From: Aquiflexum gelatinilyticum
GTDB lineage: Bacteria; Bacteroidota; Bacteroidia; Cytophagales; Cyclobacteriaceae
Length of the DNA stretch: 64,000 nucleotides
Assembly: GCF_024741135.1 (NCBI RefSeq)
Contig: NZ_JANSUY010000014.1
Location: 1-64,000, forward strand
Direction: 5' to 3'
A model generated the notes under the pieces. That model did not search any database and had not been told where the DNA came from. It saw only the letters and a program-made list of their open reading frames with translations. Made by a program: the position numbers and the translations under genes. Each line of letters begins with the position of its first letter. Position 1 is the stretch's first letter. Positions 1-64,000 of the stretch are shown here, piece by piece.

Positions 1-16
1 GCCGCCACATTATCAC

Positions 17-45
17 AAGCCTTTGGAGTAATCCAAAGGCTTTTT
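17..45 (+). terminator. Rho-independent terminator of an off-window gene
   Basis: A perfect 11-bp stem (17-27 with 32-42) with loop GTAA is followed by a T-run. It reads as a plus-strand terminator for a gene lying before the window. Confidence 0.75.
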
Positions 46-187
46 CCGTTTTAAGAACATTGAGGTTTTTTTGATATACTAAACCTTAATCTTATTGCAT
101 AATTTCTGATTAAAAATAATACCTAAACTTTGATTTGGTTTTACTCTTATTCCAAAAAAAACTTTCAAAAATAATTTTAATCAAGAA

Positions 188-230
188 TTTCTAAATAAAA
201 AAGAGCGTCTGACAAAGTCAGACGCTCTTT
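188..230 (-). terminator. Terminator of the nrdAB operon
   Basis: A perfect 14-bp inverted repeat (200-213 with 217-230) with a 3-base loop lies 24 nt past the nrdA stop codon. On the minus strand it is followed by a T-rich tract (complement of 190-199), the usual intrinsic terminator layout. Confidence 0.85.
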
Positions 231-254
231 GCTTTAGATTGTCAAAAGTAAGAA

Positions 255-2660
255 TTAACTTCCACACATTTCACACTCATCGGGATTGTCGAGGGAACAG
301 GCTATTGCTCCTTGCTTTTGTCCTTTGGTTAAATCCATTGTTGGTGTAGATGCAACGACAGTTTTTGTGGGTTCCAAAGCTCCTTTATCTACTGTAAATT
401 GAATAGCAGCAGTTGCAGCTTGAGATCTCAAATAATACATACCTGTTTTAAGTCCTTTTTTCCATGCATAAAAATGCATTGAGGTCAATTTTCCAAAGTT
501 TGGATCTTGCATGAAAACATTCATACTTTGAGATTGACAAATATAGGCGCCCCTATCAGCAGCCATGTCAATGATTATTTTTTGAGAAATTTCCCAAACT
601 GTTTTGTATAGATCTTTGATGTTTTGTGGAACATCGGGTAGTTTTTGGATAGATCCATTAGCAGCTATTAGCCTATTTTTCATGTTGTCATTCCATAGGC
701 CTAAGCTGATCAGGTCTTTCATCAGGTGCTTATTGGCGATGATGAATTCACCCGAAAGAGTCCTTCTTGTGTAAATATTGGAGGTATATGGTTCGAAACA
801 TTCATTGTTTCCGAGTATTTGTGACGTTGATGCAGTAGGCATCGGGGCGACCAACAATGAATTACGAACACCATGTTTTACTACCTGTTCTTTAAGAGAA
901 TCCCATTGCCATCTGCCGGATTTTGGAGTAACACCCCACATATCAAATTGGAATATTCCTTTTGAGGCAGGGGAACCTTCATATGTTTCGTAAGGGCCAT
1001 GTATTTTCGCCAACTCCATAGATGTTTCCATGGCAGCAAAATATATGGTTTCAAAGATATCCTCATTGAGACCTTTTGCCTCTGCAGATTCAAATGGCAT
1101 TCTTAGCATGATAAAAGCATCTGCTAATCCCTGAACACCTAGTCCTATTGGTCTGTGCCGAAAGTTTGACCTCTTGGCTTCTTCTACAGGATAAAAATTG
1201 ACATCAATTACCTTGTTAAGGTTTCGGGTAGCAACTTTCGTAATTTCATACAACTTTTGGTGGTCGAAGAATTTCTTTCCATCAGGTCCTGTAGTGACAA
1301 ACTTAGGAAGTGCAATAGATGCCAAATTACATACCGCCACTTCATCAGGAGAGGTATATTCTAGAATTTCAGTACAAAGGTTTGAAGATTTTATTGTTCC
1401 AAGATTTTGTTGGTTGGACTTCTTGTTAGCAGAATCTTTGTACAACATATATGGCGTCCCTGTTTCGATTTGGGATTCCAAAATTTCAAACCAGAGCTCT
1501 TGGGCTTTTACGACTTCTCGAGCTCGGCCTTCTCTTTCATATTTTTCATAAAGTCTTTCAAACTCTTCACTGTGGCAATCTGCCAAACCCGGTGCCTCAT
1601 TTGGACAGAAAAGTGACCAATCTTCATTTTCTTCCACACGTCTCATGAAAAGATCTGGAATCCACATGGCATAGAAAAGGTCTCTGGCTCTCATTTCTTC
1701 TTTGCCATGATTTCTTTTCAATTCCAAGAAATCCTTCACATCTGCATGCCACGGTTCCAAGTAAATCGCAAAACTTCCTTTTCTCTTTCCACCTCCTTGA
1801 TCCACATATCTAGCAGTCATATCAAAATTTCGGAGCATAGGCACGATACCATTAGAAACACCATTAGTTCCTCTTATGTAGCTTCCTTTTGCTCTTACAT
1901 TGTGAATTGAAAGTCCTATTCCACCTGCTGATTGGGAGATCTTGGCGCATTGCTTTAAAGTATCGTAGATTCCATCAATGCTGTCATCTTTCATTGTCAA
2001 AAGAAAACAAGAAGAAAGTTGTGGTTTTGGAGTACCGGCATTGAAAAGAGTTGGAGTGGCATGTGTAAACCACTTTTGGGAAAGAAGGTGGTAAGTTTCG
2101 ATGGCTGCATCAACATCCTCTTTATGGATACCTACCGCCACCCTCATCAACATGTGCTGAGGTCTTTCTACAACTTTATTGTCCAAACGGATCAAATAAC
2201 TTTTTTCTAAAGTTTTGAATCCGAAATAATCATAGTCAAAATCTCTGTTATAATCTATGGCTTCATCCAGCTTGGCTGCATGATTTTTTACCACCCCATA
2301 CACGTCCGGAGCAATCAAGGCCGCATTTTCCTCTGTTTTTGGATTGACATATGTATAGAGCCTTTTCATGGTATTGGAAAAAGACTGTGAGGTAGTTTTA
2401 TGCAAATTTGAAATAGCGATTCTAGCAGCCAAAATAGCATAATCAGGATGCTTTACTGTCAATGAAGCAGCCACTTCAGCTGCAAGATTGTCAAGCTCTG
2501 TGGTGGTTACACCGTCATAAAGGCCATCGATTACTTTTTTTGCTACTTCTATTGGATGGATATAATTAATATCCAATCCATAACATAGGTTTTCTATCCG
2601 GGCGGTTATTTTGTCGAAACGCACTGACTCTCGACGGCCATCTCTTTTAATTACTAACAT
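255..2660 (-). CDS. nrdA: Ribonucleoside-diphosphate reductase, alpha subunit (class Ia)
   Basis: This is the large catalytic subunit that reduces ribonucleoside diphosphates to deoxyribonucleotides using the radical made by NrdB. The 801-aa product has an N-terminal ATP-cone (about residues 1-90) for allosteric control. The catalytic barrel follows, with redox Cys218 in SSCFLL, the active-site N427-x-C429-x-E431 (NLCTE) and the partner Cys444. The C-terminal tail ends CEMCGS, whose Cys796/Cys799 pair would re-reduce the active site. Length and all key cysteines fit a complete class Ia enzyme. nrdB lies 33 nt upstream on the same strand, so the two are probably co-transcribed and end at the hairpin at 200-230. 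I saw no clear NrdR box upstream by eye. Confidence 0.97.
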
Positions 2661-2693
2661 GACAAATGGATTTGGGTTGGTGGTGAAATAATT

Positions 2694-3674
2694 TTAGAAA
2701 TCCTCTCCTATGGAGAACTTAGGTGAATCGACCAATTCTTTGGACTTCATCACTCCGGCCTTCTGGTAATCACCCACTCTTTTTTCAAAGAAGTTGGTTT
2801 TGCCCTGGAGGGAAATCATGTCCATAAAGTCAAATGGATTGGTGCTATTCCAAATTTTGGAACAACCGAGCTCGACAAGAAGCCTGTCTGCAACAAACTC
2901 AATATATTGGCACATCAAATCGGCATTCATGCCAATCAGTTTTACCGGTAATGCATCTGTGACAAACTCTTTCTCAATGTTTACTGCATCTTCAATTATC
3001 CTTGTTACCGTTTCTTTTGGCAAGTGATTGACAACATGCTGGGTGTACAAATGACAAGCAAAATCGCAGTGTAATCCTTCGTCTCTGGATATCAATTCAT
3101 TGGAGAATGTAAGGCCTGGCATAAGGCCTCTTTTTTTCATCCAGAAAATAGAACAGAATGAACCAGAGAAGAATATACCCTCCACTGCAGCAAAAGCAAT
3201 AAGTCTTTCTTGAAAATTACCATTATCTATCCATCTCAATGCCCAATCTGCCTTTTTTCTTACACATTCAATGTGTTCGATGGCATTGAGCAATCTATCC
3301 CTTTCAACATTGTCTTTGATGTAGGTGTCTATTAATAAACTGTAGGTCTCCGAGTGGATATTTTCCATGGCAATCTGAAATCCATAAAAAAATTTGGCTT
3401 CAGTATATTGAACTTCTGCAACAAAATGCTCAGCAAGGTTTTCATTAACTATCCCATCGCTGGCTGCGAAAAAGGCCAAAACATGCGATATAAAATGTCT
3501 TTCACCATCATTGAGGTTTTTCCAGTCTTTAAGATCCTGGCTCAGGTCGATTTCTTCAGCCGTCCAAAAGCTTGCTTCAGCCTTTTTATAGTATTGCCAT
3601 ATATCATCGTGCTGGATGGGAAATAAAACAAAGCGATTTTTATTCTCCTGGAGAATTGGTTCAAAATGTTGCAT
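2694..3674 (-). CDS. nrdB: Ribonucleoside-diphosphate reductase, beta subunit
   Basis: This is the radical-generating small subunit (326 aa) that houses a dinuclear metal site and a tyrosyl radical and works as an alpha2beta2 complex with NrdA. The ligands can be placed by spacing: D73, E104, H107 and the radical tyrosine Y111 (ENIHSETY), then E165, E199 and H202 (RDEGLH). The presence of Tyr111 argues for a class Ia/b-type radical rather than a class Ic enzyme, where this residue is replaced. It is the first gene of an nrdB-nrdA operon. The 522-nt region upstream separates it from the divergent rplU. Confidence 0.96.
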
Positions 3675-4154
3675 TACTCTTAAATGTTTTGGGGTTAGTC
3701 TTCTTTAAAGGAATTAGAAGGCTATATTGTTTTCAAAATATTGCTGGAAAGAAAAGGCCATTTTTTTCGAAACAGCCTTCAACAAATATGATGAACAAAT
3801 TCCAAAAATAAAACCCTTTAAATGTCTAAAAGTATCGTTTTTTGAACTTAATTCAAAAAATAATTAAAAACCTATAAATCAATATTTTAAAATAATTTAT
3901 ATAAAGTAAAAATTTAATCAAATATAGCTGTATGAGGCATCAAAACTTTTTTAAAAGTCCATAAATTTTTTTTCTGACCTATTTTTAAAGCAGTTTTTGA
4001 ATAAAAGTCAAAATTAATTTATACTGGAAGGATGTAGTTCTTTTTAGTTTAACCAAAACTCAGTATTTTTACCAAAAGCCACCATATAGAGGTCGAGAAT
4101 TATAGAAAAGTAAGCTTATTCTCCTGGATACTTTTTTCTTAAGGAAAGAGTTTT
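3675..4154. other. AT-rich divergent intergenic region, nrdB / rplU
   Basis: About 480 nt without a credible gene. On the minus strand it contains TATTTTTG (3803-3810), which fits the Bacteroidetes -7 element and could serve nrdBA, although no clear -33 TTTG sits at the right distance. The rest is A/T-rich with no hairpin or repeat I could support. Confidence 0.4.
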
Positions 4155-4162
4155 TATATTTG
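4155..4162 (+). promoter_or_regulatory. Predicted -7 promoter element of rplU-rpmA
   Basis: TATATTTG matches TAnnTTTG exactly and lies 34 nt before the rplU start codon. No convincing -33 TTTG is seen, as is common for strong ribosomal promoters in this phylum. Confidence 0.6.
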
Positions 4163-4196
4163 CACCTCAATTTCCTAAAGCAATTAAAATCATTAT

Positions 4197-4508
4197 ATGT
4201 ACGCAATTGTCAACATCGCAGGAAAGCAGTTCAAAGTAACTAAAGATCAGCACGTTTATGCACCATTGTTGCAAGGCGAAGCTGGCGCTTCCGTGGAATT
4301 TGATGAGGTATTATTGGCTGAAGCCGATGGTACAGTATCAATTGGGGCACCCACCATTGCAGGGGCCAAGGTATCAGGAAAAATTCTTGATCACGTTAAA
4401 GGTGACAAAGTAATCGTCTTCAAAAAGAAGAGAAGAAAAGGTTACAAAAAGAAAAATGGTCACAGACAAAACTTTACTAAAGTATTGATTGAAAACATTT
4501 CATTATAA
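4197..4508 (+). CDS. rplU: 50S ribosomal protein L21
   Basis: L21 binds 23S rRNA in the large subunit and depends on L20 for assembly. The 103-aa protein begins MYAIVNIAGKQFKV and contains the typical basic stretch KKKRRKGYKKKNGHRQ near residues 79-94, the family signature. It is followed after 32 nt by rpmA, the near-universal bacterial order. The ATG at 4197 is the only sensible start, since the promoter element ends 34 nt upstream. Confidence 0.98.
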   Translation: MYAIVNIAGKQFKVTKDQHVYAPLLQGEAGASVEFDEVLLAEADGTVSIGAPTIAGAKVSGKILDHVKGDKVIVFKKKRRKGYKKKNGHRQNFTKVLIENISL

Positions 4509-4540
4509 GATTTCGCAAGAAGTCCTAAACGTATAAAATC

Positions 4541-4801
4541 ATGGCTCACAAGAAAGGCGTCGGTAGTTCCAGAAACGGTAGAGAATCACACAGCAAAAGA
4601 CTAGGTGTGAAGAAATTTGGTGGTGAGGCGGTTATTGCCGGAAACATCATCATTAGACAAAGAGGTACCAAGCATCACCCAGGTGAAAATGTAGGTATTG
4701 GCAAAGACCATACACTATTTGCTTTAGTACCGGGAAAAGTTGAATTCAAAAGGAAATTTGATGGTAAATCTTACGTCAATGTAGTTCCCGCTGAAGCATA
4801 A
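4541..4801 (+). CDS. rpmA: 50S ribosomal protein L27
   Basis: L27 sits near the peptidyl-transferase centre. The 86-aa product starts [16 protein letters not shown], so the N-terminus is already in the mature form and needs no Prp-type cleavage, unlike Firmicutes L27. [20 protein letters not shown] is the family core. It ends the rplU-rpmA operon just before a strong terminator. Confidence 0.98.
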
Positions 4802-4822
4802 CATTTATTTTCTTAGATACAG

Positions 4823-4856
4823 AAAGACTTCCCCTAACAGGGAAGTCTTTTTTATT
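4823..4856 (+). terminator. rplU-rpmA terminator
   Basis: An 11-bp perfect stem (4823-4833 with 4840-4850), loop CTAACA, followed by TTTATTTTT. It begins 21 nt after the rpmA stop. Confidence 0.9.
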
Positions 4857-4946
4857 TTTAGACTAAAAAATTGCCAGAAATCACTTTTTATAAAATTTTC
4901 CTTTTTAAAGAATTAAATTCCGTCATACATAACCAACCTTCTTACA

Positions 4947-7900
4947 ATGATCAAAACTATACGATTGATTTGGACAATCGGGTTTCTTTTGGCTTTTTAT
5001 ATCAGCCTAGAGACAAGCGCCCAATCCTATGATGAAAAAATATATGAAGCCATACAATGGCGAAATATCGGTCCACACAGAGGTGGACGTTCGGCGGCCG
5101 TTGCAGGGGTAGCCTCTGAAAGAAATACATTTTATTTTGGCTCCACAGGTGGTGGGGTATGGAAAACTACCGACGGAGGAAAAACCTGGGGAAATATTTC
5201 CGACGGGTATTTCGGTGGTTCTATTGGGGCAGTTGCAGTGGCAGATTCCGATCCCAACATCATTTATGTCGGCGGGGGAGAAAAGACCGTCAGGGGCAAT
5301 GTTTCTTATGGCTATGGCTTTTGGAAAAGTGCCGATGCCGGAAAGACTTGGACGAGTCTAGGAATGGAAGAATCCCGCTTTGTATCTCGTATCAGAATTC
5401 ATCCCACCAATCCGGATGTTGTCCTTGCTGCAGTGATGGGAGATATCTTCAAACCAACAGAGATAAGAGGTGTTTATAAATCCATTGACGGTGGGAAAAC
5501 TTGGAATAGAAAACTATTTGTAAACCCCACAGCCGGTGCCGTGGATTTGGTAATGGATCCAAAAAATCCGGATATTATGTTTGCTACAACCTGGGAATTG
5601 AAAAGAACGCCTTATAGTCTTGAAAGTGGCGGACCCGGATCCAAAATGTTCAAGAGTGTAGATGGAGGTGAGAATTGGACCGAAATTTCTACCAACAAAG
5701 GATTGCCTGAAGGTACATTGGGAATCATTGGAGTTACCATTTCACCAGTCAATACAAACCGAATCTGGGCCATGGTCGAAAACCTAAATGGTGGATTGTT
5801 CAGGTCAGATGACGGAGGGACGACTTGGGAGAAGACCAATGAAGAAAGAAACCTCAGACAAAGAGCTTGGTACTACACGCGACTTTATGCCGATACCCAA
5901 AGTGACAGCACGGTGTATGTACTGAATGTCGATTATCATAAATCTACCGACGGAGGCAAGACATTCAAAAATTATGATGCCCCTCACGGGGACCATCATG
6001 ACCTGTGGATTGATCCAAAAGATAACCAAAGGATGATCATCGCTGATGACGGCGGAGCGCAGGTTTCTTTCGATGGAGGAGCTTCTTGGACAACTTATAT
6101 GAATCAACCGACTTCCCAATTTTACAGGGTAACCACGGACAATCATTTTCCTTACAGAATCTATGGAGCACAGCAGGATAATTCCACGCTCCGTATCAGC
6201 CACCGAAATGATGGAAGAGGGATTACTGAAGATGACTGGGAGCCTACTGCCGGTGGAGAAAGTGGTTGGATTGCACCCGATCCGAACGACAGCGACATTG
6301 TGTATGGCGGGTCGTATGGCGGGTATTTGACCAGAGAAAACCATAGAACAAAAACCTCCAGAACGGTCAATGTGTACCCAAACAATCCGATGGGGCATGG
6401 CGCAGAAGATATGAAGTATCGCTTCCAATGGAATTTCCCTATTTTCTTTTCCCTACATGACCCTAAAGTCCTCTATACTACTTCCAATCAATTTCACAGA
6501 TCTACTGATGGCGGGCAATCTTGGGAGACTTTCAGCCCGGATTTGACAAGAAATGCAAAAGAAAAATTAGGGCCTTCCGGTGGACCAATTACCAAAGACA
6601 ATACCTCTGTAGAATACTACAGTACCATTTTTACAGCCTCCGAATCACCATTGAAAAAAGGAGTGCTTTGGGCAGGTTCGGATGATGGTTTGGTACATGT
6701 TTCTAAGGACAATGGTAAGACTTGGGAAAATGTAACTCCAAAAGGCCTTCCCGAATGGATACAGATCAATAGTACCGAAGGCCATCCATTTGAGGAAGGT
6801 GGATTGTATTTTGCTGCTACGGGATACAAAAACGGAGATTACGCACCATACATGTACAAAACTTTTGATTATGGAAAAACCTGGACCAAAATAACCAGTG
6901 GTATTGACGGTCAGCATTTCACTAGGGTAGTCAGGGCTGACCCTGCTAAAAAAGGAATACTCTATGCAGGAACCGAAACAGGTATGTATATCTCTTTCAA
7001 TGACGGGGCGGACTGGAAGCCATTCCAACTCAATCTTCCGATCGTTCCCATTACAGATTTAACGATCAAAGACAATAACCTCATAGCAGCGACGCAGGGC
7101 AGGAGTTTTTGGATCATAGATGACCTGACGGTACTGCACCAATTGTCAGATGAAGTGGGTACGAAGCCATTTCACCTTTTCAAACCTCAGGATTCTTACA
7201 GAATGGACGGAGTAAAAAGAGAGTCCAAAACAGCAGGGACCAATAGACCTGGAGGTGTTTTGGTATATTATAACCTTAAGGAAGAGCCAAAAGAAGAAGT
7301 TAAGATCGAGTTTTATGACAACAATAAAAATCTTCTGAGAGAATTTTCTTCCAAAGGAATTGAAAAAGATACTTTGAAGTACAAGACCGGTTCCAATGAA
7401 TTTAATTGGAACCTGAGAATTCCGGATGCTAAAAGTTTTGAAGGAATGATCATGTGGGGAGGACCTTTGCGCGGTCCAAAGATAGTTCCCGGCGATTATA
7501 CAGTGAAGTTAATTGTGGATGGCAAGGCAGAGGAACAGTCTTTCAAAGTGTTGGCTGATCCACGTTACGAATCCTCGCAGGAAGATTTATTGGCACAATA
7601 TGAATTTCTTTTAGGTGTCAGGGATAAATTGACCGAAACCCATGAAACCATCATCATCATCAGAAAATATAGGGATGAGTTGAATGCATTGGTTGAAAAA
7701 GATCCTAAAAAGAAAAAAAGGATCGAACCAATTGTAAATGCTATTTCGGATATCGAAAAGGAACTGTACCAAACCCAAAACCGAAGCGGACAGGATCCTT
7801 TGAATTTCCCAATCAGGCTTAACAATAAGTTGGCCCATCTGAATTCTGTCGTTGGTAACGGCGATTACCGTCCAACTGCAGGAGCTGAAGAAGTGAAAGT

Positions 7901-8015
7901 GGAGATTTCTGGTTTGATTGATATCCAGTTGAAAAAATTCAGAGAAATTGAAAGCTCCCAGATTTCTAAAATCCTCAATATAGAAGAGATGAAAGCCGAA
8001 ATAGAAAAGAAGTAA
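4947..8015 (+). CDS. Secreted BNR/VPS10-like beta-propeller protein
   Basis: A 1022-aa exported protein with a signal peptide (hydrophobic residues about 8-24, ending ETSAQS). From residue 35 to about 700 it carries many BNR/Asp-box motifs of the form S-x-D-x-G-x-T-W (for example STDGGQSWE, SKDNGKTWE, SADAGKTW), the pattern of sortilin/VPS10-type seven- to ten-bladed propellers. The C-terminal third (about 730-1022) is a separate domain that begins beta-rich and ends in helical, charged sequence. Bacteroidota homologues are often labelled glycosyl hydrolase or sortilin-like from the Asp boxes alone, but no catalytic residues for a glycosidase can be assigned here, so the substrate is unknown. 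It stands alone between two terminators. Confidence 0.8.
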   Translation: MIKTIRLIWTIGFLLAFYISLETSAQSYDEKIYEAIQWRNIGPHRGGRSAAVAGVASERNTFYFGSTGGGVWKTTDGGKTWGNISDGYFGGSIGAVAVADSDPNIIYVGGGEKTVRGNVSYGYGFWKSADAGKTWTSLGMEESRFVSRIRIHPTNPDVVLAAVMGDIFKPTEIRGVYKSIDGGKTWNRKLFVNPTAGAVDLVMDPKNPDIMFATTWELKRTPYSLESGGPGSKMFKSVDGGENWTEISTNKGLPEGTLGIIGVTISPVNTNRIWAMVENLNGGLFRSDDGGTTWEKTNEERNLRQRAWYYTRLYADTQSDSTVYVLNVDYHKSTDGGKTFKNYDAPHGDHHDLWIDPKDNQRMIIADDGGAQVSFDGGASWTTYMNQPTSQFYRVTTDNHFPYRIYGAQQDNSTLRISHRNDGRGITEDDWEPTAGGESGWIAPDPNDSDIVYGGSYGGYLTRENHRTKTSRTVNVYPNNPMGHGAEDMKYRFQWNFPIFFSLHDPKVLYTTSNQFHRSTDGGQSWETFSPDLTRNAKEKLGPSGGPITKDNTSVEYYSTIFTASESPLKKGVLWAGSDDGLVHVSKDNGKTWENVTPKGLPEWIQINSTEGHPFEEGGLYFAATGYKNGDYAPYMYKTFDYGKTWTKITSGIDGQHFTRVVRADPAKKGILYAGTETGMYISFNDGADWKPFQLNLPIVPITDLTIKDNNLIAATQGRSFWIIDDLTVLHQLSDEVGTKPFHLFKPQDSYRMDGVKRESKTAGTNRPGGVLVYYNLKEEPKEEVKIEFYDNNKNLLREFSSKGIEKDTLKYKTGSNEFNWNLRIPDAKSFEGMIMWGGPLRGPKIVPGDYTVKLIVDGKAEEQSFKVLADPRYESSQEDLLAQYEFLLGVRDKLTETHETIIIIRKYRDELNALVEKDPKKKKRIEPIVNAISDIEKELYQTQNRSGQDPLNFPIRLNNKLAHLNSVVGNGDYRPTAGAEEVKVEISGLIDIQLKKFREIESSQISKILNIEEMKAEIEKK

Positions 8016-8032
8016 CTGATTTTCAATTTTCA

Positions 8033-8069
8033 AAAATCCCTATCGAGATAATTGGTAGGGATTTTTTTT
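8033..8069 (+). terminator. Terminator of the propeller gene
   Basis: A 10-bp stem (8033-8042 with 8056-8065) with GGTAGGGAT on the descending side runs straight into eight Ts, 17 nt after the stop codon. Confidence 0.8.
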
Positions 8070-8197
8070 GTTAATAATTCTTAATTTTCATTTGCTTACT
8101 CCTGTAATTTTAAGGCCTTGGAAAGAATTTGTACATTACTACCCAAATTTTAACAATACATAATTATTATTTCTACCACCAAATTATTTAGAACATT

Positions 8198-10783
8198 ATG
8201 ATAAGACTTAAAAGGAATTTACTCCTCACAATGGCGGTTGTGATGGTAACTGTGGCCTTGCCCATGAACGAGGCTTTGGCACAGAAAAAGAAAAAGAAAT
8301 CAGACGCACCGGTGGTGGCGGCCCCGGCTCCTGAGAAAAAGCCCGAGAAAAAGTCTATTGCCGAACTTACCAAGGGAAGTAAAAAATTTGAGGGGCTATT
8401 TACATTTTACCAAGACACTGTGAGCGGTGAATTGAAAATGGAAGTCGCCAAAGACCAATTGGGAAAAGAGTTTATTTATTTTGCCCAGATCGGGGATGGT
8501 GTCACTGATGCAGGAACTTTTAGAGGTGCTTATGGAGAAAACAACATCTTTAAAATCGTCAGGTATTTCAACCGCGTCGAATTTGTAAAGCAAAACGTTT
8601 CCCACTATTTCGATCCTTCCAATCCTCTGAGCAGATCAGCGGATGCCAATATCAGTCCGGGAATCATGGCAAGCGCCAAAATCGAAGCTGAAGATGCCGA
8701 AAAGGGAACAATCCTTATCAAAGCAGATAACCTCTTTTTGAAAGAAACTTTTTCGCAGATCAAAAACCCGCCTTTCCCGGGTGAATCTCCGATGGCATTC
8801 AGGTTAGGTAATCTTGACAGTGAAAAAACAAAAGTGCTCGCCATCAGAAGTTATGAGAAAAACACAGACCTCGCAGTAGAATATGTGTACAACAATCCCT
8901 CTGTTCTGAATGGAGGCTCTTCTGCGGTCACTGACGGAAGGAATGTGAGCATCAAGGTTTTTCATAGCTTGATTGAATTACCTGACAATGGCTATGAGCC
9001 GAGATTTGACGATCCGAGGGTGGGCTTTTTCACTACTGAAGTGACAGACATGACTTCTGCAAGTGCAACTCCCTTCCGGGATTTGATCCACAGGTGGGAT
9101 TTGAGAAAAAAGGATCCAAATGCGGCTATTTCTGACCCTGTTGAACCTATTGTGTTTTGGATAGAAAATTCAACCCCAATGGAATGGAGAGGGACTATCA
9201 TGGATGCGGTATTGGAATGGAACAAAGCATTTGAAAAAGCAGGATTCAAAAACGCTGTTCAGGTGAAAATCCAGCCTGATGATGCAGATTGGGATGCAGG
9301 TGATATCAGATACAATGTATTAAGATGGACAAGTTCACCAAATCCTCCTTTTGGCGGTTATGGACCTAGCTTTGTCAATCCAAGAACAGGACAGATATTA
9401 GGTGCGGACATCATGTTGGAATTTGTCTACCATACCAACAGGGTTGTTTATGACAAGCTCTTCGGGGAAGAAGCAGCTTTGGAAACTCACACTTCTCTTG
9501 GCAACCAACCACATTTTTGTTTTGTAGGGGCACACCTTCAAAACAACATGATGTTTGGTCAGGCTTTTTTGAGAGCACATGGAGCTTCCGACTTGGAGAT
9601 GGAAGGCATGAAAAAAGAAGCCATGGCTGAATTGCTGATGCACGAAGTTGGCCATACCCTTGGCTTGAATCATAACATGAAAGCTTCCCAGCTTTTTTCA
9701 CCAAAAGAATTGGCTGACAAGAATGTTATAGAAGGGAAAGCCCTTTCAGGTTCTGTGATGGATTACCTAGCCATCAATCTTTCTCCTGATAAGAACACCC
9801 AAGGTCATTATTTCTCCACTACAGTAGGGCCATACGATGTTTGGGCGATTCAGGCAGGATACACACCTGTCAAATCCCAAGCTGAGCTGGATCCGATTTT
9901 GGCACTTTCTACAAAGCCCGAACTTACATTTGGCAATGATGCAGATGACATGAGAGCACCGGGCAAAGCCATTGATCCAAGAGTGATGATCGGTGACCTT
10001 TCCAATGATCAGATTGCCTATTCCATTCACATGATGGAAACTTCCAAGAAACTTATGGAAGGGATCAAAGAAAAATATTCAAAAGAAGGCCAGTCCTACC
10101 AAGAGTTGACACAGGCATATAGTGTCCTGATGGGTACTTATACTACTGCGGGAGGCGTGATGTCAAGGTATATTGGTGGTGTGTATGTAGACCGTGCCAT
10201 GGCAGGCCAGGAAGGTGCTACCCAGCCTTATACTCCGGTAAGTCTTAAAGACCAGAAAAGGGCATTGGATGCGATCAGTAAATACATGTTGGCCCCAAAT
10301 GCATATCAAATCCCTGAAGACCTGATCAATTACCTAGCAAGGCAAAGAAGGGGCTTCAATTTCTTTGGTGGACCGGAAGATCCAAAAATTCACCAGCAGG
10401 TCTTGAATTCCCAAAGGAGTGTCTTAGCCCATATGACACATCCAAATACCCTACAAAGAATGGTAGATTCGGAATTGTATGGCAATGAATACAACATGGC
10501 AACCTATATGAGTGATCTGACAAAAGCAATCTTCGATGCAGACATCAATGGTAATGTCAATACCTTCAGACAAAACCTTCAGATTGAATATGTCAATACT
10601 CTAAAAGGTATGGTGACTGGACCTCAGAGTAATAGGTATAACAACTTTGCCAAGTCTGCTGCATTGTATAACCTGAATTATATCAAAACCAAAGTGAATA
10701 ATTCTTCAGGAAATGTATCGTCAAAGGCGCACAAAGACCACTTGAAATTGGTCATCAACAATACACTTGAGGATGTGAAGTAA
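8198..10783 (+). CDS. Secreted zinc-dependent metalloprotease (DUF5117/DUF5118 family)
   Basis: An 861-aa exported protein with a signal peptide ending near residue 29 (NEALAQ) and then a lysine/proline-rich linker. The first half fits the DUF5118/DUF5117 region found ahead of metzincin-like catalytic domains. The active site is clear: HEVGHTLGLNH at residues 482-492, matching HExxHxxGxxH, with H482, H486 and H492 as zinc ligands and E483 as the general base. A metzincin-type fold is inferred from this motif. The C-terminal domain (about 600-861) is helical and of unknown role. Likely periplasmic or cell-surface. Its neighbour upstream is another large secreted protein, but each has its own terminator. 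Confidence 0.88.
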   Translation: MIRLKRNLLLTMAVVMVTVALPMNEALAQKKKKKSDAPVVAAPAPEKKPEKKSIAELTKGSKKFEGLFTFYQDTVSGELKMEVAKDQLGKEFIYFAQIGDGVTDAGTFRGAYGENNIFKIVRYFNRVEFVKQNVSHYFDPSNPLSRSADANISPGIMASAKIEAEDAEKGTILIKADNLFLKETFSQIKNPPFPGESPMAFRLGNLDSEKTKVLAIRSYEKNTDLAVEYVYNNPSVLNGGSSAVTDGRNVSIKVFHSLIELPDNGYEPRFDDPRVGFFTTEVTDMTSASATPFRDLIHRWDLRKKDPNAAISDPVEPIVFWIENSTPMEWRGTIMDAVLEWNKAFEKAGFKNAVQVKIQPDDADWDAGDIRYNVLRWTSSPNPPFGGYGPSFVNPRTGQILGADIMLEFVYHTNRVVYDKLFGEEAALETHTSLGNQPHFCFVGAHLQNNMMFGQAFLRAHGASDLEMEGMKKEAMAELLMHEVGHTLGLNHNMKASQLFSPKELADKNVIEGKALSGSVMDYLAINLSPDKNTQGHYFSTTVGPYDVWAIQAGYTPVKSQAELDPILALSTKPELTFGNDADDMRAPGKAIDPRVMIGDLSNDQIAYSIHMMETSKKLMEGIKEKYSKEGQSYQELTQAYSVLMGTYTTAGGVMSRYIGGVYVDRAMAGQEGATQPYTPVSLKDQKRALDAISKYMLAPNAYQIPEDLINYLARQRRGFNFFGGPEDPKIHQQVLNSQRSVLAHMTHPNTLQRMVDSELYGNEYNMATYMSDLTKAIFDADINGNVNTFRQNLQIEYVNTLKGMVTGPQSNRYNNFAKSAALYNLNYIKTKVNNSSGNVSSKAHKDHLKLVINNTLEDVK

Positions 10784-10810
10784 AAAATAAGCGAAACATT
10801 GTTTCTTTAG

Positions 10811-10840
10811 CCTCAGGCCATTCAGGTCTGAGGTTTTTTT
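10811..10840 (+). terminator. Terminator of the metalloprotease gene
   Basis: A 9-bp stem with one G-T pair (10811-10819 with 10825-10833), loop ATTCA, then eight Ts. Confidence 0.85.
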
Positions 10841-11051
10841 TATTCCAGTAATTATTTGTACCAATAAGGAATGTTTCTGTGTACTTGGATATTGGATGAT
10901 AATCTGATTTTTTGGAAGGTTTGTTAATGTATTTTGGTTAAAAATTTCATGTTTTTTGTGTCCTAAAATTCGGTTGAAATAGAAATTTAGACTAGCTTTA
11001 ATTACTGTAAAAGGTAAAAGAATCACGTTTATAAACTCAAAATACTGTACC

Positions 11052-11363
11052 ATGAATTACACGGAAAATTATAACGGAATCAAAATTGATGTGCAGGCAC
11101 CACAGGTAGATTTGCCTGAAGGTTTGCAGGCCCAAATCAGAAAATCAATTGACAAAATCTCTAGGTTCACCGACAATATCAATGCTGTAGATATCTATTT
11201 TAATATTTCAGGAAAAGGAAAAACAGCTGAAAGAATTTTAGGTATGAGGGTTGGTGTTCCCGGCCCGGATGTTTATTCTGAGGAAAAAGGAAAGGAGAGA
11301 TGGAATACGATGCTAAGGAGTGTCACTGACAAAAATATCCGTATGCTTCAAAAGGATAAATAG
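11052..11363 (+). CDS. HPF/RaiA-family ribosome-associated protein (short form)
   Basis: A 103-aa protein resembling the small ribosome hibernation factors (HPF/YfiA) that bind the 30S A/P-site region in stationary phase. The Bacteroidota pattern is visible: NYTENYNGIKIDVQAP at the N-terminus, a helix LQAQIRKSIDKISRF, the strand VDIYFNI, and a final helix with WNTMLRSVTDKNIRML. It lacks the long-HPF C-terminal dimerisation domain. Monocistronic, ended by the shared convergent terminator. The exact subfamily is less certain than the family. Confidence 0.8.
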   Translation: MNYTENYNGIKIDVQAPQVDLPEGLQAQIRKSIDKISRFTDNINAVDIYFNISGKGKTAERILGMRVGVPGPDVYSEEKGKERWNTMLRSVTDKNIRMLQKDK

Positions 11364-11385
11364 GAATCTTTTCAGAAAATTTATT

Positions 11386-11420
11386 TAAAGCTTCAGGTCA
11401 AAAAAGCCTGAAGCTTTTTA
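11386..11420. terminator. Bidirectional terminator between the HPF-like and rhomboid genes
   Basis: An 11-bp inverted repeat (AGCTTCAGG core; 11387-11397 with 11407-11417) with A/T runs on both sides. The stop codon of the minus-strand rhomboid gene (11398-11400) lies in the loop, so the two convergent genes share it. Confidence 0.85.
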
Positions 11421-12027
11421 TTTGATCTATAAAATTCAAAGCGCTTTGTGGGGACACGATCAGAATAAAAGCAATTCCGAATAATGCGCCATACAAGTGG
11501 GCGTCATGGTTGATGCCATCGCTACCTTTTTTGGATTGCACGATGCTGTAAATCAAAAACAAGACCCCCAGCGCAAAACCCGGAAGACAAAGCAAACCAA
11601 AAAGACAAATGTCAGACAGAGGCATCAAGATAATGCTGCCAAACACCGTAGCCGCGACCCCACCGGATGCGCCTAGGGCCCGATAGTAGAAGTGGGATTG
11701 ATGCTTGAAATGGGTCGGGATATCTGCAATTACAATCGCCCCGATATAAAATAGAATATACAATCCTATCCCTGTTGCTTGTCCGAATTTGATCGTAAGA
11801 AAACTTTCAACTACCCTTCCAAAAAAATAGAAAGTAAACATGTTGAAGAGTAAATGAGTCCCGTCCTTATGGATAAAGCCTGAAAGGATAAAACGATCCC
11901 ATTGGTTCCTTTTTTGGATTTGGTAGGGTGTAAACATCCATCTTTCCAACAGGTTGGGCTTTTGCCAAGCTAAGTATGAAGACAAGACTGTCAGCGCAAT
12001 GATTATGACCGTTGCAGATAATTCCAT
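11398..12027 (-). CDS. Rhomboid-family intramembrane serine protease
   Basis: A 209-aa polytopic membrane protein with about six hydrophobic segments. The catalytic dyad is visible: Ser121 in GASGG (119-123) and His177 in DAHLYG. The region FIHKDGTHLLFNMFTFYFFG corresponds to the conserved loop and helix-2 block (HxxxN) of rhomboids. Such enzymes cleave transmembrane segments of client proteins in the inner membrane. The client here is unknown. It is the last gene of a probable rnr - polyprenyl synthase - rhomboid run, starting 14 nt after the synthase stop. Confidence 0.93.
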   Translation of the reverse strand: MELSATVIIIALTVLSSYLAWQKPNLLERWMFTPYQIQKRNQWDRFILSGFIHKDGTHLLFNMFTFYFFGRVVESFLTIKFGQATGIGLYILFYIGAIVIADIPTHFKHQSHFYYRALGASGGVAATVFGSIILMPLSDICLFGLLCLPGFALGVLFLIYSIVQSKKGSDGINHDAHLYGALFGIAFILIVSPQSALNFIDQIKSFRLF

Positions 12028-12041
12028 GAAGCAATGTTTGA

Positions 12042-13037
12042 TTATTTTTCCCGGTGCACCAGGTCTTGGGTGAGTTGAAGAAGAGATATATAGATTTTCT
12101 TGTTGGGAACTTCAAGAGCAGCATATTGCTCAAATCCTTTGTCGAAGTATGCTTTCATTTTTGCTTCGGTCAGGCTTTTAATCCCCAGAGAATCATAAAT
12201 GGCCGTAACAGCAGCAACCTTTTCTTCTTTGTTAAAAGTCTTAGCCTCCAGCCAGTACTCCAATTTCATTTTAGCATCTCCTTCAGCCAATTCGTTGGCT
12301 TTGATAAGCAGGAAAGTCTTTTTGTTCGAAATGATATCGCCACCGACTTGCTTGCCGAATTTGTCTTTGTCGGCATAGACATCGAGCAAGTCATCTTTGA
12401 GTTGAAAACCTATACCGATATTGACTCCAAAATCATAGAGTTTTTGTGCATCTTCGATCGAAGCATCGGCCAAAATCGCCCCAAACTGAAGTGAAAATCC
12501 GAGCAAAACAGCTGTTTTTTGCCTGATCATGTCGATATAGGCTTCCTCCGTGACAGAATTTTGGGATTCAAAATTCATGTCATGCTGCTGCCCTTCGCAA
12601 ACTTCGGCAGCTGTTTGATTAAACAGGCGGATGGATTCCCAGAATTTACCGGGTTCAATGTCCAGGAGCATGTCATAAGCTTTGACCAGCATCACATCCC
12701 CGGAAAGAATCGCCGTATTGGCATTCCATTTTTCATGGACAGTAGCTTTTCCCCTTCGTAGCGGGGCATCATCCATGATATCGTCATGCATCAGGGTAAA
12801 GTTGTGAAAGACCTCCACTGCTGACGCGGGATTCATGATGTTTTGGTAGTCAGACTTATACAGCGAATAAGCCATCAGGGTAAGCAAAGGGCGGATTCTT
12901 TTTCCGCCCAGGCTCATGATGTATGAAATCGGCTCGTAAAGTTCTTGGGGTGATTGTCCGTAAGAATGTCTTTGGATATGTTTTTCTAAATCCTGTAAGA
13001 TTTTATCTACGCTTATTTCTTGGTTCATTATCTGCAA
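12042..13037 (-). CDS. Polyprenyl diphosphate synthase (short-chain E-isoprenyl type)
   Basis: Condenses isopentenyl diphosphate with allylic diphosphates to make linear isoprenoids. Both aspartate-rich motifs are present: the first, DDIMD at residues 85-89 followed by the RRGKATVH block, and the second, DDLLD at 215-219. The first motif has no two-residue insertion and Phe80 lies five residues before it, which points to a C15-C20 product, but chain length cannot be fixed from sequence alone. The ORF overlaps the 3' end of rnr by 35 nt. An alternative ATG three codons in (MNQEIS) would shorten the overlap to 26 nt and is equally likely. Confidence 0.93.
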   Translation of the reverse strand: MQIMNQEISVDKILQDLEKHIQRHSYGQSPQELYEPISYIMSLGGKRIRPLLTLMAYSLYKSDYQNIMNPASAVEVFHNFTLMHDDIMDDAPLRRGKATVHEKWNANTAILSGDVMLVKAYDMLLDIEPGKFWESIRLFNQTAAEVCEGQQHDMNFESQNSVTEEAYIDMIRQKTAVLLGFSLQFGAILADASIEDAQKLYDFGVNIGIGFQLKDDLLDVYADKDKFGKQVGGDIISNKKTFLLIKANELAEGDAKMKLEYWLEAKTFNKEEKVAAVTAIYDSLGIKSLTEAKMKAYFDKGFEQYAALEVPNKKIYISLLQLTQDLVHREK

Positions 13038-15192
13038 ATTCCAGGTCTATAGTTCTTCTATCAATGTCCGTGGCTACTACACGTACCATTACTTTTTCAC
13101 CCAAAGTGATCATTTTTTTATTTCTTGTCCCAATGAGACGCATATTTTTTTCATCAAATTGGTAATAATCGTCCTTCATATCCTGAACCCTGATCATTCC
13201 TTCACACTTGGTTTCGGTGATTTCCACAAAAACTCCCCATTCTGTCACTCCGGTAACGATACCGTCATAATCCTTTTCCTCAGCAAGGGACATAAATTCC
13301 ACTTGTTTGTATTTGATGGAAGCTCTCTCTGAATCAGCAGCCCTTTTTTCCCTTTCGGAAGAATGGAGACACTTGTCTTCCCAAGTTTCTGCCTCAGGCG
13401 ACTTGCCGCCATCAAGATAATGCTGCAACAATCGGTGCACCATCATATCCGGATACCTTCTGATAGGAGAAGTGAAGTGGGTATAATGTTGGAAGGCTAA
13501 GCCAAAGTGGCCTTTAGCTTCTGTCGTATATTTGGCCTTAGCCATGCTACGGATTGCAAGTTGCTCGAGGACATTTTGTTCCGGTTTTCCGAGAATCTCC
13601 TCCATCAGTTTGTTTAGGGCCATAGAAATCCTCGTTCCTTCCCCGATTTTCATTTCATGGCCAAATTTCTTGGCAAAATTGGCAAAGGTCTCCAACCTCT
13701 CCGCATCCGGATGGTCGTGAATCCTATATACAAATGTATCCTTGCCTTTGTTTTTGTTGAAGACAAATTCTGCCACAGTCCTATTAGCTAATAGCATAAA
13801 TTCCTCAATGAGCTTGTGGATATCCTTTCTCTCCTTGACAAAGAGACCAAGTGGCTTTCCTTTTTCATCCAATTTGAATTTGACTTCCACAGTCTCAAAA
13901 TTGACAGCACCTTTATCAAACCTTCTTTTTCGGAGCTTCTTGGCAAGGTCATTTAAAAGTGTGAGTTCCTGATAGAAATCACCTTCCTGCTTGTCGATGT
14001 TTTCCTGCCCTTCTTCGTAAGCAAATCGCCTGTCGGAATGTGTTACGGTCCTGCCGATCCATTTATTGAGTACATCGGCATTTTCATCCATTTCAAAAAC
14101 GCAGGAAAAAGTCAATTTGTCCTCATTTGGTCTCAGCGAGCAAAGTCCATTGCTGAGTCTTTCTGGAAGCATCGGGATGGTTCTATCCACCAAATAAACC
14201 GAAGTAGCCCTTTCGTAGGCCTCTTTTTCCAATTTGGTTTTTGGCTTGACATAGTGGGTCACGTCAGCGATATGGACACCTATTTCAAGGTTTCCGTTTT
14301 CCAATACCCTGTAGGATATCGCATCATCAAAATCCTTGGCATCAGCCGGATCGATGGTAAATGTGGGAATGTCCCGCATATCGCGGCGGTTTTTGATTTC
14401 TTCAGGTGAAATTTCCTCGGGGATCAGGTTTGCTTCATCTTCGACCTCTTGTGGGTATTCGAAGGGCAAGCCAAACTCCGCCATGATAGAATGGATTTCT
14501 ACTTCATGTTCTCCGGCTTTGCCGAGAACACGGGTGACTTTCCCTGTCGGATTTTTGTCGTCTTCGCGCCAGTCGGAGAGTTTGACAACTACTTTTTGGT
14601 TGTGTTCGGCACCGCCAAGGTCACCTCTGTGGACAAAAATGTCATAGTGCATCTTTTTGAAATCAGGCACGACAAAGGCGAATCTCGGGGATATTTCTAC
14701 CCTACCGACAAACTCATCCCTGCTTCGGCTTACGATTTCCAATACTTTTCCTTCGAGCCTTCCGGTACTTCCTTTGACGGGGTATACCATAATTCTGACA
14801 CGGTCGCCATCCAAAGCATGTTTTAGATCGGCTTCTTTAATGAGGACATCTTCCTCCAATCCATGTTTTGCGTCAGGTTTGATGAATGCAAAGCGGGGAT
14901 TGACAAAATCCACTTCCCCTTCGATGAACTCAGGTTCTTTGACCGAAGCAAAATAATTTCTAGGTGATTTGGATATGTTGCCTGCTGCGGCAAGTTTATG
15001 TAACATCGGTTCTACACCGCCTTTGGCGATGGAGTCGCGGATTTCAAGTTTCTTGATAATCTGTTTGGCATTGAATTCTTTGCCGTAATTGTTATCCAAA
15101 AAATTGAGTACTTTTTTGGCCAGTTGGGCGGCATCTATCACCTTTCCGCTTTTTTTGCCCTTTTTGCCCTGATTATTTGATTTTCTTCCCAT
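13003..15192 (-). CDS. rnr: Ribonuclease R
   Basis: A 3'-5' exoribonuclease of the RNB family (729 aa) that degrades structured RNA. The order is an N-terminal helix-turn-helix-like segment after a very basic tail (MGRKSNNQGKKGKKSG), cold-shock domains (about 85-230), the RNB catalytic domain with DPADAKDFDDAIS at 281-293 supplying the metal-binding aspartates, and a C-terminal S1 domain (about 645-715). Length is close to other Bacteroidota RNase R proteins. It is the first gene of a run with the polyprenyl synthase and rhomboid genes. Confidence 0.96.
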   Translation of the reverse strand: MGRKSNNQGKKGKKSGKVIDAAQLAKKVLNFLDNNYGKEFNAKQIIKKLEIRDSIAKGGVEPMLHKLAAAGNISKSPRNYFASVKEPEFIEGEVDFVNPRFAFIKPDAKHGLEEDVLIKEADLKHALDGDRVRIMVYPVKGSTGRLEGKVLEIVSRSRDEFVGRVEISPRFAFVVPDFKKMHYDIFVHRGDLGGAEHNQKVVVKLSDWREDDKNPTGKVTRVLGKAGEHEVEIHSIMAEFGLPFEYPQEVEDEANLIPEEISPEEIKNRRDMRDIPTFTIDPADAKDFDDAISYRVLENGNLEIGVHIADVTHYVKPKTKLEKEAYERATSVYLVDRTIPMLPERLSNGLCSLRPNEDKLTFSCVFEMDENADVLNKWIGRTVTHSDRRFAYEEGQENIDKQEGDFYQELTLLNDLAKKLRKRRFDKGAVNFETVEVKFKLDEKGKPLGLFVKERKDIHKLIEEFMLLANRTVAEFVFNKNKGKDTFVYRIHDHPDAERLETFANFAKKFGHEMKIGEGTRISMALNKLMEEILGKPEQNVLEQLAIRSMAKAKYTTEAKGHFGLAFQHYTHFTSPIRRYPDMMVHRLLQHYLDGGKSPEAETWEDKCLHSSEREKRAADSERASIKYKQVEFMSLAEEKDYDGIVTGVTEWGVFVEITETKCEGMIRVQDMKDDYYQFDEKNMRLIGTRNKKMITLGEKVMVRVVATDIDRRTIDLEFADNEPRNKRR

Positions 15193-15445
15193 GAAAGTTT
15201 ATTTCCAATTGTGTAATGATAAGCCCTGAATCTGTGCGAAATGGGCTGTGTTGTTTTTTTTAAATTCCGAGAAAGTCAATTCCGGATTAAGGGATATATT
15301 ACTTAAAATTCGAGATGTTTTTTCTTCATCCTCAAAAAAATGAATAATTGTAACCGTATCAAAAATGGATTTTCTCAAAAGGTGTTGTTACTTTTTCTAA
15401 AGTTAATAAAAAACTTAAAGCAGAATTGGTTCCAATTTGGTTTTA

Positions 15446-15577
15446 TTAACCAAAATCCTTCCAAGAAAGCAACTTACCGCTGCTGCGTATTTGTGACTCC
15501 TTGCCGCCGTATACCAAGACTTTTTTCAGGTTTTGGATTTGTGAGATTTCTTCGAACTTTTTGAGTCCGACATTATA
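15446..15577 (-). pseudogene. C-terminal remnant of a probable AAA-type ATPase (DUF4143-like)
   Basis: About 40 codons on the minus strand, ending at 15446, read GLKKFEEI ... KKVLVYGGKESQIRSSGK ... SWKDFG. The VYGGxESQxR ... W pattern resembles the extreme C-terminus of the ATPase/DUF4143 proteins common in Bacteroidota. No ATPase core is present upstream. Instead the reading frame runs straight into four 22-nt repeats. An ORF can be drawn back to 15751, but that part is repeat translated by chance and overlaps the neighbouring gene. I read this as a deletion remnant. The family assignment is from memory of the motif. Confidence 0.5.
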
Positions 15578-15663
15578 CAGGTTCAATTTTGAAATAACAT
15601 GACATAAACTTTGAAATAACACGATATAAACTTTGAAATTACATACGTTCAATTTTGAATTGA
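15571..15663. repeat. Four tandem 22-nt imperfect repeats
   Basis: Units at 15571-15597 (27 nt, slightly extended), 15598-15619, 15620-15641 and 15642-15663. Each begins CAT/CAC and contains AACTTTGAAAT or GTTCAATTTTGAA before the next CAT. The last three are exactly 22 nt, two helical turns, so they would present the same face to a DNA-binding protein. The block abuts the ATPase remnant. There are no unique spacers, so it is not a CRISPR. Confidence 0.8.
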
Positions 15664-15740
15664 CATGTGGTCTATTAGTTTTTCTATATTCGAAAAGAGT
15701 CAATTTGGGCGTATTTGCTTTATGTAGTTTCTGATTTGGA

Positions 15741-16475
15741 TCATCTTTCATTGTCCTTGTTAATCACTTCCATTTCGATATCAGGCGGCAGTCCTTGAAA
15801 AGCCAAATATATCTGGGCTGTTACCACCACATCACGAAGGCAATATTTTCGAATAGATTCCAGGTCTTTTTGGATATAATAGGCTTCATTGACCTGAGAA
15901 CCGTCGATGGACTCCTTGGAAGTAGGGATGTCAAAAATGGCTGCAAGCAATTCGAGCCTTGTGTAATGCTTATAATCCCCGAATTTCCATAGTTCCAAAG
16001 TATCAAGGTGACGGACTTCCCAAGGTTTTTTGCCTGCGATCTGCAATGGTTCAGGAAGGGGAATCCTATTTATCAAGATCCTTCTGCTGAGGTAAGGGAA
16101 ATCAAATTCCTTTCCGTTGTGGGCACACAGGACCCATTTTTTCTTTTGGAGTAATTCACAAAAGGCAGTCAGGGTGTCGTATTCCAATTCTTCCCCATAG
16201 CTTTTGGTCCGGAATTCCAATTTATTTTCTTCCTTCAAATAATGAAAGTATCCGACTCCCACGCAGATGACTTTACCAAATTCAGCATAAATTCCTGCTT
16301 TTTGGAAAAATAAACTTCCCGGTTCTCCTTCTTCCTCCTTGGGCATGATATGCTTTTCTTTTTTAAGCCATTCTTCCTGTAGCCGCGGTGGTAATTCCCT
16401 AAAATCGGATTCCAAAGAAGCAGTCTCGATATCCAAAAAAAGGACATCCCCTAATTCACTCAAAAAATTTCCCAT
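15741..16475 (-). CDS. Predicted 3'-5' exonuclease, PolB-related RNase H fold
   Basis: A 244-aa cytosolic protein of the PolB-like 3'-5' exonuclease family. The DEDD-type motifs can be seen: D15-I-E17 (LFLDIET), the second block around HNGKEFDFPYLSRR where the aspartate follows the invariant N, and the last block YCLRDVVVTAQIYL. It would remove nucleotides from DNA or RNA 3' ends. The substrate is unknown. It stands alone, with rnr downstream beyond the repeat region. It is smaller than a polymerase and has no polymerase domain. Confidence 0.82.
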   Translation of the reverse strand: MGNFLSELGDVLFLDIETASLESDFRELPPRLQEEWLKKEKHIMPKEEEGEPGSLFFQKAGIYAEFGKVICVGVGYFHYLKEENKLEFRTKSYGEELEYDTLTAFCELLQKKKWVLCAHNGKEFDFPYLSRRILINRIPLPEPLQIAGKKPWEVRHLDTLELWKFGDYKHYTRLELLAAIFDIPTSKESIDGSQVNEAYYIQKDLESIRKYCLRDVVVTAQIYLAFQGLPPDIEMEVINKDNER

Positions 16476-16626
16476 ATAAATGATTTTTAGATTGTTTCCT
16501 TTCTATCTTCCAAATAAACATTGGGCAATCCTATTTCCGGAATTGATCCAATTACTCATTAAGATATTGGGATATTAGTTAATATTCAACTAAAAATCAA
16601 AAAATCATATAAATTCAATTCTGCCA

Positions 16627-17028
16627 TTATGAATGGAGAACACCTTCCAATCCCAATTCAGGGATAAAGCTCAGATTGGAAGGATCCATACTCCCTTCTG
16701 CGAAAATGAATTTTTTGTCAAAAATCTGATTTAGGATATAATAACTTACCCAATATTCATTGGTCAAAGCAAAAAGGGTAGGGTCAATCGGTTCGATTTT
16801 GGCAATGGATTCTGATCCAAGTTCTTGGATCATATGTCTCAAAACCGAGGTTTTCTTTTCTTCTCCACCGATTTGGCCATAGCCTTTTGAGGTAATCATC
16901 ACAGTATTCAATTCAATCAGGTTGAGATTGATGATGTAAACCGACCATTCGGTATTGCCGTTGGTTTCTTCTTTGGCAATGGCAAGCTTGACTCCCGTGA
17001 CAGGGTGAAAGTCGATGTCTTTTTTCAT
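16627..17028 (-). CDS. Conserved hypothetical protein
   Basis: A 133-aa cytosolic protein I recognise only as a type recurring in Bacteroidota genomes. It has no signal peptide or membrane segment. Beta-rich stretches alternate with the short phrases WSVYIINLNL, VMITSKGYG, TSVLRHMI and YWVSYYILNQIFDKKFIF, which suggests a compact sandwich fold. A heptamer repeat block lies 12 nt upstream of the start codon. No function is proposed. Confidence 0.75.
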   Translation of the reverse strand: MKKDIDFHPVTGVKLAIAKEETNGNTEWSVYIINLNLIELNTVMITSKGYGQIGGEEKKTSVLRHMIQELGSESIAKIEPIDPTLFALTNEYWVSYYILNQIFDKKFIFAEGSMDPSNLSFIPELGLEGVLHS

Positions 17029-17040
17029 TTTTTTAAGATT

Positions 17041-17068
17041 TGAGATGTGAGACGTGAGATCTGAGATT
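17041..17068. repeat. Four tandem heptamers, TGAGAYN
   Basis: TGAGATG, TGAGACG, TGAGATC, TGAGATT in direct succession, exactly four 7-nt units, 12 nt upstream of the minus-strand gene starting at 17028. The same unit recurs at 50339-50366. Confidence 0.9.
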
Positions 17069-17168
17069 TGAAAAAATAAGAATCAAAGGATGTTTACGGT
17101 AGTTATATCACTTTATTTCAACCTTATTCTATTGTACTTCAATCATATTTTTACTGTATTTCCATTTT

Positions 17169-17885
17169 TCAAATCAACTCCATTCCAAATAGTTTAATAA
17201 TATGTTTTTTGACTTTTTCCTTTACTTCAGTTTCGTCTAGGTTGTGTCCAAGTTCTAGATGCATAGAAGTGACTGCTTTGTCCGCTATGCCACAAGGTAC
17301 AATGTTGTTGAAATAGCCAATGTCTGCATTGATGTTAAAAGCGAAGCCATGCATGGTTACCCATCGGCTTGATTTTACGCCAAGCGCACAGATTTTTCTG
17401 GGGTTTTTCTGCTCAAGGTAATCAAGCCAAACTCCGGTCAATCCCTCGATTCTTCCTGCTTCGATCCCATATTCAGCCAAAGTCAAAATGACAGCTTCTT
17501 CGAGAAGTCTCAGGTATTTGTGTATGTCGGTAAAGAAATTGTCAAGATCAATGATAGGGTAGCCCACCAATTGCCCGGGACCATGGTAGGTGATATCACC
17601 TCCGCGGTTGATTTTGTAAAACGAGGCTTCTTTCTCTTCCAATCCCCTCTCATCCAACAAAAGATGGGACAATTCACCGCTTTTCCCCAAAGTATAGACG
17701 TGTGGATGCTCGACAAAAATCAAGTAATTGCCGGTGGAAATTTGCGATTCAGGGCCGTTTTGACGGTTTTGGATTTTAAGTGAAACGGTCTTTGCAAAAA
17801 GCTCTTCCTGGAAATCCCAAGTTTCTTTGTAATCCTTTATGCCGAGATCGATAAACTTAACTTTTTTATTGATAACTTGATTCAC
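17169..17885 (-). CDS. lipB: Octanoyl-[ACP]:protein N-octanoyltransferase
   Basis: Transfers octanoate from acyl carrier protein to lipoyl domains of 2-oxoacid dehydrogenases and GcvH, the first step of lipoate synthesis. The 238-aa protein has RGGDITYHGPGQLVGYP (94-110), the general-acid lysine K164 in RKICALG and the nucleophile C198 in VPCGI, matching the E. coli K135/C169 pair. No lipA is in the window. The gene is divergent from yraN with only a short shared upstream region. Confidence 0.96.
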   Translation of the reverse strand: MNQVINKKVKFIDLGIKDYKETWDFQEELFAKTVSLKIQNRQNGPESQISTGNYLIFVEHPHVYTLGKSGELSHLLLDERGLEEKEASFYKINRGGDITYHGPGQLVGYPIIDLDNFFTDIHKYLRLLEEAVILTLAEYGIEAGRIEGLTGVWLDYLEQKNPRKICALGVKSSRWVTMHGFAFNINADIGYFNNIVPCGIADKAVTSMHLELGHNLDETEVKEKVKKHIIKLFGMELI

Positions 17886-17965
17886 AGTTTTTATGTATAT
17901 CCAAAAAGAACAGGAACTTCAAAATGAAGGTTCTTTTTGGTGGGCTAAAAATAAACAAATATCCC

Positions 17966-18322
17966 ATGGCAGTGCACAATGACAAAGGAAAGGAAGCTGA
18001 AAACTTGGCCAAAGACTGGTTGATAGGTAGGGGATATGAATTTGTGGAGGCCAACTATCGAAGCGGACACGCTGAAATCGACTTGATTTTCAAACACAAA
18101 GGCATCATGGTATTTGTGGAGGTTAAATTCCGAAGCGGTACCGGTTTTGGCTATGCAGAGGAATTTGTGGACGGTACCAAAAGGAAACTGTTGATAAAAG
18201 CTGCTGATAATTTTGTGTATGAACGCGATTGGCACAATGACATCCGGTTTGATATCATCGGAGTGTACAGAGACCAAAACGGGAATGTAAATTTCAAGCA
18301 GTTTGAGGATGCTTTTTATTAA
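17966..18322 (+). CDS. yraN: YraN family protein (UPF0102, nuclease-like fold)
   Basis: A 118-aa protein of the YraN family, related to Holliday-junction-resolvase and restriction endonuclease folds. The signature E-A-E-I-D-L-I ... V-F-V-E-V-K-F is seen as GHAEIDLIFKHKG and IMVFVEVKFRS. The reading frame is open from 17924, but homologues begin close to KGKEAE, so I chose the ATG at 17966 (MAVHNDKGKEAE). Cellular role is not established for the family. Divergent from lipB. Confidence 0.88.
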   Translation: MAVHNDKGKEAENLAKDWLIGRGYEFVEANYRSGHAEIDLIFKHKGIMVFVEVKFRSGTGFGYAEEFVDGTKRKLLIKAADNFVYERDWHNDIRFDIIGVYRDQNGNVNFKQFEDAFY

Positions 18323-18350
18323 AAAAAATCCTGATCTCAAGATCAGGATT
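18320..18350. terminator. Convergent terminator, yraN / diheme cytochrome
   Basis: A 10-bp perfect stem (AATCCTGATC, 18327-18336 with 18341-18350) with loop TCAA. Eight As at 18321-18328 give a T-run on the minus strand, so it is strongest for the cytochrome gene, but it also ends yraN. Confidence 0.82.
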
Positions 18351-18356
18351 TGTCAA

Positions 18357-19328
18357 TCAGCTGTTTGGTTTGAACTTTTCAATTTGATTATCGACAGGTG
18401 GTAATGATTGGAGATAAGCAAATATTGCTTTGAGGTCCTCCTCTTTCATCCCAGCATACATCACCCATGGCATGATACTCTGAAAATCCCCTGGTTTTAG
18501 TTTCTCGGGAACAAAATTATCCCCATACATTTTAAATCGCTGTACAAACATTTCCTCTGTCCAATTTCCAAGTCCTGACGCATGTGGGGTTAAATTGGAT
18601 GTGGAAAGAATGCCATCCGGAAAGGCAAACTCTCGTCCTCCAGCTAAAGGGACACCTGTGTAGGCACCATCTTCAAATTTGGTATGGCAATCTGCGCATG
18701 CACTGGATGTAACCAAATAACCGCCGTATGCTACCTGGTCACTTGGATCTGGTTTCTTGGTAAATGAAGCCTTTACAGGCATGGTCCTCATGATTAGGCT
18801 GAAAGGAAAATCTGGTTCAGATTTAGGATGGTTCGTCTCGACAGGATCCATGCTTCTGATGTAGGCGATCACCGCCTCGATATCCGAGACATCCATTTTG
18901 CCATAACTGTGGTATGGCATGATGGGGAAGATTGGACTTCCATCCCGCTTTACTCCCGTGGTGATAAGCCTGAATAATTCACCGTCTGTCCATTCCCCAA
19001 TTCCAAAAGGGGTAATATTTGGAGAAATAAATACCCCTGGAAATCCCATCGTAGCATCAAATCTTTCTCCTCCTGTCGCTTCTGTTCCTGGAACTGGGGG
19101 TGCTGAAAAAAGGCTAAAATCTCTTTTGGAGTGACAATCGATGCATACCATTACATGGTTTGCCAAATACTTGCCATGTTCAATTTTTTCAGAAGTAATT
19201 TCAACTTTGTAATCTGCGTCAGCAGGACCGACGTTGGGTAAGGCAAAAGAAACATAGGCCACGGCTCCAATAATTGCCAAAACTAAAGCTGTCACCAGAT
19301 ATGCAGCAATCTTCAAAATCTTCTTCAT
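18357..19328 (-). CDS. Membrane-anchored diheme c-type cytochrome
   Basis: A 323-aa periplasmic electron carrier held by an N-terminal membrane helix (about residues 7-30). Two heme sites are visible, C62-IDC-H66 and C211-ADC-H215, each opening a class-I-like cytochrome c domain. Likely sixth ligands are the methionines in SIMPW- and PIMPY-type segments. The arrangement resembles the diheme subunits that accept electrons from periplasmic dehydrogenases, but no dehydrogenase is adjacent, so its partner is unknown. Confidence 0.88.
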   Translation of the reverse strand: MKKILKIAAYLVTALVLAIIGAVAYVSFALPNVGPADADYKVEITSEKIEHGKYLANHVMVCIDCHSKRDFSLFSAPPVPGTEATGGERFDATMGFPGVFISPNITPFGIGEWTDGELFRLITTGVKRDGSPIFPIMPYHSYGKMDVSDIEAVIAYIRSMDPVETNHPKSEPDFPFSLIMRTMPVKASFTKKPDPSDQVAYGGYLVTSSACADCHTKFEDGAYTGVPLAGGREFAFPDGILSTSNLTPHASGLGNWTEEMFVQRFKMYGDNFVPEKLKPGDFQSIMPWVMYAGMKEEDLKAIFAYLQSLPPVDNQIEKFKPNS

Positions 19329-19479
19329 TCAGGTAGTGGTTAGGGGATGAAATAAAAATTCACAATTCATCCAAAATTTAATACTTCTACCTGAATATTC
19401 GATAAAAACGGAAGAAAAGATTGGAATTTCCTTGTGGAGAATAAGGCAGATTTTAATTTAGAAAATGAATAAATGCCTA

Positions 19480-20148
19480 TTAAAGCAGGTTTTTTAATGT
19501 ATCCCAAATAGTCTCAAATACAATTTTGTGGCCTTCTTCTGTAGGGTGGATTCCGTCCGGAAGGTTGAGATCCGGATTTCCTGCCACTCCTTCCAATAAA
19601 AATGGAATCAAAATCACATTTTCTTCAGCAGCTACTTGGGGAAATAATTCTGAAAATTCTTTGGTGTAATCCTGACCCATATTGGGCGGAATCTGCATTC
19701 CAGCCAAAACTATAATTGTTTCAGGATATTTTCCCCGCACCAATTGGATGATTCCTTTCAGATTTTTCTTGGTCTCTGAAGGCGTGATTCCCCGCAAACC
19801 GTCATTTCCTCCTAATTCCAAAATGAAAATAGCAGGCTCTTCTTCCAAAAACCAATCCAACCTGCTCAAACCGCTAGCTGTTGTTTCTCCACTCAATCCG
19901 GCATTGATAACCCTGTAATCCAAGCCAAGGCTGTCTATCCTAGCGGCAGTCAATCCCGGGAATGCGTCCTCGGCCTCAATTCCATATCCGGCAGTAAGAC
20001 TGTTTCCGAAAAAGAGGATTAGTTTTTTTGATTGAGCTGTTTCAGTTTTTGAGGTTGATTCAGATTCAGATGTTTTTTCGTTTTTTGAACCACAGGCAAT
20101 TGAAAAAACCAACAAAAAAAGAATTGAGTAATTACTGAATGTTTTCAT
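19480..20148 (-). CDS. tesA: SGNH-hydrolase lipoprotein, TesA-like arylesterase / lysophospholipase
   Basis: A 222-aa SGNH esterase. It has a lipoprotein signal with lipidated Cys19 (FSIACG), a Ser/Thr/Glu-rich linker (21-40) and the catalytic blocks: FFGNSLTAGYG with Ser50 (Asn in place of the usual Asp of GDSL), LELGGND as block III, and DGIHPTEEGH with the Asp-His pair as block V. The gene is divergent from an ABC transporter pair exactly as E. coli tesA is from ybbA-ybbP, a widely kept arrangement. Natural substrate is not settled. Confidence 0.88.
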   Translation of the reverse strand: MKTFSNYSILFLLVFSIACGSKNEKTSESESTSKTETAQSKKLILFFGNSLTAGYGIEAEDAFPGLTAARIDSLGLDYRVINAGLSGETTASGLSRLDWFLEEEPAIFILELGGNDGLRGITPSETKKNLKGIIQLVRGKYPETIIVLAGMQIPPNMGQDYTKEFSELFPQVAAEENVILIPFLLEGVAGNPDLNLPDGIHPTEEGHKIVFETIWDTLKNLL

Positions 20149-20292
20149 TTTTTATTCTTGTTACCATCAAATCTACAATTTTTCAGCTATTTTGTTCAAA
20201 GCCCGTCCTTTCCTTTTATATTTAAAGTCAACGATTCAAACCATTAGCACGTTTGATGGTGTTATTGTCAAAACCAATCCACAAAGATTTTT

Positions 20293-20970
20293 ATGAACAT
20301 ATTGAGTGTAAAGGATGTGTCCAAAACCTACCAAAGCGGCACAAGAAAACTGACTGTCCTAGATCAGGTCAATTTTGATATCCAAGCTGGGGAAAGCATC
20401 TCCATCGTAGGCCCTTCAGGAAGTGGAAAAACCACGCTGCTAGGCCTCTGTGCAGGTTTGGATTCCGCAAGTACAGGCTCAGTTGTCTTGGCCGGAAATG
20501 CTTTCGAGAAGCTGTCTGAAGATCAGCGGGCTGCCGTCAGGAGCAAAAACATAGGGTTTATATTTCAAAATTTCCAATTGCTGCCAACCCTTACCGCTTT
20601 GGAAAATGTAATGGTTCCCCTAGAACTCAAAAAAAGAAAAGATGCCAAAGCAAAAGCCACCGAGTTACTGACCAAAGTTGGTCTGGGAGATAGAATAACT
20701 CATTATCCTTCTCAGCTTTCGGGCGGTGAACAACAACGGGTGTCTATTGCAAGGGCTTTTGCAAATGAACCAAAAATACTTTTTGCCGATGAGCCAACAG
20801 GAAATCTCGATACCGAAACAGGTGAAATGATCGAAGACCTGATTTTTGATATGAACAAGGAACAAGGCACCACACTTATCTTAGTGACCCATGATCCGGA
20901 ATTAGCCAAAAGAACAAACCGCATCATCAATATCAAAGGCGGTAAAATCCAGGAGGGCAGCCATGTCTGA
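20293..20970 (+). CDS. ABC transporter ATP-binding protein (YbbA/LolD-like)
   Basis: The 225-aa ATPase of a type VII (MacB/Lol-like) ABC system. Walker A is GPSGSGKTT (40-48), the signature LSGGEQQRVSIARA lies near 141-154, and Walker B is ILFADEPTGNLD. It overlaps the permease gene by 8 nt, so the two are translationally coupled. Divergent tesA supports YbbA as the nearest namesake. Family members act on membrane lipids or lipoproteins and the substrate here is not known. Confidence 0.93.
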   Translation: MNILSVKDVSKTYQSGTRKLTVLDQVNFDIQAGESISIVGPSGSGKTTLLGLCAGLDSASTGSVVLAGNAFEKLSEDQRAAVRSKNIGFIFQNFQLLPTLTALENVMVPLELKKRKDAKAKATELLTKVGLGDRITHYPSQLSGGEQQRVSIARAFANEPKILFADEPTGNLDTETGEMIEDLIFDMNKEQGTTLILVTHDPELAKRTNRIINIKGGKIQEGSHV

Positions 20971-23482
20971 TTTTTCTTGGGTTTTGAAAATGGCCTTCCG
21001 GGATTTTAGAAAAAATTTCTCAAGGCTCCTCCTTTTTGTTTCTTCCATGGTCGTGGGGATTGCAGCCTTGGTAGGCATCAGTTCCTTTGGTGAAAATCTC
21101 AAAAAGGGTATCGACCAACAATCCAAAGAACTCGTCGGTGCTGACTTGGTATTGGAAAATAACAAACCGCTTGGACCGCAGCCTACCGATTCCTTGGCAA
21201 TTGGTACTGCTGAGGAGATAAACTTTGCAAGTATGGTTGCATTCCCTTCGACAGGGGCGAGCCGGTTAACTCAAGTCAGGGCTTTGGAAGGGAATTTTCC
21301 TTTTTATGGAAAATTGGAAACCATACCAGCCGAAGCAGAAGCTTCCTTTCGAAAAGGAGGCAAAAGAGCTTTGGTAGAAAAACTCCTGATGGCACAATTC
21401 AATGCGGTAATTGGTGACAGCATCAAAGTCGGTAACGTTTCTTTTTATATAGAAGGAGAATTGCAAAAAGTCCCAGGTCAAACCGGAATCACCGCTACAG
21501 TTGCACCCGCAGTTTATATTCCCATGGAATATGTGGAAGAAACAGGACTGATCCAATATGGCAGTAGGTTGGAATATGTCAGGTATTACCAATTGGATGA
21601 TTTGACTAATCCTGATGATTTGGTCAAGAAATATGAGGAACAGTGGGAGGAAGAAAAAGTCGATGCAGATACAGTGGAAGACCGGAAAAGACAGACAGGC
21701 CGGTCATTTGAAAACCTATCCAATTTCCTGAGTTTGGTTGCTTTTATCGCTCTACTTCTCGGATGTGTTGGCGTTGCGAGTGCGGTCAATGTTTTCGTAA
21801 AAGAAAAGTTGGCTTCTGTAGCGGTGCTTAGATGTCTTGGCGTATCCGCTTGGACAGCTATGAAGATTTATCTTGTTCAGATCGTGATCATGGGATTGGC
21901 AGGTGCGGTTTTTGGATCACTGATGGGAAGTCTGCTTCAATTTATCCTTCCTGCAGTTTTTGCTGATTTTTTACCAATTGATGTCAATATTGGACTTTCT
22001 TGGAAAAGCATAGGATTTGGGGTGATCACCGGATTATTGGTTTCCATTTTATTTGCTTTGTTGCCATTGTTGAAAATCAGAAAAGTATCTCCGATGGCTA
22101 CTTTGCGGCCGGAAGAAAGTGAGACAAAAATCAACAAAGACCCATTGAGATGGGCAGTTGTCGTAGGAATACTCTTGTTCGTCTATGGCTTTAGCTTTTA
22201 CCTGCTCAATGGTTGGCAAACAGCACTTGGGTTTACTGGATTTGTTGTTTTTGCTTTTTTGATCCTTTGGTCAGTGGCAATTGGAATCATGTGGTTGATC
22301 CGGAAGTTCCTTCCGATCTCACTGCAGTATCCAATTAGACAATCGTTGGCAAACCTTTACCGACCAAACAACCAAACCGTTTCCCTGATTGCGACAATCG
22401 GATTGGGTACGGCCATGATCAGTACCTTGTTTTTTGTCCAAAACCAGTTATTGGATGAAGCGAAGTTTGCAGACAAAAAAGACCAACCCAATATGCTGCT
22501 TTTTGATATCCAAACGCATCAGGTGGAGGCTGTCGCGGATAAGATTCGAAGCAAGGATCTTCCAATCATGCAGCAGGTTCCCATTGTCACCATGGGCTTG
22601 GAGTCTATCAATGGGTTGACCAAAAAAGGTAATGACACATTGCCTGAGGAAGAAAAACGTTCGAGAGGATTGTACAACAGGGAATTTAGGGTGACCTACA
22701 GAGACACTTTGATCAGTTCGGAAAGATTGTTAAGTGGTGAACTTAGGAAAGTAATCAATCCTGAAGATTCCATATTTGTTTCTTTTGATCAGGGTTATGC
22801 CATGCGGACAGGGATCAAGTTAGGCGATGAAATTATATTTAATGTGCAGGGAAGACCAATTACAACTTATGTGGGTAGTTTCCGGGATGTCAAATTCAAT
22901 CAGGTATCAACAAATTTCCTTGTCTTATTTCCTGAAAATGTACTAAACAATGCGCCAAAGTTTCATGTGGTCATCACCAAAACCAAAAATGACCGTCAGG
23001 CGGCAGATGTCCAATCAGAGATTGTGAGAGAGTTTCCAAATATCTCCGTGATCAACTTGGGGGCAATAGTAGAAACCTTGGAAGAGATTCTCGGCAAGAT
23101 CAGCTTTGTGATCCAATTCATGGCCTTCTTCAGCATCATTACCGGGATTTTGGTTTTGATCAGCTCATTGATCATCAGCAAGTACCAAAGGATGCGGGAA
23201 AGTATCTTGCTACGTACTTTGGGAGCGGACAGTGGATTGGTTAGCAAGATCAATACTTTGGAATATTTCTTTTTGGGTTCTTTGGCTTCGCTGAGCGGGA
23301 TATTACTTTCCTTTTTGGCAACATGGTTGCTGAGCGAGTTTGTGTTTGAGTTGCCGTTTAGAGGAGCGTATAAAGAGGCACTGATTGTTTATTTGGCAAT
23401 TACAGCATTGACTATTTTACTGGGTTGGCTCAATGGCAGAAAGATCGTCAAGATGCCTCCGATGGAGATTTTGAGGGGATAG
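20963..23482 (+). CDS. ABC transporter permease with FtsX domains (YbbP-like)
   Basis: An 839-aa inner-membrane permease. The N-terminal helix (about 20-42) is followed by a large periplasmic domain, three helices near 255-370 (first FtsX block), a hydrophobic middle section at 395-455, a second periplasmic domain, and a final three-helix FtsX block (about 710-830). This double layout is the YbbP form rather than the four-helix LolC/E or MacB form. It pairs with the ATPase encoded immediately upstream. Confidence 0.92.
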   Translation: MSDFSWVLKMAFRDFRKNFSRLLLFVSSMVVGIAALVGISSFGENLKKGIDQQSKELVGADLVLENNKPLGPQPTDSLAIGTAEEINFASMVAFPSTGASRLTQVRALEGNFPFYGKLETIPAEAEASFRKGGKRALVEKLLMAQFNAVIGDSIKVGNVSFYIEGELQKVPGQTGITATVAPAVYIPMEYVEETGLIQYGSRLEYVRYYQLDDLTNPDDLVKKYEEQWEEEKVDADTVEDRKRQTGRSFENLSNFLSLVAFIALLLGCVGVASAVNVFVKEKLASVAVLRCLGVSAWTAMKIYLVQIVIMGLAGAVFGSLMGSLLQFILPAVFADFLPIDVNIGLSWKSIGFGVITGLLVSILFALLPLLKIRKVSPMATLRPEESETKINKDPLRWAVVVGILLFVYGFSFYLLNGWQTALGFTGFVVFAFLILWSVAIGIMWLIRKFLPISLQYPIRQSLANLYRPNNQTVSLIATIGLGTAMISTLFFVQNQLLDEAKFADKKDQPNMLLFDIQTHQVEAVADKIRSKDLPIMQQVPIVTMGLESINGLTKKGNDTLPEEEKRSRGLYNREFRVTYRDTLISSERLLSGELRKVINPEDSIFVSFDQGYAMRTGIKLGDEIIFNVQGRPITTYVGSFRDVKFNQVSTNFLVLFPENVLNNAPKFHVVITKTKNDRQAADVQSEIVREFPNISVINLGAIVETLEEILGKISFVIQFMAFFSIITGILVLISSLIISKYQRMRESILLRTLGADSGLVSKINTLEYFFLGSLASLSGILLSFLATWLLSEFVFELPFRGAYKEALIVYLAITALTILLGWLNGRKIVKMPPMEILRG

Positions 23483-23543
23483 TTTCGAAGGTTATCTGGA
23501 AGCTTTCCAATAACCGAATATTCTTTATTAATTAAGTCGGAAG

Positions 23544-23564
23544 ACCGATGACGGATGACCGATG
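23544..23564. repeat. Three tandem heptamers, AC[CG]GATG
   Basis: ACCGATG, ACGGATG, ACCGATG in direct succession between the permease stop codon and its terminator hairpin. Confidence 0.8.
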
Positions 23565-23565
23565 T

Positions 23566-23602
23566 AGGCCTTTGGGATATCAATTCCCGGAGGCCTTTTT
23601 TT
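23566..23602 (+). terminator. Terminator of the ABC transporter operon
   Basis: A 12-bp stem including two G-T pairs (AGGCCTTTGGGA with TCCCGGAGGCCT; arms at 23566-23577 and 23585-23596) followed by seven Ts. Confidence 0.85.
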
Positions 23603-23627
23603 GTCGCAGACAGAAACCAACTTTCTT

Positions 23628-23658
23628 TTTGGTAGATTGGATTTAAAAACTATTTTTG
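23628..23658 (+). promoter_or_regulatory. Bacteroidetes-type promoter of the 23687 gene
   Basis: TTTG at 23628-23631, a 19-nt spacer and TATTTTTG at 23651-23658 match the -33/-7 consensus exactly. The start codon is 28 nt further on. Confidence 0.75.
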
Positions 23659-23686
23659 TCTTATATAATTCAAACCAATAAAAAAC

Positions 23687-24142
23687 ATGAATAAATTCAG
23701 ATCCTTTGCCGTTATCTTGATTTTCGGCCTTTTTATTTCAATTCAGGCTCATGCACAAGTGCATGTTGGAGTGTACCATAGTGGGATAATTAACCAAGTT
23801 GGTGTTGGTACGGATAATGAAAAAAAGTATTTCGGGGAATTGAGGTTGGATGCAACTGATCTTATTGATTTCCCATTTGGTGTGGAAGGGATGTTTCATA
23901 GAAATTTTAGACGGGGGGAATGGGTAAATTTACATGCAGGGATTATGTTGGGAATTAATGACGAAGGTGACGGTAGATTTGGCATTCCTTTGGGCCTAAC
24001 CTTTAAGCCAATAGCTGCCCATCGTAATTTTGCTGTTTTGATGGAAGCGACTCCAAATGTATATCTCTCCCCAGGGTCAGGAGATCTTTCTATTAGGACG
24101 AATATCGGTCTGCGCTACACTTTCAGGAAGGAAAAAGATTAG
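23687..24142 (+). CDS. Small secreted protein, probable outer-membrane beta-barrel
   Basis: A 151-aa protein with a clear signal peptide (cleavage near AHAQ, residue 23). The mature part alternates polar and hydrophobic residues in short strands (VHVGVYHSG, YFGELRLDA, VNLHAGIMLGIN, IPLGLTFKP, FAVLMEATPNVYL) and ends in a strand with aromatic residues (IGLRYTFRKEKD), as small outer-membrane barrels do. I do not recognise a specific family. It has its own promoter and terminator, so it is a single-gene unit. Confidence 0.75.
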   Translation: MNKFRSFAVILIFGLFISIQAHAQVHVGVYHSGIINQVGVGTDNEKKYFGELRLDATDLIDFPFGVEGMFHRNFRRGEWVNLHAGIMLGINDEGDGRFGIPLGLTFKPIAAHRNFAVLMEATPNVYLSPGSGDLSIRTNIGLRYTFRKEKD

Positions 24143-24165
24143 TATATAGACCTCCTACTTGACAG

Positions 24166-24204
24166 AACCGACTATCCTTTTCATTGGGATGGTCGGTTTT
24201 TTTA
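24166..24204 (+). terminator. Terminator of the 23687 gene
   Basis: An 11-bp stem with one G-T pair (24167-24177 with 24187-24197), loop of nine, followed by a run of Ts. Confidence 0.85.
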
Positions 24205-24248
24205 TTGGGTGGAAAAGGATTATTTTGAACCTATAAAAACCACCTATC

Positions 24249-25841
24249 ATGAAGAAATCATTTATTCTATTCGCTTTTAGCCTCTTTTTCTTTACTTCAG
24301 AAATTTTTTCTCAGATTATGCCTTCTCCGGACAGAAAGGAAGGAGAAGGTCCATATGACAGGCTGATCTTTCGGGGAGTGACATTGATAGATGGGACAGG
24401 TTCACCTCCGATTGGTCCTGTCGATATCGTCGTACAAAAAAACAGGATCACGGAAATAACAGTCGTAGGTTATCCCGGTATTCCTATCAAGGAAGACAAA
24501 AGGCCAAAAGCCGGGCCAAATGACAAAGTGATGGAACTTGCAGGACATTACCTTTTGCCGGGATTTATCGATATGCACGGGCATATAGGAGGTTCAGGAC
24601 AGGGCACTCCCGCTGAATATGTTTTCAAACTTTGGATGTCGCATGGCATCACTACTATAAAAGACCCCTCTACAAGTAATGGGCTGAGTTGGGTGCTTGA
24701 ACATAAGAAAAAATCTGCAGCCAACACCATCACAGCACCGCGTTTGTTTGCGTACACAAGTTTTGGGCAGGGTTCAGAAAAACCCATTACCAATGCCGCT
24801 GAGGCCAGGGTTTGGGTAAATGACAATGCTAAAAAAGGAGCTGACGGTATCAAATTCTTTGGTGCAAAACCTGAAGTGATGCAGGCAGCTTTGGAAGAAA
24901 ACAAAAGAATCGGTTTGAGGTCTTCGATGCATCATGCCCAGATGGACGTGGCGAGATGGAATGTCCTACATTCTGCTAGGGCTGGATTGACAACGATGGA
25001 GCATTGGTATGGCCTCCCCGAAGCCCTTTTTGCCGATAGGACCATTCAGGATTACAGGCTGGATTATAATTATCAGAATGAACAGCACAGATTTGCAGAA
25101 GCAGGAAAATTGTGGAAGCAGGCTGCTCCACCATATTCTGAGCATTGGAATAAAGTGATGCAGGAGCTGTTGGACCTGGATTTTACTTTGGATCCCACTT
25201 TCAATATCTATGAAGCAAACCGGGACCTGATGCGGGCGAGAAGGGCAGAGTGGCATGAGGAATATACGCTTCCTTCCTTATGGCGATTTTATAAGCCGAG
25301 CCGCGAGTCCCACGGATCCTATTGGTTTGATTGGACTACAGAAGAGGAGATCCAATGGAAGGAAAATTACCGCCTTTGGATGACTTTTGTCAATGAATAC
25401 AAAAACCGTGGAGGCCGTGTGACTACAGGTTCGGATTCAGGATTTATATATCAATTGTATGGATTTGCTTATATCAGGGAAATGGAATTGTTGAGGGAAG
25501 CTGGATTTCATCCTTTGGAAGTCATCAGGTCTTCCACAATGTACGCCGCCGAGGCTTTGGGAATGGAAAAAGAAATCGGAACTGTGGAAGTCGGGAAGTT
25601 GGCAGACTTTGTGATTTTGGAAGAAAATCCACTTCAAAACCTCAAGGTATTGTATGGGACTGGTGCCATCCGGATAGATGAAAACAATGAGCCTATCAGA
25701 GTTGGCGGGGTAAAGTATACCGTGAAGGATGGAATAGTATATGATGCCAAACAACTGCTTCTTGACGTCCGTAATTTAGTACAACAACATAAAGACAGGG
25801 AAGAGTCCAGGAAATTAAAGCAGCCGGGATTGGATTGGTGA
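24249..25841 (+). CDS. Secreted amidohydrolase (imidazolonepropionase-like)
   Basis: A 530-aa exported member of the metal-dependent amidohydrolase superfamily. The signal peptide ends near residue 21 (EIFSQ). The metal site begins with H-G-H in GFIDMHGHIGG (about 110-116), continues with the HH of SSMHHAQMD, and ends with the aspartate in TTGSDSGFIY (about 395). The closing LGMEKEIGTVEVGKLADFVIL is the typical C-terminal return of the small beta domain. Secreted family members hydrolyse cyclic amides, dipeptides or similar compounds. The true substrate cannot be read from sequence. Confidence 0.88.
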   Translation: MKKSFILFAFSLFFFTSEIFSQIMPSPDRKEGEGPYDRLIFRGVTLIDGTGSPPIGPVDIVVQKNRITEITVVGYPGIPIKEDKRPKAGPNDKVMELAGHYLLPGFIDMHGHIGGSGQGTPAEYVFKLWMSHGITTIKDPSTSNGLSWVLEHKKKSAANTITAPRLFAYTSFGQGSEKPITNAAEARVWVNDNAKKGADGIKFFGAKPEVMQAALEENKRIGLRSSMHHAQMDVARWNVLHSARAGLTTMEHWYGLPEALFADRTIQDYRLDYNYQNEQHRFAEAGKLWKQAAPPYSEHWNKVMQELLDLDFTLDPTFNIYEANRDLMRARRAEWHEEYTLPSLWRFYKPSRESHGSYWFDWTTEEEIQWKENYRLWMTFVNEYKNRGGRVTTGSDSGFIYQLYGFAYIREMELLREAGFHPLEVIRSSTMYAAEALGMEKEIGTVEVGKLADFVILEENPLQNLKVLYGTGAIRIDENNEPIRVGGVKYTVKDGIVYDAKQLLLDVRNLVQQHKDREESRKLKQPGLDW

Positions 25842-25947
25842 AAAAAGTATCAAATACGTAGTGCCAAGACCCAAAATTTGTTAAAAAGTATAGATAAGTG
25901 AAAGAGTCGGCAAATTGATAATAAGGAAAATCAAATCTTTTGTTTAA

Positions 25948-25982
25948 TACATGGTACTTTGTACACAATACTTCGTACAATA
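25948..25982. repeat. Five tandem heptamers, TACNNNN
   Basis: TACATGG, TACTTTG, TACACAA, TACTTCG, TACAATA run without a gap and end 5 nt before the ATG of the alpha/beta hydrolase gene, so they would form its leader. Confidence 0.88.
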
Positions 25983-25987
25983 GAAAT

Positions 25988-26788
25988 ATGCCACACATTC
26001 AACTTAATTCTGCCAAGTTATTTTATATCCAAGAGGGTCAGGGAGAGGAAGTAATTGTTTTCTCCCATGGTTTGCTTTGGAGTCATAAGATGTTTCAAAG
26101 TCAGATTGATTTTTTGAAAAAGGATTATACAGTCATTGCATATGACCATCGAGGACAAGGTCAATCTGAAGTATCTTCAGGACCGTATGACATGGATATG
26201 CTTGCCTTGGATGCCATGGAGTTGATTGACAAGATGGTTGGGAAACCGGTACACTTTGTAGGGCTTTCCATGGGAGGATTTGTTGGGATGCGCCTTGCTG
26301 CCAGGTTCCCTGAAAAGGTTAAAAGTTTGATTCTATTGGAAACCTCAGCTAGTCCGGAGCCTGTTGAAAATTTGCCAAAGTATAAATTATTGACCGGAAT
26401 TGTCAAATGGTTTGGGATTATTCCAACTGTTGCCGGAACAGTGATGAAGATTATGTTTGCACAGAGCTGGCTTGAAAATCCGAAAAATGCGGATTCTTAC
26501 AAAAAGTGGATCAAAGAGCTTCAGTCAAACAAAAAAACCATCACCAAATCCGTAGAGGCAGTAATCTACAGAAAAGGGATAGAGGAAGAAATCCGGCAAA
26601 TCAAAAGTCCTACAATGATCGTGGTAGGGGACGAGGACATTGCCACTAAACCGGAAAAGGCCAAGTTTATCCAAATGTCAATCCCTAATTCGGTCTTGCA
26701 CATGGTGCCGGGAGCAGGTCATAGTAGCTGCATTGAAAAACCCCAAGAAATCAACAGGCTTATTGGAGACTGGATGAAACAGTTTTGA
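25988..26788 (+). CDS. Alpha/beta-fold hydrolase
   Basis: A 266-aa cytosolic hydrolase. The nucleophile Ser94 sits in GLSMGG, the oxyanion region is FSHGLLWSHKMF, the acid is probably the aspartate in VVGDEDIAT, and the histidine is in GAGHSSCIEKP. The frame is open from 25940, but the first 16 codons translate the heptamer repeats, so the ATG at 25988 (MPHIQLNSAK) is the natural start and matches the usual beginning of the family. It resembles 3-oxoadipate enol-lactonase/haloperoxidase-like esterases. It lies just before the MarR-MhqO-MhqD genes and could share their function, which is inference. Confidence 0.9.
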   Translation: MPHIQLNSAKLFYIQEGQGEEVIVFSHGLLWSHKMFQSQIDFLKKDYTVIAYDHRGQGQSEVSSGPYDMDMLALDAMELIDKMVGKPVHFVGLSMGGFVGMRLAARFPEKVKSLILLETSASPEPVENLPKYKLLTGIVKWFGIIPTVAGTVMKIMFAQSWLENPKNADSYKKWIKELQSNKKTITKSVEAVIYRKGIEEEIRQIKSPTMIVVGDEDIATKPEKAKFIQMSIPNSVLHMVPGAGHSSCIEKPQEINRLIGDWMKQF

Positions 26789-26847
26789 TTTTTTTTAGCC
26801 AAGCAAAATAATTTAAAATAAAATTGAGGTTGTATGAAACCTTTTAT

Positions 26848-26876
26848 TATATTTGTATGTATATACATTTAATACA
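26848..26876 (+). promoter_or_regulatory. Promoter and candidate operator of the MarR regulator gene
   Basis: TATATTTG (26848-26855) is a perfect -7 element. The 20 nt at 26857-26876 (ATGTATATACATTTAATACA) start just inside it, at the transcription start, and are almost the same as the sequence at 27361-27380 before the YceI gene. This placement is what autoregulation by a MarR protein would need. Confidence 0.6.
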
Positions 26877-26892
26877 AAGACATTTTATACAA

Positions 26893-27342
26893 ATGAGGTT
26901 AGAAGACGAGATTCAGCAAAAGGAGTTTAAGGATGCTTATAACAAAGCGACTGTCAACCTCCTATTTACACATAGCTACATCGTCACTAAACAGAATAGT
27001 TTTCTTAAACCATTTGGACTATCCCCGGAGCAATACAATGTCCTTAGAATTCTAAGAGGACAGAATGGGAATCCCATTACAGTATCATCCATTCAAGACC
27101 GTATGCTCAACAAAATGTCCAATGCTTCACGGTTAGTAGAGAAACTTAAACAAAAAGGATTGGTGATTAGGAATGAATGTCCCGCAGACAGAAGACAAGT
27201 GGATATTATCATTACTGACAAAGGCTTGGATTTATTGAATCAACTACAACAAGAAATCCTTAATCAAAATCAAAATCTGATCAAATTGGATGCATCAGAA
27301 GTTGATCAGTTGAATTTCTTGCTTGATAAACTCAGGGGATAA
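26893..27342 (+). CDS. MarR-family transcriptional regulator (MhqR-like by context)
   Basis: A 149-aa winged-helix regulator. The DNA-binding region runs from GLSPEQYNVLRILRG through ITVSSIQDRML, NKMSNASRLVEKL (recognition helix) to the wing ADRRQVDIIITDKG. N- and C-terminal helices would dimerise. The frame is open from 26824, but the promoter lies inside that extension, so the ATG at 26893 (MRLEDEIQQK) is preferred. Downstream genes for a ring-cleaving dioxygenase and an MhqD-like esterase match the set controlled by MhqR in Bacillus subtilis in response to quinones. There are two Cys-free stretches around the core and a single cysteine in NECPADRR, which could sense thiol-reactive compounds. 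Confidence 0.9.
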   Translation: MRLEDEIQQKEFKDAYNKATVNLLFTHSYIVTKQNSFLKPFGLSPEQYNVLRILRGQNGNPITVSSIQDRMLNKMSNASRLVEKLKQKGLVIRNECPADRRQVDIIITDKGLDLLNQLQQEILNQNQNLIKLDASEVDQLNFLLDKLRG

Positions 27343-27360
27343 AAAAATTTCATTTAAAAC

Positions 27361-27380
27361 ATGTATAGACATTTAATGTA
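27361..27380 (+). promoter_or_regulatory. Candidate MarR operator before the YceI gene
   Basis: ATGTATAGACATTTAATGTA shares 17 of 20 positions with 26857-26876 and contains the inverted repeat ACATT-T-AATGT. A near-consensus -7 element (TATATTTA, 27401-27408) follows, so binding here would control yceI and perhaps the genes after it. Confidence 0.55.
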
Positions 27381-27436
27381 TATGAATTTCATTCAAAAAA
27401 TATATTTACCTAACAAAAAATAAAACAAACAAAACT

Positions 27437-27964
27437 ATGAGTACTACAACAGTAACAGCAACCAAATGGGCAATTGACCCCACACATTCAGAAGTATCGT
27501 TCAAAGTTAAGCACTTGGTGATTTCTACCGTGACTGGTAATTTCAAATCATTTGAAGGAGGAGTAGAAAGCGATTCAGATGATTTTCAAGGAGCAGAGAT
27601 TTCATTTGCGGCCGATATTGCGAGCATAGATACCAACCAATCTGACCGGGACAATCACTTGAAATCTGCTGATTTCTTCGATGCTGAAAAATATCCGAAA
27701 ATGACTTTCACAGGAATTTTGGAAGGCGACAAGCTGAAAGGTGAATTGACAATAAAAGAGACAACCAAGGATGTTGAACTTTCCGCAGATTTTGGAGGAA
27801 TTGTACAGGACCCTTACGGGCAGACCAAAGCCGGATTTGAATTGGAAGGAAAAATCAGCAGGAAAGAATTCGGTTTGACTTGGAATGCCGTAACCGAAGC
27901 AGGAAGTGTAGTAGTAAGTGATCAAGTCAGAATTCTGGCAAACATTCAGATAGTAAAGCAGTAA
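27437..27964 (+). CDS. YceI family protein
   Basis: A 175-aa lipocalin-like beta-barrel of the YceI family, which binds isoprenoid-type or amphipathic ligands. The family start TKWAIDPTHSEVSFKVKHL and the internal RDNHLKSADFFDAEKYPKMTF block are both present, as is the closing GLTWNAVTEAGSVVVSDQVRI. Unlike E. coli YceI it has no signal peptide, so it should be cytosolic. Its placement behind a MarR gene and ahead of the quinone-detoxification pair suggests a stress role. Confidence 0.93.
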   Translation: MSTTTVTATKWAIDPTHSEVSFKVKHLVISTVTGNFKSFEGGVESDSDDFQGAEISFAADIASIDTNQSDRDNHLKSADFFDAEKYPKMTFTGILEGDKLKGELTIKETTKDVELSADFGGIVQDPYGQTKAGFELEGKISRKEFGLTWNAVTEAGSVVVSDQVRILANIQIVKQ

Positions 27965-27973
27965 TTTAGTAAA

Positions 27974-28014
27974 TGGTTAATGGTTATTGGTTTATTGCCA
28001 ATAACCATTAACCA
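27974..28014. terminator. Long hairpin built from heptamers after the YceI gene
   Basis: A perfect 17-bp inverted repeat (27974-27990 with 27998-28014) with loop TTTATTG. Its left arm starts with the tandem units TGGTTAA, TGGTTAT, and the loop completes a third, TGGTTTA. There is no T-run after it, so it may slow or stabilise the transcript rather than end it. Confidence 0.65.
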
Positions 28015-28050
28015 AATAACAAAAAAATATAACCCAAAAACCCTTACGCC

Positions 28051-29001
28051 ATGTCCCCTTTAATTTCCGGAATCCACCATATCACCGCAATTGCAGGCAA
28101 TCCACAAAAAAACCTGGATTTTTATACAGGAATTTTGGGTTTGAGGTTGGTGAAAAAGACCATCAATTTTGATGCGCCTGATGTCTATCATTTCTATTTT
28201 GGGGATGAATTGGGTGCGCCCGGGACTGTGTTCACGACTTTCCCGTTTGAGGGAGCTAGAAAAGGAACCAAAGGAACCGGAGAATTGACCTATACGGCAT
28301 TTTCAATTTCTGTGGATGCATTGGGTTTTTGGATGGATAGACTCGCAAAATTCAACATTCCAATTTCCACCCCTTTGACAAGATTTGGTGACAAATTGAT
28401 CAGGTTTGAAGACCATGACGGCATGGGGATCGAATTGATCGCCAATGACAATGACGATCGAAAGGGTTGGACTTATGGAAATATCCCATTGAAATATTCC
28501 ATAAGAGGATTTTACGGTGCAACATTAAATCTGAAAGCAAAAGAACTGACAGCGAATTTGCTCACTCAATTTATGGATTATCGTTTTATTGGGGATGAAA
28601 GCGGTCGATTCCGATATGGAACAAAGGGAGAACCGGGTGATATCGTAGACATCGTCATTGATCCAAATGGGAGACAGGAAGTGCAAAGTGCGGGAACTGT
28701 TCACCACATCGCATTTAGAACTGCAAACGTTGACAGCCAATTGGAGATACAGGAAATCTTATTGCGAAATGGCTACCATGTGACAGAAGTGAAGGATCGA
28801 AATTATTTCAAATCCATCTATTTCCGCGAGCCGGGAGGAGTGTTGTTCGAAATCGCAACCGATGAACCGGGATTTGCAATTGATGAAGATGAAGCACATT
28901 TGGGGGAATTGTTGAAATTGCCGGAGTGGATTGAGCCACAAAGGTCAAGGCTAGAATCTAGATTGGCTAAAGTTGAACTGAAACCTGAGCAATATGGCTG
29001 A
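28051..29001 (+). CDS. mhqO: Ring-cleaving dioxygenase, VOC superfamily (MhqO-like)
   Basis: A 316-aa extradiol-type dioxygenase with two vicinal-oxygen-chelate modules. The N-terminal one opens GIHHITAIAGNPQKNLDFY, giving the first metal His. The C-terminal module carries TVHHIAFRT with the second, and the metal Glu is expected in FREPGGVLFEIATD. Family members open hydroquinone or catechol rings using Fe(II) or Mn(II). Its 3' end overlaps the esterase gene by 8 nt, so the two are made together, which mirrors the MhqO/MhqD pairing of Bacillus. Confidence 0.88.
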   Translation: MSPLISGIHHITAIAGNPQKNLDFYTGILGLRLVKKTINFDAPDVYHFYFGDELGAPGTVFTTFPFEGARKGTKGTGELTYTAFSISVDALGFWMDRLAKFNIPISTPLTRFGDKLIRFEDHDGMGIELIANDNDDRKGWTYGNIPLKYSIRGFYGATLNLKAKELTANLLTQFMDYRFIGDESGRFRYGTKGEPGDIVDIVIDPNGRQEVQSAGTVHHIAFRTANVDSQLEIQEILLRNGYHVTEVKDRNYFKSIYFREPGGVLFEIATDEPGFAIDEDEAHLGELLKLPEWIEPQRSRLESRLAKVELKPEQYG

Positions 29002-29605
29002 GATAATAAGATCAGGTAAACCTTTGGATGAATCCTCCAAAGTTGCGATCATGATTCATGGCAGAGGAGCAAATGCTTCAAGTATCTTAGGTTTGAAGCA
29101 ATATTTGAATCTGGATGAATTTGCCTTATTGGCTCCTCAGGCACCTGGAGGGACTTGGTATCCTTATTCATTTATCGCACCGGATTCAAATAATGAACCT
29201 GCATTTTCAAATTCTATTGAGATAATCAACAAGGTTGTTCAAGATCTCTTTGACAAAGGACTCCGATCGGATCAAATCTATTTTATCGGATTTTCTCAGG
29301 GAGCATGTCTTTCTTTGGAATATGCTTCTCAAAACGCCAAAAAGTACGGCGGGGTGATAGCATTTACCGGAGGATTGATTGGGGAAAAATTAAATCCCGC
29401 TAAGTACAAAGGTGATTTTCTCGGAACTCCTGTTTTTATCGGATCAAGTCTCAAGGATATGCATGTTCCATTAAGCAGGATTGAAGCTTCAGCGGAATTG
29501 ATAAAAAATCTTGGCGCAGAAGTAAAAACCTTGTTTTTTGCCGATACGCAGCATACCATCCGTCAAGAGGAGATTGATTGGGTTAATAAGAATATTTTGA
29601 AGTAA
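28994..29605 (+). CDS. mhqD: Phospholipase/carboxylesterase family hydrolase (MhqD-like)
   Basis: A 203-aa alpha/beta hydrolase. The oxyanion segment is MIHGRGANASS, the nucleophile is Ser101 in GFSQGACLS, and the Asp and His are expected in SLKDMHVPL and TQHTIRQEE. It belongs with the YpfH/MhqD group of esterases, linked in other bacteria to resistance to methylhydroquinone. Translationally coupled to the dioxygenase gene upstream and followed by a strong terminator that closes the cluster. Confidence 0.88.
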   Translation: MAEIIRSGKPLDESSKVAIMIHGRGANASSILGLKQYLNLDEFALLAPQAPGGTWYPYSFIAPDSNNEPAFSNSIEIINKVVQDLFDKGLRSDQIYFIGFSQGACLSLEYASQNAKKYGGVIAFTGGLIGEKLNPAKYKGDFLGTPVFIGSSLKDMHVPLSRIEASAELIKNLGAEVKTLFFADTQHTIRQEEIDWVNKNILK

Positions 29606-29615
29606 TTGAAAACTA

Positions 29616-29654
29616 AACCAAAAAGCCTGACTTTACCTGTCAGGCTTTTTGGTT
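29616..29654. terminator. Terminator of the mhqO-mhqD unit
   Basis: A perfect 16-bp inverted repeat (29616-29631 with 29639-29654), loop TTTACCT. The T-run falls inside the descending arm. Confidence 0.82.
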
Positions 29655-29710
29655 AACTGATTTTTTGGAAAACTTATGCCTAGCTTCCTTGTTATTAGCT
29701 AAATTTGAAT

Positions 29711-30391
29711 ATGGCAAATCAATACTTGAAATTTCTAGAGGCACTTTCTCAAAACAACCATAAATCATGGATGGATGAGAACAAAGCGTGGTACCTTGCT
29801 GTCAAAGAGGAATTTTTGAATGATGTGGGCGAAATGCTCGCTGAAGTTTCTGTTTGGGAACCGGCCTTATCTTCTTTCAAAGCAAAAGACTGTGTTTTTA
29901 GACAAAACAGGGATGTTCGATTTTCAGCAAACAAAGACCCCTACAAAACCAATTTTGCTGCATATTTCTCTGTTGGGGGAAAGAAATCCCTAGGCCCGGG
30001 ATACTATGTTCATGTACAGCCTGGCAATAGCTTTTTGGCAGGGGGAATATGGATGCCGGAATCCGAAAGCCTGAAAAAAATAAGACAGGAGATTGACTAT
30101 TCAGGCAAGGAATTGGATGCCATTTTGAATGAACCGAAGTTCAAAAAGACTTTTTCAGGATTGGAAGGAGACAAACTCAAAAATATGCCAAAGGGTTATG
30201 AAATGGATCACCCTTACATTGAATTGCTCAAGCATAAGAGTTTTATAGTATCCAATCCGATTTCCGATGTGGAAATTTCATCAGGAAGTTTTAAGAAAAA
30301 AGCAGTGGAAGGCTTCAAATTGATGAAGCCATTCCATGATTTTCTTTCTCGCGCAATAGATGAATCGGATAGCGGAGACGGGTTGATGTGA
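29711..30391 (+). CDS. DUF2461 domain-containing protein
   Basis: A 226-aa protein of the DUF2461/TIGR02453 family. Family marks are the N-terminal FLEALSQNNHKSWMDENKAW, the R-x-N-R-D-V-R-F-S-x-x-K-x-P-Y-K-T-N block, and GPGYYVHVQPGNSFLAGGIW. The family is widespread but without an agreed biochemical role. A TTG at 29705 also starts the frame, but the ATG at 29711 (MANQYLKF) is preferred. It converges on the next gene with only 5 nt between them. Confidence 0.9.
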   Translation: MANQYLKFLEALSQNNHKSWMDENKAWYLAVKEEFLNDVGEMLAEVSVWEPALSSFKAKDCVFRQNRDVRFSANKDPYKTNFAAYFSVGGKKSLGPGYYVHVQPGNSFLAGGIWMPESESLKKIRQEIDYSGKELDAILNEPKFKKTFSGLEGDKLKNMPKGYEMDHPYIELLKHKSFIVSNPISDVEISSGSFKKKAVEGFKLMKPFHDFLSRAIDESDSGDGLM

Positions 30392-30396
30392 TGGAT

Positions 30397-30675
30397 TTAT
30401 TGGAAATCGTTCCAGTCGATTTCATCAAATACTCCTGAGACCGTTCCAAATCCAATCATCAATAAAAACAGAACCAACAAACCGAATCCGATGGCATACC
30501 AAATCAATTTGGCTTTGGCCCAATTGGCTTTGTTGGGGTTTCCGGTTTTGTCGACTGCCCATACAATGAGCATGATAAAACCAATGACGGGAATATTTGC
30601 TATCAGTATTGTCAAAAACCAATCGCTTGTTTTTACAGGTGGATGCTTGAATTCCGCATTGTAGTCAAATTCCAT
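30397..30675 (-). CDS. Small membrane protein with two helices
   Basis: A 92-aa protein with two hydrophobic segments (about 18-40 and 56-79) separated by a short basic loop (DKTGNPNKANWAKAK), and an acidic tail. No family recognised. It is the last gene of a three-gene run with overlaps of 11 and 4 nt, so it is probably made together with the two lipoproteins. Confidence 0.75.
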   Translation of the reverse strand: MEFDYNAEFKHPPVKTSDWFLTILIANIPVIGFIMLIVWAVDKTGNPNKANWAKAKLIWYAIGFGLLVLFLLMIGFGTVSGVFDEIDWNDFQ

Positions 30676-31123
30676 TTTCTTGGGAGTTTTGAGAGGTTAA
30701 CAAATCTTTTACTTCAAATGTATATTCGCTGATGGCATAATTTTCAGCATTGAAAGGATCAGTTTGTATAAAAGAGATTTTGATGGTCTTGTAATCCTCA
30801 ATTTTTGAATATCCTTGGGAATACAATTCAGCACATCTTCTGGCAACATTCTCTTCACTCATTCTCATTTCAGGACTTTTTCCATTGAATAACCTAAGTT
30901 CGATTGTGCCTTGGTTTTCGCCATCCGTGTATTCTTGCGATACATTGACTTCTACACTTTCAAATTCTCCCAAAGCTATTATTTCTGCTGAAGGAATGTA
31001 GCCCTCTCCGGCGATTTTGCTAAATCCCCACATCATACCTTTGAGCATTGTCTCTCCATCGCATGCGCAGGAACTGACAAATATGGAAATTAAAAGAAAA
31101 TAGATTGGACTGATTTTTTTCAT
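30665..31123 (-). CDS. Hypothetical lipoprotein
   Basis: A 152-aa exported protein. The signal MKKISPIYFLLISIFVSSC gives a lipobox at Cys19, with a second cysteine at 21. The mature part has an alternating strand pattern and no known motif. Overlapping ATGA with the RidA-like gene upstream and 11 nt overlap with the membrane protein downstream imply translational coupling. Confidence 0.78.
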   Translation of the reverse strand: MKKISPIYFLLISIFVSSCACDGETMLKGMMWGFSKIAGEGYIPSAEIIALGEFESVEVNVSQEYTDGENQGTIELRLFNGKSPEMRMSEENVARRCAELYSQGYSKIEDYKTIKISFIQTDPFNAENYAISEYTFEVKDLLTSQNSQENGI

Positions 31124-31629
31124 TTTGCTGCGACGGCTTCTATTTCAATCAACAACTCTGGATTGGCAAGCGAATGGACTGCGATTGTAGATCGCGCAAC
31201 CTTGTTTGGGTTTTCTTCATTGTTAAAAAACTCTCCATATGCTTTGAACCAAGCGTCCCAATCTACTTTTCCATCTTTGTCAGGCGCTAAATAAACCCTA
31301 AGGAAAACCACATCTTCTAAAGTAAATCCACCTTCCCCAATAGTTTCTTTAATTCTTTCCAATATTCCGATACTTTGCTCATAAGTGTTGCCATACCGAC
31401 CATATGTGCCCGGAATCGCATTCTCGTTTTTGACAGGAGCAACCAAGCCCGAAGTATAGAAATATGCTGCGCCTTTTGGAATATACACACCCCTCAAAAT
31501 GGCGGCATCGGGTCGGTCATATCTTACAATAAATCCCTCCTTTTCTTCGGTAACTTCTTTTTTCTCTGTAGTGACCATACAGGAACCAAGGAAAGCAAAC
31601 ATGGGTAGAAGGAAAAGTATATTTTTCAT
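31120..31629 (-). CDS. RidA (YjgF/YER057c/UK114)-family lipoprotein
   Basis: A 169-aa protein with a lipoprotein signal (lipobox Cys17, FLGSCM) and then a full RidA-fold domain from about residue 35. The domain shows AAYFYTSGLVAPV, the helix TYEQSIGILERIKETI, DVVFLRVYLAPDKD, and the Arg of VARSTIAV followed by LLIEIEAVAA, the region of the catalytic arginine and glutamate in true RidA deaminases. Cytosolic RidA removes reactive enamines. A membrane-tethered version should act in the periplasm or on the surface, where its substrate is unknown. First gene of the three-gene run. Confidence 0.85.
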   Translation of the reverse strand: MKNILFLLPMFAFLGSCMVTTEKKEVTEEKEGFIVRYDRPDAAILRGVYIPKGAAYFYTSGLVAPVKNENAIPGTYGRYGNTYEQSIGILERIKETIGEGGFTLEDVVFLRVYLAPDKDGKVDWDAWFKAYGEFFNNEENPNKVARSTIAVHSLANPELLIEIEAVAAK

Positions 31630-31651
31630 CGCTTGTCTATTTTTCAGGAAT

Positions 31652-31676
31652 TAAAAAGGCTTGTGTTACCAAGCCT
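31652..31676 (-). terminator. Terminator of the alpha-glucan operon
   Basis: A 7-bp stem (AGGCTTG with CAAGCCT, 31657-31663 with 31670-31676) followed on the minus strand by five Ts, 25 nt after the GH57 stop. Confidence 0.7.
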
Positions 31677-31700
31677 CTAATTATTGATTCAATATTTCTT

Positions 31701-32915
31701 TTATTGTTCTGCTTCAGTCATTTCACTTTCTTTCATTTTGACACGGAGGATAAAATCACTCAATACATTCATGTAATTGATAAATGCATCATAGGGTGTG
31801 TCGTAATGGCTGAAATAAGAATGGACGTGGCCATCAGAAAAGAATTTTGTACACATGTAATAGAAGTGATCGGAAGTCTGTAAGTAATTCCAATCTCTTT
31901 GGATTTCTTCATCTTCAATATTTTTGACCCTGCTTTCCATTTCATATAGCTTGGAGAAGGCCTCATTCTGAAGGTCATTTCCTAACCAGGCTGTCAAATC
32001 TCTTTCCTCATCTGCCCAAGAGATTGGCGTAGGAACATGAATTTTAGCTACGGGAGTTCCATATTTAACCACTTCATAAGGAGTTGAAAATCCGAAATCA
32101 GTATACTTAAATACTGCATTTGGAAGTGCTTTCATGAATTCAAATATCCCGGTCTCTGCCCATTGGTGCTCACCGAATGTCTCATAATCCATAAACAGGT
32201 TCACTACCTCTTGTTCTTTTGGCACGGCATTCAGCCAAGTTACAAACTTTTCTGTGGTCAAAGGATAATCTGCCCAAGTCTTATTGCTAAACCTGAAGGC
32301 AATGTCATCGCTGAGCTGGAAGTTTTTGAGTAGGATTTTAAGGTTTGGATCTATAGAGTTCTGGTATACAAAGTTTGGACTCTTCCAACCCAATATGTGT
32401 TTGGCACCTTCAGTGAGCATTCCTTCATAGCCCATCTCTGCTACCATTCCACCGATTTTGTCAGAATAAATCAATTCAGTATTTCTAAATACTTTTGGGG
32501 TATATCCGTTGAAATGTCTTTTTATTTTTTCGGCATGTCTTCCGACCATTCTTGTGAATTCCCCTTTACTTTTTAACGAGCACAAGGCGTGGGCATCGGT
32601 TTCAGCGAGGATTTCAACATGACCTGTGGCGACCAATTTTTTGAAACTTTCCAATACATCAGGAGCAAAGGCCTCAAATTGATCCAAACAAACACCCGAA
32701 ATGGAAAAAGCCACTTTAAATCTTCCCTGATATTGATGAATCAGATCAAGTAGGAGGGCATTCATAGGTAAGTAGCATTTTTGAGCTACTTTTCGGATGA
32801 TACTTTTATTGCTATAATCGTCCCAATAATAATGATCGTCACCGATATCAAAAAAGCGATAAGGCTTGATTCTTAAAGGCTGGTGTACCTGAAAGTAAAA
32901 ACATATTGTTCTCAT
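31701..32915 (-). CDS. Glycoside hydrolase family 57 protein (alpha-amylase-like)
   Basis: A 404-aa GH57 enzyme acting on alpha-1,4-glucans. GH57 conserved regions are recognisable: HQPLR at the N-terminus, GHVEILAETDAHAL, FRNTELIYSD with the nucleophile glutamate, and MDYETFGEHQW with the acid/base aspartate. The frame is open to 32978, but the ATG at 32915 (MRTICFYFQVHQP) fits the family start, and it places the gene 2 nt after the stop of the glycosyltransferase. No signal peptide, so the glucan is intracellular. Together with the two genes upstream it forms a glycogen/maltodextrin operon. Confidence 0.92.
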   Translation of the reverse strand: MRTICFYFQVHQPLRIKPYRFFDIGDDHYYWDDYSNKSIIRKVAQKCYLPMNALLLDLIHQYQGRFKVAFSISGVCLDQFEAFAPDVLESFKKLVATGHVEILAETDAHALCSLKSKGEFTRMVGRHAEKIKRHFNGYTPKVFRNTELIYSDKIGGMVAEMGYEGMLTEGAKHILGWKSPNFVYQNSIDPNLKILLKNFQLSDDIAFRFSNKTWADYPLTTEKFVTWLNAVPKEQEVVNLFMDYETFGEHQWAETGIFEFMKALPNAVFKYTDFGFSTPYEVVKYGTPVAKIHVPTPISWADEERDLTAWLGNDLQNEAFSKLYEMESRVKNIEDEEIQRDWNYLQTSDHFYYMCTKFFSDGHVHSYFSHYDTPYDAFINYMNVLSDFILRVKMKESEMTEAEQ

Positions 32916-32917
32916 GG

Positions 32918-34201
32918 CTATTGTTTTAAGGTCATCTGTTCGTATACTTTTACTAGTTTTGCGGCAACATGCTCCCACTTCAGTTTTTTCAATTCTTCGC
33001 TACCAAGTTCCTTGAACATTTTGGAAATACTTTCATAGTGAAGCAATCCAAAAATCGCATCTGCCATTGCATCCACATCCCAAAAATCCACCTTTATTGC
33101 ATTGACCAAGACCTCTGCGACACCGGATTGCTTGGAAATGATTACAGGGGTATTATGTCTTACAGCTTCGAGGGGTGCGATGCCAAATGGTTCCGATACT
33201 GATGGCATCACATATACGTCGCTGATGGCATACATGTCATCTACATCTTTTCCCTTCAGAAATCCAGTAAAATGAAATTTTGTGCCCATGCCTAATTCCG
33301 CCACTCTCTCAATCATTCTATTGAGTAAATCGCCATTTCCTGCCATTACAAATCTGACATTTGGATCTCTATCTATTACTTTTTTGGCTGCTTCCACAAA
33401 GTATTCAGGACCTTTTTGGAAAGTAATCCTGCCAAGGAAGGTTACAATTTTTTCAGGCACATGCTTCCTTGTATCTGATTTTATGATGCTGGCATCCAAA
33501 ACAGCGTTGTGCAAAACACTGACTTTGTCAGGATGGACTCCATATTTTTCAATTACTACTTTTCTGGTCAAATGACTGACTGCCACAACATGGTCTGCCG
33601 CGTGCATTCCGGCCCTTTCAATGTCATAGACGGGTTTGTTGACAGATTCCCCAGAACGGTCAAATTCTGTGGCATGGATATGGGCTACTAGTGGTTTGCC
33701 ACTGATCTCTTTTGCAGCTATTCCTGCAGGATATGCAAGCCAATCATGTGCATGAATGACATCATGTTCTTTGGATTTTGCGATCTGTGCGGCCACAAGG
33801 GCATATCTGGAAACTTCCTTCATCAAGTCTTTTCCGTACTTTCCACTAAACTCAAACTTATTGGAAAAAACGCTTTCATCAACATCTGTTCTGTCATGGA
33901 TGGTAAAGTCAGTGTACTTTTTGAATTCCTCAGGACCGAGATATGGCACAAGAAAACTGCTAACTTCAAGGTAAGTAAGATTTTTCCAGATCTTTTTGAA
34001 TTTCCTCTCACGGTAATCAATGACAACATCACTCGCATTGACAAAATCCGCCAATGGTTCTTCATCACCCCATAATTTCGGCACCACAAAAATAACTTCT
34101 TGATTGTGGTGGTTCAAGCCTTTCACCAACCCGTAACAAGCGGTACCCAAGCCTCCGGAAATATGTGGGGGAAATTCCCAACCGAACATCAATATCTTCA
34201 T
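32918..34201 (-). CDS. Glycosyltransferase family 4 protein, glycogen-synthase-like
   Basis: A 427-aa GT-B glycosyltransferase. The N-terminal MKILMFGWEFPPHISGGLG resembles the start of starch/glycogen synthases (KxGGL-type loop), HAHDWLAYPAG follows, and the C-terminal domain has the GT4 E-x7-E region as SVSEPFGIAPLEAVRH. Placed between a debranching enzyme and a GH57 hydrolase, it most likely builds or remodels an intracellular alpha-glucan, although the donor sugar cannot be read from sequence. Confidence 0.88.
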   Translation of the reverse strand: MKILMFGWEFPPHISGGLGTACYGLVKGLNHHNQEVIFVVPKLWGDEEPLADFVNASDVVIDYRERKFKKIWKNLTYLEVSSFLVPYLGPEEFKKYTDFTIHDRTDVDESVFSNKFEFSGKYGKDLMKEVSRYALVAAQIAKSKEHDVIHAHDWLAYPAGIAAKEISGKPLVAHIHATEFDRSGESVNKPVYDIERAGMHAADHVVAVSHLTRKVVIEKYGVHPDKVSVLHNAVLDASIIKSDTRKHVPEKIVTFLGRITFQKGPEYFVEAAKKVIDRDPNVRFVMAGNGDLLNRMIERVAELGMGTKFHFTGFLKGKDVDDMYAISDVYVMPSVSEPFGIAPLEAVRHNTPVIISKQSGVAEVLVNAIKVDFWDVDAMADAIFGLLHYESISKMFKELGSEELKKLKWEHVAAKLVKVYEQMTLKQ

Positions 34202-34210
34202 AAAACCGAA

Positions 34211-36127
34211 TTAAACTTTTTCCAAAATATACATCATTCTTAATAATTCACCGATGGACCATGCCGAAGATATGGCGCCTTTTGGTCTGTGTGGAGGATC
34301 TCCATCGTATATCTCTGCGACAGTTCCTATACCGTATTGTGGCATGACATCGTCAAATGCCTGCACTATTTTTTCTACAAAATGTTTCCCTGCTTTGCCA
34401 TGTAGCCTGAGATATCCTTCCACAAAGTGACCTAATAACCAAGCCCAAACGGTTCCATTGTGATAGGCAATATCCCTGGTATATTGATTCCCATGGTAAT
34501 AGCCTTTATATCCGGGATCATCCGGTGCAAGTGATCTCAATCCTCTTGGAGTAAGAAGTTTTGATTTGGCAATTTCCAATATACTCTTCATTTGGCTTTC
34601 TTCCAATGGAGAATAAGGCAAAGAGGTAGCAATTACCATATTTGGTCGGATCGCCCAATCTTTATAATCTCCGCTCACATAGTCTGCCAAATAGCCTTTT
34701 TTCTCTTCCCAGAACACTTCTGTAAAAGATTTCTTAACCTGTTCAGCCAAATCTTTGATTTCAGTTTCATTCGTCAATTCATGGTAAAAGCAAAGGGAAT
34801 TGTACCACAATGCGTTGATTTCTACTGGACATCCAATTCGTGGAGTAACAGGTCCATCCGAATTCACTGCATCCATCCAAGTAAGTGCTACGCCTTCCTG
34901 CCCACCATAAATGAGGCCATTTTCAAGCATGTGGATATTGTAATCTGTACCTTTACGAAATCCATCAATAATACCTTTCATTTTATCGAGATATTTCTTC
35001 TTGATCGTTTTGGTGTCTCCCGTAAATCGGATGTATTGTTGCAATGACCAAAAGAACCATAGCGGAGCATCCATTGAAGCAAGGTTTCTCATCACACCGC
35101 TTCCTACATTTGGGAACAACGGACCGTGTAAGTCTGACACCATGGTATCCATGATATCAAGAAAAGTATCTTTGTCACCTTGGGTCAAAACCAATCCAGG
35201 TGCCGAAACAAAAGTATCTCTGCCCCACCATCCAAACCATGGATAACCTGCTATGACGTGTGTTTTGCCATCTCTTTTCTGGATAAATTGACCTGCAGAG
35301 TTTTTGAGGCAATTGACAAAATTATTTCTCGGAATCCTTCTTGCAAGTTCTTTTTCAAAGGCCCTTTGTCTAGTACTAGGGTCAGCTTCCGTTAATCCTG
35401 CAGAAAAAATCACAGATTCTCCTTTGGCAATATCAAATTCAAAATAGCCTGGAACAAACAAATCTTCCTGATATTCATAGCCACGCTCTCGTTCCATGAT
35501 ATATTCTACATTGAAATACCATTCCGGCTTGGAATTATATTCATTCCTTTTGGAAAACTGTAGATAAAGAGGGGAATATTCGGGATAAAGTTGAAATTTT
35601 ACCCCATTTGGAACTTTTTCAAATTCCTTGTTGATCCTGTTGTTCTCTTTTGAGAGATTATGGTAGCCTCGGAATCCCAAAAAAGGACTAATCCTGATTT
35701 TGGTTGGGGAATGGGCTTCCAACAAAGTGTATTTGATCATCACACGATCCCTATTGGTATCGAGAATGAGTTCTTTCTGAAGCAAAACGCCTCCCACACG
35801 ATAGGTGAGCTTCGGTATAGGTTCTGTGTCGAAATCCTCTAAATATTTGTGACCTCTTGGGGAATAGTTTCCGGGAAACTTACTGATCCCTAAATTGAAG
35901 CTTGCACCTCTTTGAATGACTGTCTCGTGGATAGTGGACAACATCACGTGGAGCTGTTCGTCGATCTGTGGCTGAGGAACAACCAATAATCCATGGTATT
36001 TCCTTGTATTACAGCCGATTATTGTGGTGCTTGTATAACATCCTCCTCTATTTGTTCGAATTATTTCCCTGTCAAGTGAGTAATTGAGGTTAATTAATTG
36101 GGTTTTGTCAAAGTGGATATAACTCAT
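34211..36127 (-). CDS. Glycogen debranching enzyme, amylo-alpha-1,6-glucosidase type
   Basis: A 638-aa cytosolic enzyme with an N-terminal beta-sandwich (about 1-250; RTNRGGCYTSTTIIGCNTRKYHGLLVV) and a C-terminal (alpha/alpha)6 catalytic barrel of the GDE_C/GH133 kind. The barrel shows GYPWFGWWGRDTFVSAPGL, NSDGPVTPRIGCPVEINALW and YHNGTVWAWLLGHFVEGYLR. It hydrolyses alpha-1,6 branches of glycogen. It is the first gene of the operon, with 9 nt to the glycosyltransferase. Confidence 0.93.
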   Translation of the reverse strand: MSYIHFDKTQLINLNYSLDREIIRTNRGGCYTSTTIIGCNTRKYHGLLVVPQPQIDEQLHVMLSTIHETVIQRGASFNLGISKFPGNYSPRGHKYLEDFDTEPIPKLTYRVGGVLLQKELILDTNRDRVMIKYTLLEAHSPTKIRISPFLGFRGYHNLSKENNRINKEFEKVPNGVKFQLYPEYSPLYLQFSKRNEYNSKPEWYFNVEYIMERERGYEYQEDLFVPGYFEFDIAKGESVIFSAGLTEADPSTRQRAFEKELARRIPRNNFVNCLKNSAGQFIQKRDGKTHVIAGYPWFGWWGRDTFVSAPGLVLTQGDKDTFLDIMDTMVSDLHGPLFPNVGSGVMRNLASMDAPLWFFWSLQQYIRFTGDTKTIKKKYLDKMKGIIDGFRKGTDYNIHMLENGLIYGGQEGVALTWMDAVNSDGPVTPRIGCPVEINALWYNSLCFYHELTNETEIKDLAEQVKKSFTEVFWEEKKGYLADYVSGDYKDWAIRPNMVIATSLPYSPLEESQMKSILEIAKSKLLTPRGLRSLAPDDPGYKGYYHGNQYTRDIAYHNGTVWAWLLGHFVEGYLRLHGKAGKHFVEKIVQAFDDVMPQYGIGTVAEIYDGDPPHRPKGAISSAWSIGELLRMMYILEKV

Positions 36128-36192
36128 TTGGTCAAAAGTTTGAGATTTCTATAAAAATACTTTTTTGCATGCGAAAGAAAAATTTATTGGGA

Positions 36193-36222
36193 CAAAAATA
36201 AAGGTTATGTTTCCATAACCTT
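36193..36222 (-). terminator. Terminator of the 46-codon gene
   Basis: A perfect 9-bp stem (36201-36209 with 36214-36222), 4-base loop, then TATTTTTG on the minus strand. It lies 15 nt past the small gene's stop. The T-run also reads as a -7 element (TATTTTTG) that could start the debranching-enzyme operon. Confidence 0.7.
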
Positions 36223-36236
36223 GAATTATTCTTGAA

Positions 36237-36377
36237 TTAAGAGAGCGACCCTTCTTTTTGCAGTTCCTCAAAGTTCCGGAGGGATTCCTCAAACTTGATA
36301 ATATACTGCTGTACGAATTTGAGATTTACCGGATTGACTTTAGGAAATCTTGGCGAGGAGTTGAATAATGTAAACAT
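36237..36377 (-). CDS. Small protein of 46 residues, unknown function
   Basis: An ATG at 36377 opens a 46-codon frame ending TAA at 36237. The product starts MFTLFNSSPRFPKV, continues NLKFVQQYIIKFEESL and RNFEELQKEGSLS. Its second half is a plausible amphipathic, charged helix. A TAnnTTTG promoter lies 8-15 nt upstream of the ATG and an intrinsic terminator follows 15 nt after the stop, so it looks like a complete single-gene unit rather than a chance frame. No family recognised. Confidence 0.6.
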   Translation of the reverse strand: MFTLFNSSPRFPKVNPVNLKFVQQYIIKFEESLRNFEELQKEGSLS

Positions 36378-36384
36378 TGCCTTT

Positions 36385-36412
36385 CAAATTTAATTTTAAC
36401 CACTAATACAAA
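36385..36412 (-). promoter_or_regulatory. Promoter of the 46-codon gene
   Basis: On the minus strand TTTG (36409-36412), 16 nt and TAAATTTG (36385-36392). The spacing is somewhat short. The start codon follows so closely that the transcript would have almost no leader. Confidence 0.5.
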
Positions 36413-36443
36413 ATTTGTGCCATTTGGGTTCATTGAAAGTAGT

Positions 36444-36477
36444 AAAAAATAAAAACCCCTATCCGAGACAGGGGTTT
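36444..36477 (-). terminator. Terminator of tRNA-His
   Basis: An 8-bp stem (AAACCCCT arms, 36453-36460 with 36470-36477) followed on the minus strand by a long T-rich tract, just past the tRNA 3' end. Confidence 0.85.
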
Positions 36478-36480
36478 GAG

Positions 36481-36555
36481 GGTGGAAGACCGGTTTCGAA
36501 CCGGCGACCTCTGGATCCACAAACCAGCGCTCTAACCAGCTGAGCTACAACCACC
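36481..36555 (-). tRNA. tRNA-His (anticodon GTG)
   Basis: A 75-nt cloverleaf that includes an encoded G-1 opposite C73, the histidine mark. The anticodon loop is TTGTGGA with GTG at 34-36. The D-arm GCTCAGCTGGTTAGAGC and T-loop TTCGAAA are standard. Three U-U oppositions are visible: 5-68 and 6-67 in the acceptor stem and 31-39 at the end of the anticodon stem. CCA is not encoded. A terminator follows directly. Confidence 0.93.
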
Positions 36556-36632
36556 ATTTTTATTTATTCTGATCTTTTATCAGATTGGACTGCAAAGGTA
36601 ATATTTCGCTATTCCTAAAGCAATAACATTTC

Positions 36633-37976
36633 TCAAATTTTTCTTGAAAATTTTAGACGTTCCCCTTTTTTTTCTTCGTGAAAAATCCCGTTCTCGTAGG
36701 CCAAATGTCCGGAAACCACTGTGTGTGTGACTTTTGATTTGAAGACATGACCTTCAAATGGAGACCATCCACATTTTGAAAGAATGTTGGATTTTTCAAC
36801 TTTCCAGGGACTGTCCAAGTCTGCGATCACCAGATCCGCATGATATCCAGGACGTAAATAGCCTCTTTTGTCTATTTCAAAAAGGATGGCGACATTATGG
36901 CACATTTTCTGGACTATTTGCTCCAGCTTGATTTTGCCTTCATGATAAAGGTCAAGCATGGCCACAAGGCTATGCTGAACCAATGGTCCTCCTGATGGAG
37001 CAGAGTTGTATGGCCTTGATTTTTCCTCTAAAGTATGAGGAGCATGGTCAGTGGCGATGACGTCTATCCTGTCTTCCAATACACCTTGAAGGATTCTCTC
37101 CCGATCTTTGGCTGACTTTACCGCAGGGTTCCATTTGATCAGATTCCCTTTTTCTTCGTAATCTTCCTCCGAAAACCAAAGATGGTGGATACAAGCCTCT
37201 GCTGTGATGCGCTTTTGTTCCAAAGGAATGGAATTGTCAAAAAGGTCCACTTCCTGGGCAGTGCTGATATGAAGAACATGGAGTTTGCTGCCGTACTTCT
37301 TTGCCAATGCGACCACCTTCTTGGATGCATCATAACAAGCCTCTGCAGACCGGATTATGGGGTGAAACTTTACAGGGATGTCTTCACCATATTCGGCTTT
37401 GTACTTTTCCAGATTGGCTTTAATGATATTGTCATTTTCGCTGTGAGTGGCAATCAGCAATTTACAATCCGCGAATATTCTTTCGAGGCTTTCAGGATTG
37501 TCTACCAACATATTACCTGTCGAGGAACCTTGAAACACCTTGACGCCACAGACATTTTCAGGATCTACTTTTAGGATTTCGGCAATGTTGTCGTTGGTGG
37601 CACCAAAGAAGAAGGAATAATTGGCCAGCGATTTTTGGGAAGCAATATTATATTTTTCCTCCAAAAGTGGGATAGTAGTGCTTTGGGGGACGGTATTTGG
37701 CATTTCCATATAGGAAGTGACGCCACCTGCAACGGCGGATTTGCTTTCGGTATAAATATCCGCTTTGTGGGTCAATCCCGGTTCTCTAAAGTGAACCTGA
37801 TCATCGATCAGTCCCGGGAAAACATATTTGCCAGTAGCATCAATATGTATATCCGCTTCAAAATCTGACAGATCCGTGCCTACATTATAGATCATTCCGT
37901 CCTTAACAAAAATGTCGGCGAGGGTTATCTTGCCTTCATTCACTATATTTGCACCGGTGATTAAAATACTTTTCAT
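36633..37976 (-). CDS. pyrC: Dihydroorotase
   Basis: Cyclises N-carbamoyl-aspartate to dihydroorotate in pyrimidine synthesis. The 447-aa protein is a class I-type amidohydrolase: GLIDDQVHFREPGLTHK (55-71), the metal-bridging region near SGGTTSF-type AVAGGVTSYMEMPNT, metal histidines in ATHSEN and LHVLHIS, and the catalytic aspartate in ATDHAPHT. The first histidine of the usual HxH pair is Gln60 here, leaving His62. From memory, this Q is common in Bacteroidota PyrC proteins, so it is probably not a defect. Alternatives such as allantoinase or dihydropyrimidinase are less likely given FREPG. Confidence 0.92.
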   Translation of the reverse strand: MKSILITGANIVNEGKITLADIFVKDGMIYNVGTDLSDFEADIHIDATGKYVFPGLIDDQVHFREPGLTHKADIYTESKSAVAGGVTSYMEMPNTVPQSTTIPLLEEKYNIASQKSLANYSFFFGATNDNIAEILKVDPENVCGVKVFQGSSTGNMLVDNPESLERIFADCKLLIATHSENDNIIKANLEKYKAEYGEDIPVKFHPIIRSAEACYDASKKVVALAKKYGSKLHVLHISTAQEVDLFDNSIPLEQKRITAEACIHHLWFSEEDYEEKGNLIKWNPAVKSAKDRERILQGVLEDRIDVIATDHAPHTLEEKSRPYNSAPSGGPLVQHSLVAMLDLYHEGKIKLEQIVQKMCHNVAILFEIDKRGYLRPGYHADLVIADLDSPWKVEKSNILSKCGWSPFEGHVFKSKVTHTVVSGHLAYENGIFHEEKKGERLKFSRKI

Positions 37977-38109
37977 GAATATTCTTTATGAGATGGGAAA
38001 TTTGATCCATGAAACCCCAATCCTAAACAGCTGATTTTCCAAAAACTAAAGAAAATCAAAGCTATTAAATTTCATTTTTGGCGTTTCTCACCTTTCAAAA
38101 ATACAAAAC

Positions 38110-39465
38110 ATGTCCGATAGCCCTCACAGTTTCGAAAATTTTAAATTAAACAAACAGCTCCTAGACGCTGTCAAGGAGGCCGGATATACCAAACCAACTC
38201 CGATTCAGGAAAAGGCAATCCCATTGTCTCTTGCAGGGCATGATGTATTGGGCATCGCCCAAACTGGAACAGGCAAAACAGCCGCCTATATCCTTCCCAT
38301 CCTGATGAAAATCAAATATGCCCAAGGAATGCTTCCAAGGGCATTGATATTGGCGCCAACCCGCGAATTGGTCATGCAAATCGAAGAGGCGGTAATCGTT
38401 TTTGGAAAAAATACAGACCTGAGATTCGTCTCCCTTTACGGTGGGCTTGGGCCAAAAACCCAGATCGAAAAGCTTCAAAAAGGTGTGGATATCATTATTT
38501 CCACACCGGGAAGATTTTTGGATTTATATAGAAAAGGAGATATCGTCACCAAAGAGATCAAAACCATGGTCTTGGATGAGGCTGATAAAATGCTGGACAT
38601 GGGTTTCATGCCACAGATCAGGTCTATACTCGAGATCATTCCGACCAAGCGTCAAAACCTCCTTTTCTCGGCCACTTTTGGCCAAAAGGTAGAGAAGTTT
38701 TCTTACGAGTTTCTGGAATTTCCCGAGCGCGTAGAGGTTTCTCCACAAGCTACTACCGCCGAGACCATCCATCAGGTCAAATATTTGATCCCCAATATCA
38801 AAACCAAAACCAACCTTTTGATCCATATCCTGGAAGCCCAAGATGTCAAAAGGATCATGGTGTTTACCAAGTCAAAGAAAAATGCCGAGTTAGTCTATAG
38901 CTACCTGGACAAAAAGAAACTCGGGTCTATGCGTGTCATCCATGCCAACAAAGGACAAAATACCCGGATCAACTCCATGGAGGATTTCAAAGCAGGGGAT
39001 GTCCGAATCTTGGTGGCGACAGACGTGGCAGCAAGAGGGCTTGATATAAGTATGGTCAGCCACGTGGTTAATTTTGACGTGCCGCTGATCTACGAAGATT
39101 ATGTACACCGCATCGGAAGGACCGGAAGGGCAGAAAACGAAGGGATTGCCATCACTTTTGTCAATCCTGCGGAAGAATATCATTTTGAGAAAATAGAAGA
39201 AATCATCCGCATGGAAGTGCCGACTGTGCAGATTCCGGTTGAGGTGGAAACTGTCCCAACACCTTTTGAAGAAAAGCAGGCTTACGAAAGGGAAATCGAT
39301 GGGCAGAAGAGAAAGATGAATCCTGATTTCAAAGGCGGTTTTCACGAGAAAAAAGCCATTCCAAAAGCCAATCCCAACAAAGTCGAAAAGAAACGCGGTA
39401 ACAAAAATTCCAAAGCGAAAAGAAACAGAAACCAGATGAAGACACAGGCGAAGTGGAAAAAGTAA
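38110..39465 (+). CDS. DEAD-box ATP-dependent RNA helicase (RhlE-like)
   Basis: A 451-aa helicase. The Q motif (PTPIQEKAIP), motif I AQTGTGKT (50-57), motif II DEAD (153-156), SAT (motif III), and motif VI HRIGRTGRA are complete. The C-terminal tail (about 395-451) is lysine-, asparagine- and arginine-rich and probably binds RNA. RhlE-type enzymes assist ribosome assembly and RNA decay. Divergent from pyrC. Confidence 0.94.
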   Translation: MSDSPHSFENFKLNKQLLDAVKEAGYTKPTPIQEKAIPLSLAGHDVLGIAQTGTGKTAAYILPILMKIKYAQGMLPRALILAPTRELVMQIEEAVIVFGKNTDLRFVSLYGGLGPKTQIEKLQKGVDIIISTPGRFLDLYRKGDIVTKEIKTMVLDEADKMLDMGFMPQIRSILEIIPTKRQNLLFSATFGQKVEKFSYEFLEFPERVEVSPQATTAETIHQVKYLIPNIKTKTNLLIHILEAQDVKRIMVFTKSKKNAELVYSYLDKKKLGSMRVIHANKGQNTRINSMEDFKAGDVRILVATDVAARGLDISMVSHVVNFDVPLIYEDYVHRIGRTGRAENEGIAITFVNPAEEYHFEKIEEIIRMEVPTVQIPVEVETVPTPFEEKQAYEREIDGQKRKMNPDFKGGFHEKKAIPKANPNKVEKKRGNKNSKAKRNRNQMKTQAKWKK

Positions 39466-39501
39466 TTAAAACAGTCCTGCGATTTTGAAATGCCCCAAAC
39501 C

Positions 39502-39538
39502 AAAAGCCTCCCAATTGAGTAAATTTGGAGGCTTTTTA
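39502..39538 (+). terminator. Terminator of the DEAD-box helicase gene
   Basis: A stem of AAGCCTCC with GGAGGCTT (core 39506-39511 with 39527-39532), extended by an AATT pair and followed by five Ts. Confidence 0.75.
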
Positions 39539-39545
39539 GATTTTT

Positions 39546-40133
39546 CTAATTCCTTGGAGGATTGATCATAATGTGCGCCCTATGCGTTCCGGGATCCATA
39601 ATCCAAGGCATAGCCGGACCTGATGGCTTCAGGGGCAAACCTGTACTCGCTTCTGTGGCCCAAGGGATATACACCACATAGCGCAGGTAGGGGTCTTTTA
39701 CTTCACCTGTTTCGGGATTGTAATCAGCTGCATCGGCATTCAAAACGAATAATGTCGCGCCATCTTTGGGCATGATCAGTTTGCCGGATTTGGCTTCTTC
39801 CTCACGGATGTCAAAAGTTTCTTTGGCGGTTTTTCCTTCTTTCTTCAACTGTCGTCCCCTTTCCATAAAAGGATCCAAAGTATTGTGGTAACAGGAAGTA
39901 TTGAATCCAGGGCTGTTTGGGTCATCAGCCAGGCAGATCATTTCATTGGTCCCCTTTCTCAAAATGGCAAATTCCCCTTTTTCATCAAATCCATAAACCG
40001 TCGCCCCTTCTTTTTTATCCTCAGGAGCGGCCATCAAAGCAGTTTTGATTTGTACTTCTTTGGAGGGAATGGATTGGGCAAAGGAAGAGAAAGCAATAAG
40101 AAAAAGAATCGAAAATAGGAGGGAAGTTTTCAT
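39546..40133 (-). CDS. Secreted protein of unknown function
   Basis: A 195-aa exported protein. The frame is open to 40157, but the ATG at 40133 (MKTSLLFSILFLIAF) gives a clean signal peptide cleaved near residue 19 (SSFAQ). The mature part has phrases such as ATVYGFDEKGEFAILRKGTNEMICLADDP, two cysteines (MICLA and TSCYH) that could pair, and a C-terminal MDPGTHRAHIMINPP. I recall similar hypothetical proteins in Bacteroidota, but no function. Confidence 0.8.
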   Translation of the reverse strand: MKTSLLFSILFLIAFSSFAQSIPSKEVQIKTALMAAPEDKKEGATVYGFDEKGEFAILRKGTNEMICLADDPNSPGFNTSCYHNTLDPFMERGRQLKKEGKTAKETFDIREEEAKSGKLIMPKDGATLFVLNADAADYNPETGEVKDPYLRYVVYIPWATEASTGLPLKPSGPAMPWIMDPGTHRAHIMINPPRN

Positions 40134-40181
40134 GGTTGACCGGGTTTGTTGTTGCACTAAGTTAGTGGATTTAGGTCTGAT

Positions 40182-40892
40182 TTAATCCTTTTTCATAAAA
40201 AATGCTTTTGCATCCACGTCAAACTTCTCAATCGCATACCGCAGCATGGTTCGTGGCATGGATTGATAGTGCTTCAGCAAAAACTGATTTGCAGTTTCGA
40301 AATCACGGTTTCCGACCTCACGGATCATCCATCCTACAGCCTTATGGATAAGGTCATGGGGATGGTGGAGTAGTATTTCTGCAATTTTTAAAGTGTCGGT
40401 AAAATCTTTTTTCCTTATAAAATAAAAAGTGCTCATGATCCCAATCCTTTGGTCCCAAAGAATCCCGGATTTTGCCAAATCATAGAGTATGCTTCTGTCT
40501 TTGTCAAAGAGGTAATCCCCGAGGATGAGATGCGCCGAACTATCCACCAAATCCCAATTGTTGACCCAAGACCTGTTTTTGAGATAGAAATCAACCCATG
40601 ACTTCTTTTCTGCGTTGCTTGTAGCTTTTTGAAATTTCAGGACCAAGATGAGGATGGATGTCAACCTGACCTCATGGAAGGGACTTTTGATCATAATCTC
40701 AAGCTCTTGGTCAGGCAAATCTTTCCAATATTTCTTGGCGATTATTCTTTGCTCCGGAACTGTGACTCCTAAAAACAGGTCGCCTTCTCCATATTCACCC
40801 TTTCCTGTTTTGAAAAACCTTGGGAAAAAAGCGGCTTTTTCAGGAATTGCCTTTTGCCGAAGTGCTTCCTCGATTTGATCTTTAATTTTCAT
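40182..40892 (-). CDS. DNA alkylation repair protein, AlkD-like HEAT-repeat family
   Basis: A 236-aa all-helical protein matching the AlkD/DNA_alkylation family, which removes bulky or positively charged alkyl adducts. Visible marks are GVTVPEQRIIAKKYWKDLP, HEVRLTSILILVLK, NNWDLVDSSAHLI (the conserved W-D active-site pair), and HPHDLIHKAVGWMIREVG. It is alone on this strand with a nearby secreted-protein gene downstream. Confidence 0.9.
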   Translation of the reverse strand: MKIKDQIEEALRQKAIPEKAAFFPRFFKTGKGEYGEGDLFLGVTVPEQRIIAKKYWKDLPDQELEIMIKSPFHEVRLTSILILVLKFQKATSNAEKKSWVDFYLKNRSWVNNWDLVDSSAHLILGDYLFDKDRSILYDLAKSGILWDQRIGIMSTFYFIRKKDFTDTLKIAEILLHHPHDLIHKAVGWMIREVGNRDFETANQFLLKHYQSMPRTMLRYAIEKFDVDAKAFFMKKD

Positions 40893-41060
40893 AGTTCAAT
40901 ACACATTTTGGAGACTTTAATTTGCTGTTTTTTTATTTCAATTTCTTCCAAATTTCCCTTGGATGAATCATTGGAAGTAAATTTTATTTCGTTCATTGAA
41001 AATATTTGGATAAATTCTCATGAATCTCTGAGGTTAAAGGATTTTAGGCATTTTTTTTGA

Positions 41061-41068
41061 TATATTTG
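41061..41068 (+). promoter_or_regulatory. Predicted -7 element of the response regulator gene
   Basis: TATATTTG matches the consensus and lies 100 nt before the chosen start codon. No good -33 element is seen. Confidence 0.45.
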
Positions 41069-41167
41069 AAAGGTATACAAAGACCAATTTTTCTCAAAAC
41101 GGCCAAATAATCTACTGATTCACTCGTTTTGAATTTCATTTATCAGAGTTTAACTTTTACTGTTTTT

Positions 41168-41794
41168 ATGAAACAAAAGATTTTTATTGCCGATGACCAT
41201 CCTCTTTTCCTCAAAGGCCTCAAAGGGTTTTTGGAAGAGAACAATTTCGATGTCATAGGAGAGGCACCTAATGGGAACTTGGCCTTGAAATTTATTCAGG
41301 AAATTGAACCGAATCTGGCCATACTCGATCTTGATATGCCGGGAATGAGTGGCTTGGAAGTGGCTAAAATGTGTCATGAAAAGGATATCCAAACAAAAAT
41401 TATTCTCCTGACATTTCACAAAGAGTCCTACATCTACCAACAAGCCAAATCACTGAATATTTCCGGATACGTGCCAAAGGATTATGCCGTAGAGGAATTG
41501 CTCGATTGCATCGAATTGGTTTCTAAAAACGAAACCTACCTGAGTGATCGGATTCTTTCTGAAAAGGCTGTTGTAAATACTGGAATAAAACCTTCCAACC
41601 TGACCCCATCTGAGTTAAAAATCATCAGGTATATCGCAGATGGTCTGACTACCAAAGAAATAGCATCGACATTATTTGTCGCAGAAAGGACGATCGACAA
41701 GCACAGAAGCAACATTATCAAAAAACTTGATCTGGACAAAAAACACAACTCATTGTTGATATGGGTGCAAAAAAATAAGGAAATTATATACTAA
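41168..41794 (+). CDS. LuxR/NarL-type response regulator (orphan)
   Basis: A 208-aa two-component regulator. The receiver has the acidic pair D9-D10, phosphoacceptor D54 in AILDLDMPG, and the lysine of VPKDY. The HTH is the LuxR type (LTPSELKIIRYIADGLTTKE ... AERTIDKHRSNIIKKL). The frame begins at 41129, but the ATG at 41168 (MKQKIFIADDHP) is the normal start. No histidine kinase lies nearby, so the partner is elsewhere. Confidence 0.92.
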   Translation: MKQKIFIADDHPLFLKGLKGFLEENNFDVIGEAPNGNLALKFIQEIEPNLAILDLDMPGMSGLEVAKMCHEKDIQTKIILLTFHKESYIYQQAKSLNISGYVPKDYAVEELLDCIELVSKNETYLSDRILSEKAVVNTGIKPSNLTPSELKIIRYIADGLTTKEIASTLFVAERTIDKHRSNIIKKLDLDKKHNSLLIWVQKNKEIIY

Positions 41795-41841
41795 AATTCC
41801 TTTTTTGGTGTTTAATCCATAAAATTAAGTATTAATACGTA

Positions 41842-41872
41842 TTGAAATACCAACACAATTGGCTTATTTTTG
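41842..41872 (+). promoter_or_regulatory. Promoter of the 41897 gene
   Basis: TTG at 41842-41844, 20 nt, then TATTTTTG at 41865-41872. Its position rules out the TTG at 41870 as a start codon. Confidence 0.65.
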
Positions 41873-41896
41873 GATAAATTATTTAAATACAAAGAA

Positions 41897-42172
41897 ATGA
41901 ATATTCATTGTACTTTTGGAATGTTTAAAATAATTCAGTCTGTCAGTAATGAGGACGAGCTACTAGTTTTGTCCGAGTGGGAAAGTTTGAAGAAATTGTT
42001 TGAGGCTAACAGGATATTTTTAGTCAATAACAATGATGCTGTGTTCGGGGTGTATCTTGCCAAAAAGGAATGTATGGATGCAATGAACGAAATGATCAAA
42101 AATATAGACTACAGAGATTGGGATCATTTGAAGCTAGAGAAAGACCACTATTACGTGAGAAGCAATGCCTGA
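41897..42172 (+). CDS. Hypothetical protein
   Basis: A 91-aa cytosolic protein, no family recognised. The ATG at 41897 (MNIHCTFGMFKIIQ) is chosen because the promoter covers the earlier in-frame codons. The protein has a mixed helix/strand pattern (LLVLSEWESLKKLFEANRIF, DAVFGVYLAKKECMDAMNEM) and two cysteines. With its own promoter and a shared terminator it is a complete single-gene unit beside the orphan response regulator. Confidence 0.72.
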   Translation: MNIHCTFGMFKIIQSVSNEDELLVLSEWESLKKLFEANRIFLVNNNDAVFGVYLAKKECMDAMNEMIKNIDYRDWDHLKLEKDHYYVRSNA

Positions 42173-42174
42173 TC

Positions 42175-42207
42175 AAAAATTGGCGGACTAATTGTCCGCC
42201 AATTTTT
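42175..42207. terminator. Convergent terminator, 41897 gene / udp
   Basis: A perfect 14-bp inverted repeat (42175-42188 with 42194-42207), loop TAATT, with A- and T-runs on both sides. The udp stop codon (42188-42190) lies at the loop. Confidence 0.9.
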
Positions 42208-43057
42208 TTAAGGTATGTTGGATCAGCTTGTCCACAATTCCGTATGCACCTTTTGTAAATTCTTGGGTGATTCTGTTAGCAATGATTGCATTGAGGCTCA
42301 AAACTTCATGGCCCAAAAGTCTTCCCATCGCATAATAGCCAGAAGTCTCCATTTCAAAATTGGAAAGCTTAAACCCATCCAGGTCCATATTTCCTAATTT
42401 TTCGATGATATCAGGAATGGCAGGCTTGATTCTGACTTCCCTTCCCTGAGGGCCAAAAAATCCCGGACAGGTAACCGTATTTCCTATCAAAAGTCCTTCT
42501 CCCAAGAGATCCAGCAGTTTTTTCGAACCCTTCACGCAATAGGGAGTAAATGAAAGCTCCAGGTCTTCCTGGATTTTCCTTCCGACTTTTTGTTCCAAAT
42601 GGGAGTATTCTGTATTGTAAAATGCCATCAGAGTGTCAAGCCCAATGCCATATTCCGAAGCAAGCATGGTACCTGCGGGAATTTCCTTCCGCATGCTGCC
42701 GGAAGTTCCTACCCTGATGATATTGAGCGTGGTATGGTTTTCCTTTGGGATCCTTGTTCGCAGGTCAATATTGACCAAAGCATCCAATTCAGTCATAAAG
42801 ATTTCGATGTTGTCGGTACCCATTCCGGTACTCATCACGGTCAATCTTTTGCCTTTATAATAACCTGTGTGGGTTACAAACTCCCTTTTGCTGATCGAAA
42901 ATTCGATTTCGTCAAAGTACCGAGAGACTTTAGAAACTCTTTCGGGATCTCCCACCGCAATAACAGTTGAAGCCAGGTGCTCTGGCTTCAGGTTCAAATG
43001 ATAAATGCTTCCGTCAGGATTGATGATCAGCTCTGATTCCGGGATCCTTTTGCTCAT
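42188..43057 (-). CDS. udp: Nucleoside phosphorylase, uridine-phosphorylase-like
   Basis: A 289-aa PNP/UDP-family enzyme that splits nucleosides with phosphate. Marks are VIAVGDPERV, the phosphate-binding VGTSGSMRKEI region, and FEMETSGYYAMGRLLGHE, the metal/ribose glutamate helix. Sequence favours uridine phosphorylase, but purine specificity cannot be excluded. The start codon lies 44 nt inside the 3' end of trhO, so translation is probably coupled. Last gene of a five-gene minus operon. Confidence 0.87.
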   Translation of the reverse strand: MSKRIPESELIINPDGSIYHLNLKPEHLASTVIAVGDPERVSKVSRYFDEIEFSISKREFVTHTGYYKGKRLTVMSTGMGTDNIEIFMTELDALVNIDLRTRIPKENHTTLNIIRVGTSGSMRKEIPAGTMLASEYGIGLDTLMAFYNTEYSHLEQKVGRKIQEDLELSFTPYCVKGSKKLLDLLGEGLLIGNTVTCPGFFGPQGREVRIKPAIPDIIEKLGNMDLDGFKLSNFEMETSGYYAMGRLLGHEVLSLNAIIANRITQEFTKGAYGIVDKLIQHTLKKLADN

Positions 43058-44027
43058 GGAGAGGTTGTTTTGCTTTGTCCTGTCTTCGTATCAGGCCTTT
43101 GTAAGGATTGTAACCGTTTGTATTTTTTTGGTAATAGCCTGTCCCGTCATAGGTACGTTTTTCAGGATTGTCTTTACATTCCACAGAACAGGCGCCCTCC
43201 ATTTCCCATCCGCATTTTTCACATATCGGAAGGTGGGCATTGCAGGTTGGATTGGCACAGTTGACCATGCGGTCGCATTCGGTACCGCAAATATGGCAGG
43301 TTGCAATCACTTTTGGATTTACTTTGTTGATATCGACCGCGATCCTGTTGTCAAACACATAGCATTTGCCTTCAAAATCCTCGCCTCCTGCTTCCATACC
43401 ATATTTGATGATCCCACCGTGGAGTTGGTAGACATCTTGGAAGCCTTGTTCCAAAAGAAAAGCCGATGCCTTTTCACATTTGATACCACCCGTGCAGTAG
43501 GTTAAAACCTTTTTGCCTTTTAGATGCTCAAGTTCTTTTACCTTTTCGGGAAAATCCCTGAAGTTATCAATATCCAAAGTCAGGGCTCCTTTGAATCTTC
43601 CAAGTTCATGCTCATAGTTGGACCGGACATCGAGGATGACCACGTCTTCTTGGTCTTTGAGTGCTTTGAATTCTTCAGGTGCTAAGTGTTTGCCTGTCTT
43701 GACATTTGGATCGAGGTGGCGAAGGCTGCTGTGAACGATCTCAGGCTTGACGCGGACATGGATTTTTGCAAAAGCATGCTTGTCAAAGGTTTCAATTTTG
43801 AATTCCGTCTTGGCAAATCTCGGATCGGCATGGATATAAGCCATGTACTTTTCACAATCTTCCTTCAGTCCAGAAACAGTCCCGTTCAGTCCCTCAGGCG
43901 AAATGATGATCCGGCCACGGATGTTATTCTCAATACAAAAAAGATGGTGTTCCTCTCGGTATGCCTCCGTGTCTTCGATGGTGGCATAGCAATAATAAAG
44001 CAGAATGCTGTAGGGTTGATTTTCCAT
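43014..44027 (-). CDS. trhO: tRNA uridine(34) hydroxylase, rhodanese-like
   Basis: A 337-aa TrhO/YceA protein that makes 5-hydroxyuridine at tRNA position 34 with oxygen. It has the N-terminal YceA domain (about 1-110), a rhodanese domain with cysteine C178 in TYCTGGIKC (second cysteine C184), and a cysteine-rich tail (CHICGTEC, CANPTC, CEKCGW, CSVEC) that could bind zinc. The tail is longer than in E. coli YceA. Upstream gene in the same strand run: a NeuD-like acyltransferase. Confidence 0.92.
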   Translation of the reverse strand: MENQPYSILLYYCYATIEDTEAYREEHHLFCIENNIRGRIIISPEGLNGTVSGLKEDCEKYMAYIHADPRFAKTEFKIETFDKHAFAKIHVRVKPEIVHSSLRHLDPNVKTGKHLAPEEFKALKDQEDVVILDVRSNYEHELGRFKGALTLDIDNFRDFPEKVKELEHLKGKKVLTYCTGGIKCEKASAFLLEQGFQDVYQLHGGIIKYGMEAGGEDFEGKCYVFDNRIAVDINKVNPKVIATCHICGTECDRMVNCANPTCNAHLPICEKCGWEMEGACSVECKDNPEKRTYDGTGYYQKNTNGYNPYKGLIRRQDKAKQPLHEQKDPGIRADHQS

Positions 44028-44081
44028 AACTTGAGCCCTGTTTCGGCAGGGTGTTTTGGTTTATAAATAAGATTTCAATAA

Positions 44082-44720
44082 TTACTTTTTGATCGGAGCA
44101 GCAGGATTCCCGAATACGGTTTCTCCGTCTTTGACATTGGAGATCACAACCGATCCGGCTCCTATTCTTGCGTTTTTGCCGACAGTGATACCTGAGACCA
44201 AAGTTACTCCGGAGCCGATAAACGCACCTTCTTTGATCGTAACGCCTGAGTTGACAATTGAACCTGCGCCGATCTGAACAAAATCTTCCAAAACTGATTC
44301 GTGGTCAATGATAGCACCGGTATTGAATATACAATGGCTGCCGATTTTGGTTCCTGCACCGATATTTACCCTGCCGTTGATAAAGTTGCCGTGTCCCAAT
44401 ACTGCATCTGTCGAGACATAAGAGGACTCGTGTATGGCATTGATCGGTTGAACTTTCCTACGCTCATTGAGCATTTTGACCAGAAACTGACGGTACTTAT
44501 TGTCATCGACCGCGACAAAGGCTTCACACTTTTGTCCGATAAGTTTCAGGAAACCATCATCTTCAGGATTTCCCAAAACTGGGACGACATTGATTTCTGT
44601 GCCGTGGAGCTTTTCATCTTCATCCAAAAAGCCATAGACAATGACTTTGTTGCTGTTGAAAATCTCTAATGCTGGATGGGCGATGCCTTTCGCTCCAAGA
44701 ATTATAACTGGTTTTTCCAT
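44082..44720 (-). CDS. Sugar O-acyltransferase, NeuD/PglD-like left-handed beta helix
   Basis: A 212-aa protein with an N-terminal Rossmann-like part (VIILGAKGIAHPALEIF) and hexapeptide repeats from about 100 onward (IGAGTKIGSHCIFNTGAIIDH and the next turns), with the catalytic histidine likely in IDHESVL. It would acetylate a sugar or sugar nucleotide from acetyl-CoA. No polysaccharide genes lie next to it, so the acceptor is unknown. Confidence 0.87.
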   Translation of the reverse strand: MEKPVIILGAKGIAHPALEIFNSNKVIVYGFLDEDEKLHGTEINVVPVLGNPEDDGFLKLIGQKCEAFVAVDDNKYRQFLVKMLNERRKVQPINAIHESSYVSTDAVLGHGNFINGRVNIGAGTKIGSHCIFNTGAIIDHESVLEDFVQIGAGSIVNSGVTIKEGAFIGSGVTLVSGITVGKNARIGAGSVVISNVKDGETVFGNPAAPIKK

Positions 44721-44771
44721 TTTTTTCCTGTTCGGATCGCAAAAGTACGCAAATCAGGTTTTAAACAAAAA

Positions 44772-46067
44772 TCATTTCCTATCCGGCTTGAGCAGGTTCT
44801 GTCCGATTTTACAGTCAAGGCACTTTTTAGGCTTACAATAATCATGATAGAGTCCGATCATCCCTTGGCTGTCAAAAGCGGTTTTTGCCTTCCATTTGTG
44901 GGCCGCATATTTGCGGATGATAAAGTTTTCTTCGGCCTGTATTTCCTGAAGGAGGTCAAAGCATTTTTCTTTCCAATCGGTTTCCTCAATGTACTGCCCA
45001 TAGGTATACCAAAGCGGGATGACAAAGTTGATGGTAAGTAGGGATAAGGTATTGTTGCTGAGTTTTTTGGCCAATTTTTTCTGTGAAGGTATTCCGACTT
45101 TGATATGGAAAAGCCAATACTCAGGAGTCTCGATATCGAAGACTTTTTTGAACTGTTCAAAATGCTCATTGTGGTGGATGACGGATGAAAAAAGATTTGG
45201 GTTTTTGGTGAATACCTGTGCCAATTGTGCGATTCTCAGCGGGGGAAAGTTTTGTGGACGGACTCCCATCATGATCCATTCGTGGTGGTGGATGGTTTTT
45301 TGGAGGCTGTACTTTTTCTGATAAAAATCATACTCTTTTTGCAGAAAAAGGCTGTATTCATCTAATGGGTCTATGGGAATCAAATCAGCTTGTCCAAGAA
45401 GGATGGCCTCGATCACCTGCGGTTGGTTTCCGTGTTTTTGCAGAATTTTGTAAGGAACACTTTCTGCCAGTTTGAGCATGGTGTTGGCATTGGTCTTGAA
45501 TCCAAAGCACTGAAAAAGCCAGCGATAAGCGGTTTCCTCCCAATTGTTGTTTGTGGATTTCAATATCCTGACAAGTACCGCAGACTTATTTTCCAACCGC
45601 TCTACAAGGGTTTTTTCCAACATAGAAAATTGGATGATGGAAGGAATCTTTTCTAATAGATTGCCACAGAGGATTTCATCCCGGCTACTCGTCAGCCTTT
45701 CATAATTTCGAATGACATCAAGCAGGATTTTTCCCTTCAGCTCCAAAGTAGGAATTTTGCTTCCGTCATTTCTGAGAATGGTTTTGTCCTCTTCCCAAAC
45801 CACATGCAACACGACAGAATTGTACCTGAGGTCTGCATTGTGGTCGTGAGATTTCCAGTCTGAGGCTTTGCGGTGCACTTCCACATGTCCGAAAAGATCC
45901 AATTTGCCAAGTTTGATATGGGCTTCCAAAAAATCAGGGCCTTCATGGAAATTGTGGTAACCGATTTTCTTGACCTCAATGGGAATTCCTTCGGTAGTCT
46001 GAAGGGAATTTTTGTCAAAATATTGGTATTTCCACACCGTCTGCAGAAAGTCTTCCTGAAAATTCAT
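44772..46067 (-). CDS. DUF2851 family protein
   Basis: A 431-aa cytosolic protein of the DUF2851 family, mainly Bacteroidota. The family core is GPDFLEAHIKLGKLDLFGHVEVHRKASDWKSH and RYNSVVLHVVW. The C-terminal CKPKKCLDCKIG holds three cysteines that may bind metal. Function unknown. In the minus operon between plsC and the NeuD-like gene. Confidence 0.9.
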   Translation of the reverse strand: MNFQEDFLQTVWKYQYFDKNSLQTTEGIPIEVKKIGYHNFHEGPDFLEAHIKLGKLDLFGHVEVHRKASDWKSHDHNADLRYNSVVLHVVWEEDKTILRNDGSKIPTLELKGKILLDVIRNYERLTSSRDEILCGNLLEKIPSIIQFSMLEKTLVERLENKSAVLVRILKSTNNNWEETAYRWLFQCFGFKTNANTMLKLAESVPYKILQKHGNQPQVIEAILLGQADLIPIDPLDEYSLFLQKEYDFYQKKYSLQKTIHHHEWIMMGVRPQNFPPLRIAQLAQVFTKNPNLFSSVIHHNEHFEQFKKVFDIETPEYWLFHIKVGIPSQKKLAKKLSNNTLSLLTINFVIPLWYTYGQYIEETDWKEKCFDLLQEIQAEENFIIRKYAAHKWKAKTAFDSQGMIGLYHDYCKPKKCLDCKIGQNLLKPDRK

Positions 46068-46166
46068 GTCTTAAAAATTGGGTTGAAATTGGAAAAATCA
46101 ATTTCAAGATTATTCCAATGATTAAAAAATCCAAGGCCGTCAGGAGGCGATTTTAGTCGACTAATA

Positions 46167-46895
46167 TTATTCGTGGGTCAGAATCATTGCCTCTAGCCTG
46201 TTGTAGCATTTGTCAGCCAACTTCAAAAAACCATCTTCTCCCGAGAATGAACCGGGCTGGATGGCTGCTGAAAAATAGACTAGGACTTTTCCCGGCCTCA
46301 GTAAGATTGAGCCCCGCTTCATAATTCGGTCCGCACCGATGACTGCCATCGGCATGATGGGTGTCCCTGTTTCGATAGCTATTCTGAAAGCCCCTTTTTG
46401 AAATGGAAGCAAAACTTGCCCGGTATCGTTTCTTGTCCCCTCTGGGGCGACAACAATGGAAATGCCTTTTTTGAGAATCTCCATCAGCCTGTCCACGGAG
46501 GCTTTTCGCGAAGCGGTATCCTTTCTGTCTACCCAAACCGCCACTCTTGAAACCACAAACCCGAAAACCGGGATTTTGGAAAGTTCCTTTTTGCCTATAG
46601 CCCTTACTTCCTGTTGGATAGCCATCGGAATCACCGGAGCATCGATAAAGGACCGGTGGTTGAAAATATAGATGTACGCTTGCTTCGGGTCAATGTGTCC
46701 CCGACCGTGGATTTCATAGCGGATGCCAACCAAAAAAGACCAAATCCCTGCCCAAAGACGGATAAAAACGAAAGATACTTTTCCGCCTCTGGAACTGACC
46801 AATAAAGGAATGACAATAAACAATCCAAATACCAACATCAACAGGATAAACAATACAGCTGCATAAAGGGTATAAATCCACTGAATGATTTTCAT
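46167..46895 (-). CDS. 1-acyl-sn-glycerol-3-phosphate acyltransferase (PlsC-like)
   Basis: A 242-aa membrane-associated acyltransferase. N-terminal hydrophobic helix (10-32), motif I NHRSFID (79-85, NHx4D), motif III PEGTRN (151-156). It transfers an acyl chain to lysophosphatidate, or to a related lysolipid. It is the first gene of the operon leading to udp. Confidence 0.91.
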   Translation of the reverse strand: MKIIQWIYTLYAAVLFILLMLVFGLFIVIPLLVSSRGGKVSFVFIRLWAGIWSFLVGIRYEIHGRGHIDPKQAYIYIFNHRSFIDAPVIPMAIQQEVRAIGKKELSKIPVFGFVVSRVAVWVDRKDTASRKASVDRLMEILKKGISIVVAPEGTRNDTGQVLLPFQKGAFRIAIETGTPIMPMAVIGADRIMKRGSILLRPGKVLVYFSAAIQPGSFSGEDGFLKLADKCYNRLEAMILTHE

Positions 46896-46960
46896 TTCCG
46901 AAAAGGTTTGGGTAATTTTGGCAATCCTTAAATAAATTTACTAACTCTTTACTTGCAAAC

Positions 46961-46995
46961 AACCCCTGAGAGCGATTTCAGGGGTTTCGTTTTTT
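46961..46995 (+). terminator. Terminator-like hairpin in a divergent intergenic region
   Basis: CCCCTGA and TCAGGGG arms (46963-46969 with 46978-46984), then TTTCG and a T-run. No plus-strand gene precedes it. It is nearly the same as the terminator at 48322-48350, on the other side of the propeller lipoprotein gene. Confidence 0.7.
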
Positions 46996-47135
46996 TAGAA
47001 AGTGAGGTATGAGTGGGAAAAAACCAAAGGAAGATTTTTGATTTTCAAAGAATTGACTTTATAATTTTTTTTGTACATTGTCTTTTAGTTAATAAACTCT
47101 TGGTATTAATGCCATTTTGATTTTAATAAAATTTT

Positions 47136-48308
47136 ATGTCGAAATACAAACTTAAACTCCTCCTTCACATTGTTTTTTGCGGATCCTTACTTTTCGGATG
47201 CAATTCCAAACCAATAGACAAAAATGTAGAAATAATTCTCGTCGGAGATTCAGAACCTCAATTCCTTTCAAAAATCATAGATAATATCGAGTATATAGTT
47301 TTTGAAAACCCCAATAAGCCTTTTGTTAAAGCCGACAAATTATTTGTTTTTGACGGGGGAATTATTTTGGCGGACTTCTGGAGCAACCATACCTTATTTA
47401 GGTACGACCAAAATGGTAAATTTATCAATCCCATAGGTAGATTCGGTGAAGGACCGGGTGAATATGTTCAGATTACAGATGTCGACTTTGATGAGTCAAA
47501 CAATAATTTGATTGTTGTTTCACGAAATCACCTAATCACGTACAGTATAGAAGATGAATTTATTGATGAAATTGAATTAAGGAACAGGCCTTATAAATTT
47601 TTAAAACTGGATGGTGAAAAGTATTTGTTTTATTTTCCGGAGGTCTTGGCACCGGAACTAAGAGCAGGAATTGACCGAGCAATTCTATACAATTACTCAA
47701 CTGATTTAGATAGTTTAGAACCTATTTTTGATCCGGTTTTTCCTGAAAAAATAAATGGTATGGGGGAAAAAAACAATCTTTTTAAATTGGGAGAAACGGT
47801 TCTTTTTTCTTCGAACTTTTGTGATACAATTTATATGCTCTCAAAAGATGGCATCGAAAAAAAGTTTTTCCTTGATTTTGGTTCTGAACAAAATGATTTG
47901 TCAAAGTTATATGGACTATCCATTCCTGATTTGGTGAAAGTACTTAATGGAGAAGCATTTAAAAATATATCGATACACATGCCTCATCTATTTGGGAATT
48001 CAAGATACCTGACATCTGCTTTTAGGAAAAAAACCGGATTTGATTTTTTTGTATATGACATGAAAGACAAGATCCCTTATCTTTCTTCAAAATCGGTGAA
48101 TGACGTGGATGGTGGGCTAGGATTTGGTATTATCAAAAGGATGGATGACGATTACTTTTATTCATTTTTTGAACCGGAAGAAATCCTCCAACATTATGAA
48201 AAGAACATTGATCAATTAAAAGACCAAGACAATAATTTCACAAAACTTGCCACGCAGATCACTAGAGATGATTTTTTGATTTTGGCCAAGTATAAATTAA
48301 AAAAGTAA
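47136..48308 (+). CDS. Six-bladed beta-propeller lipoprotein
   Basis: A 390-aa exported lipoprotein with lipobox Cys22 (LLFGCN). The sequence fits the Bacteroidota 6-bladed beta-propeller lipoproteins: an opening LSKIIDNIEYIVFENP, then FRYDQNGKFINPIGRFGEGPGEY, the family signature glycine pattern. Function unknown. The gene is visibly richer in A/T at third codon positions than its neighbours and is framed by two near-identical hairpins, which may mark a later arrival. Confidence 0.85.
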   Translation: MSKYKLKLLLHIVFCGSLLFGCNSKPIDKNVEIILVGDSEPQFLSKIIDNIEYIVFENPNKPFVKADKLFVFDGGIILADFWSNHTLFRYDQNGKFINPIGRFGEGPGEYVQITDVDFDESNNNLIVVSRNHLITYSIEDEFIDEIELRNRPYKFLKLDGEKYLFYFPEVLAPELRAGIDRAILYNYSTDLDSLEPIFDPVFPEKINGMGEKNNLFKLGETVLFSSNFCDTIYMLSKDGIEKKFFLDFGSEQNDLSKLYGLSIPDLVKVLNGEAFKNISIHMPHLFGNSRYLTSAFRKKTGFDFFVYDMKDKIPYLSSKSVNDVDGGLGFGIIKRMDDDYFYSFFEPEEILQHYEKNIDQLKDQDNNFTKLATQITRDDFLILAKYKLKK

Positions 48309-48321
48309 GCTACTTCTTCGT

Positions 48322-48350
48322 CCCCTGAGAGATTTCAGGGGTTTCGTTTT
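48322..48350 (+). terminator. Terminator of the propeller lipoprotein gene
   Basis: CCCCTGA with TCAGGGG (48322-48328 with 48335-48341), loop GAGATT, then TTTCGTTTTT. Confidence 0.82.
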
Positions 48351-48418
48351 TAAAAGAATCTTGATCGCAAACCAAATACATTTTTCCTTTCAATAATTCT
48401 CCTTTTCCAAAAAAACCT

Positions 48419-48426
48419 TACATTTG
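48419..48426 (+). promoter_or_regulatory. Predicted -7 element of rpsA
   Basis: TACATTTG, an exact match to TAnnTTTG, 114 nt before the rpsA start codon, leaving a leader of about 105 nt. Confidence 0.62.
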
Positions 48427-48430
48427 CAGT

Positions 48431-48530
48431 CCGTTCGGGTGAACGGGGTCTCTGCGACTGATTCTCAGCGACTTTTCATCAACTAAAAGCCTCAATCCCA
48501 TGACCCTAGGATAGAGGAATGTCAGGGTCA
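48431..48530 (+). promoter_or_regulatory. Structured rpsA leader
   Basis: Two perfect stems lie in the untranslated leader: CCGTTC-GGGT-GAACGG (48431-48446), and TGACCCT with AGGGTCA (48501-48507 with 48524-48530), whose 16-base loop holds AGGATAGAGGAATG. The second stem ends 10 nt before the start codon, where it could hide or expose the initiation site. A role in autoregulation by S1 is inference. Confidence 0.5.
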
Positions 48531-48540
48531 ATCACACAAT

Positions 48541-50334
48541 ATGTCTAATCAAAAAGAGTTTAACTGGGATAATTTCTCCACCAAAGGTTTTGGTGACGGA
48601 TATTCCAAAGAACAAAAGGCCGACATGGAAGCCATGTATGCCGGAACTTTGAACACGATCACAGAAAAAGAAGTCATCAAAGGCACCGTAGTAGGTATCA
48701 ATGACAAGGACGTGATCATCAACATCGGTTTCAAATCTGATGGCTTGGTTCCAGTATCCGAATTCCGTGATCTTCCTAATCTTAAAATCGGTGATCAGGT
48801 AGAACTATTCATCGAAGAGCAGGAAAACTCCTTGGGACAGCTTGTCCTTTCAAGGAAAAAAGCAAGAATGGTACGTGCATGGACTGACATCGAAGATGCC
48901 CTTACCAATGACAGCGTAATCGAAGGTCTTGTAAAAAGAAGAACCAAAGGTGGTCTTATCGTGGATATCTACGGTGTGGAGGCTTTCTTGCCAGGTTCTC
49001 AGATCGACGTGAAGCCTATCAGGGATTTTGATATCTATGTAGGTAAGAAAATGGAAGTAAAAGTGGTTAAAATCAACCACACCAACGATAACGTAGTTGT
49101 TTCGCACAAAGTCTTGATCGAAAAAGACCTTGAGAAACAAAAAGCAGAAATCCTCAACAACCTTGAGAAAGGTCAGGTATTGGAAGGTGTTATCAAGAAC
49201 ATGACCAACTTCGGTGTATTCATCGATTTGGGTGGTGTAGATGGCTTGCTTCACATCACTGATATCTCTTGGGGTAGAATCAACCATCCGGAAGAAGTAC
49301 TTAACCTTGACGACAAAGTTCAGGTTGTTGTGCTTGACTTCGATGATGACAAGAAGAGAATTTCTTTGGGTATGAAGCAATTGACTTCACATCCTTGGGA
49401 TGCCTTGTCAGCTGAATTGGAAGTTGGTTCAAGAGTGAAAGGTAAGATTGTCAATGTGGCTGATTACGGTGCATTCTTGGAATTGGCTCCTGGCGTTGAA
49501 GGTTTGATCCACGTTTCTGAAATGAGCTGGTCACAGCACTTGAGAAATCCTGCTGACTTTGTAAAAGTCGGTGACGAAATCGAAGCTGTTGTTTTGACTT
49601 TGGACAAAGACGAAAGAAAAATGTCTCTTGGTATCAAGCAATTGACTGAAGATCCTTGGACTAAAGGTGACATGGCTGCCAAATATGCTGTTGGAACCAA
49701 ACATAAAGGAGTGGTAAGAAACTTGACCAATTTCGGTTTGTTCCTTGAATTGGAAGAAGGAATCGACGGTCTGGTACACGTATCTGACCTTTCCTGGACC
49801 AAGAAAATCAAACACCCATCTGAGTTTGTGAAAGTCGGTGACGAATTGGCTGTAGCTGTTTTGGAACTTGATGTTGACAACAGAAGATTGGCACTTGGAC
49901 ACAAGCAATTGGAAGAAAACCCTTGGGATACTTTCGAAACAGTATTCCCTATCGGATCAGTACATAAGTGTACTGTGAATTCCAAAAATGACAAAGGTGC
50001 AGTTCTTGAGCTACCTTATGGTTTGGAAGGTTTTGCAACCTCCAAAAACCTGGAGAAAGAAGACGGATCTACAGTTGAAGTCGGTGAATCTTTGGATTTC
50101 AAAGTGATTGAATTCTCTAAAGACGATAAGAGAATTGTCCTTTCCCACACTGCTACTTTCAAGGAAGATGCTAAAGCTACAGCAACTGCAGCAGCAAAAG
50201 CAGCAGATAAGAAAGGCAAGAAAAAAGCTGACGAACCAAAAGCTGAGGCTCCTGCTGCTGCAGAGAAATCAACTTTCGGTGACATCGATGCTTTGGCTGA
50301 GCTGAAGGAGAAGATGGAAGGCGGAAAGAAGTAA
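48541..50334 (+). CDS. rpsA: 30S ribosomal protein S1
   Basis: A 597-aa S1 protein that holds mRNA on the 30S subunit. It has six S1/OB repeats; the repeating phrases are GVFIDLGGVDGLLHITDISW, GAFLELAPGVEGLIHVSEMSW and GLFLELEEGIDGLVHVSDLSW with the linker VxVxDxD...RxSLGxKQL. The C-terminal 60 residues are Ala/Lys/Glu-rich (ATATAAAKAADKKGKKKADE), then a helical end. This length and tail are usual in Bacteroidota, where mRNAs lack strong Shine-Dalgarno sites and S1 is especially important. Confidence 0.97.
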   Translation: MSNQKEFNWDNFSTKGFGDGYSKEQKADMEAMYAGTLNTITEKEVIKGTVVGINDKDVIINIGFKSDGLVPVSEFRDLPNLKIGDQVELFIEEQENSLGQLVLSRKKARMVRAWTDIEDALTNDSVIEGLVKRRTKGGLIVDIYGVEAFLPGSQIDVKPIRDFDIYVGKKMEVKVVKINHTNDNVVVSHKVLIEKDLEKQKAEILNNLEKGQVLEGVIKNMTNFGVFIDLGGVDGLLHITDISWGRINHPEEVLNLDDKVQVVVLDFDDDKKRISLGMKQLTSHPWDALSAELEVGSRVKGKIVNVADYGAFLELAPGVEGLIHVSEMSWSQHLRNPADFVKVGDEIEAVVLTLDKDERKMSLGIKQLTEDPWTKGDMAAKYAVGTKHKGVVRNLTNFGLFLELEEGIDGLVHVSDLSWTKKIKHPSEFVKVGDELAVAVLELDVDNRRLALGHKQLEENPWDTFETVFPIGSVHKCTVNSKNDKGAVLELPYGLEGFATSKNLEKEDGSTVEVGESLDFKVIEFSKDDKRIVLSHTATFKEDAKATATAAAKAADKKGKKKADEPKAEAPAAAEKSTFGDIDALAELKEKMEGGKK

Positions 50335-50338
50335 GACT

Positions 50339-50366
50339 TGAGATATGAGATATAAGACATGAGATC
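50339..50366. repeat. Four tandem heptamers, TGAGAYN-type
   Basis: TGAGATA, TGAGATA, TAAGACA, TGAGATC, starting 5 nt after the rpsA stop codon. Same unit as at 17041-17068, more than 33 kb away. Confidence 0.9.
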
Positions 50367-50390
50367 TTAGCTCATTCTTAAATATAGAAG

Positions 50391-50420
50391 AGTGTCTGCC
50401 GAAAGGTGGACACTTTTTTT
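50391..50420 (+). terminator. rpsA terminator
   Basis: A 10-bp stem with two G-T pairs (50391-50400 with 50405-50414), GAAA tetraloop, then eight Ts. Confidence 0.9.
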
Positions 50421-50540
50421 ATGCCCATCACAATTTCTTGCTTGGTCTGAATTTGGAGCAAAAGGATGGATAGATCAAATTCGAATAAAATGAACTAAAA
50501 ATAAAATTGATTTTTAAAAATTATTTTTTAAAATTGAGTT

Positions 50541-51725
50541 ATGAAACATCTCCAACTTTATACGCTCGTCCTCCTAATTTTTTGCTCCTGTTCGGACCCA
50601 GAAAAAAAGGAGCAAGAAATTCCTACCACTTATTCGTTTGAGGTTATTGATTCGTTGGATCTAAATATTTTGGGAGATCCCCTTATTGTTGATGTCAGCC
50701 CAAAAGCGGATCGGATTGTCTTCTATGATTTTGCCAACCGCGAATTTATTATCACGGACAGCTCAGGAGCTATTTTGAGCCAGTTTTCGAAAAAAGAAGA
50801 CACCCCTGATTCCCATGGATTCCTGATGGAATCCCCCGGTTTCGTCAATGAAGATCAACTCGCCCTGGCCGGGATGAATGGGATTTTTATATATGATTTA
50901 GACGGCAATATGATTAAAAAACTTGCGCATCCTGAGTCTTTGGGAGGTGCTGGATTTATGAGTTTTTCGGGTAAAGGAATGGAAACGGCAATACTTCATG
51001 GAAAGCAGTATTTGCTTAGCAAATCTGTCAGAACTCGGGAGACTTTTCCTGGAGAACAAAAATTTTATGACAGCTTCAGGGCTTTGGAACTTATCGATAT
51101 TGAGGAAGAGAAATTCATTGAAATTATACCCTTTGAGCAAGGAAGTCAGTTTTTGGATGGAAATGGCTATTTTGAAAGTGATTATGCTCCGGCATTAGAG
51201 GCTTCCGAAAGCAAACTTTATATTTCCTTGGGTGGGGAACTGCGGTTGAATGTATATGACCTGAGTCCTGAGGGAGCAGAGTTGGATACGGTGGTCATGC
51301 TTGATTTACCCGGCTTTGGCAAACTGCCTGTAACGCCAAGGGCTGAATTTGCCGAAGGTACGGTTATTATAAAAGGTGGCACACCTGCTATTCGAAACAT
51401 ACATGTTGTAGAAGGCAAAATTTTGGTTCAATACTATGGTGGAATTCCCGAGGAAAAAAAGAAGGAATTAGAAGCGCTTTATAGTTCTGGAAGTGAAGCG
51501 GAAGCTGAACAGCTCTATGAAAAAATTGAAAGTGAAGTCAATCAGGGAATTTTGATATTGGACCAAAAGACTTTGGAAGTAATTGGAAACCTTGATTTTC
51601 CCGAAGGAGTTAATGTAAGCGGTTTTGCCTCAGGCGGCGGGTTTCTATGGATGGAAAAAGCTCCAAATAGGGAAGAGGAAGAAGATTTTTTAAGAATTTA
51701 TAAAGTGCAACCAGTGGGTAAATAG
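50541..51725 (+). CDS. DUF4221-like propeller lipoprotein
   Basis: A 394-aa exported lipoprotein with lipobox Cys17 (FCSCSD). The body repeats short beta segments (IVDVSPKADRIVFYDFANRE, ALAGMNGIFIYDLDGNMIKK) as in propellers and resembles DUF4221 family members of Bacteroidota. An acidic helical insertion (EEKKKELEALYSSGSEAEAE) lies near 305-335. It has its own terminator. The relation to the propeller lipoprotein before rpsA is by fold only. Confidence 0.8.
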   Translation: MKHLQLYTLVLLIFCSCSDPEKKEQEIPTTYSFEVIDSLDLNILGDPLIVDVSPKADRIVFYDFANREFIITDSSGAILSQFSKKEDTPDSHGFLMESPGFVNEDQLALAGMNGIFIYDLDGNMIKKLAHPESLGGAGFMSFSGKGMETAILHGKQYLLSKSVRTRETFPGEQKFYDSFRALELIDIEEEKFIEIIPFEQGSQFLDGNGYFESDYAPALEASESKLYISLGGELRLNVYDLSPEGAELDTVVMLDLPGFGKLPVTPRAEFAEGTVIIKGGTPAIRNIHVVEGKILVQYYGGIPEEKKKELEALYSSGSEAEAEQLYEKIESEVNQGILILDQKTLEVIGNLDFPEGVNVSGFASGGGFLWMEKAPNREEEEDFLRIYKVQPVGK

Positions 51726-51794
51726 AAAACCATCCGTTGAATTATTCATTATTGCAATTTTATTGAACATTGGGGATACCTAACGTTGAAAAAC

Positions 51795-51826
51795 AAAAAA
51801 GCATCCCTTTTCAAGGATGCTTTTTT
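51795..51826. terminator. Bidirectional terminator, DUF4221 gene / tRNA-Cys
   Basis: A perfect 12-bp inverted repeat (51795-51806 with 51815-51826) with A- and T-runs on both sides. It ends the plus-strand lipoprotein gene and, from the other side, tRNA-Cys. Confidence 0.88.
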
Positions 51827-51830
51827 TGTG

Positions 51831-51901
51831 AGGTCGAGAGCGGATTCGAACCGCTGTACAAGGTTTTGCAGACCTCTGCCTAGCCACTCGGCCACTCGAC
51901 C
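51831..51901 (-). tRNA. tRNA-Cys (anticodon GCA)
   Basis: A 71-nt standard cloverleaf: acceptor GGTCGAG/CTCGACC, D-arm GCC-GAGTGGCTA-GGC, anticodon stem GAGGT/ACCTT with loop CTGCAAA (U33, GCA at 34-36), a 4-base variable loop, T-arm AGCGG-TTCGAAT-CCGCT and discriminator U73. CCA is not encoded. It has its own promoter and terminator. It is the intact relative of the six-copy array that follows upstream on the same strand. Confidence 0.95.
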
Positions 51902-51915
51902 GTTTTTACGGAATG

Positions 51916-51946
51916 CAAATGTAGGGATTCTACTAATTAAATCAAA
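51916..51946 (-). promoter_or_regulatory. Promoter of tRNA-Cys
   Basis: On the minus strand TTTG (51943-51946), exactly 19 nt, TACATTTG (51916-51923): a perfect match to the Bacteroidetes consensus, 14 nt before the tRNA 5' end. Confidence 0.82.
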
Positions 51947-51989
51947 CGGAGTTTAACCTAATTTTGGTTCTAATAAAATTTCATTTTTT

Positions 51990-52028
51990 GATAAAATAAA
52001 AGAAGCTTCCCAATTGTGGGAAGCTTCT
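51990..52028 (-). terminator. Terminator of the tRNA-Cys-like array
   Basis: A perfect 11-bp inverted repeat (52001-52011 with 52018-52028), loop of six, then TTTTATTTTAT on the minus strand. It starts 1 nt past the last array copy, so it ends transcripts arriving from the array. Confidence 0.85.
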
Positions 52029-52029
52029 G

Positions 52030-52099
52030 AGGTCGAGGATGGATTTGAACCACCGTAGAAAGTCTTGCCGACTAACGCCTAACACTCGGCCACTCGACC
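52030..52099 (-). ncRNA. tRNA-Cys-like RNA, copy 6 (last of the array)
   Basis: A 70-nt tRNA-like sequence. Acceptor GGTCGAG/CTCGACC and U73 are the same as in tRNA-Cys. The T-arm GGTGG-TTCAAAT-CCATC is sound. The D-loop is one base short (GAGTGTTA), without a G18-G19 pair. In the anticodon arm (stem TTAGT/ACTTT) only three of five pairs form, the loop is CGGCAAG with G at position 33 in place of U, and C32 can pair with G38 to leave a 5-base loop GGCAA. Variable loop CTAC. Followed directly by the array terminator. Confidence 0.8.
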
Positions 52100-52224
52100 T
52101 TGTAAAAACCATTTGACTTAATAGAAACCTGAATCCGGAAATAAACGAAATACAACTTTGCTAAAAAGCCTTTTTTAAAAGATGGGAAGGAATTTTGATT
52201 GGACTGAAAACCATTCCTGTATTG

Positions 52225-52294
52225 AGGTCGAGGATGGATTTGAACCACCGTGGAAAGTCTTGCCGACTAACGCCTAACACTCGGCCACTCGACC
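52225..52294 (-). ncRNA. tRNA-Cys-like RNA, copy 5
   Basis: Same as copy 6 except for one base: variable loop CCAC instead of CTAC (plus strand G at 52252). It lies beside an A-type spacer, as does copy 2, the only other copy with this variant. Confidence 0.8.
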
Positions 52295-52419
52295 TTATAA
52301 AAACTATTGACCTTCAGACAAATGAGAAAGGAATTTAATCCAACACAGTTGGCCAAAAGGCTTTATGATAAAATTTGATGGAACGGTTTACCTTGGGTGA
52401 TTAAAACGTTCTTTATTTG

Positions 52420-52489
52420 AGGTCGAGGATGGATTTGAACCACCGTAGAAAGTCTTGCCGACTAACGCCTAACACTCGGCCACTCGACC
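52420..52489 (-). ncRNA. tRNA-Cys-like RNA, copy 4
   Basis: Identical to copy 6 over all 70 nt, including G33, the short D-loop and U73. Lies beside B-type spacers on both sides. Confidence 0.8.
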
Positions 52490-52614
52490 TTATAAAAACT
52501 ATTGACCTTCAGACAAATGAGAAAGGAATTTAATCCAACACAGTTGGCCAAAAGGCTTTATGATAAAATTTGATGGAACGGTTTACCTTGGGTGATTAAA
52601 ACGTTCTTTATTTG

Positions 52615-52684
52615 AGGTCGAGGATGGATTTGAACCACCGTAGAAAGTCTTGCCGACTAACGCCTAACACTCGGCCACTCGACC
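52615..52684 (-). ncRNA. tRNA-Cys-like RNA, copy 3
   Basis: Identical to copies 1, 4 and 6. On the plus strand it is preceded by a B spacer and followed by an A spacer. Confidence 0.8.
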
Positions 52685-52809
52685 TTATAAAAACAATTTG
52701 ACTTAATAGAAACCTGAATCCGGAAATAAACGAAATACAACTTTGCTAAAAAGCCTTTTTTAAAAGATGGGAAGGAATTTTGATTGGACTGAAAACCATT
52801 CCTGTATTG

Positions 52810-52879
52810 AGGTCGAGGATGGATTTGAACCACCGTGGAAAGTCTTGCCGACTAACGCCTAACACTCGGCCACTCGACC
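52810..52879 (-). ncRNA. tRNA-Cys-like RNA, copy 2
   Basis: Carries the CCAC variable-loop variant, as copy 5 does, and like copy 5 it is preceded on the plus strand by an A spacer. Otherwise the same as the others. Confidence 0.8.
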
Positions 52880-53004
52880 TTATAAAAACTATTGACCTTC
52901 AGACAAATGAGAAAGGAATTTAATCCAACACAGTTGGCCAAAAGGCTTTATGATAAAATTTGATGGAACGGTTTACCTTGGGTGATTAAAACGTTCTTTA
53001 TTTG

Positions 53005-53074
53005 AGGTCGAGGATGGATTTGAACCACCGTAGAAAGTCTTGCCGACTAACGCCTAACACTCGGCCACTCGACC
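53005..53074 (-). ncRNA. tRNA-Cys-like RNA, copy 1 (promoter-proximal)
   Basis: Same 70-nt sequence as copies 3, 4 and 6. Its 5' end lies 11 nt after the -7 element of the only good promoter in the array. The leader TTTTTATATAAG resembles the TTTTTATAAG found ahead of most other copies. Confidence 0.8.
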
Positions 53075-53085
53075 TTATATAAAAA

Positions 53086-53117
53086 CAAATAAAATCACTA
53101 AACCTTAAATTGACAAA
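53086..53117 (-). promoter_or_regulatory. Promoter of the tRNA-Cys-like array
   Basis: On the minus strand TTTG (53114-53117), 20 nt, then TTTATTTG (53086-53093), one mismatch to TAnnTTTG. Similar elements are not evident between the copies, so this may drive all six. Confidence 0.6.
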
Positions 53118-53362
53118 CTTTTTTTAATTTTTTTTTAATAAAAACTCAAATTTTCGAAAGTGTGAATTATTAAAAGTTGAAAAAGAAACTTGAAGATTTT
53201 TAATCGGCTTAATTCATGGTAATATTAATCCAAATATAATTTTATTTATAATGAATCTAAATTGAATACACCTAAAGCAAATACTGTTTAATACACTGAA
53301 ATACAAATACTTAAATTAATTATAATTATAAAAATATGGTTGTCAATTCAAATTGATTCAAG
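53118..53362. other. Very AT-rich intergenic region before the act operon
   Basis: About 245 nt, strongly A/T, with runs such as TTTTTTTTAATAAAAA. No gene, hairpin or repeat I can support. It separates two divergent promoters. Confidence 0.5.
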
Positions 53363-53393
53363 TTTGAAAAATAGAATTGCGATAGTACATTTG
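53363..53393 (+). promoter_or_regulatory. Promoter of the act-cox operon
   Basis: TTTG (53363-53366), exactly 19 nt, TACATTTG (53386-53393): a perfect match to the consensus, 48 nt before actA. Confidence 0.82.
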
Positions 53394-53441
53394 CAGTGTT
53401 TATCAAAAAACGTGCTTTAAACTGTTTAATAAGTAATAAAT

Positions 53442-54704
53442 ATGTCGATCAATCGCTCAATATTAAGTGTTCCTTTAAGATTTAGCCTCTTACTGTTGCT
53501 ATTCTTCCAGTTGTCAGGGACACAAGTCTATGCGGTAAATCCCGATGTTTCCAACAGTGAGGAGGCGATTGCTGCAGGAAAGACCGTATTCAATGCAAAC
53601 TGTAGGACTTGTCACAGGCTTGATTCCAAGAATGTGGGACCCGCCTTAAGAGGGGTTACCGACCGTCATTCTATAGAGTGGACCAAAAAGTTTATCAAGA
53701 ATTCACAAGCACTGATCGCTTCAGGAGATGCCGAAGCGGTCGCTATTTCAAGCCAATTCAATAATCTGGTAATGCCGGCACATGAATTCCTTTCGGATAC
53801 CGACCTGATGAATTTGTTGGCATATATTGAATACGGTGATAAAGCTGACCCAGCTGCAGCTGCGGCACCTGCCGATGGCGTTCAAGCAGGTGCTACGGGA
53901 GGATCAGGGATTCCAAGTGAATACCTTACCATAATATTGGTTGTACTCGTAGTAGTATTACTTTTAATTTTGATTGTTTTAGGGCTCATCATATCTATTT
54001 TGACCAAATATTTGGGAAGCCAAAAACTTGATGCTGCTGATGAAGAATACATCAACCAAAAATTTGATTTTAAGAAACTGATCAAATCCGATGGTTTTGT
54101 AGTTATAATCACAACACTTGTAATCGCATTTACTGTAAAAACTGCTCTTGATGAGATTTTGACTATAGGTGTTCAGCAGGGATATGGTCCAAAGCAACCT
54201 ATCGCTTTTTCTCATCAGCTTCATGCAGGACAATATGAGATTGAATGTCAATATTGTCACACAGGTGTTGAAATCGGTAAATCTGCCAATATACCGTCTG
54301 CTAATATTTGTATGAATTGTCATACACATATTCAAAATGTTGGCGGTAAAGAAGGTATCTCTCCTGAAATTGCAAAAATTTATGCAGCGGTTGATAATAA
54401 TCAGCCAATTGAATGGGTACGTATCCATAACCTTCCGGATCTTTCATATTTTAACCATGCGCAGCACGTAGCTGTAGGCGGAATAGAATGTCAGACTTGT
54501 CATGGACCAATTCAGGAAATGGAGGTAGTTTATCAGCACAGTGCGCTTACAATGGGTTGGTGTATAGACTGTCACCGGCAGACAGACATCAATTCCAAAG
54601 GGAATGAATATTACGATAAATTGGTACAGTTACACAGCAATTCCAAAGAAGCACTCAAGGTGAAAGATATCGGAGGATTGGAATGTGCAAAGTGCCATTA
54701 TTAA
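53442..54704 (+). CDS. actA: Alternative complex III, multiheme cytochrome subunit ActA
   Basis: A 420-aa periplasmic multiheme cytochrome. A signal peptide (about 1-32) is followed by a mono-heme cytochrome c domain (C54-RTC-H58), a membrane helix at 160-185, a second hydrophobic segment near 213-230, and a pentaheme domain with CxxCH at about residues 269, 290, 350, 374 and 415. That gives six heme sites, one more than the classical pentaheme ActA, because of the fused N-terminal domain. It should pass electrons from ActB/ActC to ActE or cytochrome c. First gene of the operon. Confidence 0.92.
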   Translation: MSINRSILSVPLRFSLLLLLFFQLSGTQVYAVNPDVSNSEEAIAAGKTVFNANCRTCHRLDSKNVGPALRGVTDRHSIEWTKKFIKNSQALIASGDAEAVAISSQFNNLVMPAHEFLSDTDLMNLLAYIEYGDKADPAAAAAPADGVQAGATGGSGIPSEYLTIILVVLVVVLLLILIVLGLIISILTKYLGSQKLDAADEEYINQKFDFKKLIKSDGFVVIITTLVIAFTVKTALDEILTIGVQQGYGPKQPIAFSHQLHAGQYEIECQYCHTGVEIGKSANIPSANICMNCHTHIQNVGGKEGISPEIAKIYAAVDNNQPIEWVRIHNLPDLSYFNHAQHVAVGGIECQTCHGPIQEMEVVYQHSALTMGWCIDCHRQTDINSKGNEYYDKLVQLHSNSKEALKVKDIGGLECAKCHY

Positions 54705-54743
54705 TTAAAAAATAATTCAGAACTTACTTTTCTTGAATATACA

Positions 54744-57700
54744 ATGACAGAAAATAAAAAGACCTATTGGAAAGGTTTAGAGCAATTAACAAATGATCCT
54801 GAATTTGTTAAGAATGCAGAGAAGGAATTTCCTGAAATGCCAACAATCTTAGGAAATGAAGAAGGTGCATCTAGGAGGGATTTTCTAAAATTGATGGGTT
54901 TTAGTTTGGCGGCTGCATCCTTGGCCGCTTGTGAAGCTCCAGTGAGAAAGGCAATTCCATATGTCAACAAACCTGTTGACGTCAATCCATCCATTCCTAA
55001 TTATTATGCTTCAACATTTTCTTCCGGCGGTGATTATGCCTCTATTGTAGTAAAAACCCGGGAAGGAAGACCTATCAAAATAGATGGTAATGAACTTTCT
55101 CCTATAAACAAAGGAGGCATCAGTGCCATAGTTGAAGCTTCAGTTCTTTCTTTGTACGACAAACAAAGACTTGCTGGCCCATACATCAATGGGACGAAAT
55201 CAGATTGGGCAACTATCGATTCTGAAGTAAAAGCCAAATTGGCATCAGCGGGTACAGTTAAAATTGTTACCAATACAGTAATTTCTCCATCGACTGAAAG
55301 AGTTCTTCAGCAATTTGCCGAGGTATTTGGTAGCGCGGAAGTCATCACCTACGATCCTATTTCCAATTATGGAATAACCAAGGCTGCTGAAACGTCTTAT
55401 GGAACAGCAATGCTTCCAAGCTATAACTTCGATAAAGCCAATGTGATCGTGAGTTTTGGAGCTGACTTTTTGGGAACATGGATTTCTCCCATAGAGTTTG
55501 CTAAGCAATATGGACAGGGTAGAAAAATTTCGAAAGAAAAACCTGTAATGTCCCGCCATTTTCAGTTTGAATCCAACCTTTCCCTTACCGGAGCAAACGC
55601 AGATTACAGAACTCCAATAAAACCTTCTCAAAGCGGACTTGCAGTATTGGCATTATACAATGCCATTGCAAAGCAGGCCGGAGTAGCTACCGTTTCAGGT
55701 GCAATTGAAATCGCTCACCTTGATAAAGCTGCAAAGGAACTTTGGGCTAACAAAGGTAAGTCCATCGTGGTATCAGGTTCAAATGATCCTAATGTGCAGG
55801 TTGTCGTAAACGCCATCAATGACTTACTCGAAAACAATGGCGTTACCGTAGATTTTTCCAAGCCATCCTATTTCAGAAAAGGAGACGATTCAAAAATGAA
55901 TCAATTTGTAGCGGATCTAAAAGCAGGCCTGATAGGAGGAGTGATTTTCTATAATTGTAATCCTGTTTATGATTTTGCCAAAGGGGCTGAAGTAGCTGAA
56001 GGAATTGCCAAAGCGAAAGTGTCAGTGGCCACCAACTCCACTATGGATGAGACAGCTTCCATGGTACAATACATTGCTCCTGATCACCATTATCTTGAAT
56101 CATGGAATGATTTCTATCCAAGAAAAGGAGAATATAGCTTAAGCCAACCTGCGATTTCTCCATTATTTGATTCGAGACAAGCGCAGGATACATTTTTAGT
56201 TTGGGCAGGCGCTGCAACCAATTATTATGATTTCTTGCAGCAAAACTGGAATACAACCCTATTTGCAGCCCAAACTGAAACAGCAAATTTTCAGGAATTT
56301 TGGGATAGATCACTATTCAACGGGGTGTATTCTATTCCATCTGAATCAACACCTGTTGCCAATGTAGCTGATTTGGCTTCCGCAGCCTCTTATGTAGCAA
56401 AAGCTTACAAAGCAGAGAGTGCAGGCACAGAATTGGCCATTTATACCAAAGTCGGAATTGGCAATGGAACATTTGCAAACAACCCTTGGCTTCAGGAAAT
56501 GTCCGACCCAATTTCTAAAGCTACATGGGATAATTATCTTACCGTTTCTCAAAAATGGGCCAATGAGAATGGCTTAAAGATGTCTGAAGGTGAGACTAAG
56601 AAAGCAAAAATTACAGTAGGAGGTAAATCTCTTATAGTACCGGTTTTGGTTCAGCCTGGTCAAGCAGACGAAACAGTTGGTTTGGCTTTAGGATATGGCA
56701 GGACCAAAGCAGGAAGGGTAGCAGATGGAGTCGGAGTGAATGCCTATGAATTGGTAGATAGCTCAAAAGGCTTTACAAATTTCGATGTAACTGAAGGTAT
56801 TTCTATCGAATTGACTTCTGAGGTTTATAAAATTGCACAAACACAAACCCATCAAACTTACATGGGAAGAGAGTTTGTGATTCAAGAAGCTACCTTAGGT
56901 GAATATAAAGAAGACGCATCTGCAGGCCGATATCAGCCAAAAATTTACAAAGAAGGGGAGTTTGTCAAACCTTCTAAAATTTCACTTTGGAAAGGACACC
57001 AATATAGCCAACACCATTGGGGACTGGCAATTGATATGAATTCTTGTATCGGGTGTGGTGCTTGTACGATCGCATGTCAGGTTGAGAATAACGTTTCTGT
57101 AGTAGGAAAGCAGGAAGTGCTTAACCGAAGAGAAATGGCCTGGATTAGGATTGACAGGTACTATAGCTCCCCGGCTGAAGCTACCTCAAATAAAGAATTG
57201 GAAGTTGCGGCAGATAATCCAGAGGTTACCTTCCAACCGATGATGTGTCAGCATTGTAACAATGCCCCTTGTGAAACAGTATGTCCGGTTGCTGCTACAA
57301 CCCACTCCTCAGAAGGATTAAACCAAATGACTTATAACAGGTGTATTGGAACAAGGTATTGTGCCAATAACTGTCCATATAAAGTAAGGAGATTCAATTG
57401 GTTCAAGTATCATGACAACAAAGATTTTGCTGCTGTTAACGTGGCACAAAACGACGACATGGGCAAGATGGTATTGAATCCTGATGTAACAGTCAGAGCA
57501 AGAGGTGTTATAGAAAAATGCTCTATGTGTGTTCAAAGAATTCAAGCAGGTAAATTGACTGCCAAGAGAGAGGGTAGGAAAGTTAAAGACGGTGAAATCA
57601 ACGTAGCCTGTGCCTCGGCATGTCCTACTACTGCTATTGTTTTTGGAGACATGAATGATGCCAACAGTAAAATCACACAAATGCTCAAAATTCAAGAAGA

Positions 57701-57824
57701 CACAACTTCAGCAATGAAAGAAGTAAATGAAGAAAGAGCTTACCACGTATTGGAAGAAATCAATGTGAGCCCTAACGTGTGGTATTTTACCAAAATCAGA
57801 AATAAGGATAAATCAGAAGCGTAA
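54744..57824 (+). CDS. actB: Alternative complex III, iron-sulfur subunit ActB
   Basis: A 1026-aa fusion of a molybdopterin-oxidoreductase-like part (about 70-740, without sign of a functional cofactor site) and a ferredoxin part with four Cys clusters: CIGCGACTIAC (from 768), CQHCNNAPCETVCPV, CIGTRYCANNCPY and CSMCVQRI...CASACPT. A twin-arginine motif (SRRDFLKLMG, R44-R45) near the N-terminus sends it to the periplasmic face, and Cys63 (LAACEA) could be lipidated. It relays electrons from quinol to the hemes of ActA. Confidence 0.95.
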   Translation: MTENKKTYWKGLEQLTNDPEFVKNAEKEFPEMPTILGNEEGASRRDFLKLMGFSLAAASLAACEAPVRKAIPYVNKPVDVNPSIPNYYASTFSSGGDYASIVVKTREGRPIKIDGNELSPINKGGISAIVEASVLSLYDKQRLAGPYINGTKSDWATIDSEVKAKLASAGTVKIVTNTVISPSTERVLQQFAEVFGSAEVITYDPISNYGITKAAETSYGTAMLPSYNFDKANVIVSFGADFLGTWISPIEFAKQYGQGRKISKEKPVMSRHFQFESNLSLTGANADYRTPIKPSQSGLAVLALYNAIAKQAGVATVSGAIEIAHLDKAAKELWANKGKSIVVSGSNDPNVQVVVNAINDLLENNGVTVDFSKPSYFRKGDDSKMNQFVADLKAGLIGGVIFYNCNPVYDFAKGAEVAEGIAKAKVSVATNSTMDETASMVQYIAPDHHYLESWNDFYPRKGEYSLSQPAISPLFDSRQAQDTFLVWAGAATNYYDFLQQNWNTTLFAAQTETANFQEFWDRSLFNGVYSIPSESTPVANVADLASAASYVAKAYKAESAGTELAIYTKVGIGNGTFANNPWLQEMSDPISKATWDNYLTVSQKWANENGLKMSEGETKKAKITVGGKSLIVPVLVQPGQADETVGLALGYGRTKAGRVADGVGVNAYELVDSSKGFTNFDVTEGISIELTSEVYKIAQTQTHQTYMGREFVIQEATLGEYKEDASAGRYQPKIYKEGEFVKPSKISLWKGHQYSQHHWGLAIDMNSCIGCGACTIACQVENNVSVVGKQEVLNRREMAWIRIDRYYSSPAEATSNKELEVAADNPEVTFQPMMCQHCNNAPCETVCPVAATTHSSEGLNQMTYNRCIGTRYCANNCPYKVRRFNWFKYHDNKDFAAVNVAQNDDMGKMVLNPDVTVRARGVIEKCSMCVQRIQAGKLTAKREGRKVKDGEINVACASACPTTAIVFGDMNDANSKITQMLKIQEDTTSAMKEVNEERAYHVLEEINVSPNVWYFTKIRNKDKSEA

Positions 57825-57842
57825 TAAATAATTTTATAAGAT

Positions 57843-59207
57843 ATGCATGTTACTTCATCCGTACGCCAGCCTCTGATTACAGGCGGTAAAACTCTGAAAG
57901 ACGTCACTCATGATATATCAAGGCAAGTAGAGGCTAAGCCCAGTATGGGCTGGCTTTTAGCCTTTTTATTTTCAGTAGGGGTTTTGTTATTAGGATCCAT
58001 TGCATTGGTAGCAACTCTTTGGGAAGGTATCGGCATGTGGGGACTCAATAAAACTGTTGGCTGGGCTTGGGATATCACCAACTTCGTTTGGTGGGTTGGT
58101 ATCGGTCACGCAGGTACCTTGATCTCTGCTGTACTTTTATTGTTCAGGCAGAAGTGGAGAATGGCCATCAACAGGGCAGCAGAAGCAATGACGATTTTTG
58201 CCGTAATCTGTGCCGCAATGTTCCCTGTTATACATATGGGTAGGCCTTGGTTAGGTGCTTATTGGGCTTTGCCACTTCCAAATACCTTTGGATCACTATG
58301 GGTAAACTTCAATTCACCTCTACTCTGGGACGTGTTTGCTATTTCAACTTACTTCTCTGTGTCCTTGGTGTTTTGGTATATTGGTTTGATCCCTGATTTT
58401 GCTACAATAAGAGACAGGGCATCCGGTATCAGAAAAACCATATATGGTGCATTATCTTTTGGATGGGATGGCGCTGCCAAGACTTGGAGCAGGTATGAAT
58501 CTGTTGCTTTGATATTGGCTGGTTTAGCAACTCCATTAGTACTTTCAGTACACACGATTGTATCCTTTGACTTTGCCACCTCCGTGATTCCGGGATGGCA
58601 CACTACTATCTTCCCTCCATACTTTGTTGCCGGAGCGATTTTCTCAGGTTTTGCAATGGTATTGACATTGATGATTGTGACAAGGAAAGTTTTCCATTTG
58701 GAGGATTACATTACTATCGGTCATATTGAATTGATGAATATTGTTATCATCATCACCGGATCTATTGTAGGTATTGCTTATATCACAGAATTCTTCATTG
58801 CCTGGTATTCAGGTGTTGCAGCTGAGCAATATGCCTTTATGAACAGGATGTTTGGTCCTTATTGGTGGGCATATTGGTCAATGATGACATGTAATGTAAT
58901 TTCTCCTCAGCTTTTCTGGTTTAAAAAAATCAGGACTTCTATAGTTGCCACTTTCTTATTGTCTCTAGTTGTAAACATCGGTATGTGGTTCGAAAGATTC
59001 GTGATCATCGTGACTTCATTGCATAGAGATTATCTTCCTTCGTCTTGGGCAATGTTCTATCCAACCATCTCAGATGTTGGGGTTTATCTGTTCACCTTCG
59101 GATTGTTCTTCACATTATTTTTCCTTTTTGCGAAGTTCTTCCCAGTAATCAACATGGCTGAAATTAAATCTATTGTGAAATCAACCTCAGAAAAAGTAAC
59201 AAAATAA
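57843..59207 (+). CDS. actC: Alternative complex III, membrane subunit ActC (NrfD/PsrC family)
   Basis: A 454-aa polytopic inner-membrane protein, about ten helices, of the NrfD/PsrC type that binds quinol. The first helices ([19 protein letters not shown]) and the conserved [18 protein letters not shown], then [16 protein letters not shown], are typical. It begins 18 nt after actB. ActF further on is its paralogue. Confidence 0.95.
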
Positions 59208-59210
59208 AGC

Positions 59211-59741
59211 ATGGAAAGAGATAAAAATTTCATCCTAGGCGTATATGACGATGAGGATGTTTTGTTGGATGCAATATCAAAAGTTAGAGGCAGCGGAGTG
59301 AAAATTCATGAGGTTTATTCACCTTTTCCTGTGCACGGTATTGATGATGTTTTGGGATACAAAAGGAGTAAACTTCCAATTGCAGCATTCTTATTTGGTA
59401 TGCTGGGTACTACACTTGCCTTGACCATGCAGTTTTATATGATGAAATTTGACTGGCCAATGATCATTGGTGGTAAAGACCATGCTGCAGTGCCTGATTT
59501 TATTCCTGTAACATTCGAACTTACAGTTTTATTGGCTGCATTTGGAATGGTAGGTGTTTTCATGATAGCAAGTAATCTAAAACCTTGGGGTCAGCCAAGA
59601 ATATTTGACATCCGAATCACAGATGATAAGCATGTTATGGCAATTGATTTAGCTGTAAATTCTTCAATGGCAGAAAATCAATTAACTGATGTTTTGAAAA
59701 ATTCCGGTGCTTCTGAAGTTAATTTTAAAAGTTTTGAATAG
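59211..59741 (+). CDS. actD: Alternative complex III subunit ActD (DUF3341)
   Basis: A 176-aa protein with two central membrane helices (about 57-80 and 103-125) and soluble ends. It opens FILGVYDDEDVLLDAISKVR, the DUF3341 pattern. A structural part of the complex with no cofactor. Three nt separate it from actC. Confidence 0.92.
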   Translation: MERDKNFILGVYDDEDVLLDAISKVRGSGVKIHEVYSPFPVHGIDDVLGYKRSKLPIAAFLFGMLGTTLALTMQFYMMKFDWPMIIGGKDHAAVPDFIPVTFELTVLLAAFGMVGVFMIASNLKPWGQPRIFDIRITDDKHVMAIDLAVNSSMAENQLTDVLKNSGASEVNFKSFE

Positions 59742-59753
59742 GTAAATAGATAT

Positions 59754-60380
59754 ATGAAAATTACACGTTCTATATACACGTTTGCATTTCTTGGAGCAGT
59801 CTTAGGACTTGCTTCCTGTGGTGCCTCCGGTGAGGATCCCGGTTATGAATATGCACCTCAAATGTATAATTCTATAGCATACGAACCACTTTCACAGATT
59901 GTGAATGAGGATGAAGGGGCATGGTTATCTACTAGAGAAGACGGAAAAGGAGAGTTTTTCAATAGTAACATCAATAATCCCAACCGAATGAATATGCGGG
60001 AACCTGTTGCCAACACTGTGCCAAGGTCCAAAGATGGTTCTCTCCCATATAGATTAAAGCAATTTGAATTAGAAGCTGCCGCTTTGAATGAAAACCCCGT
60101 GACGCTTACTCCTCAGGTTTTGGCTGAAGGAAAGGTACTGTACACACAATATTGTTCAGCATGCCATGGACAAGGTGGTGAGGGAGACGGAAAAGCCGGA
60201 GAAGTTATAGGTGGTGTAGCCAACCTTAAAGGGGGTGCCTATATTAACCTACCTGAAGGCCATATTTTCCATGTAGTCATGAAAGGAAAAGGTAGAATGG
60301 GGGCGCATGGTTCTCAGATTCCTCAGGAAAGAATTTGGAAAATTGTTCACTATGTTAAACAAGAAATTCAGAAGCAATAA
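59754..60380 (+). CDS. actE: Alternative complex III, monoheme cytochrome ActE
   Basis: A 208-aa lipoprotein (lipobox Cys22, GLASCGAS) with one heme site C134-SAC-H138 in YCSACHGQGGEGDG and a probable methionine ligand in GRMGAHGSQI. It is the likely exit for electrons to the oxidase. Confidence 0.93.
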   Translation: MKITRSIYTFAFLGAVLGLASCGASGEDPGYEYAPQMYNSIAYEPLSQIVNEDEGAWLSTREDGKGEFFNSNINNPNRMNMREPVANTVPRSKDGSLPYRLKQFELEAAALNENPVTLTPQVLAEGKVLYTQYCSACHGQGGEGDGKAGEVIGGVANLKGGAYINLPEGHIFHVVMKGKGRMGAHGSQIPQERIWKIVHYVKQEIQKQ

Positions 60381-60382
60381 TC

Positions 60383-61675
60383 ATGGGTCACAGTACTACA
60401 AACTATAATTTGGATCAAAAATTTGATTTTACAGCAGGGCTGAAAAAGACAATATTTACAATTTTGATCATAGGTGCAGTTATCCTAACTGCAGGTATCT
60501 TGACAGCTGCTTTAGGCGGAGGCCATGGTGATGCACATGCTGAAGGAGGCCATGCCTTTCATTGGTACCAAAGACTTTATGCCAATCTTTGGATTAATAA
60601 TGTCTATTTTACAGGTATTGCTGTGATAGGTGTTTTCTTCTTTGCTATTCAATATGCTGCACAGGCAGGATGGTCAGCATCATTATTGAGGATTTTCCTT
60701 TCTTTTGGCTATTGGTTGCCGTTTGCCGGCATTATCATGATAGTTAGTTATGCAATCTTAGGTCATGATATATTCCATTGGACACATAAAGAGCTCTTTG
60801 ACGTAAACAGTCCTGAATATGATAAAATTATCGATGGAAAAGGGGCTTTTTTCTTTTGGCCACTTGAAAAAGGGACATTCCCTGCATTCTTTATCATTAG
60901 AATGGTTGTTTTCTTCGCAGCATGGGTGTTGTTCTTCAATAAATTAAGAAAATTATCTTATCAGGAAGATCTCAATCCTGGAAATCAGACTTGGTTTCAG
61001 ATCAGAAAGTGGTCTGCGCTATTCCTTGTTTTCTTTGCTGTTTCTTCCTCTGTTTCTGCTTGGGACTGGGTTATGTCTATTGACACTCACTGGTTTTCCA
61101 CAATGTTTGGATGGTATGTATTTGCTTCATGGTTTGTAGCCGGATTGTCTGCAATGACCTTAGTGACTGTCTTCTTAAAAGAAAGAGGATACTTGGAAAT
61201 GGTCAATGAAAACCATATTCACGACCTTGGAAAATTTGTTTTTGCATTCTCAATTTTCTGGACATATATATGGTTTTCGCAATTCTTGTTGATCTATTAT
61301 GCCAATATACCTGAGGAATCAGTTTATTTTATAGAGAGACTTCAAAGTGATGTGTACAGCCCGTTCATTTTTGTAAATCTAGCACTAAACTTCTTCCTTC
61401 CCTTCCTTGTTCTTATGACAAGAGATGCAAAAAGGCACGGAATATTTCTAAAGCTTATTTGTTCCTTAATCATCATCGGCCATTGGTTTGATTTCTTCCT
61501 GATGGTTCAGCCAGGTACTTTAGGTCATAATGGTGGATTTGGTTTAATGGAAATAGGAATGTTATTGGTATTTGGTTCTCTTGTAACATATGTTGTTTTA
61601 AACAACCTATCTAAAAGAAACCTCATTGCTAAAAATCATCCAATGTTGGAAGAAAGTTATCATCATCATATTTAA
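60383..61675 (+). CDS. actF: Alternative complex III, membrane subunit ActF
   Basis: A 430-aa polytopic protein, about ten helices, homologous to ActC. The N-terminus has a histidine-rich loop (GGGHGDAHAEGGHAFHWYQ), and the last residues are ESYHHHI. It is separated from actE by 2 nt and followed by coxB after 21 nt, so the complex and the oxidase are encoded together. Confidence 0.93.
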   Translation: MGHSTTNYNLDQKFDFTAGLKKTIFTILIIGAVILTAGILTAALGGGHGDAHAEGGHAFHWYQRLYANLWINNVYFTGIAVIGVFFFAIQYAAQAGWSASLLRIFLSFGYWLPFAGIIMIVSYAILGHDIFHWTHKELFDVNSPEYDKIIDGKGAFFFWPLEKGTFPAFFIIRMVVFFAAWVLFFNKLRKLSYQEDLNPGNQTWFQIRKWSALFLVFFAVSSSVSAWDWVMSIDTHWFSTMFGWYVFASWFVAGLSAMTLVTVFLKERGYLEMVNENHIHDLGKFVFAFSIFWTYIWFSQFLLIYYANIPEESVYFIERLQSDVYSPFIFVNLALNFFLPFLVLMTRDAKRHGIFLKLICSLIIIGHWFDFFLMVQPGTLGHNGGFGLMEIGMLLVFGSLVTYVVLNNLSKRNLIAKNHPMLEESYHHHI

Positions 61676-61696
61676 TTATCCGATAAACTAATAATT

Positions 61697-62731
61697 ATGT
61701 ACGGATTTCTAATCGCAGTTGGTATTTTATTGCTCATATCCATAATATGGATGGTATATAGAATACAATCCCTTGTTTCAGTAGTAAAGGGCAGTGATAA
61801 AAAAGTTGCTTCAGGAAGTAATAAGGTGAACGCTTTCATGTTCGTTCTATTTCTTTTGGGATCAGGCGCTTTGATGTTTTGGTATTCTATCAAAGAATTT
61901 GATAATTATAATCCTCCTTTAGCTTCAGAGCATGGTGCAGTAACAGACCAGTTGTTTTGGATCACCATGGCTGTTACCGGAGTTATTTTCATTATTACCC
62001 ATATTCTTCTTTTCTGGTTTCCATACAAGTACCAGTATAAAGAAGATAGAAAAGCGGCTTTTTATCCTGATAACAATAAACTAGAGGTAATCTGGACTGT
62101 CGTGCCTGCAATCGTATTGGCTTTGTTGGTAATTGGAGGTTGGAAAGCTTGGTCTGACATTACCAAACCTGCGCCCGAAAATGCGCATGTTGTAGAGTTG
62201 TTGGGTTATCAGTTTGCTTGGGAAGTGAGATATCCAGGAATGGACAATGTGCTTGGGGCTAACGATTATAGATTAACCAATGCATCAAATGTTTCAGGTG
62301 TGGATTTTTCTGACAAAAATGCACATGATGATTTTAATACACCAGTAGTTGTTATACCTAAAGGTGAACCTGTTCTTTTCAAAATCAGAGCGCGTGATGT
62401 TCTTCATTCTGTTTTCGCACCTCACATGAGGTTGAAAATGGATGCTGTTCCTGGAATGCCGACGAAATTTTGGTTTGTCGCTACCAAAACTACTGAAGAA
62501 ATGAGAGCGGAATTAAATGACCCTGAATTTGAATATGAGATTGCATGCACCGAAGTATGTGGAAAAGGACACTTTTCTATGCGAAGAGTCATCAACGTTG
62601 TTGAGCCTGCGGAGTACAGAAAGTGGTTATCAGAACAAAAACCATATATTGTCAATAACCCTGCGCTTGTTGAGAATTTATCTCCTGAATTGAAAGAATT
62701 AGCTGAAATAACCATCAGCGAATACAAGTAA
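61697..62731 (+). CDS. coxB: Cytochrome c oxidase subunit II
   Basis: A 344-aa subunit holding the CuA centre. Four hydrophobic segments lie in the first 150 residues, more than the usual two. The CuA motif is C284-TEV-C288-GKG-H292-FS-M295, with the distal histidine in ARDVLHSVFAPH. It takes electrons from cytochrome c, or directly from ActE, and passes them to subunit I. No fused cytochrome c domain. Confidence 0.95.
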   Translation: MYGFLIAVGILLLISIIWMVYRIQSLVSVVKGSDKKVASGSNKVNAFMFVLFLLGSGALMFWYSIKEFDNYNPPLASEHGAVTDQLFWITMAVTGVIFIITHILLFWFPYKYQYKEDRKAAFYPDNNKLEVIWTVVPAIVLALLVIGGWKAWSDITKPAPENAHVVELLGYQFAWEVRYPGMDNVLGANDYRLTNASNVSGVDFSDKNAHDDFNTPVVVIPKGEPVLFKIRARDVLHSVFAPHMRLKMDAVPGMPTKFWFVATKTTEEMRAELNDPEFEYEIACTEVCGKGHFSMRRVINVVEPAEYRKWLSEQKPYIVNNPALVENLSPELKELAEITISEYK

Positions 62732-62746
62732 TTAAACATTATAATT

Positions 62747-64000
62747 ATGGCAACAGCTCATACAGCTACTCACAGTGCTAGTACTCATGATCACCATGAT
62801 GAACATGAGCATCACGATAATTTTATAACAAAATATATTTTCAGTACTGATCATAAAATGATCGGCAAGCAATTCCTTGTGACAGGTATATTCTGGGCAA
62901 TTATTGGTGGCTTGTTATCAATCATTTTCAGGTTACAACTCGGATTTCCGGATATGGAATTGTATTGGTTAAAACCATTACTTGGAGGATGGATAGATGA
63001 TGCCGGTAAACTGGATCCTAATTTTTATTTGGCTCTCGTGACAATGCATGGTACCATCATGGTTTTCTTTGTATTGACTGCAGGTTTGAGTGGCACATTC
63101 TCCAACTTCTTGATTCCTCTTCAAATCGGAGCAAGAGATATGGCTTCAGGATTCATGAATATGCTATCTTACTGGTTCTTTTTTCTTTCCGGTGTAATCA
63201 TGTTCACCTCATTGTTCATAGAAACTGGTCCTGCATCAGGAGGTTGGGTTGTTTATCCTCCTTTATCAGCTCTAGAACAAGCTATGCCTGGTTCAGGGTT
63301 GGGAATGACATTATGGTTGATTGCAATGACATTCTTTATTGCGTCTTCTTTGTTGGGAGGTATAAATTACATAACCACAGTGATCAACCTGAGAACAAAA
63401 GGAATGTCATTTTCAAGACTTCCTTTGACAATATGGGCTTTCTTCTTGACGGCTGTAATTGGTCTACTTTCATTCCCTGTATTGTTTTCAGCTGCATTGC
63501 TTTTGGTGTTTGACAGGAGCTTTGGTACAAGTTTCTATTTGTCAGACATTTATATCGGGGGCGAAGCTCTTCCAAACACAGGCGGTAGCCCTGTGCTTTA
63601 CCAACACTTGTTTTGGTTCCTAGGCCATCCTGAAGTTTATATTGTATTGTTGCCTGCACTTGGTATTACCTCAGAAATTATTTCTGTAAATTCAAGAAAG
63701 CCTATTTTTGGTTACAAAGCAATGATTATATCTATGTTGGGCATCACGATTTTATCTTTTATCGTTTGGGCTCACCATATGTTCGTTTCAGGCATGAATC
63801 CTTTCTTGGGATCAATATTCATGTTCTTAACTTTGATTATTGCTATTCCTTCAGCTGTGAAGGTTTTCAATTACCTCACAACACTCTGGAGAGGTAACTT
63901 GATCTTTACTCCAGGAATGTTGTTTTCAATCGGTTTGGTGTCGTTCTTCATTTCAGGTGGTTTGACAGGGATTTTCCTTGGTAACTCTGCTATTGATATT
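62747..64000 (+). CDS. coxA: Cytochrome c oxidase subunit I (partial, runs off the window)
   Basis: The first 418 codons of the heme-copper oxidase core, open to the window edge. The N-terminus is histidine-rich (STHDHHDEHEHHDNF), followed by YIFSTDHKMIGKQF and the heme a ligand region TMHGTIMVFFVL. The CuB region is FWFLGHPEVYIVLLPALG, with the His-Tyr pair characteristic of A-type oxidases, and WAHHMFVSGMNP gives the two further CuB histidines. Start at the ATG 15 nt after coxB. Confidence 0.95.
   Translation, partial: MATAHTATHSASTHDHHDEHEHHDNFITKYIFSTDHKMIGKQFLVTGIFWAIIGGLLSIIFRLQLGFPDMELYWLKPLLGGWIDDAGKLDPNFYLALVTMHGTIMVFFVLTAGLSGTFSNFLIPLQIGARDMASGFMNMLSYWFFFLSGVIMFTSLFIETGPASGGWVVYPPLSALEQAMPGSGLGMTLWLIAMTFFIASSLLGGINYITTVINLRTKGMSFSRLPLTIWAFFLTAVIGLLSFPVLFSAALLLVFDRSFGTSFYLSDIYIGGEALPNTGGSPVLYQHLFWFLGHPEVYIVLLPALGITSEIISVNSRKPIFGYKAMIISMLGITILSFIVWAHHMFVSGMNPFLGSIFMFLTLIIAIPSAVKVFNYLTTLWRGNLIFTPGMLFSIGLVSFFISGGLTGIFLGNSAIDI

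Follow-up and report, generated by a model that had tools for sequence, protein, structure and literature searches.

A conserved tandem array of tRNA-Cys paralogues in the Cyclobacteriaceae, predicted to keep charging identity and to have lost decoding features

What use could a bacterium have for a tandem row of near-identical tRNA-Cys-like genes beside its ordinary one? The question is raised by the first 64,000 nucleotides of contig NZ_JANSUY010000014.1 of Aquiflexum gelatinilyticum, the stretch of DNA that was analysed and that we call the window. We found six bodies of 70 nt on the minus strand (52030–53074), pairwise identical at 69–70 of 70 positions and spaced exactly 195 nt apart, which confirms an earlier sequence-only reading of six tRNA-Cys-like bodies upstream of, and on the same strand as, a normal tRNA-Cys. 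That canonical gene (51830..51901, minus strand) has a GCA anticodon and U33 and is the sole canonical copy matched by our searches of this genome. Numbered against transcription, the bodies run from body 6 (53005..53074), the first transcribed and a tRNA-Cys paralogue with GCA, G33 and U73, through body 5 (52810..52879), body 4 (52615..52684), body 3 (52420..52489) and body 2 (52225..52294) to body 1 (52030..52099), the last transcribed, all on the minus strand. The one difference in body 5 is a C for T in the variable region, and body 2 is identical to body 5.

The TRF score of the tandem array is 1386 (threshold 50); a separate short tandem repeat with a 22-nt unit lies at 15581–15666 of the window. 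All six bodies, and no shuffle of the window, fit a search pattern written for tRNAs with GCA but no U33. Four of the six passed the gathering score of the Rfam tRNA family (RF00005, Infernal; 39.8 bits), and ARAGORN, run on the window, called none of them, its calls being the tRNA-Cys at 51830–51901 and a tRNA-His. The cloverleaf is the minimum-energy fold of both bodies tested (z about −2.3). With the array as query, a search of the whole genome at E ≤0.001 returned the array and the canonical tRNA-Cys and nothing else. The list of open reading frames (at least 60 aa, standard start) has none within 51726–53441, and among those around the array no cysteine gene was recognised.

Alignment with the canonical gene identifies the array bodies as tRNA-Cys paralogues. 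Common to both are the acceptor stem and U73, as the sequence-only reading had it, together with the anticodon GCA and A37. The bodies in the window have G33 for U33 and G for A38, lack one G of the D loop, and differ further in the anticodon stem, the variable region and the T stem; the acceptor is 7 bp and the variable region 4 nt in the array tRNAs. The alteration first read into the D-, anticodon and T-arms thus holds for bases in all three arms but not for the anticodon itself, which is an intact GCA. Because that anticodon is kept, the further claim that these tRNAs cannot decode comes to rest on the lost U33 and the lost D-loop G, and we would soften it to say that they are probably poor at decoding.

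The same features recur across 30 full copies from nine genomes. GCA, A37, U73 and the short D loop are present in all 30, and although GCA was built into the expression used to count copies, nhmmer and a covariance model without this requirement retrieved the same ones. Position 33 is A in 11 copies, G in 10 and C in 9; the replacement varies by lineage and is never U, whereas U33 is present in all nine canonical tRNA-Cys genes that neighbour the arrays. Likewise, a single G stands at D-loop positions G18/G19 in 30 of 30 copies and two in 9 of 9 canonical neighbours. A38 is altered in 29 of 30 copies, to G in 28 and to T in 1. In the T stem of most copies, compared with the canonical gene, the 51–63 pair has gone from C-G to U-A, but 49–65 from A-U to G-C, which gives a mixed signal as regards weak EF-Tu binding of the non-proteinogenic tRNA-Gly type. 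The anticodon stem of one copy in L036 is short by two bases.

Absence from related genomes would have refuted the sequence-only reading, but the array was found there, in nine genomes of four genera. A DNA search of 196 family genomes detected tandem copies in the window's genus and three further genera, and the stricter pattern (GCA tRNA without U33) picked out 9 of 390 sampled family genomes, again in four genera. All five listed genomes of genus g1 are holders (the window genome, Cognataquiflexum nitidum, C. rubidum, C. aquatile and Aquiflexum sp. TKW24L), as are both of g2 (Aquiflexum lacus and one further single-contig genome); the remaining two, one each from g27 and g70, are Mariniradius saccharolyticus and Rhodonellum psychrophilum. 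The window has 6 full copies, G064 has 5, G121 and G151 have 3 each, G085 and G001 have 2 each, and G070 has 1; in two genomes the copies are split over two contigs (G172, 3+1; G026, 2+2, with a truncated body at each contig end). The contigs of two relatives (L034/L035 and L037/L038) end inside the array, so that copy numbers there are minima. The strict 195-nt spacing of the sequence-only reading is exact in the window, but relatives have intervals of 175–206 nt and in one case 434 nt. The period is therefore not a conserved property of the array, and its exactness in the window probably reflects recent duplication inside the array.

In all nine holders the array lies with ActA (alternative complex III) on one side and the canonical tRNA-Cys on the other; array and canonical gene are on separate contigs in two of them. 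Beyond the tRNA-Cys, rpsA follows in five holders (window, G064, G172, G026 and G085) and was not met inside the fetched stretch in the other four. Of 22 stretches from non-holders with a single tRNA-Cys, 19 contain ActA and 14 contain rpsA; 11 have the two together, and none lacks both. Degenerate arrays in non-holders were considered and rejected, as covariance model R1 found one tRNA-Cys only in each of these 22 stretches. The simplest account would be a tandem duplication beside the native tRNA-Cys in an ancestor of the four genera, followed by vertical inheritance. A further array, in G010, was rejected as one of the same kind; its Thr and Cys tRNA genes alternate and are read as normal by ARAGORN. 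It comprises six tRNA-Thr(TGT) genes alternating with five tRNA-Cys(GCA) genes with a period of about 180 nt (L041:4341–5314), and neither the variant alignment nor the counts include its five Cys genes.

Is this paralogue under selection? Of the 18 columns that make up the anticodon arm in a 19-row alignment, just four are invariant: G34, C35, A36 and A37. Both sides have changed in six stem pairs, pairing extends to 97.2% of cells and covariation scores 0.195; each of these values, and the count of cells with both sides changed, was reached by 0 of 500 shuffles, a test that related rows may pass without real structure. Controls with the pairing slid out of register had 34–54% of cells paired. 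For further pair types the count is 13, a value that 451 of 500 shuffles equalled or surpassed; in the anticodon stem, where some pairs are broken, pairing drops to 91.1% of cells. The cloverleaf shows compensatory changes, and the paired cells (97.2%) and a covariation above that of 500 of 500 shuffles speak against a tRNA pseudogene in unconstrained pairing decay. The spacers give a second view. The two type A spacers (52685..52809, after body 5, and 52100..52224, after body 2) are identical at 123 of 125 positions and the three of type B at 125 of 125. Without gaps, A and B agree at only 54–55 of 125 positions, while the adjoining bodies differ at no more than 1 of 70; a gapped comparison of A with B scores 97.5 against a shuffle mean of 43.9 (sd 6.9), and 0 of 300 base shuffles were as high. 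Selection on the bodies, or their conversion, would explain how they stay alike while the spacers have diverged. On these comparisons we regard as confirmed a conserved, clade-specific and amplified tRNA-Cys paralogue whose sequence predicts kept charging identity and lost decoding features.

The flanks of the array suggest how it may be expressed. A promoter-like site, TTTG-20-TTTATTTG (53086..53117, minus strand), was seen by eye 11 nt before body 6, with one mismatch to what we take to be the Bacteroidota promoter consensus. A TTTG or CTTG followed by TTnnTTTG was also found by eye upstream of the first body in L032, L033, L034 and L036, as in the window; the region upstream of the first body in L039, inspected in the same way, has no equally clear pair. 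The canonical tRNA-Cys has a promoter-like site of its own, by eye TTTG-19-TACATTTG (51916..51946, minus strand), and a separate terminator-like site (51795..51826, minus strand). Directly after the last body of the array is a terminator-like 12-pair stem followed by a T-rich tail (52001..52028, minus strand). The terminator scan gave 2 sites against a shuffle mean of 1.5, so the weight of these sites comes from their position and from the relatives, where a hairpin and T-run after the last body was recognised by eye in L032, L033, L035, L036, L038, L039 and L040, as in the window, and in weaker form after the single body of Rhodonellum. Judged from these sequence features, the array is probably one transcription unit making several copies of the tRNA-Cys paralogue.

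Within the array, many internal bodies are followed by a hairpin element, GAACGnnTTAATCACCCnnnnTAAAnCGTTCC or a related form. In the window this trailer hairpin, GAACG..TTAATCACCC..TAAA.CGTTCC, lies on the minus strand in the type B spacers after body 6 (52965..52996), body 4 (52575..52606) and body 3 (52380..52411); the type A spacer after body 5 has a weak hairpin only (z −0.21). The strict hairpin core occurs at 9 sites in 5 of 20 genomes, all within arrays, of Cognataquiflexum and Mariniradius, and was not found in 4 of the 9 holders; related forms are present in two more arrays (L036 and L040). RNAalifold found no pair in the trailer hairpin with both sides changed, and its conservation is therefore clearer in sequence than in structure. 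Its loop, AAUCACCC (window 52965–52996 and copies), shares AUCACC with what we take to be part of the 3' end of 16S rRNA, perhaps by chance.

What could such an RNA do? In E. coli and yeast, cysteine identity depends mainly on U73 and GCA (PMC9976931). U33 is critical for decoding, and natural G33 or A33 is rare (PMC11415595). Furthermore, a tRNA-Gly of S. aureus that is kept out of translation has its G18G19 replaced (PMC4052509). From the identity bases kept and the U33 and G18G19 features lost, we infer that CysRS charges the array tRNA and that the ribosome uses it poorly. We therefore propose, tentatively and at somewhat below even odds (about 0.45), that the array provides a chargeable, non-decoding Cys-tRNA pool for a non-ribosomal cysteine-using step. 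The array transcript would be cut by the ordinary tRNA-processing enzymes, CCA would be added, and the single CysRS would charge the product with cysteine; the ribosome would use the charged tRNA poorly or not at all, and the pool, staying out of translation, would be handed to the non-ribosomal step. The 20 genomes searched, among them the nine holders, each have one CysRS over the family cut-off; a second CysRS was rejected, with none over the cut-off and only weak extra PF01406 matches. C32 and G38 could pair and shrink the anticodon loop, which might hinder CysRS and counts against charging.

Among the roles first proposed for the array, the best fit is that of a Cys donor in a non-ribosomal reaction, but two enzyme families known as consumers of aminoacyl-tRNA do not track it. 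The PEARL/LanB C-terminal family (PF14028) was found in 0 of 9 holders and 2 of 11 non-holders, and FemAB (PF02388, E ≤0.001) in 1 of 9 holders, weakly, and 5 of 11 non-holders, and both were rejected as consumers. BshC, which adds the cysteine in bacillithiol synthesis, could be a consumer. BshC (PF10079) is present in 9 of 9 holders and also in 11 of 11 non-holders, and hence does not track the array either. Elements of its structure, a Rossmann fold and the connecting peptides CP1 and CP2, resemble aminoacyl-tRNA synthetases. The fold and both peptides are described in a 2015 review, according to which no in vitro activity of BshC had ever been demonstrated and the ligation mechanism was unknown (PMC4360819). 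It has also been speculated that tRNA-Cys may store cysteine for bacillithiol (PMC5372718).

Other explanations have to be weighed against the Cys-tRNA pool. Charged or bound by CysRS, the array tRNAs might instead buffer or sense, titrating CysRS, cysteine or another tRNA-binding factor with no downstream transferase. The surplus of array copies in the window genome, six where one canonical tRNA-Cys was matched and one CysRS found, the retained CysRS identity bases and the speculation on a cysteine store (PMC5372718) are consistent with such a role, which we nevertheless consider rather unlikely, as a CysRS sponge would be expected to cost translation and the open reading frames around the array include no recognised cysteine gene. 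The fluid copy number, from 1 to 6, the shortened L036 copy, the broken anticodon-stem pairs and the further pair types that do not exceed shuffles could all be read as signs of a functionless relic, a row of pseudogenes that unequal crossing-over and gene conversion maintain. This is unlikely for an array that is kept at one place in four genera, has six pairs changed on both sides and an invariant GCA-A37 and U73, and whose bodies remain alike while the spacers diverge.

If the tRNAs were active on the ribosome, they could form a slow-decoding isodecoder that tunes the translation of Cys codons. The kept GCA would suit this, and so would the case of a mistranslating tRNA-Ser, whose decoding G33 seems to reduce but not abolish (PMC11415595). 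Against it stand the absence of U33 from all 30 copies, its place taken by any of three other bases, the lost D-loop G and the altered A38 in 29 of 30, as well as the tRNA-Cys genes among the matches listed for 247 genomes of the phylum, which by eye read U33 outside the window; we think an isodecoder quite unlikely. The tRNA units could also be a processing scaffold, excised to free spacer RNAs in which the AUCACCC-loop hairpin is the functional product. The restriction of the strict core to arrays (9 sites, 5 of 20 genomes, two genera) and the related forms in L036 and L040 point that way, but spacer A is without this hairpin, the core was not found in 4 of 9 holders, the consensus hairpin shows no both-side pair changes and the kept GCA would be left unexplained, all of which makes a scaffold highly improbable.

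Cysteine tRNAs without U33 are not confined to this family. A scan of GTDB contigs for GCA tRNAs without U33 gave at least 118 stretches, of which ten (L107, L110, L119, L134, L136, L138, L141, L145, L169 and L176) were dropped before neighbour clustering as likely chance matches without a tRNA. Excluded from the base counts were 14 of 131 pattern copies: those in the ten dropped records, in two records that reach the end of a contig or stretch (L103 and L168) and in two whose acceptor stem pairs less well (L102 and L172). Outside the Cyclobacteriaceae, the matches listed include 97 well-formed copies in 96 of 109 records, with C33 in 60, A33 in 28 and G33 in 9. Among these listed copies, U73 is present in 59 and absent in 38, 30 of which have G73. 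The 38 are unlikely cysteine acceptors, so that a lost U33 does not always go with cysteine charging. A conserved GCA tRNA with A33 and G73, not a normal cysteine acceptor, occurs in L081, L082, L090, L094 and similar records; 25 such copies are listed, many from Chitinophagaceae or unplaced Bacteroidetes. By pattern, a U33 tRNA-Cys is also present in 16 of 29 carrier genomes, and the pattern may miss it in the other 13. BshC (PF10079) was detected in 16 of 26 other carriers of non-U33 tRNA-Cys and not found in 10. The array in the window is the most amplified case of a non-U33, U73 tRNA-Cys(GCA) that we met.

The neighbours of these genes, in organisms other than the holders, give suggestive links to cysteine genes. 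Of the 96 records listed, 8 include a cysteine synthase in the stretch, six of them from Verrucomicrobia (L084, L085, L151, L159, L165 and L179) and two from KSB1 (L154 and L170), and NCBIfam confirmed the assignment in both records tested, L165 and L170. Sulphate ABC transporter genes are near in several Verrucomicrobia records, with a more distant likeness in Acidobacteria (L087). A GNAT domain (PF13480) was recognised in one KSB1 neighbour protein tested, and both KSB1 records encode proteins related to it. On four candidate-phyla contigs (L111, L140, L185 and L192) a conserved protein of about 320 aa adjoins the non-U33 tRNA-Cys; the best matches of its low-confidence structural model (mean pLDDT 60) are two isonitrile synthases, PIsnA and PvcA, at E about 1e-6, followed by cyclodipeptide synthases at E about 2e-3. 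Neighbours were named by profile for 34 proteins, covering part of the 108 clustered records, and ten neighbour proteins of other records, many of them Chitinophagaceae-like, showed no clear link to cysteine synthesis. A 350-aa reading-frame family beside some non-U33 tRNA-Cys genes was rejected as an antisense shadow, with cysteine synthase on the other strand.

Among 247 Bacteroidota genomes (162 matched), the tRNA-Cys genes among the matches listed all read U33 by eye except the six of the window. A similar pattern search for other isotypes yielded 33 rows from 31 of the 247 genomes, which by eye are 12 tRNA-Gln out of register, 5 Val(GAC)-like with C33 and otherwise single cases or not tRNA. 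These pattern controls indicate that non-U33 tRNAs are rare in the sample and not restricted to cysteine. The tRNA-Val(GAC)-like genes with C33 were seen by eye in G523, G463, G639, G565 and G497. The best-ranked matches in the open-licence literature gave no description of this array or of a non-U33 tRNA-Cys.

Specialised tRNAs set aside from translation are known in few cases, and we know of no cysteine tRNA shown so far to be among them. tRNA array units mix isotypes, whereas the window array is of one isotype with an altered anticodon loop; the likeness lies in many tRNA genes standing close together (PMC5966550). The non-proteinogenic tRNA-Gly of S. aureus, used by FemXAB for the peptidoglycan bridge, likewise has extra copies with altered D-loop G18/G19 and is thought to escape translation (PMC4052509). 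The array differs from it in being for cysteine, in having lost U33, in its near-identical tandem copies, perhaps in its T-stem changes, and in having no FemAB link. The naturally mistranslating tRNA-ProX is a natural bacterial tRNA with A33 for U33, but has, by the account in PMC11415595, dual identity with foreign anticodons, whereas anticodon and acceptor of the array are both Cys. Like the array, the selC* tRNA-Cys is an extra tRNA-Cys with U73 and, in part, GCA (PMC7609411); unlike it, selC* is described there with an 8/4 fold and longer acceptor, anticodon and variable arms, compared with the 7-bp acceptor and 4-nt variable region of the array. The PEARL enzymes (TglB) provide a precedent for the non-ribosomal use of Cys-tRNA-Cys that we propose for the array, but the assays described used P. 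syringae tRNA-Cys (PMC9016710), and PF14028 is found in 0 of 9 holders.

A broader reading would join these observations, and we think it very doubtful. On the strength of the sequence patterns, non-U33, U73 tRNA-Cys(GCA) might be a non-decoding class for cysteine metabolism, serving as the donor of BshC here and other consumers in other phyla. If this were true, the cysteine that BshC adds in bacillithiol makers would come from Cys-tRNA, the donor so far missing, and all nine holders would be such makers, judged by their BshC genes; other phyla would use other aminoacyl-tRNA enzymes, such as the GNAT protein of KSB1 and the isonitrile-synthase/CDPS-like protein of the candidate phyla. The array makes the open question of BshC ligation, as posed in PMC4360819, testable. 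Moreover, a multi-copy array with CysRS identity and without U33 offers a clean test for a private bacterial Cys-tRNA pool. Aquatic bacteria that carry extra tRNA-Cys copies apparently fit for charging and poorly fit for decoding suggest a use of cysteine beyond protein synthesis.
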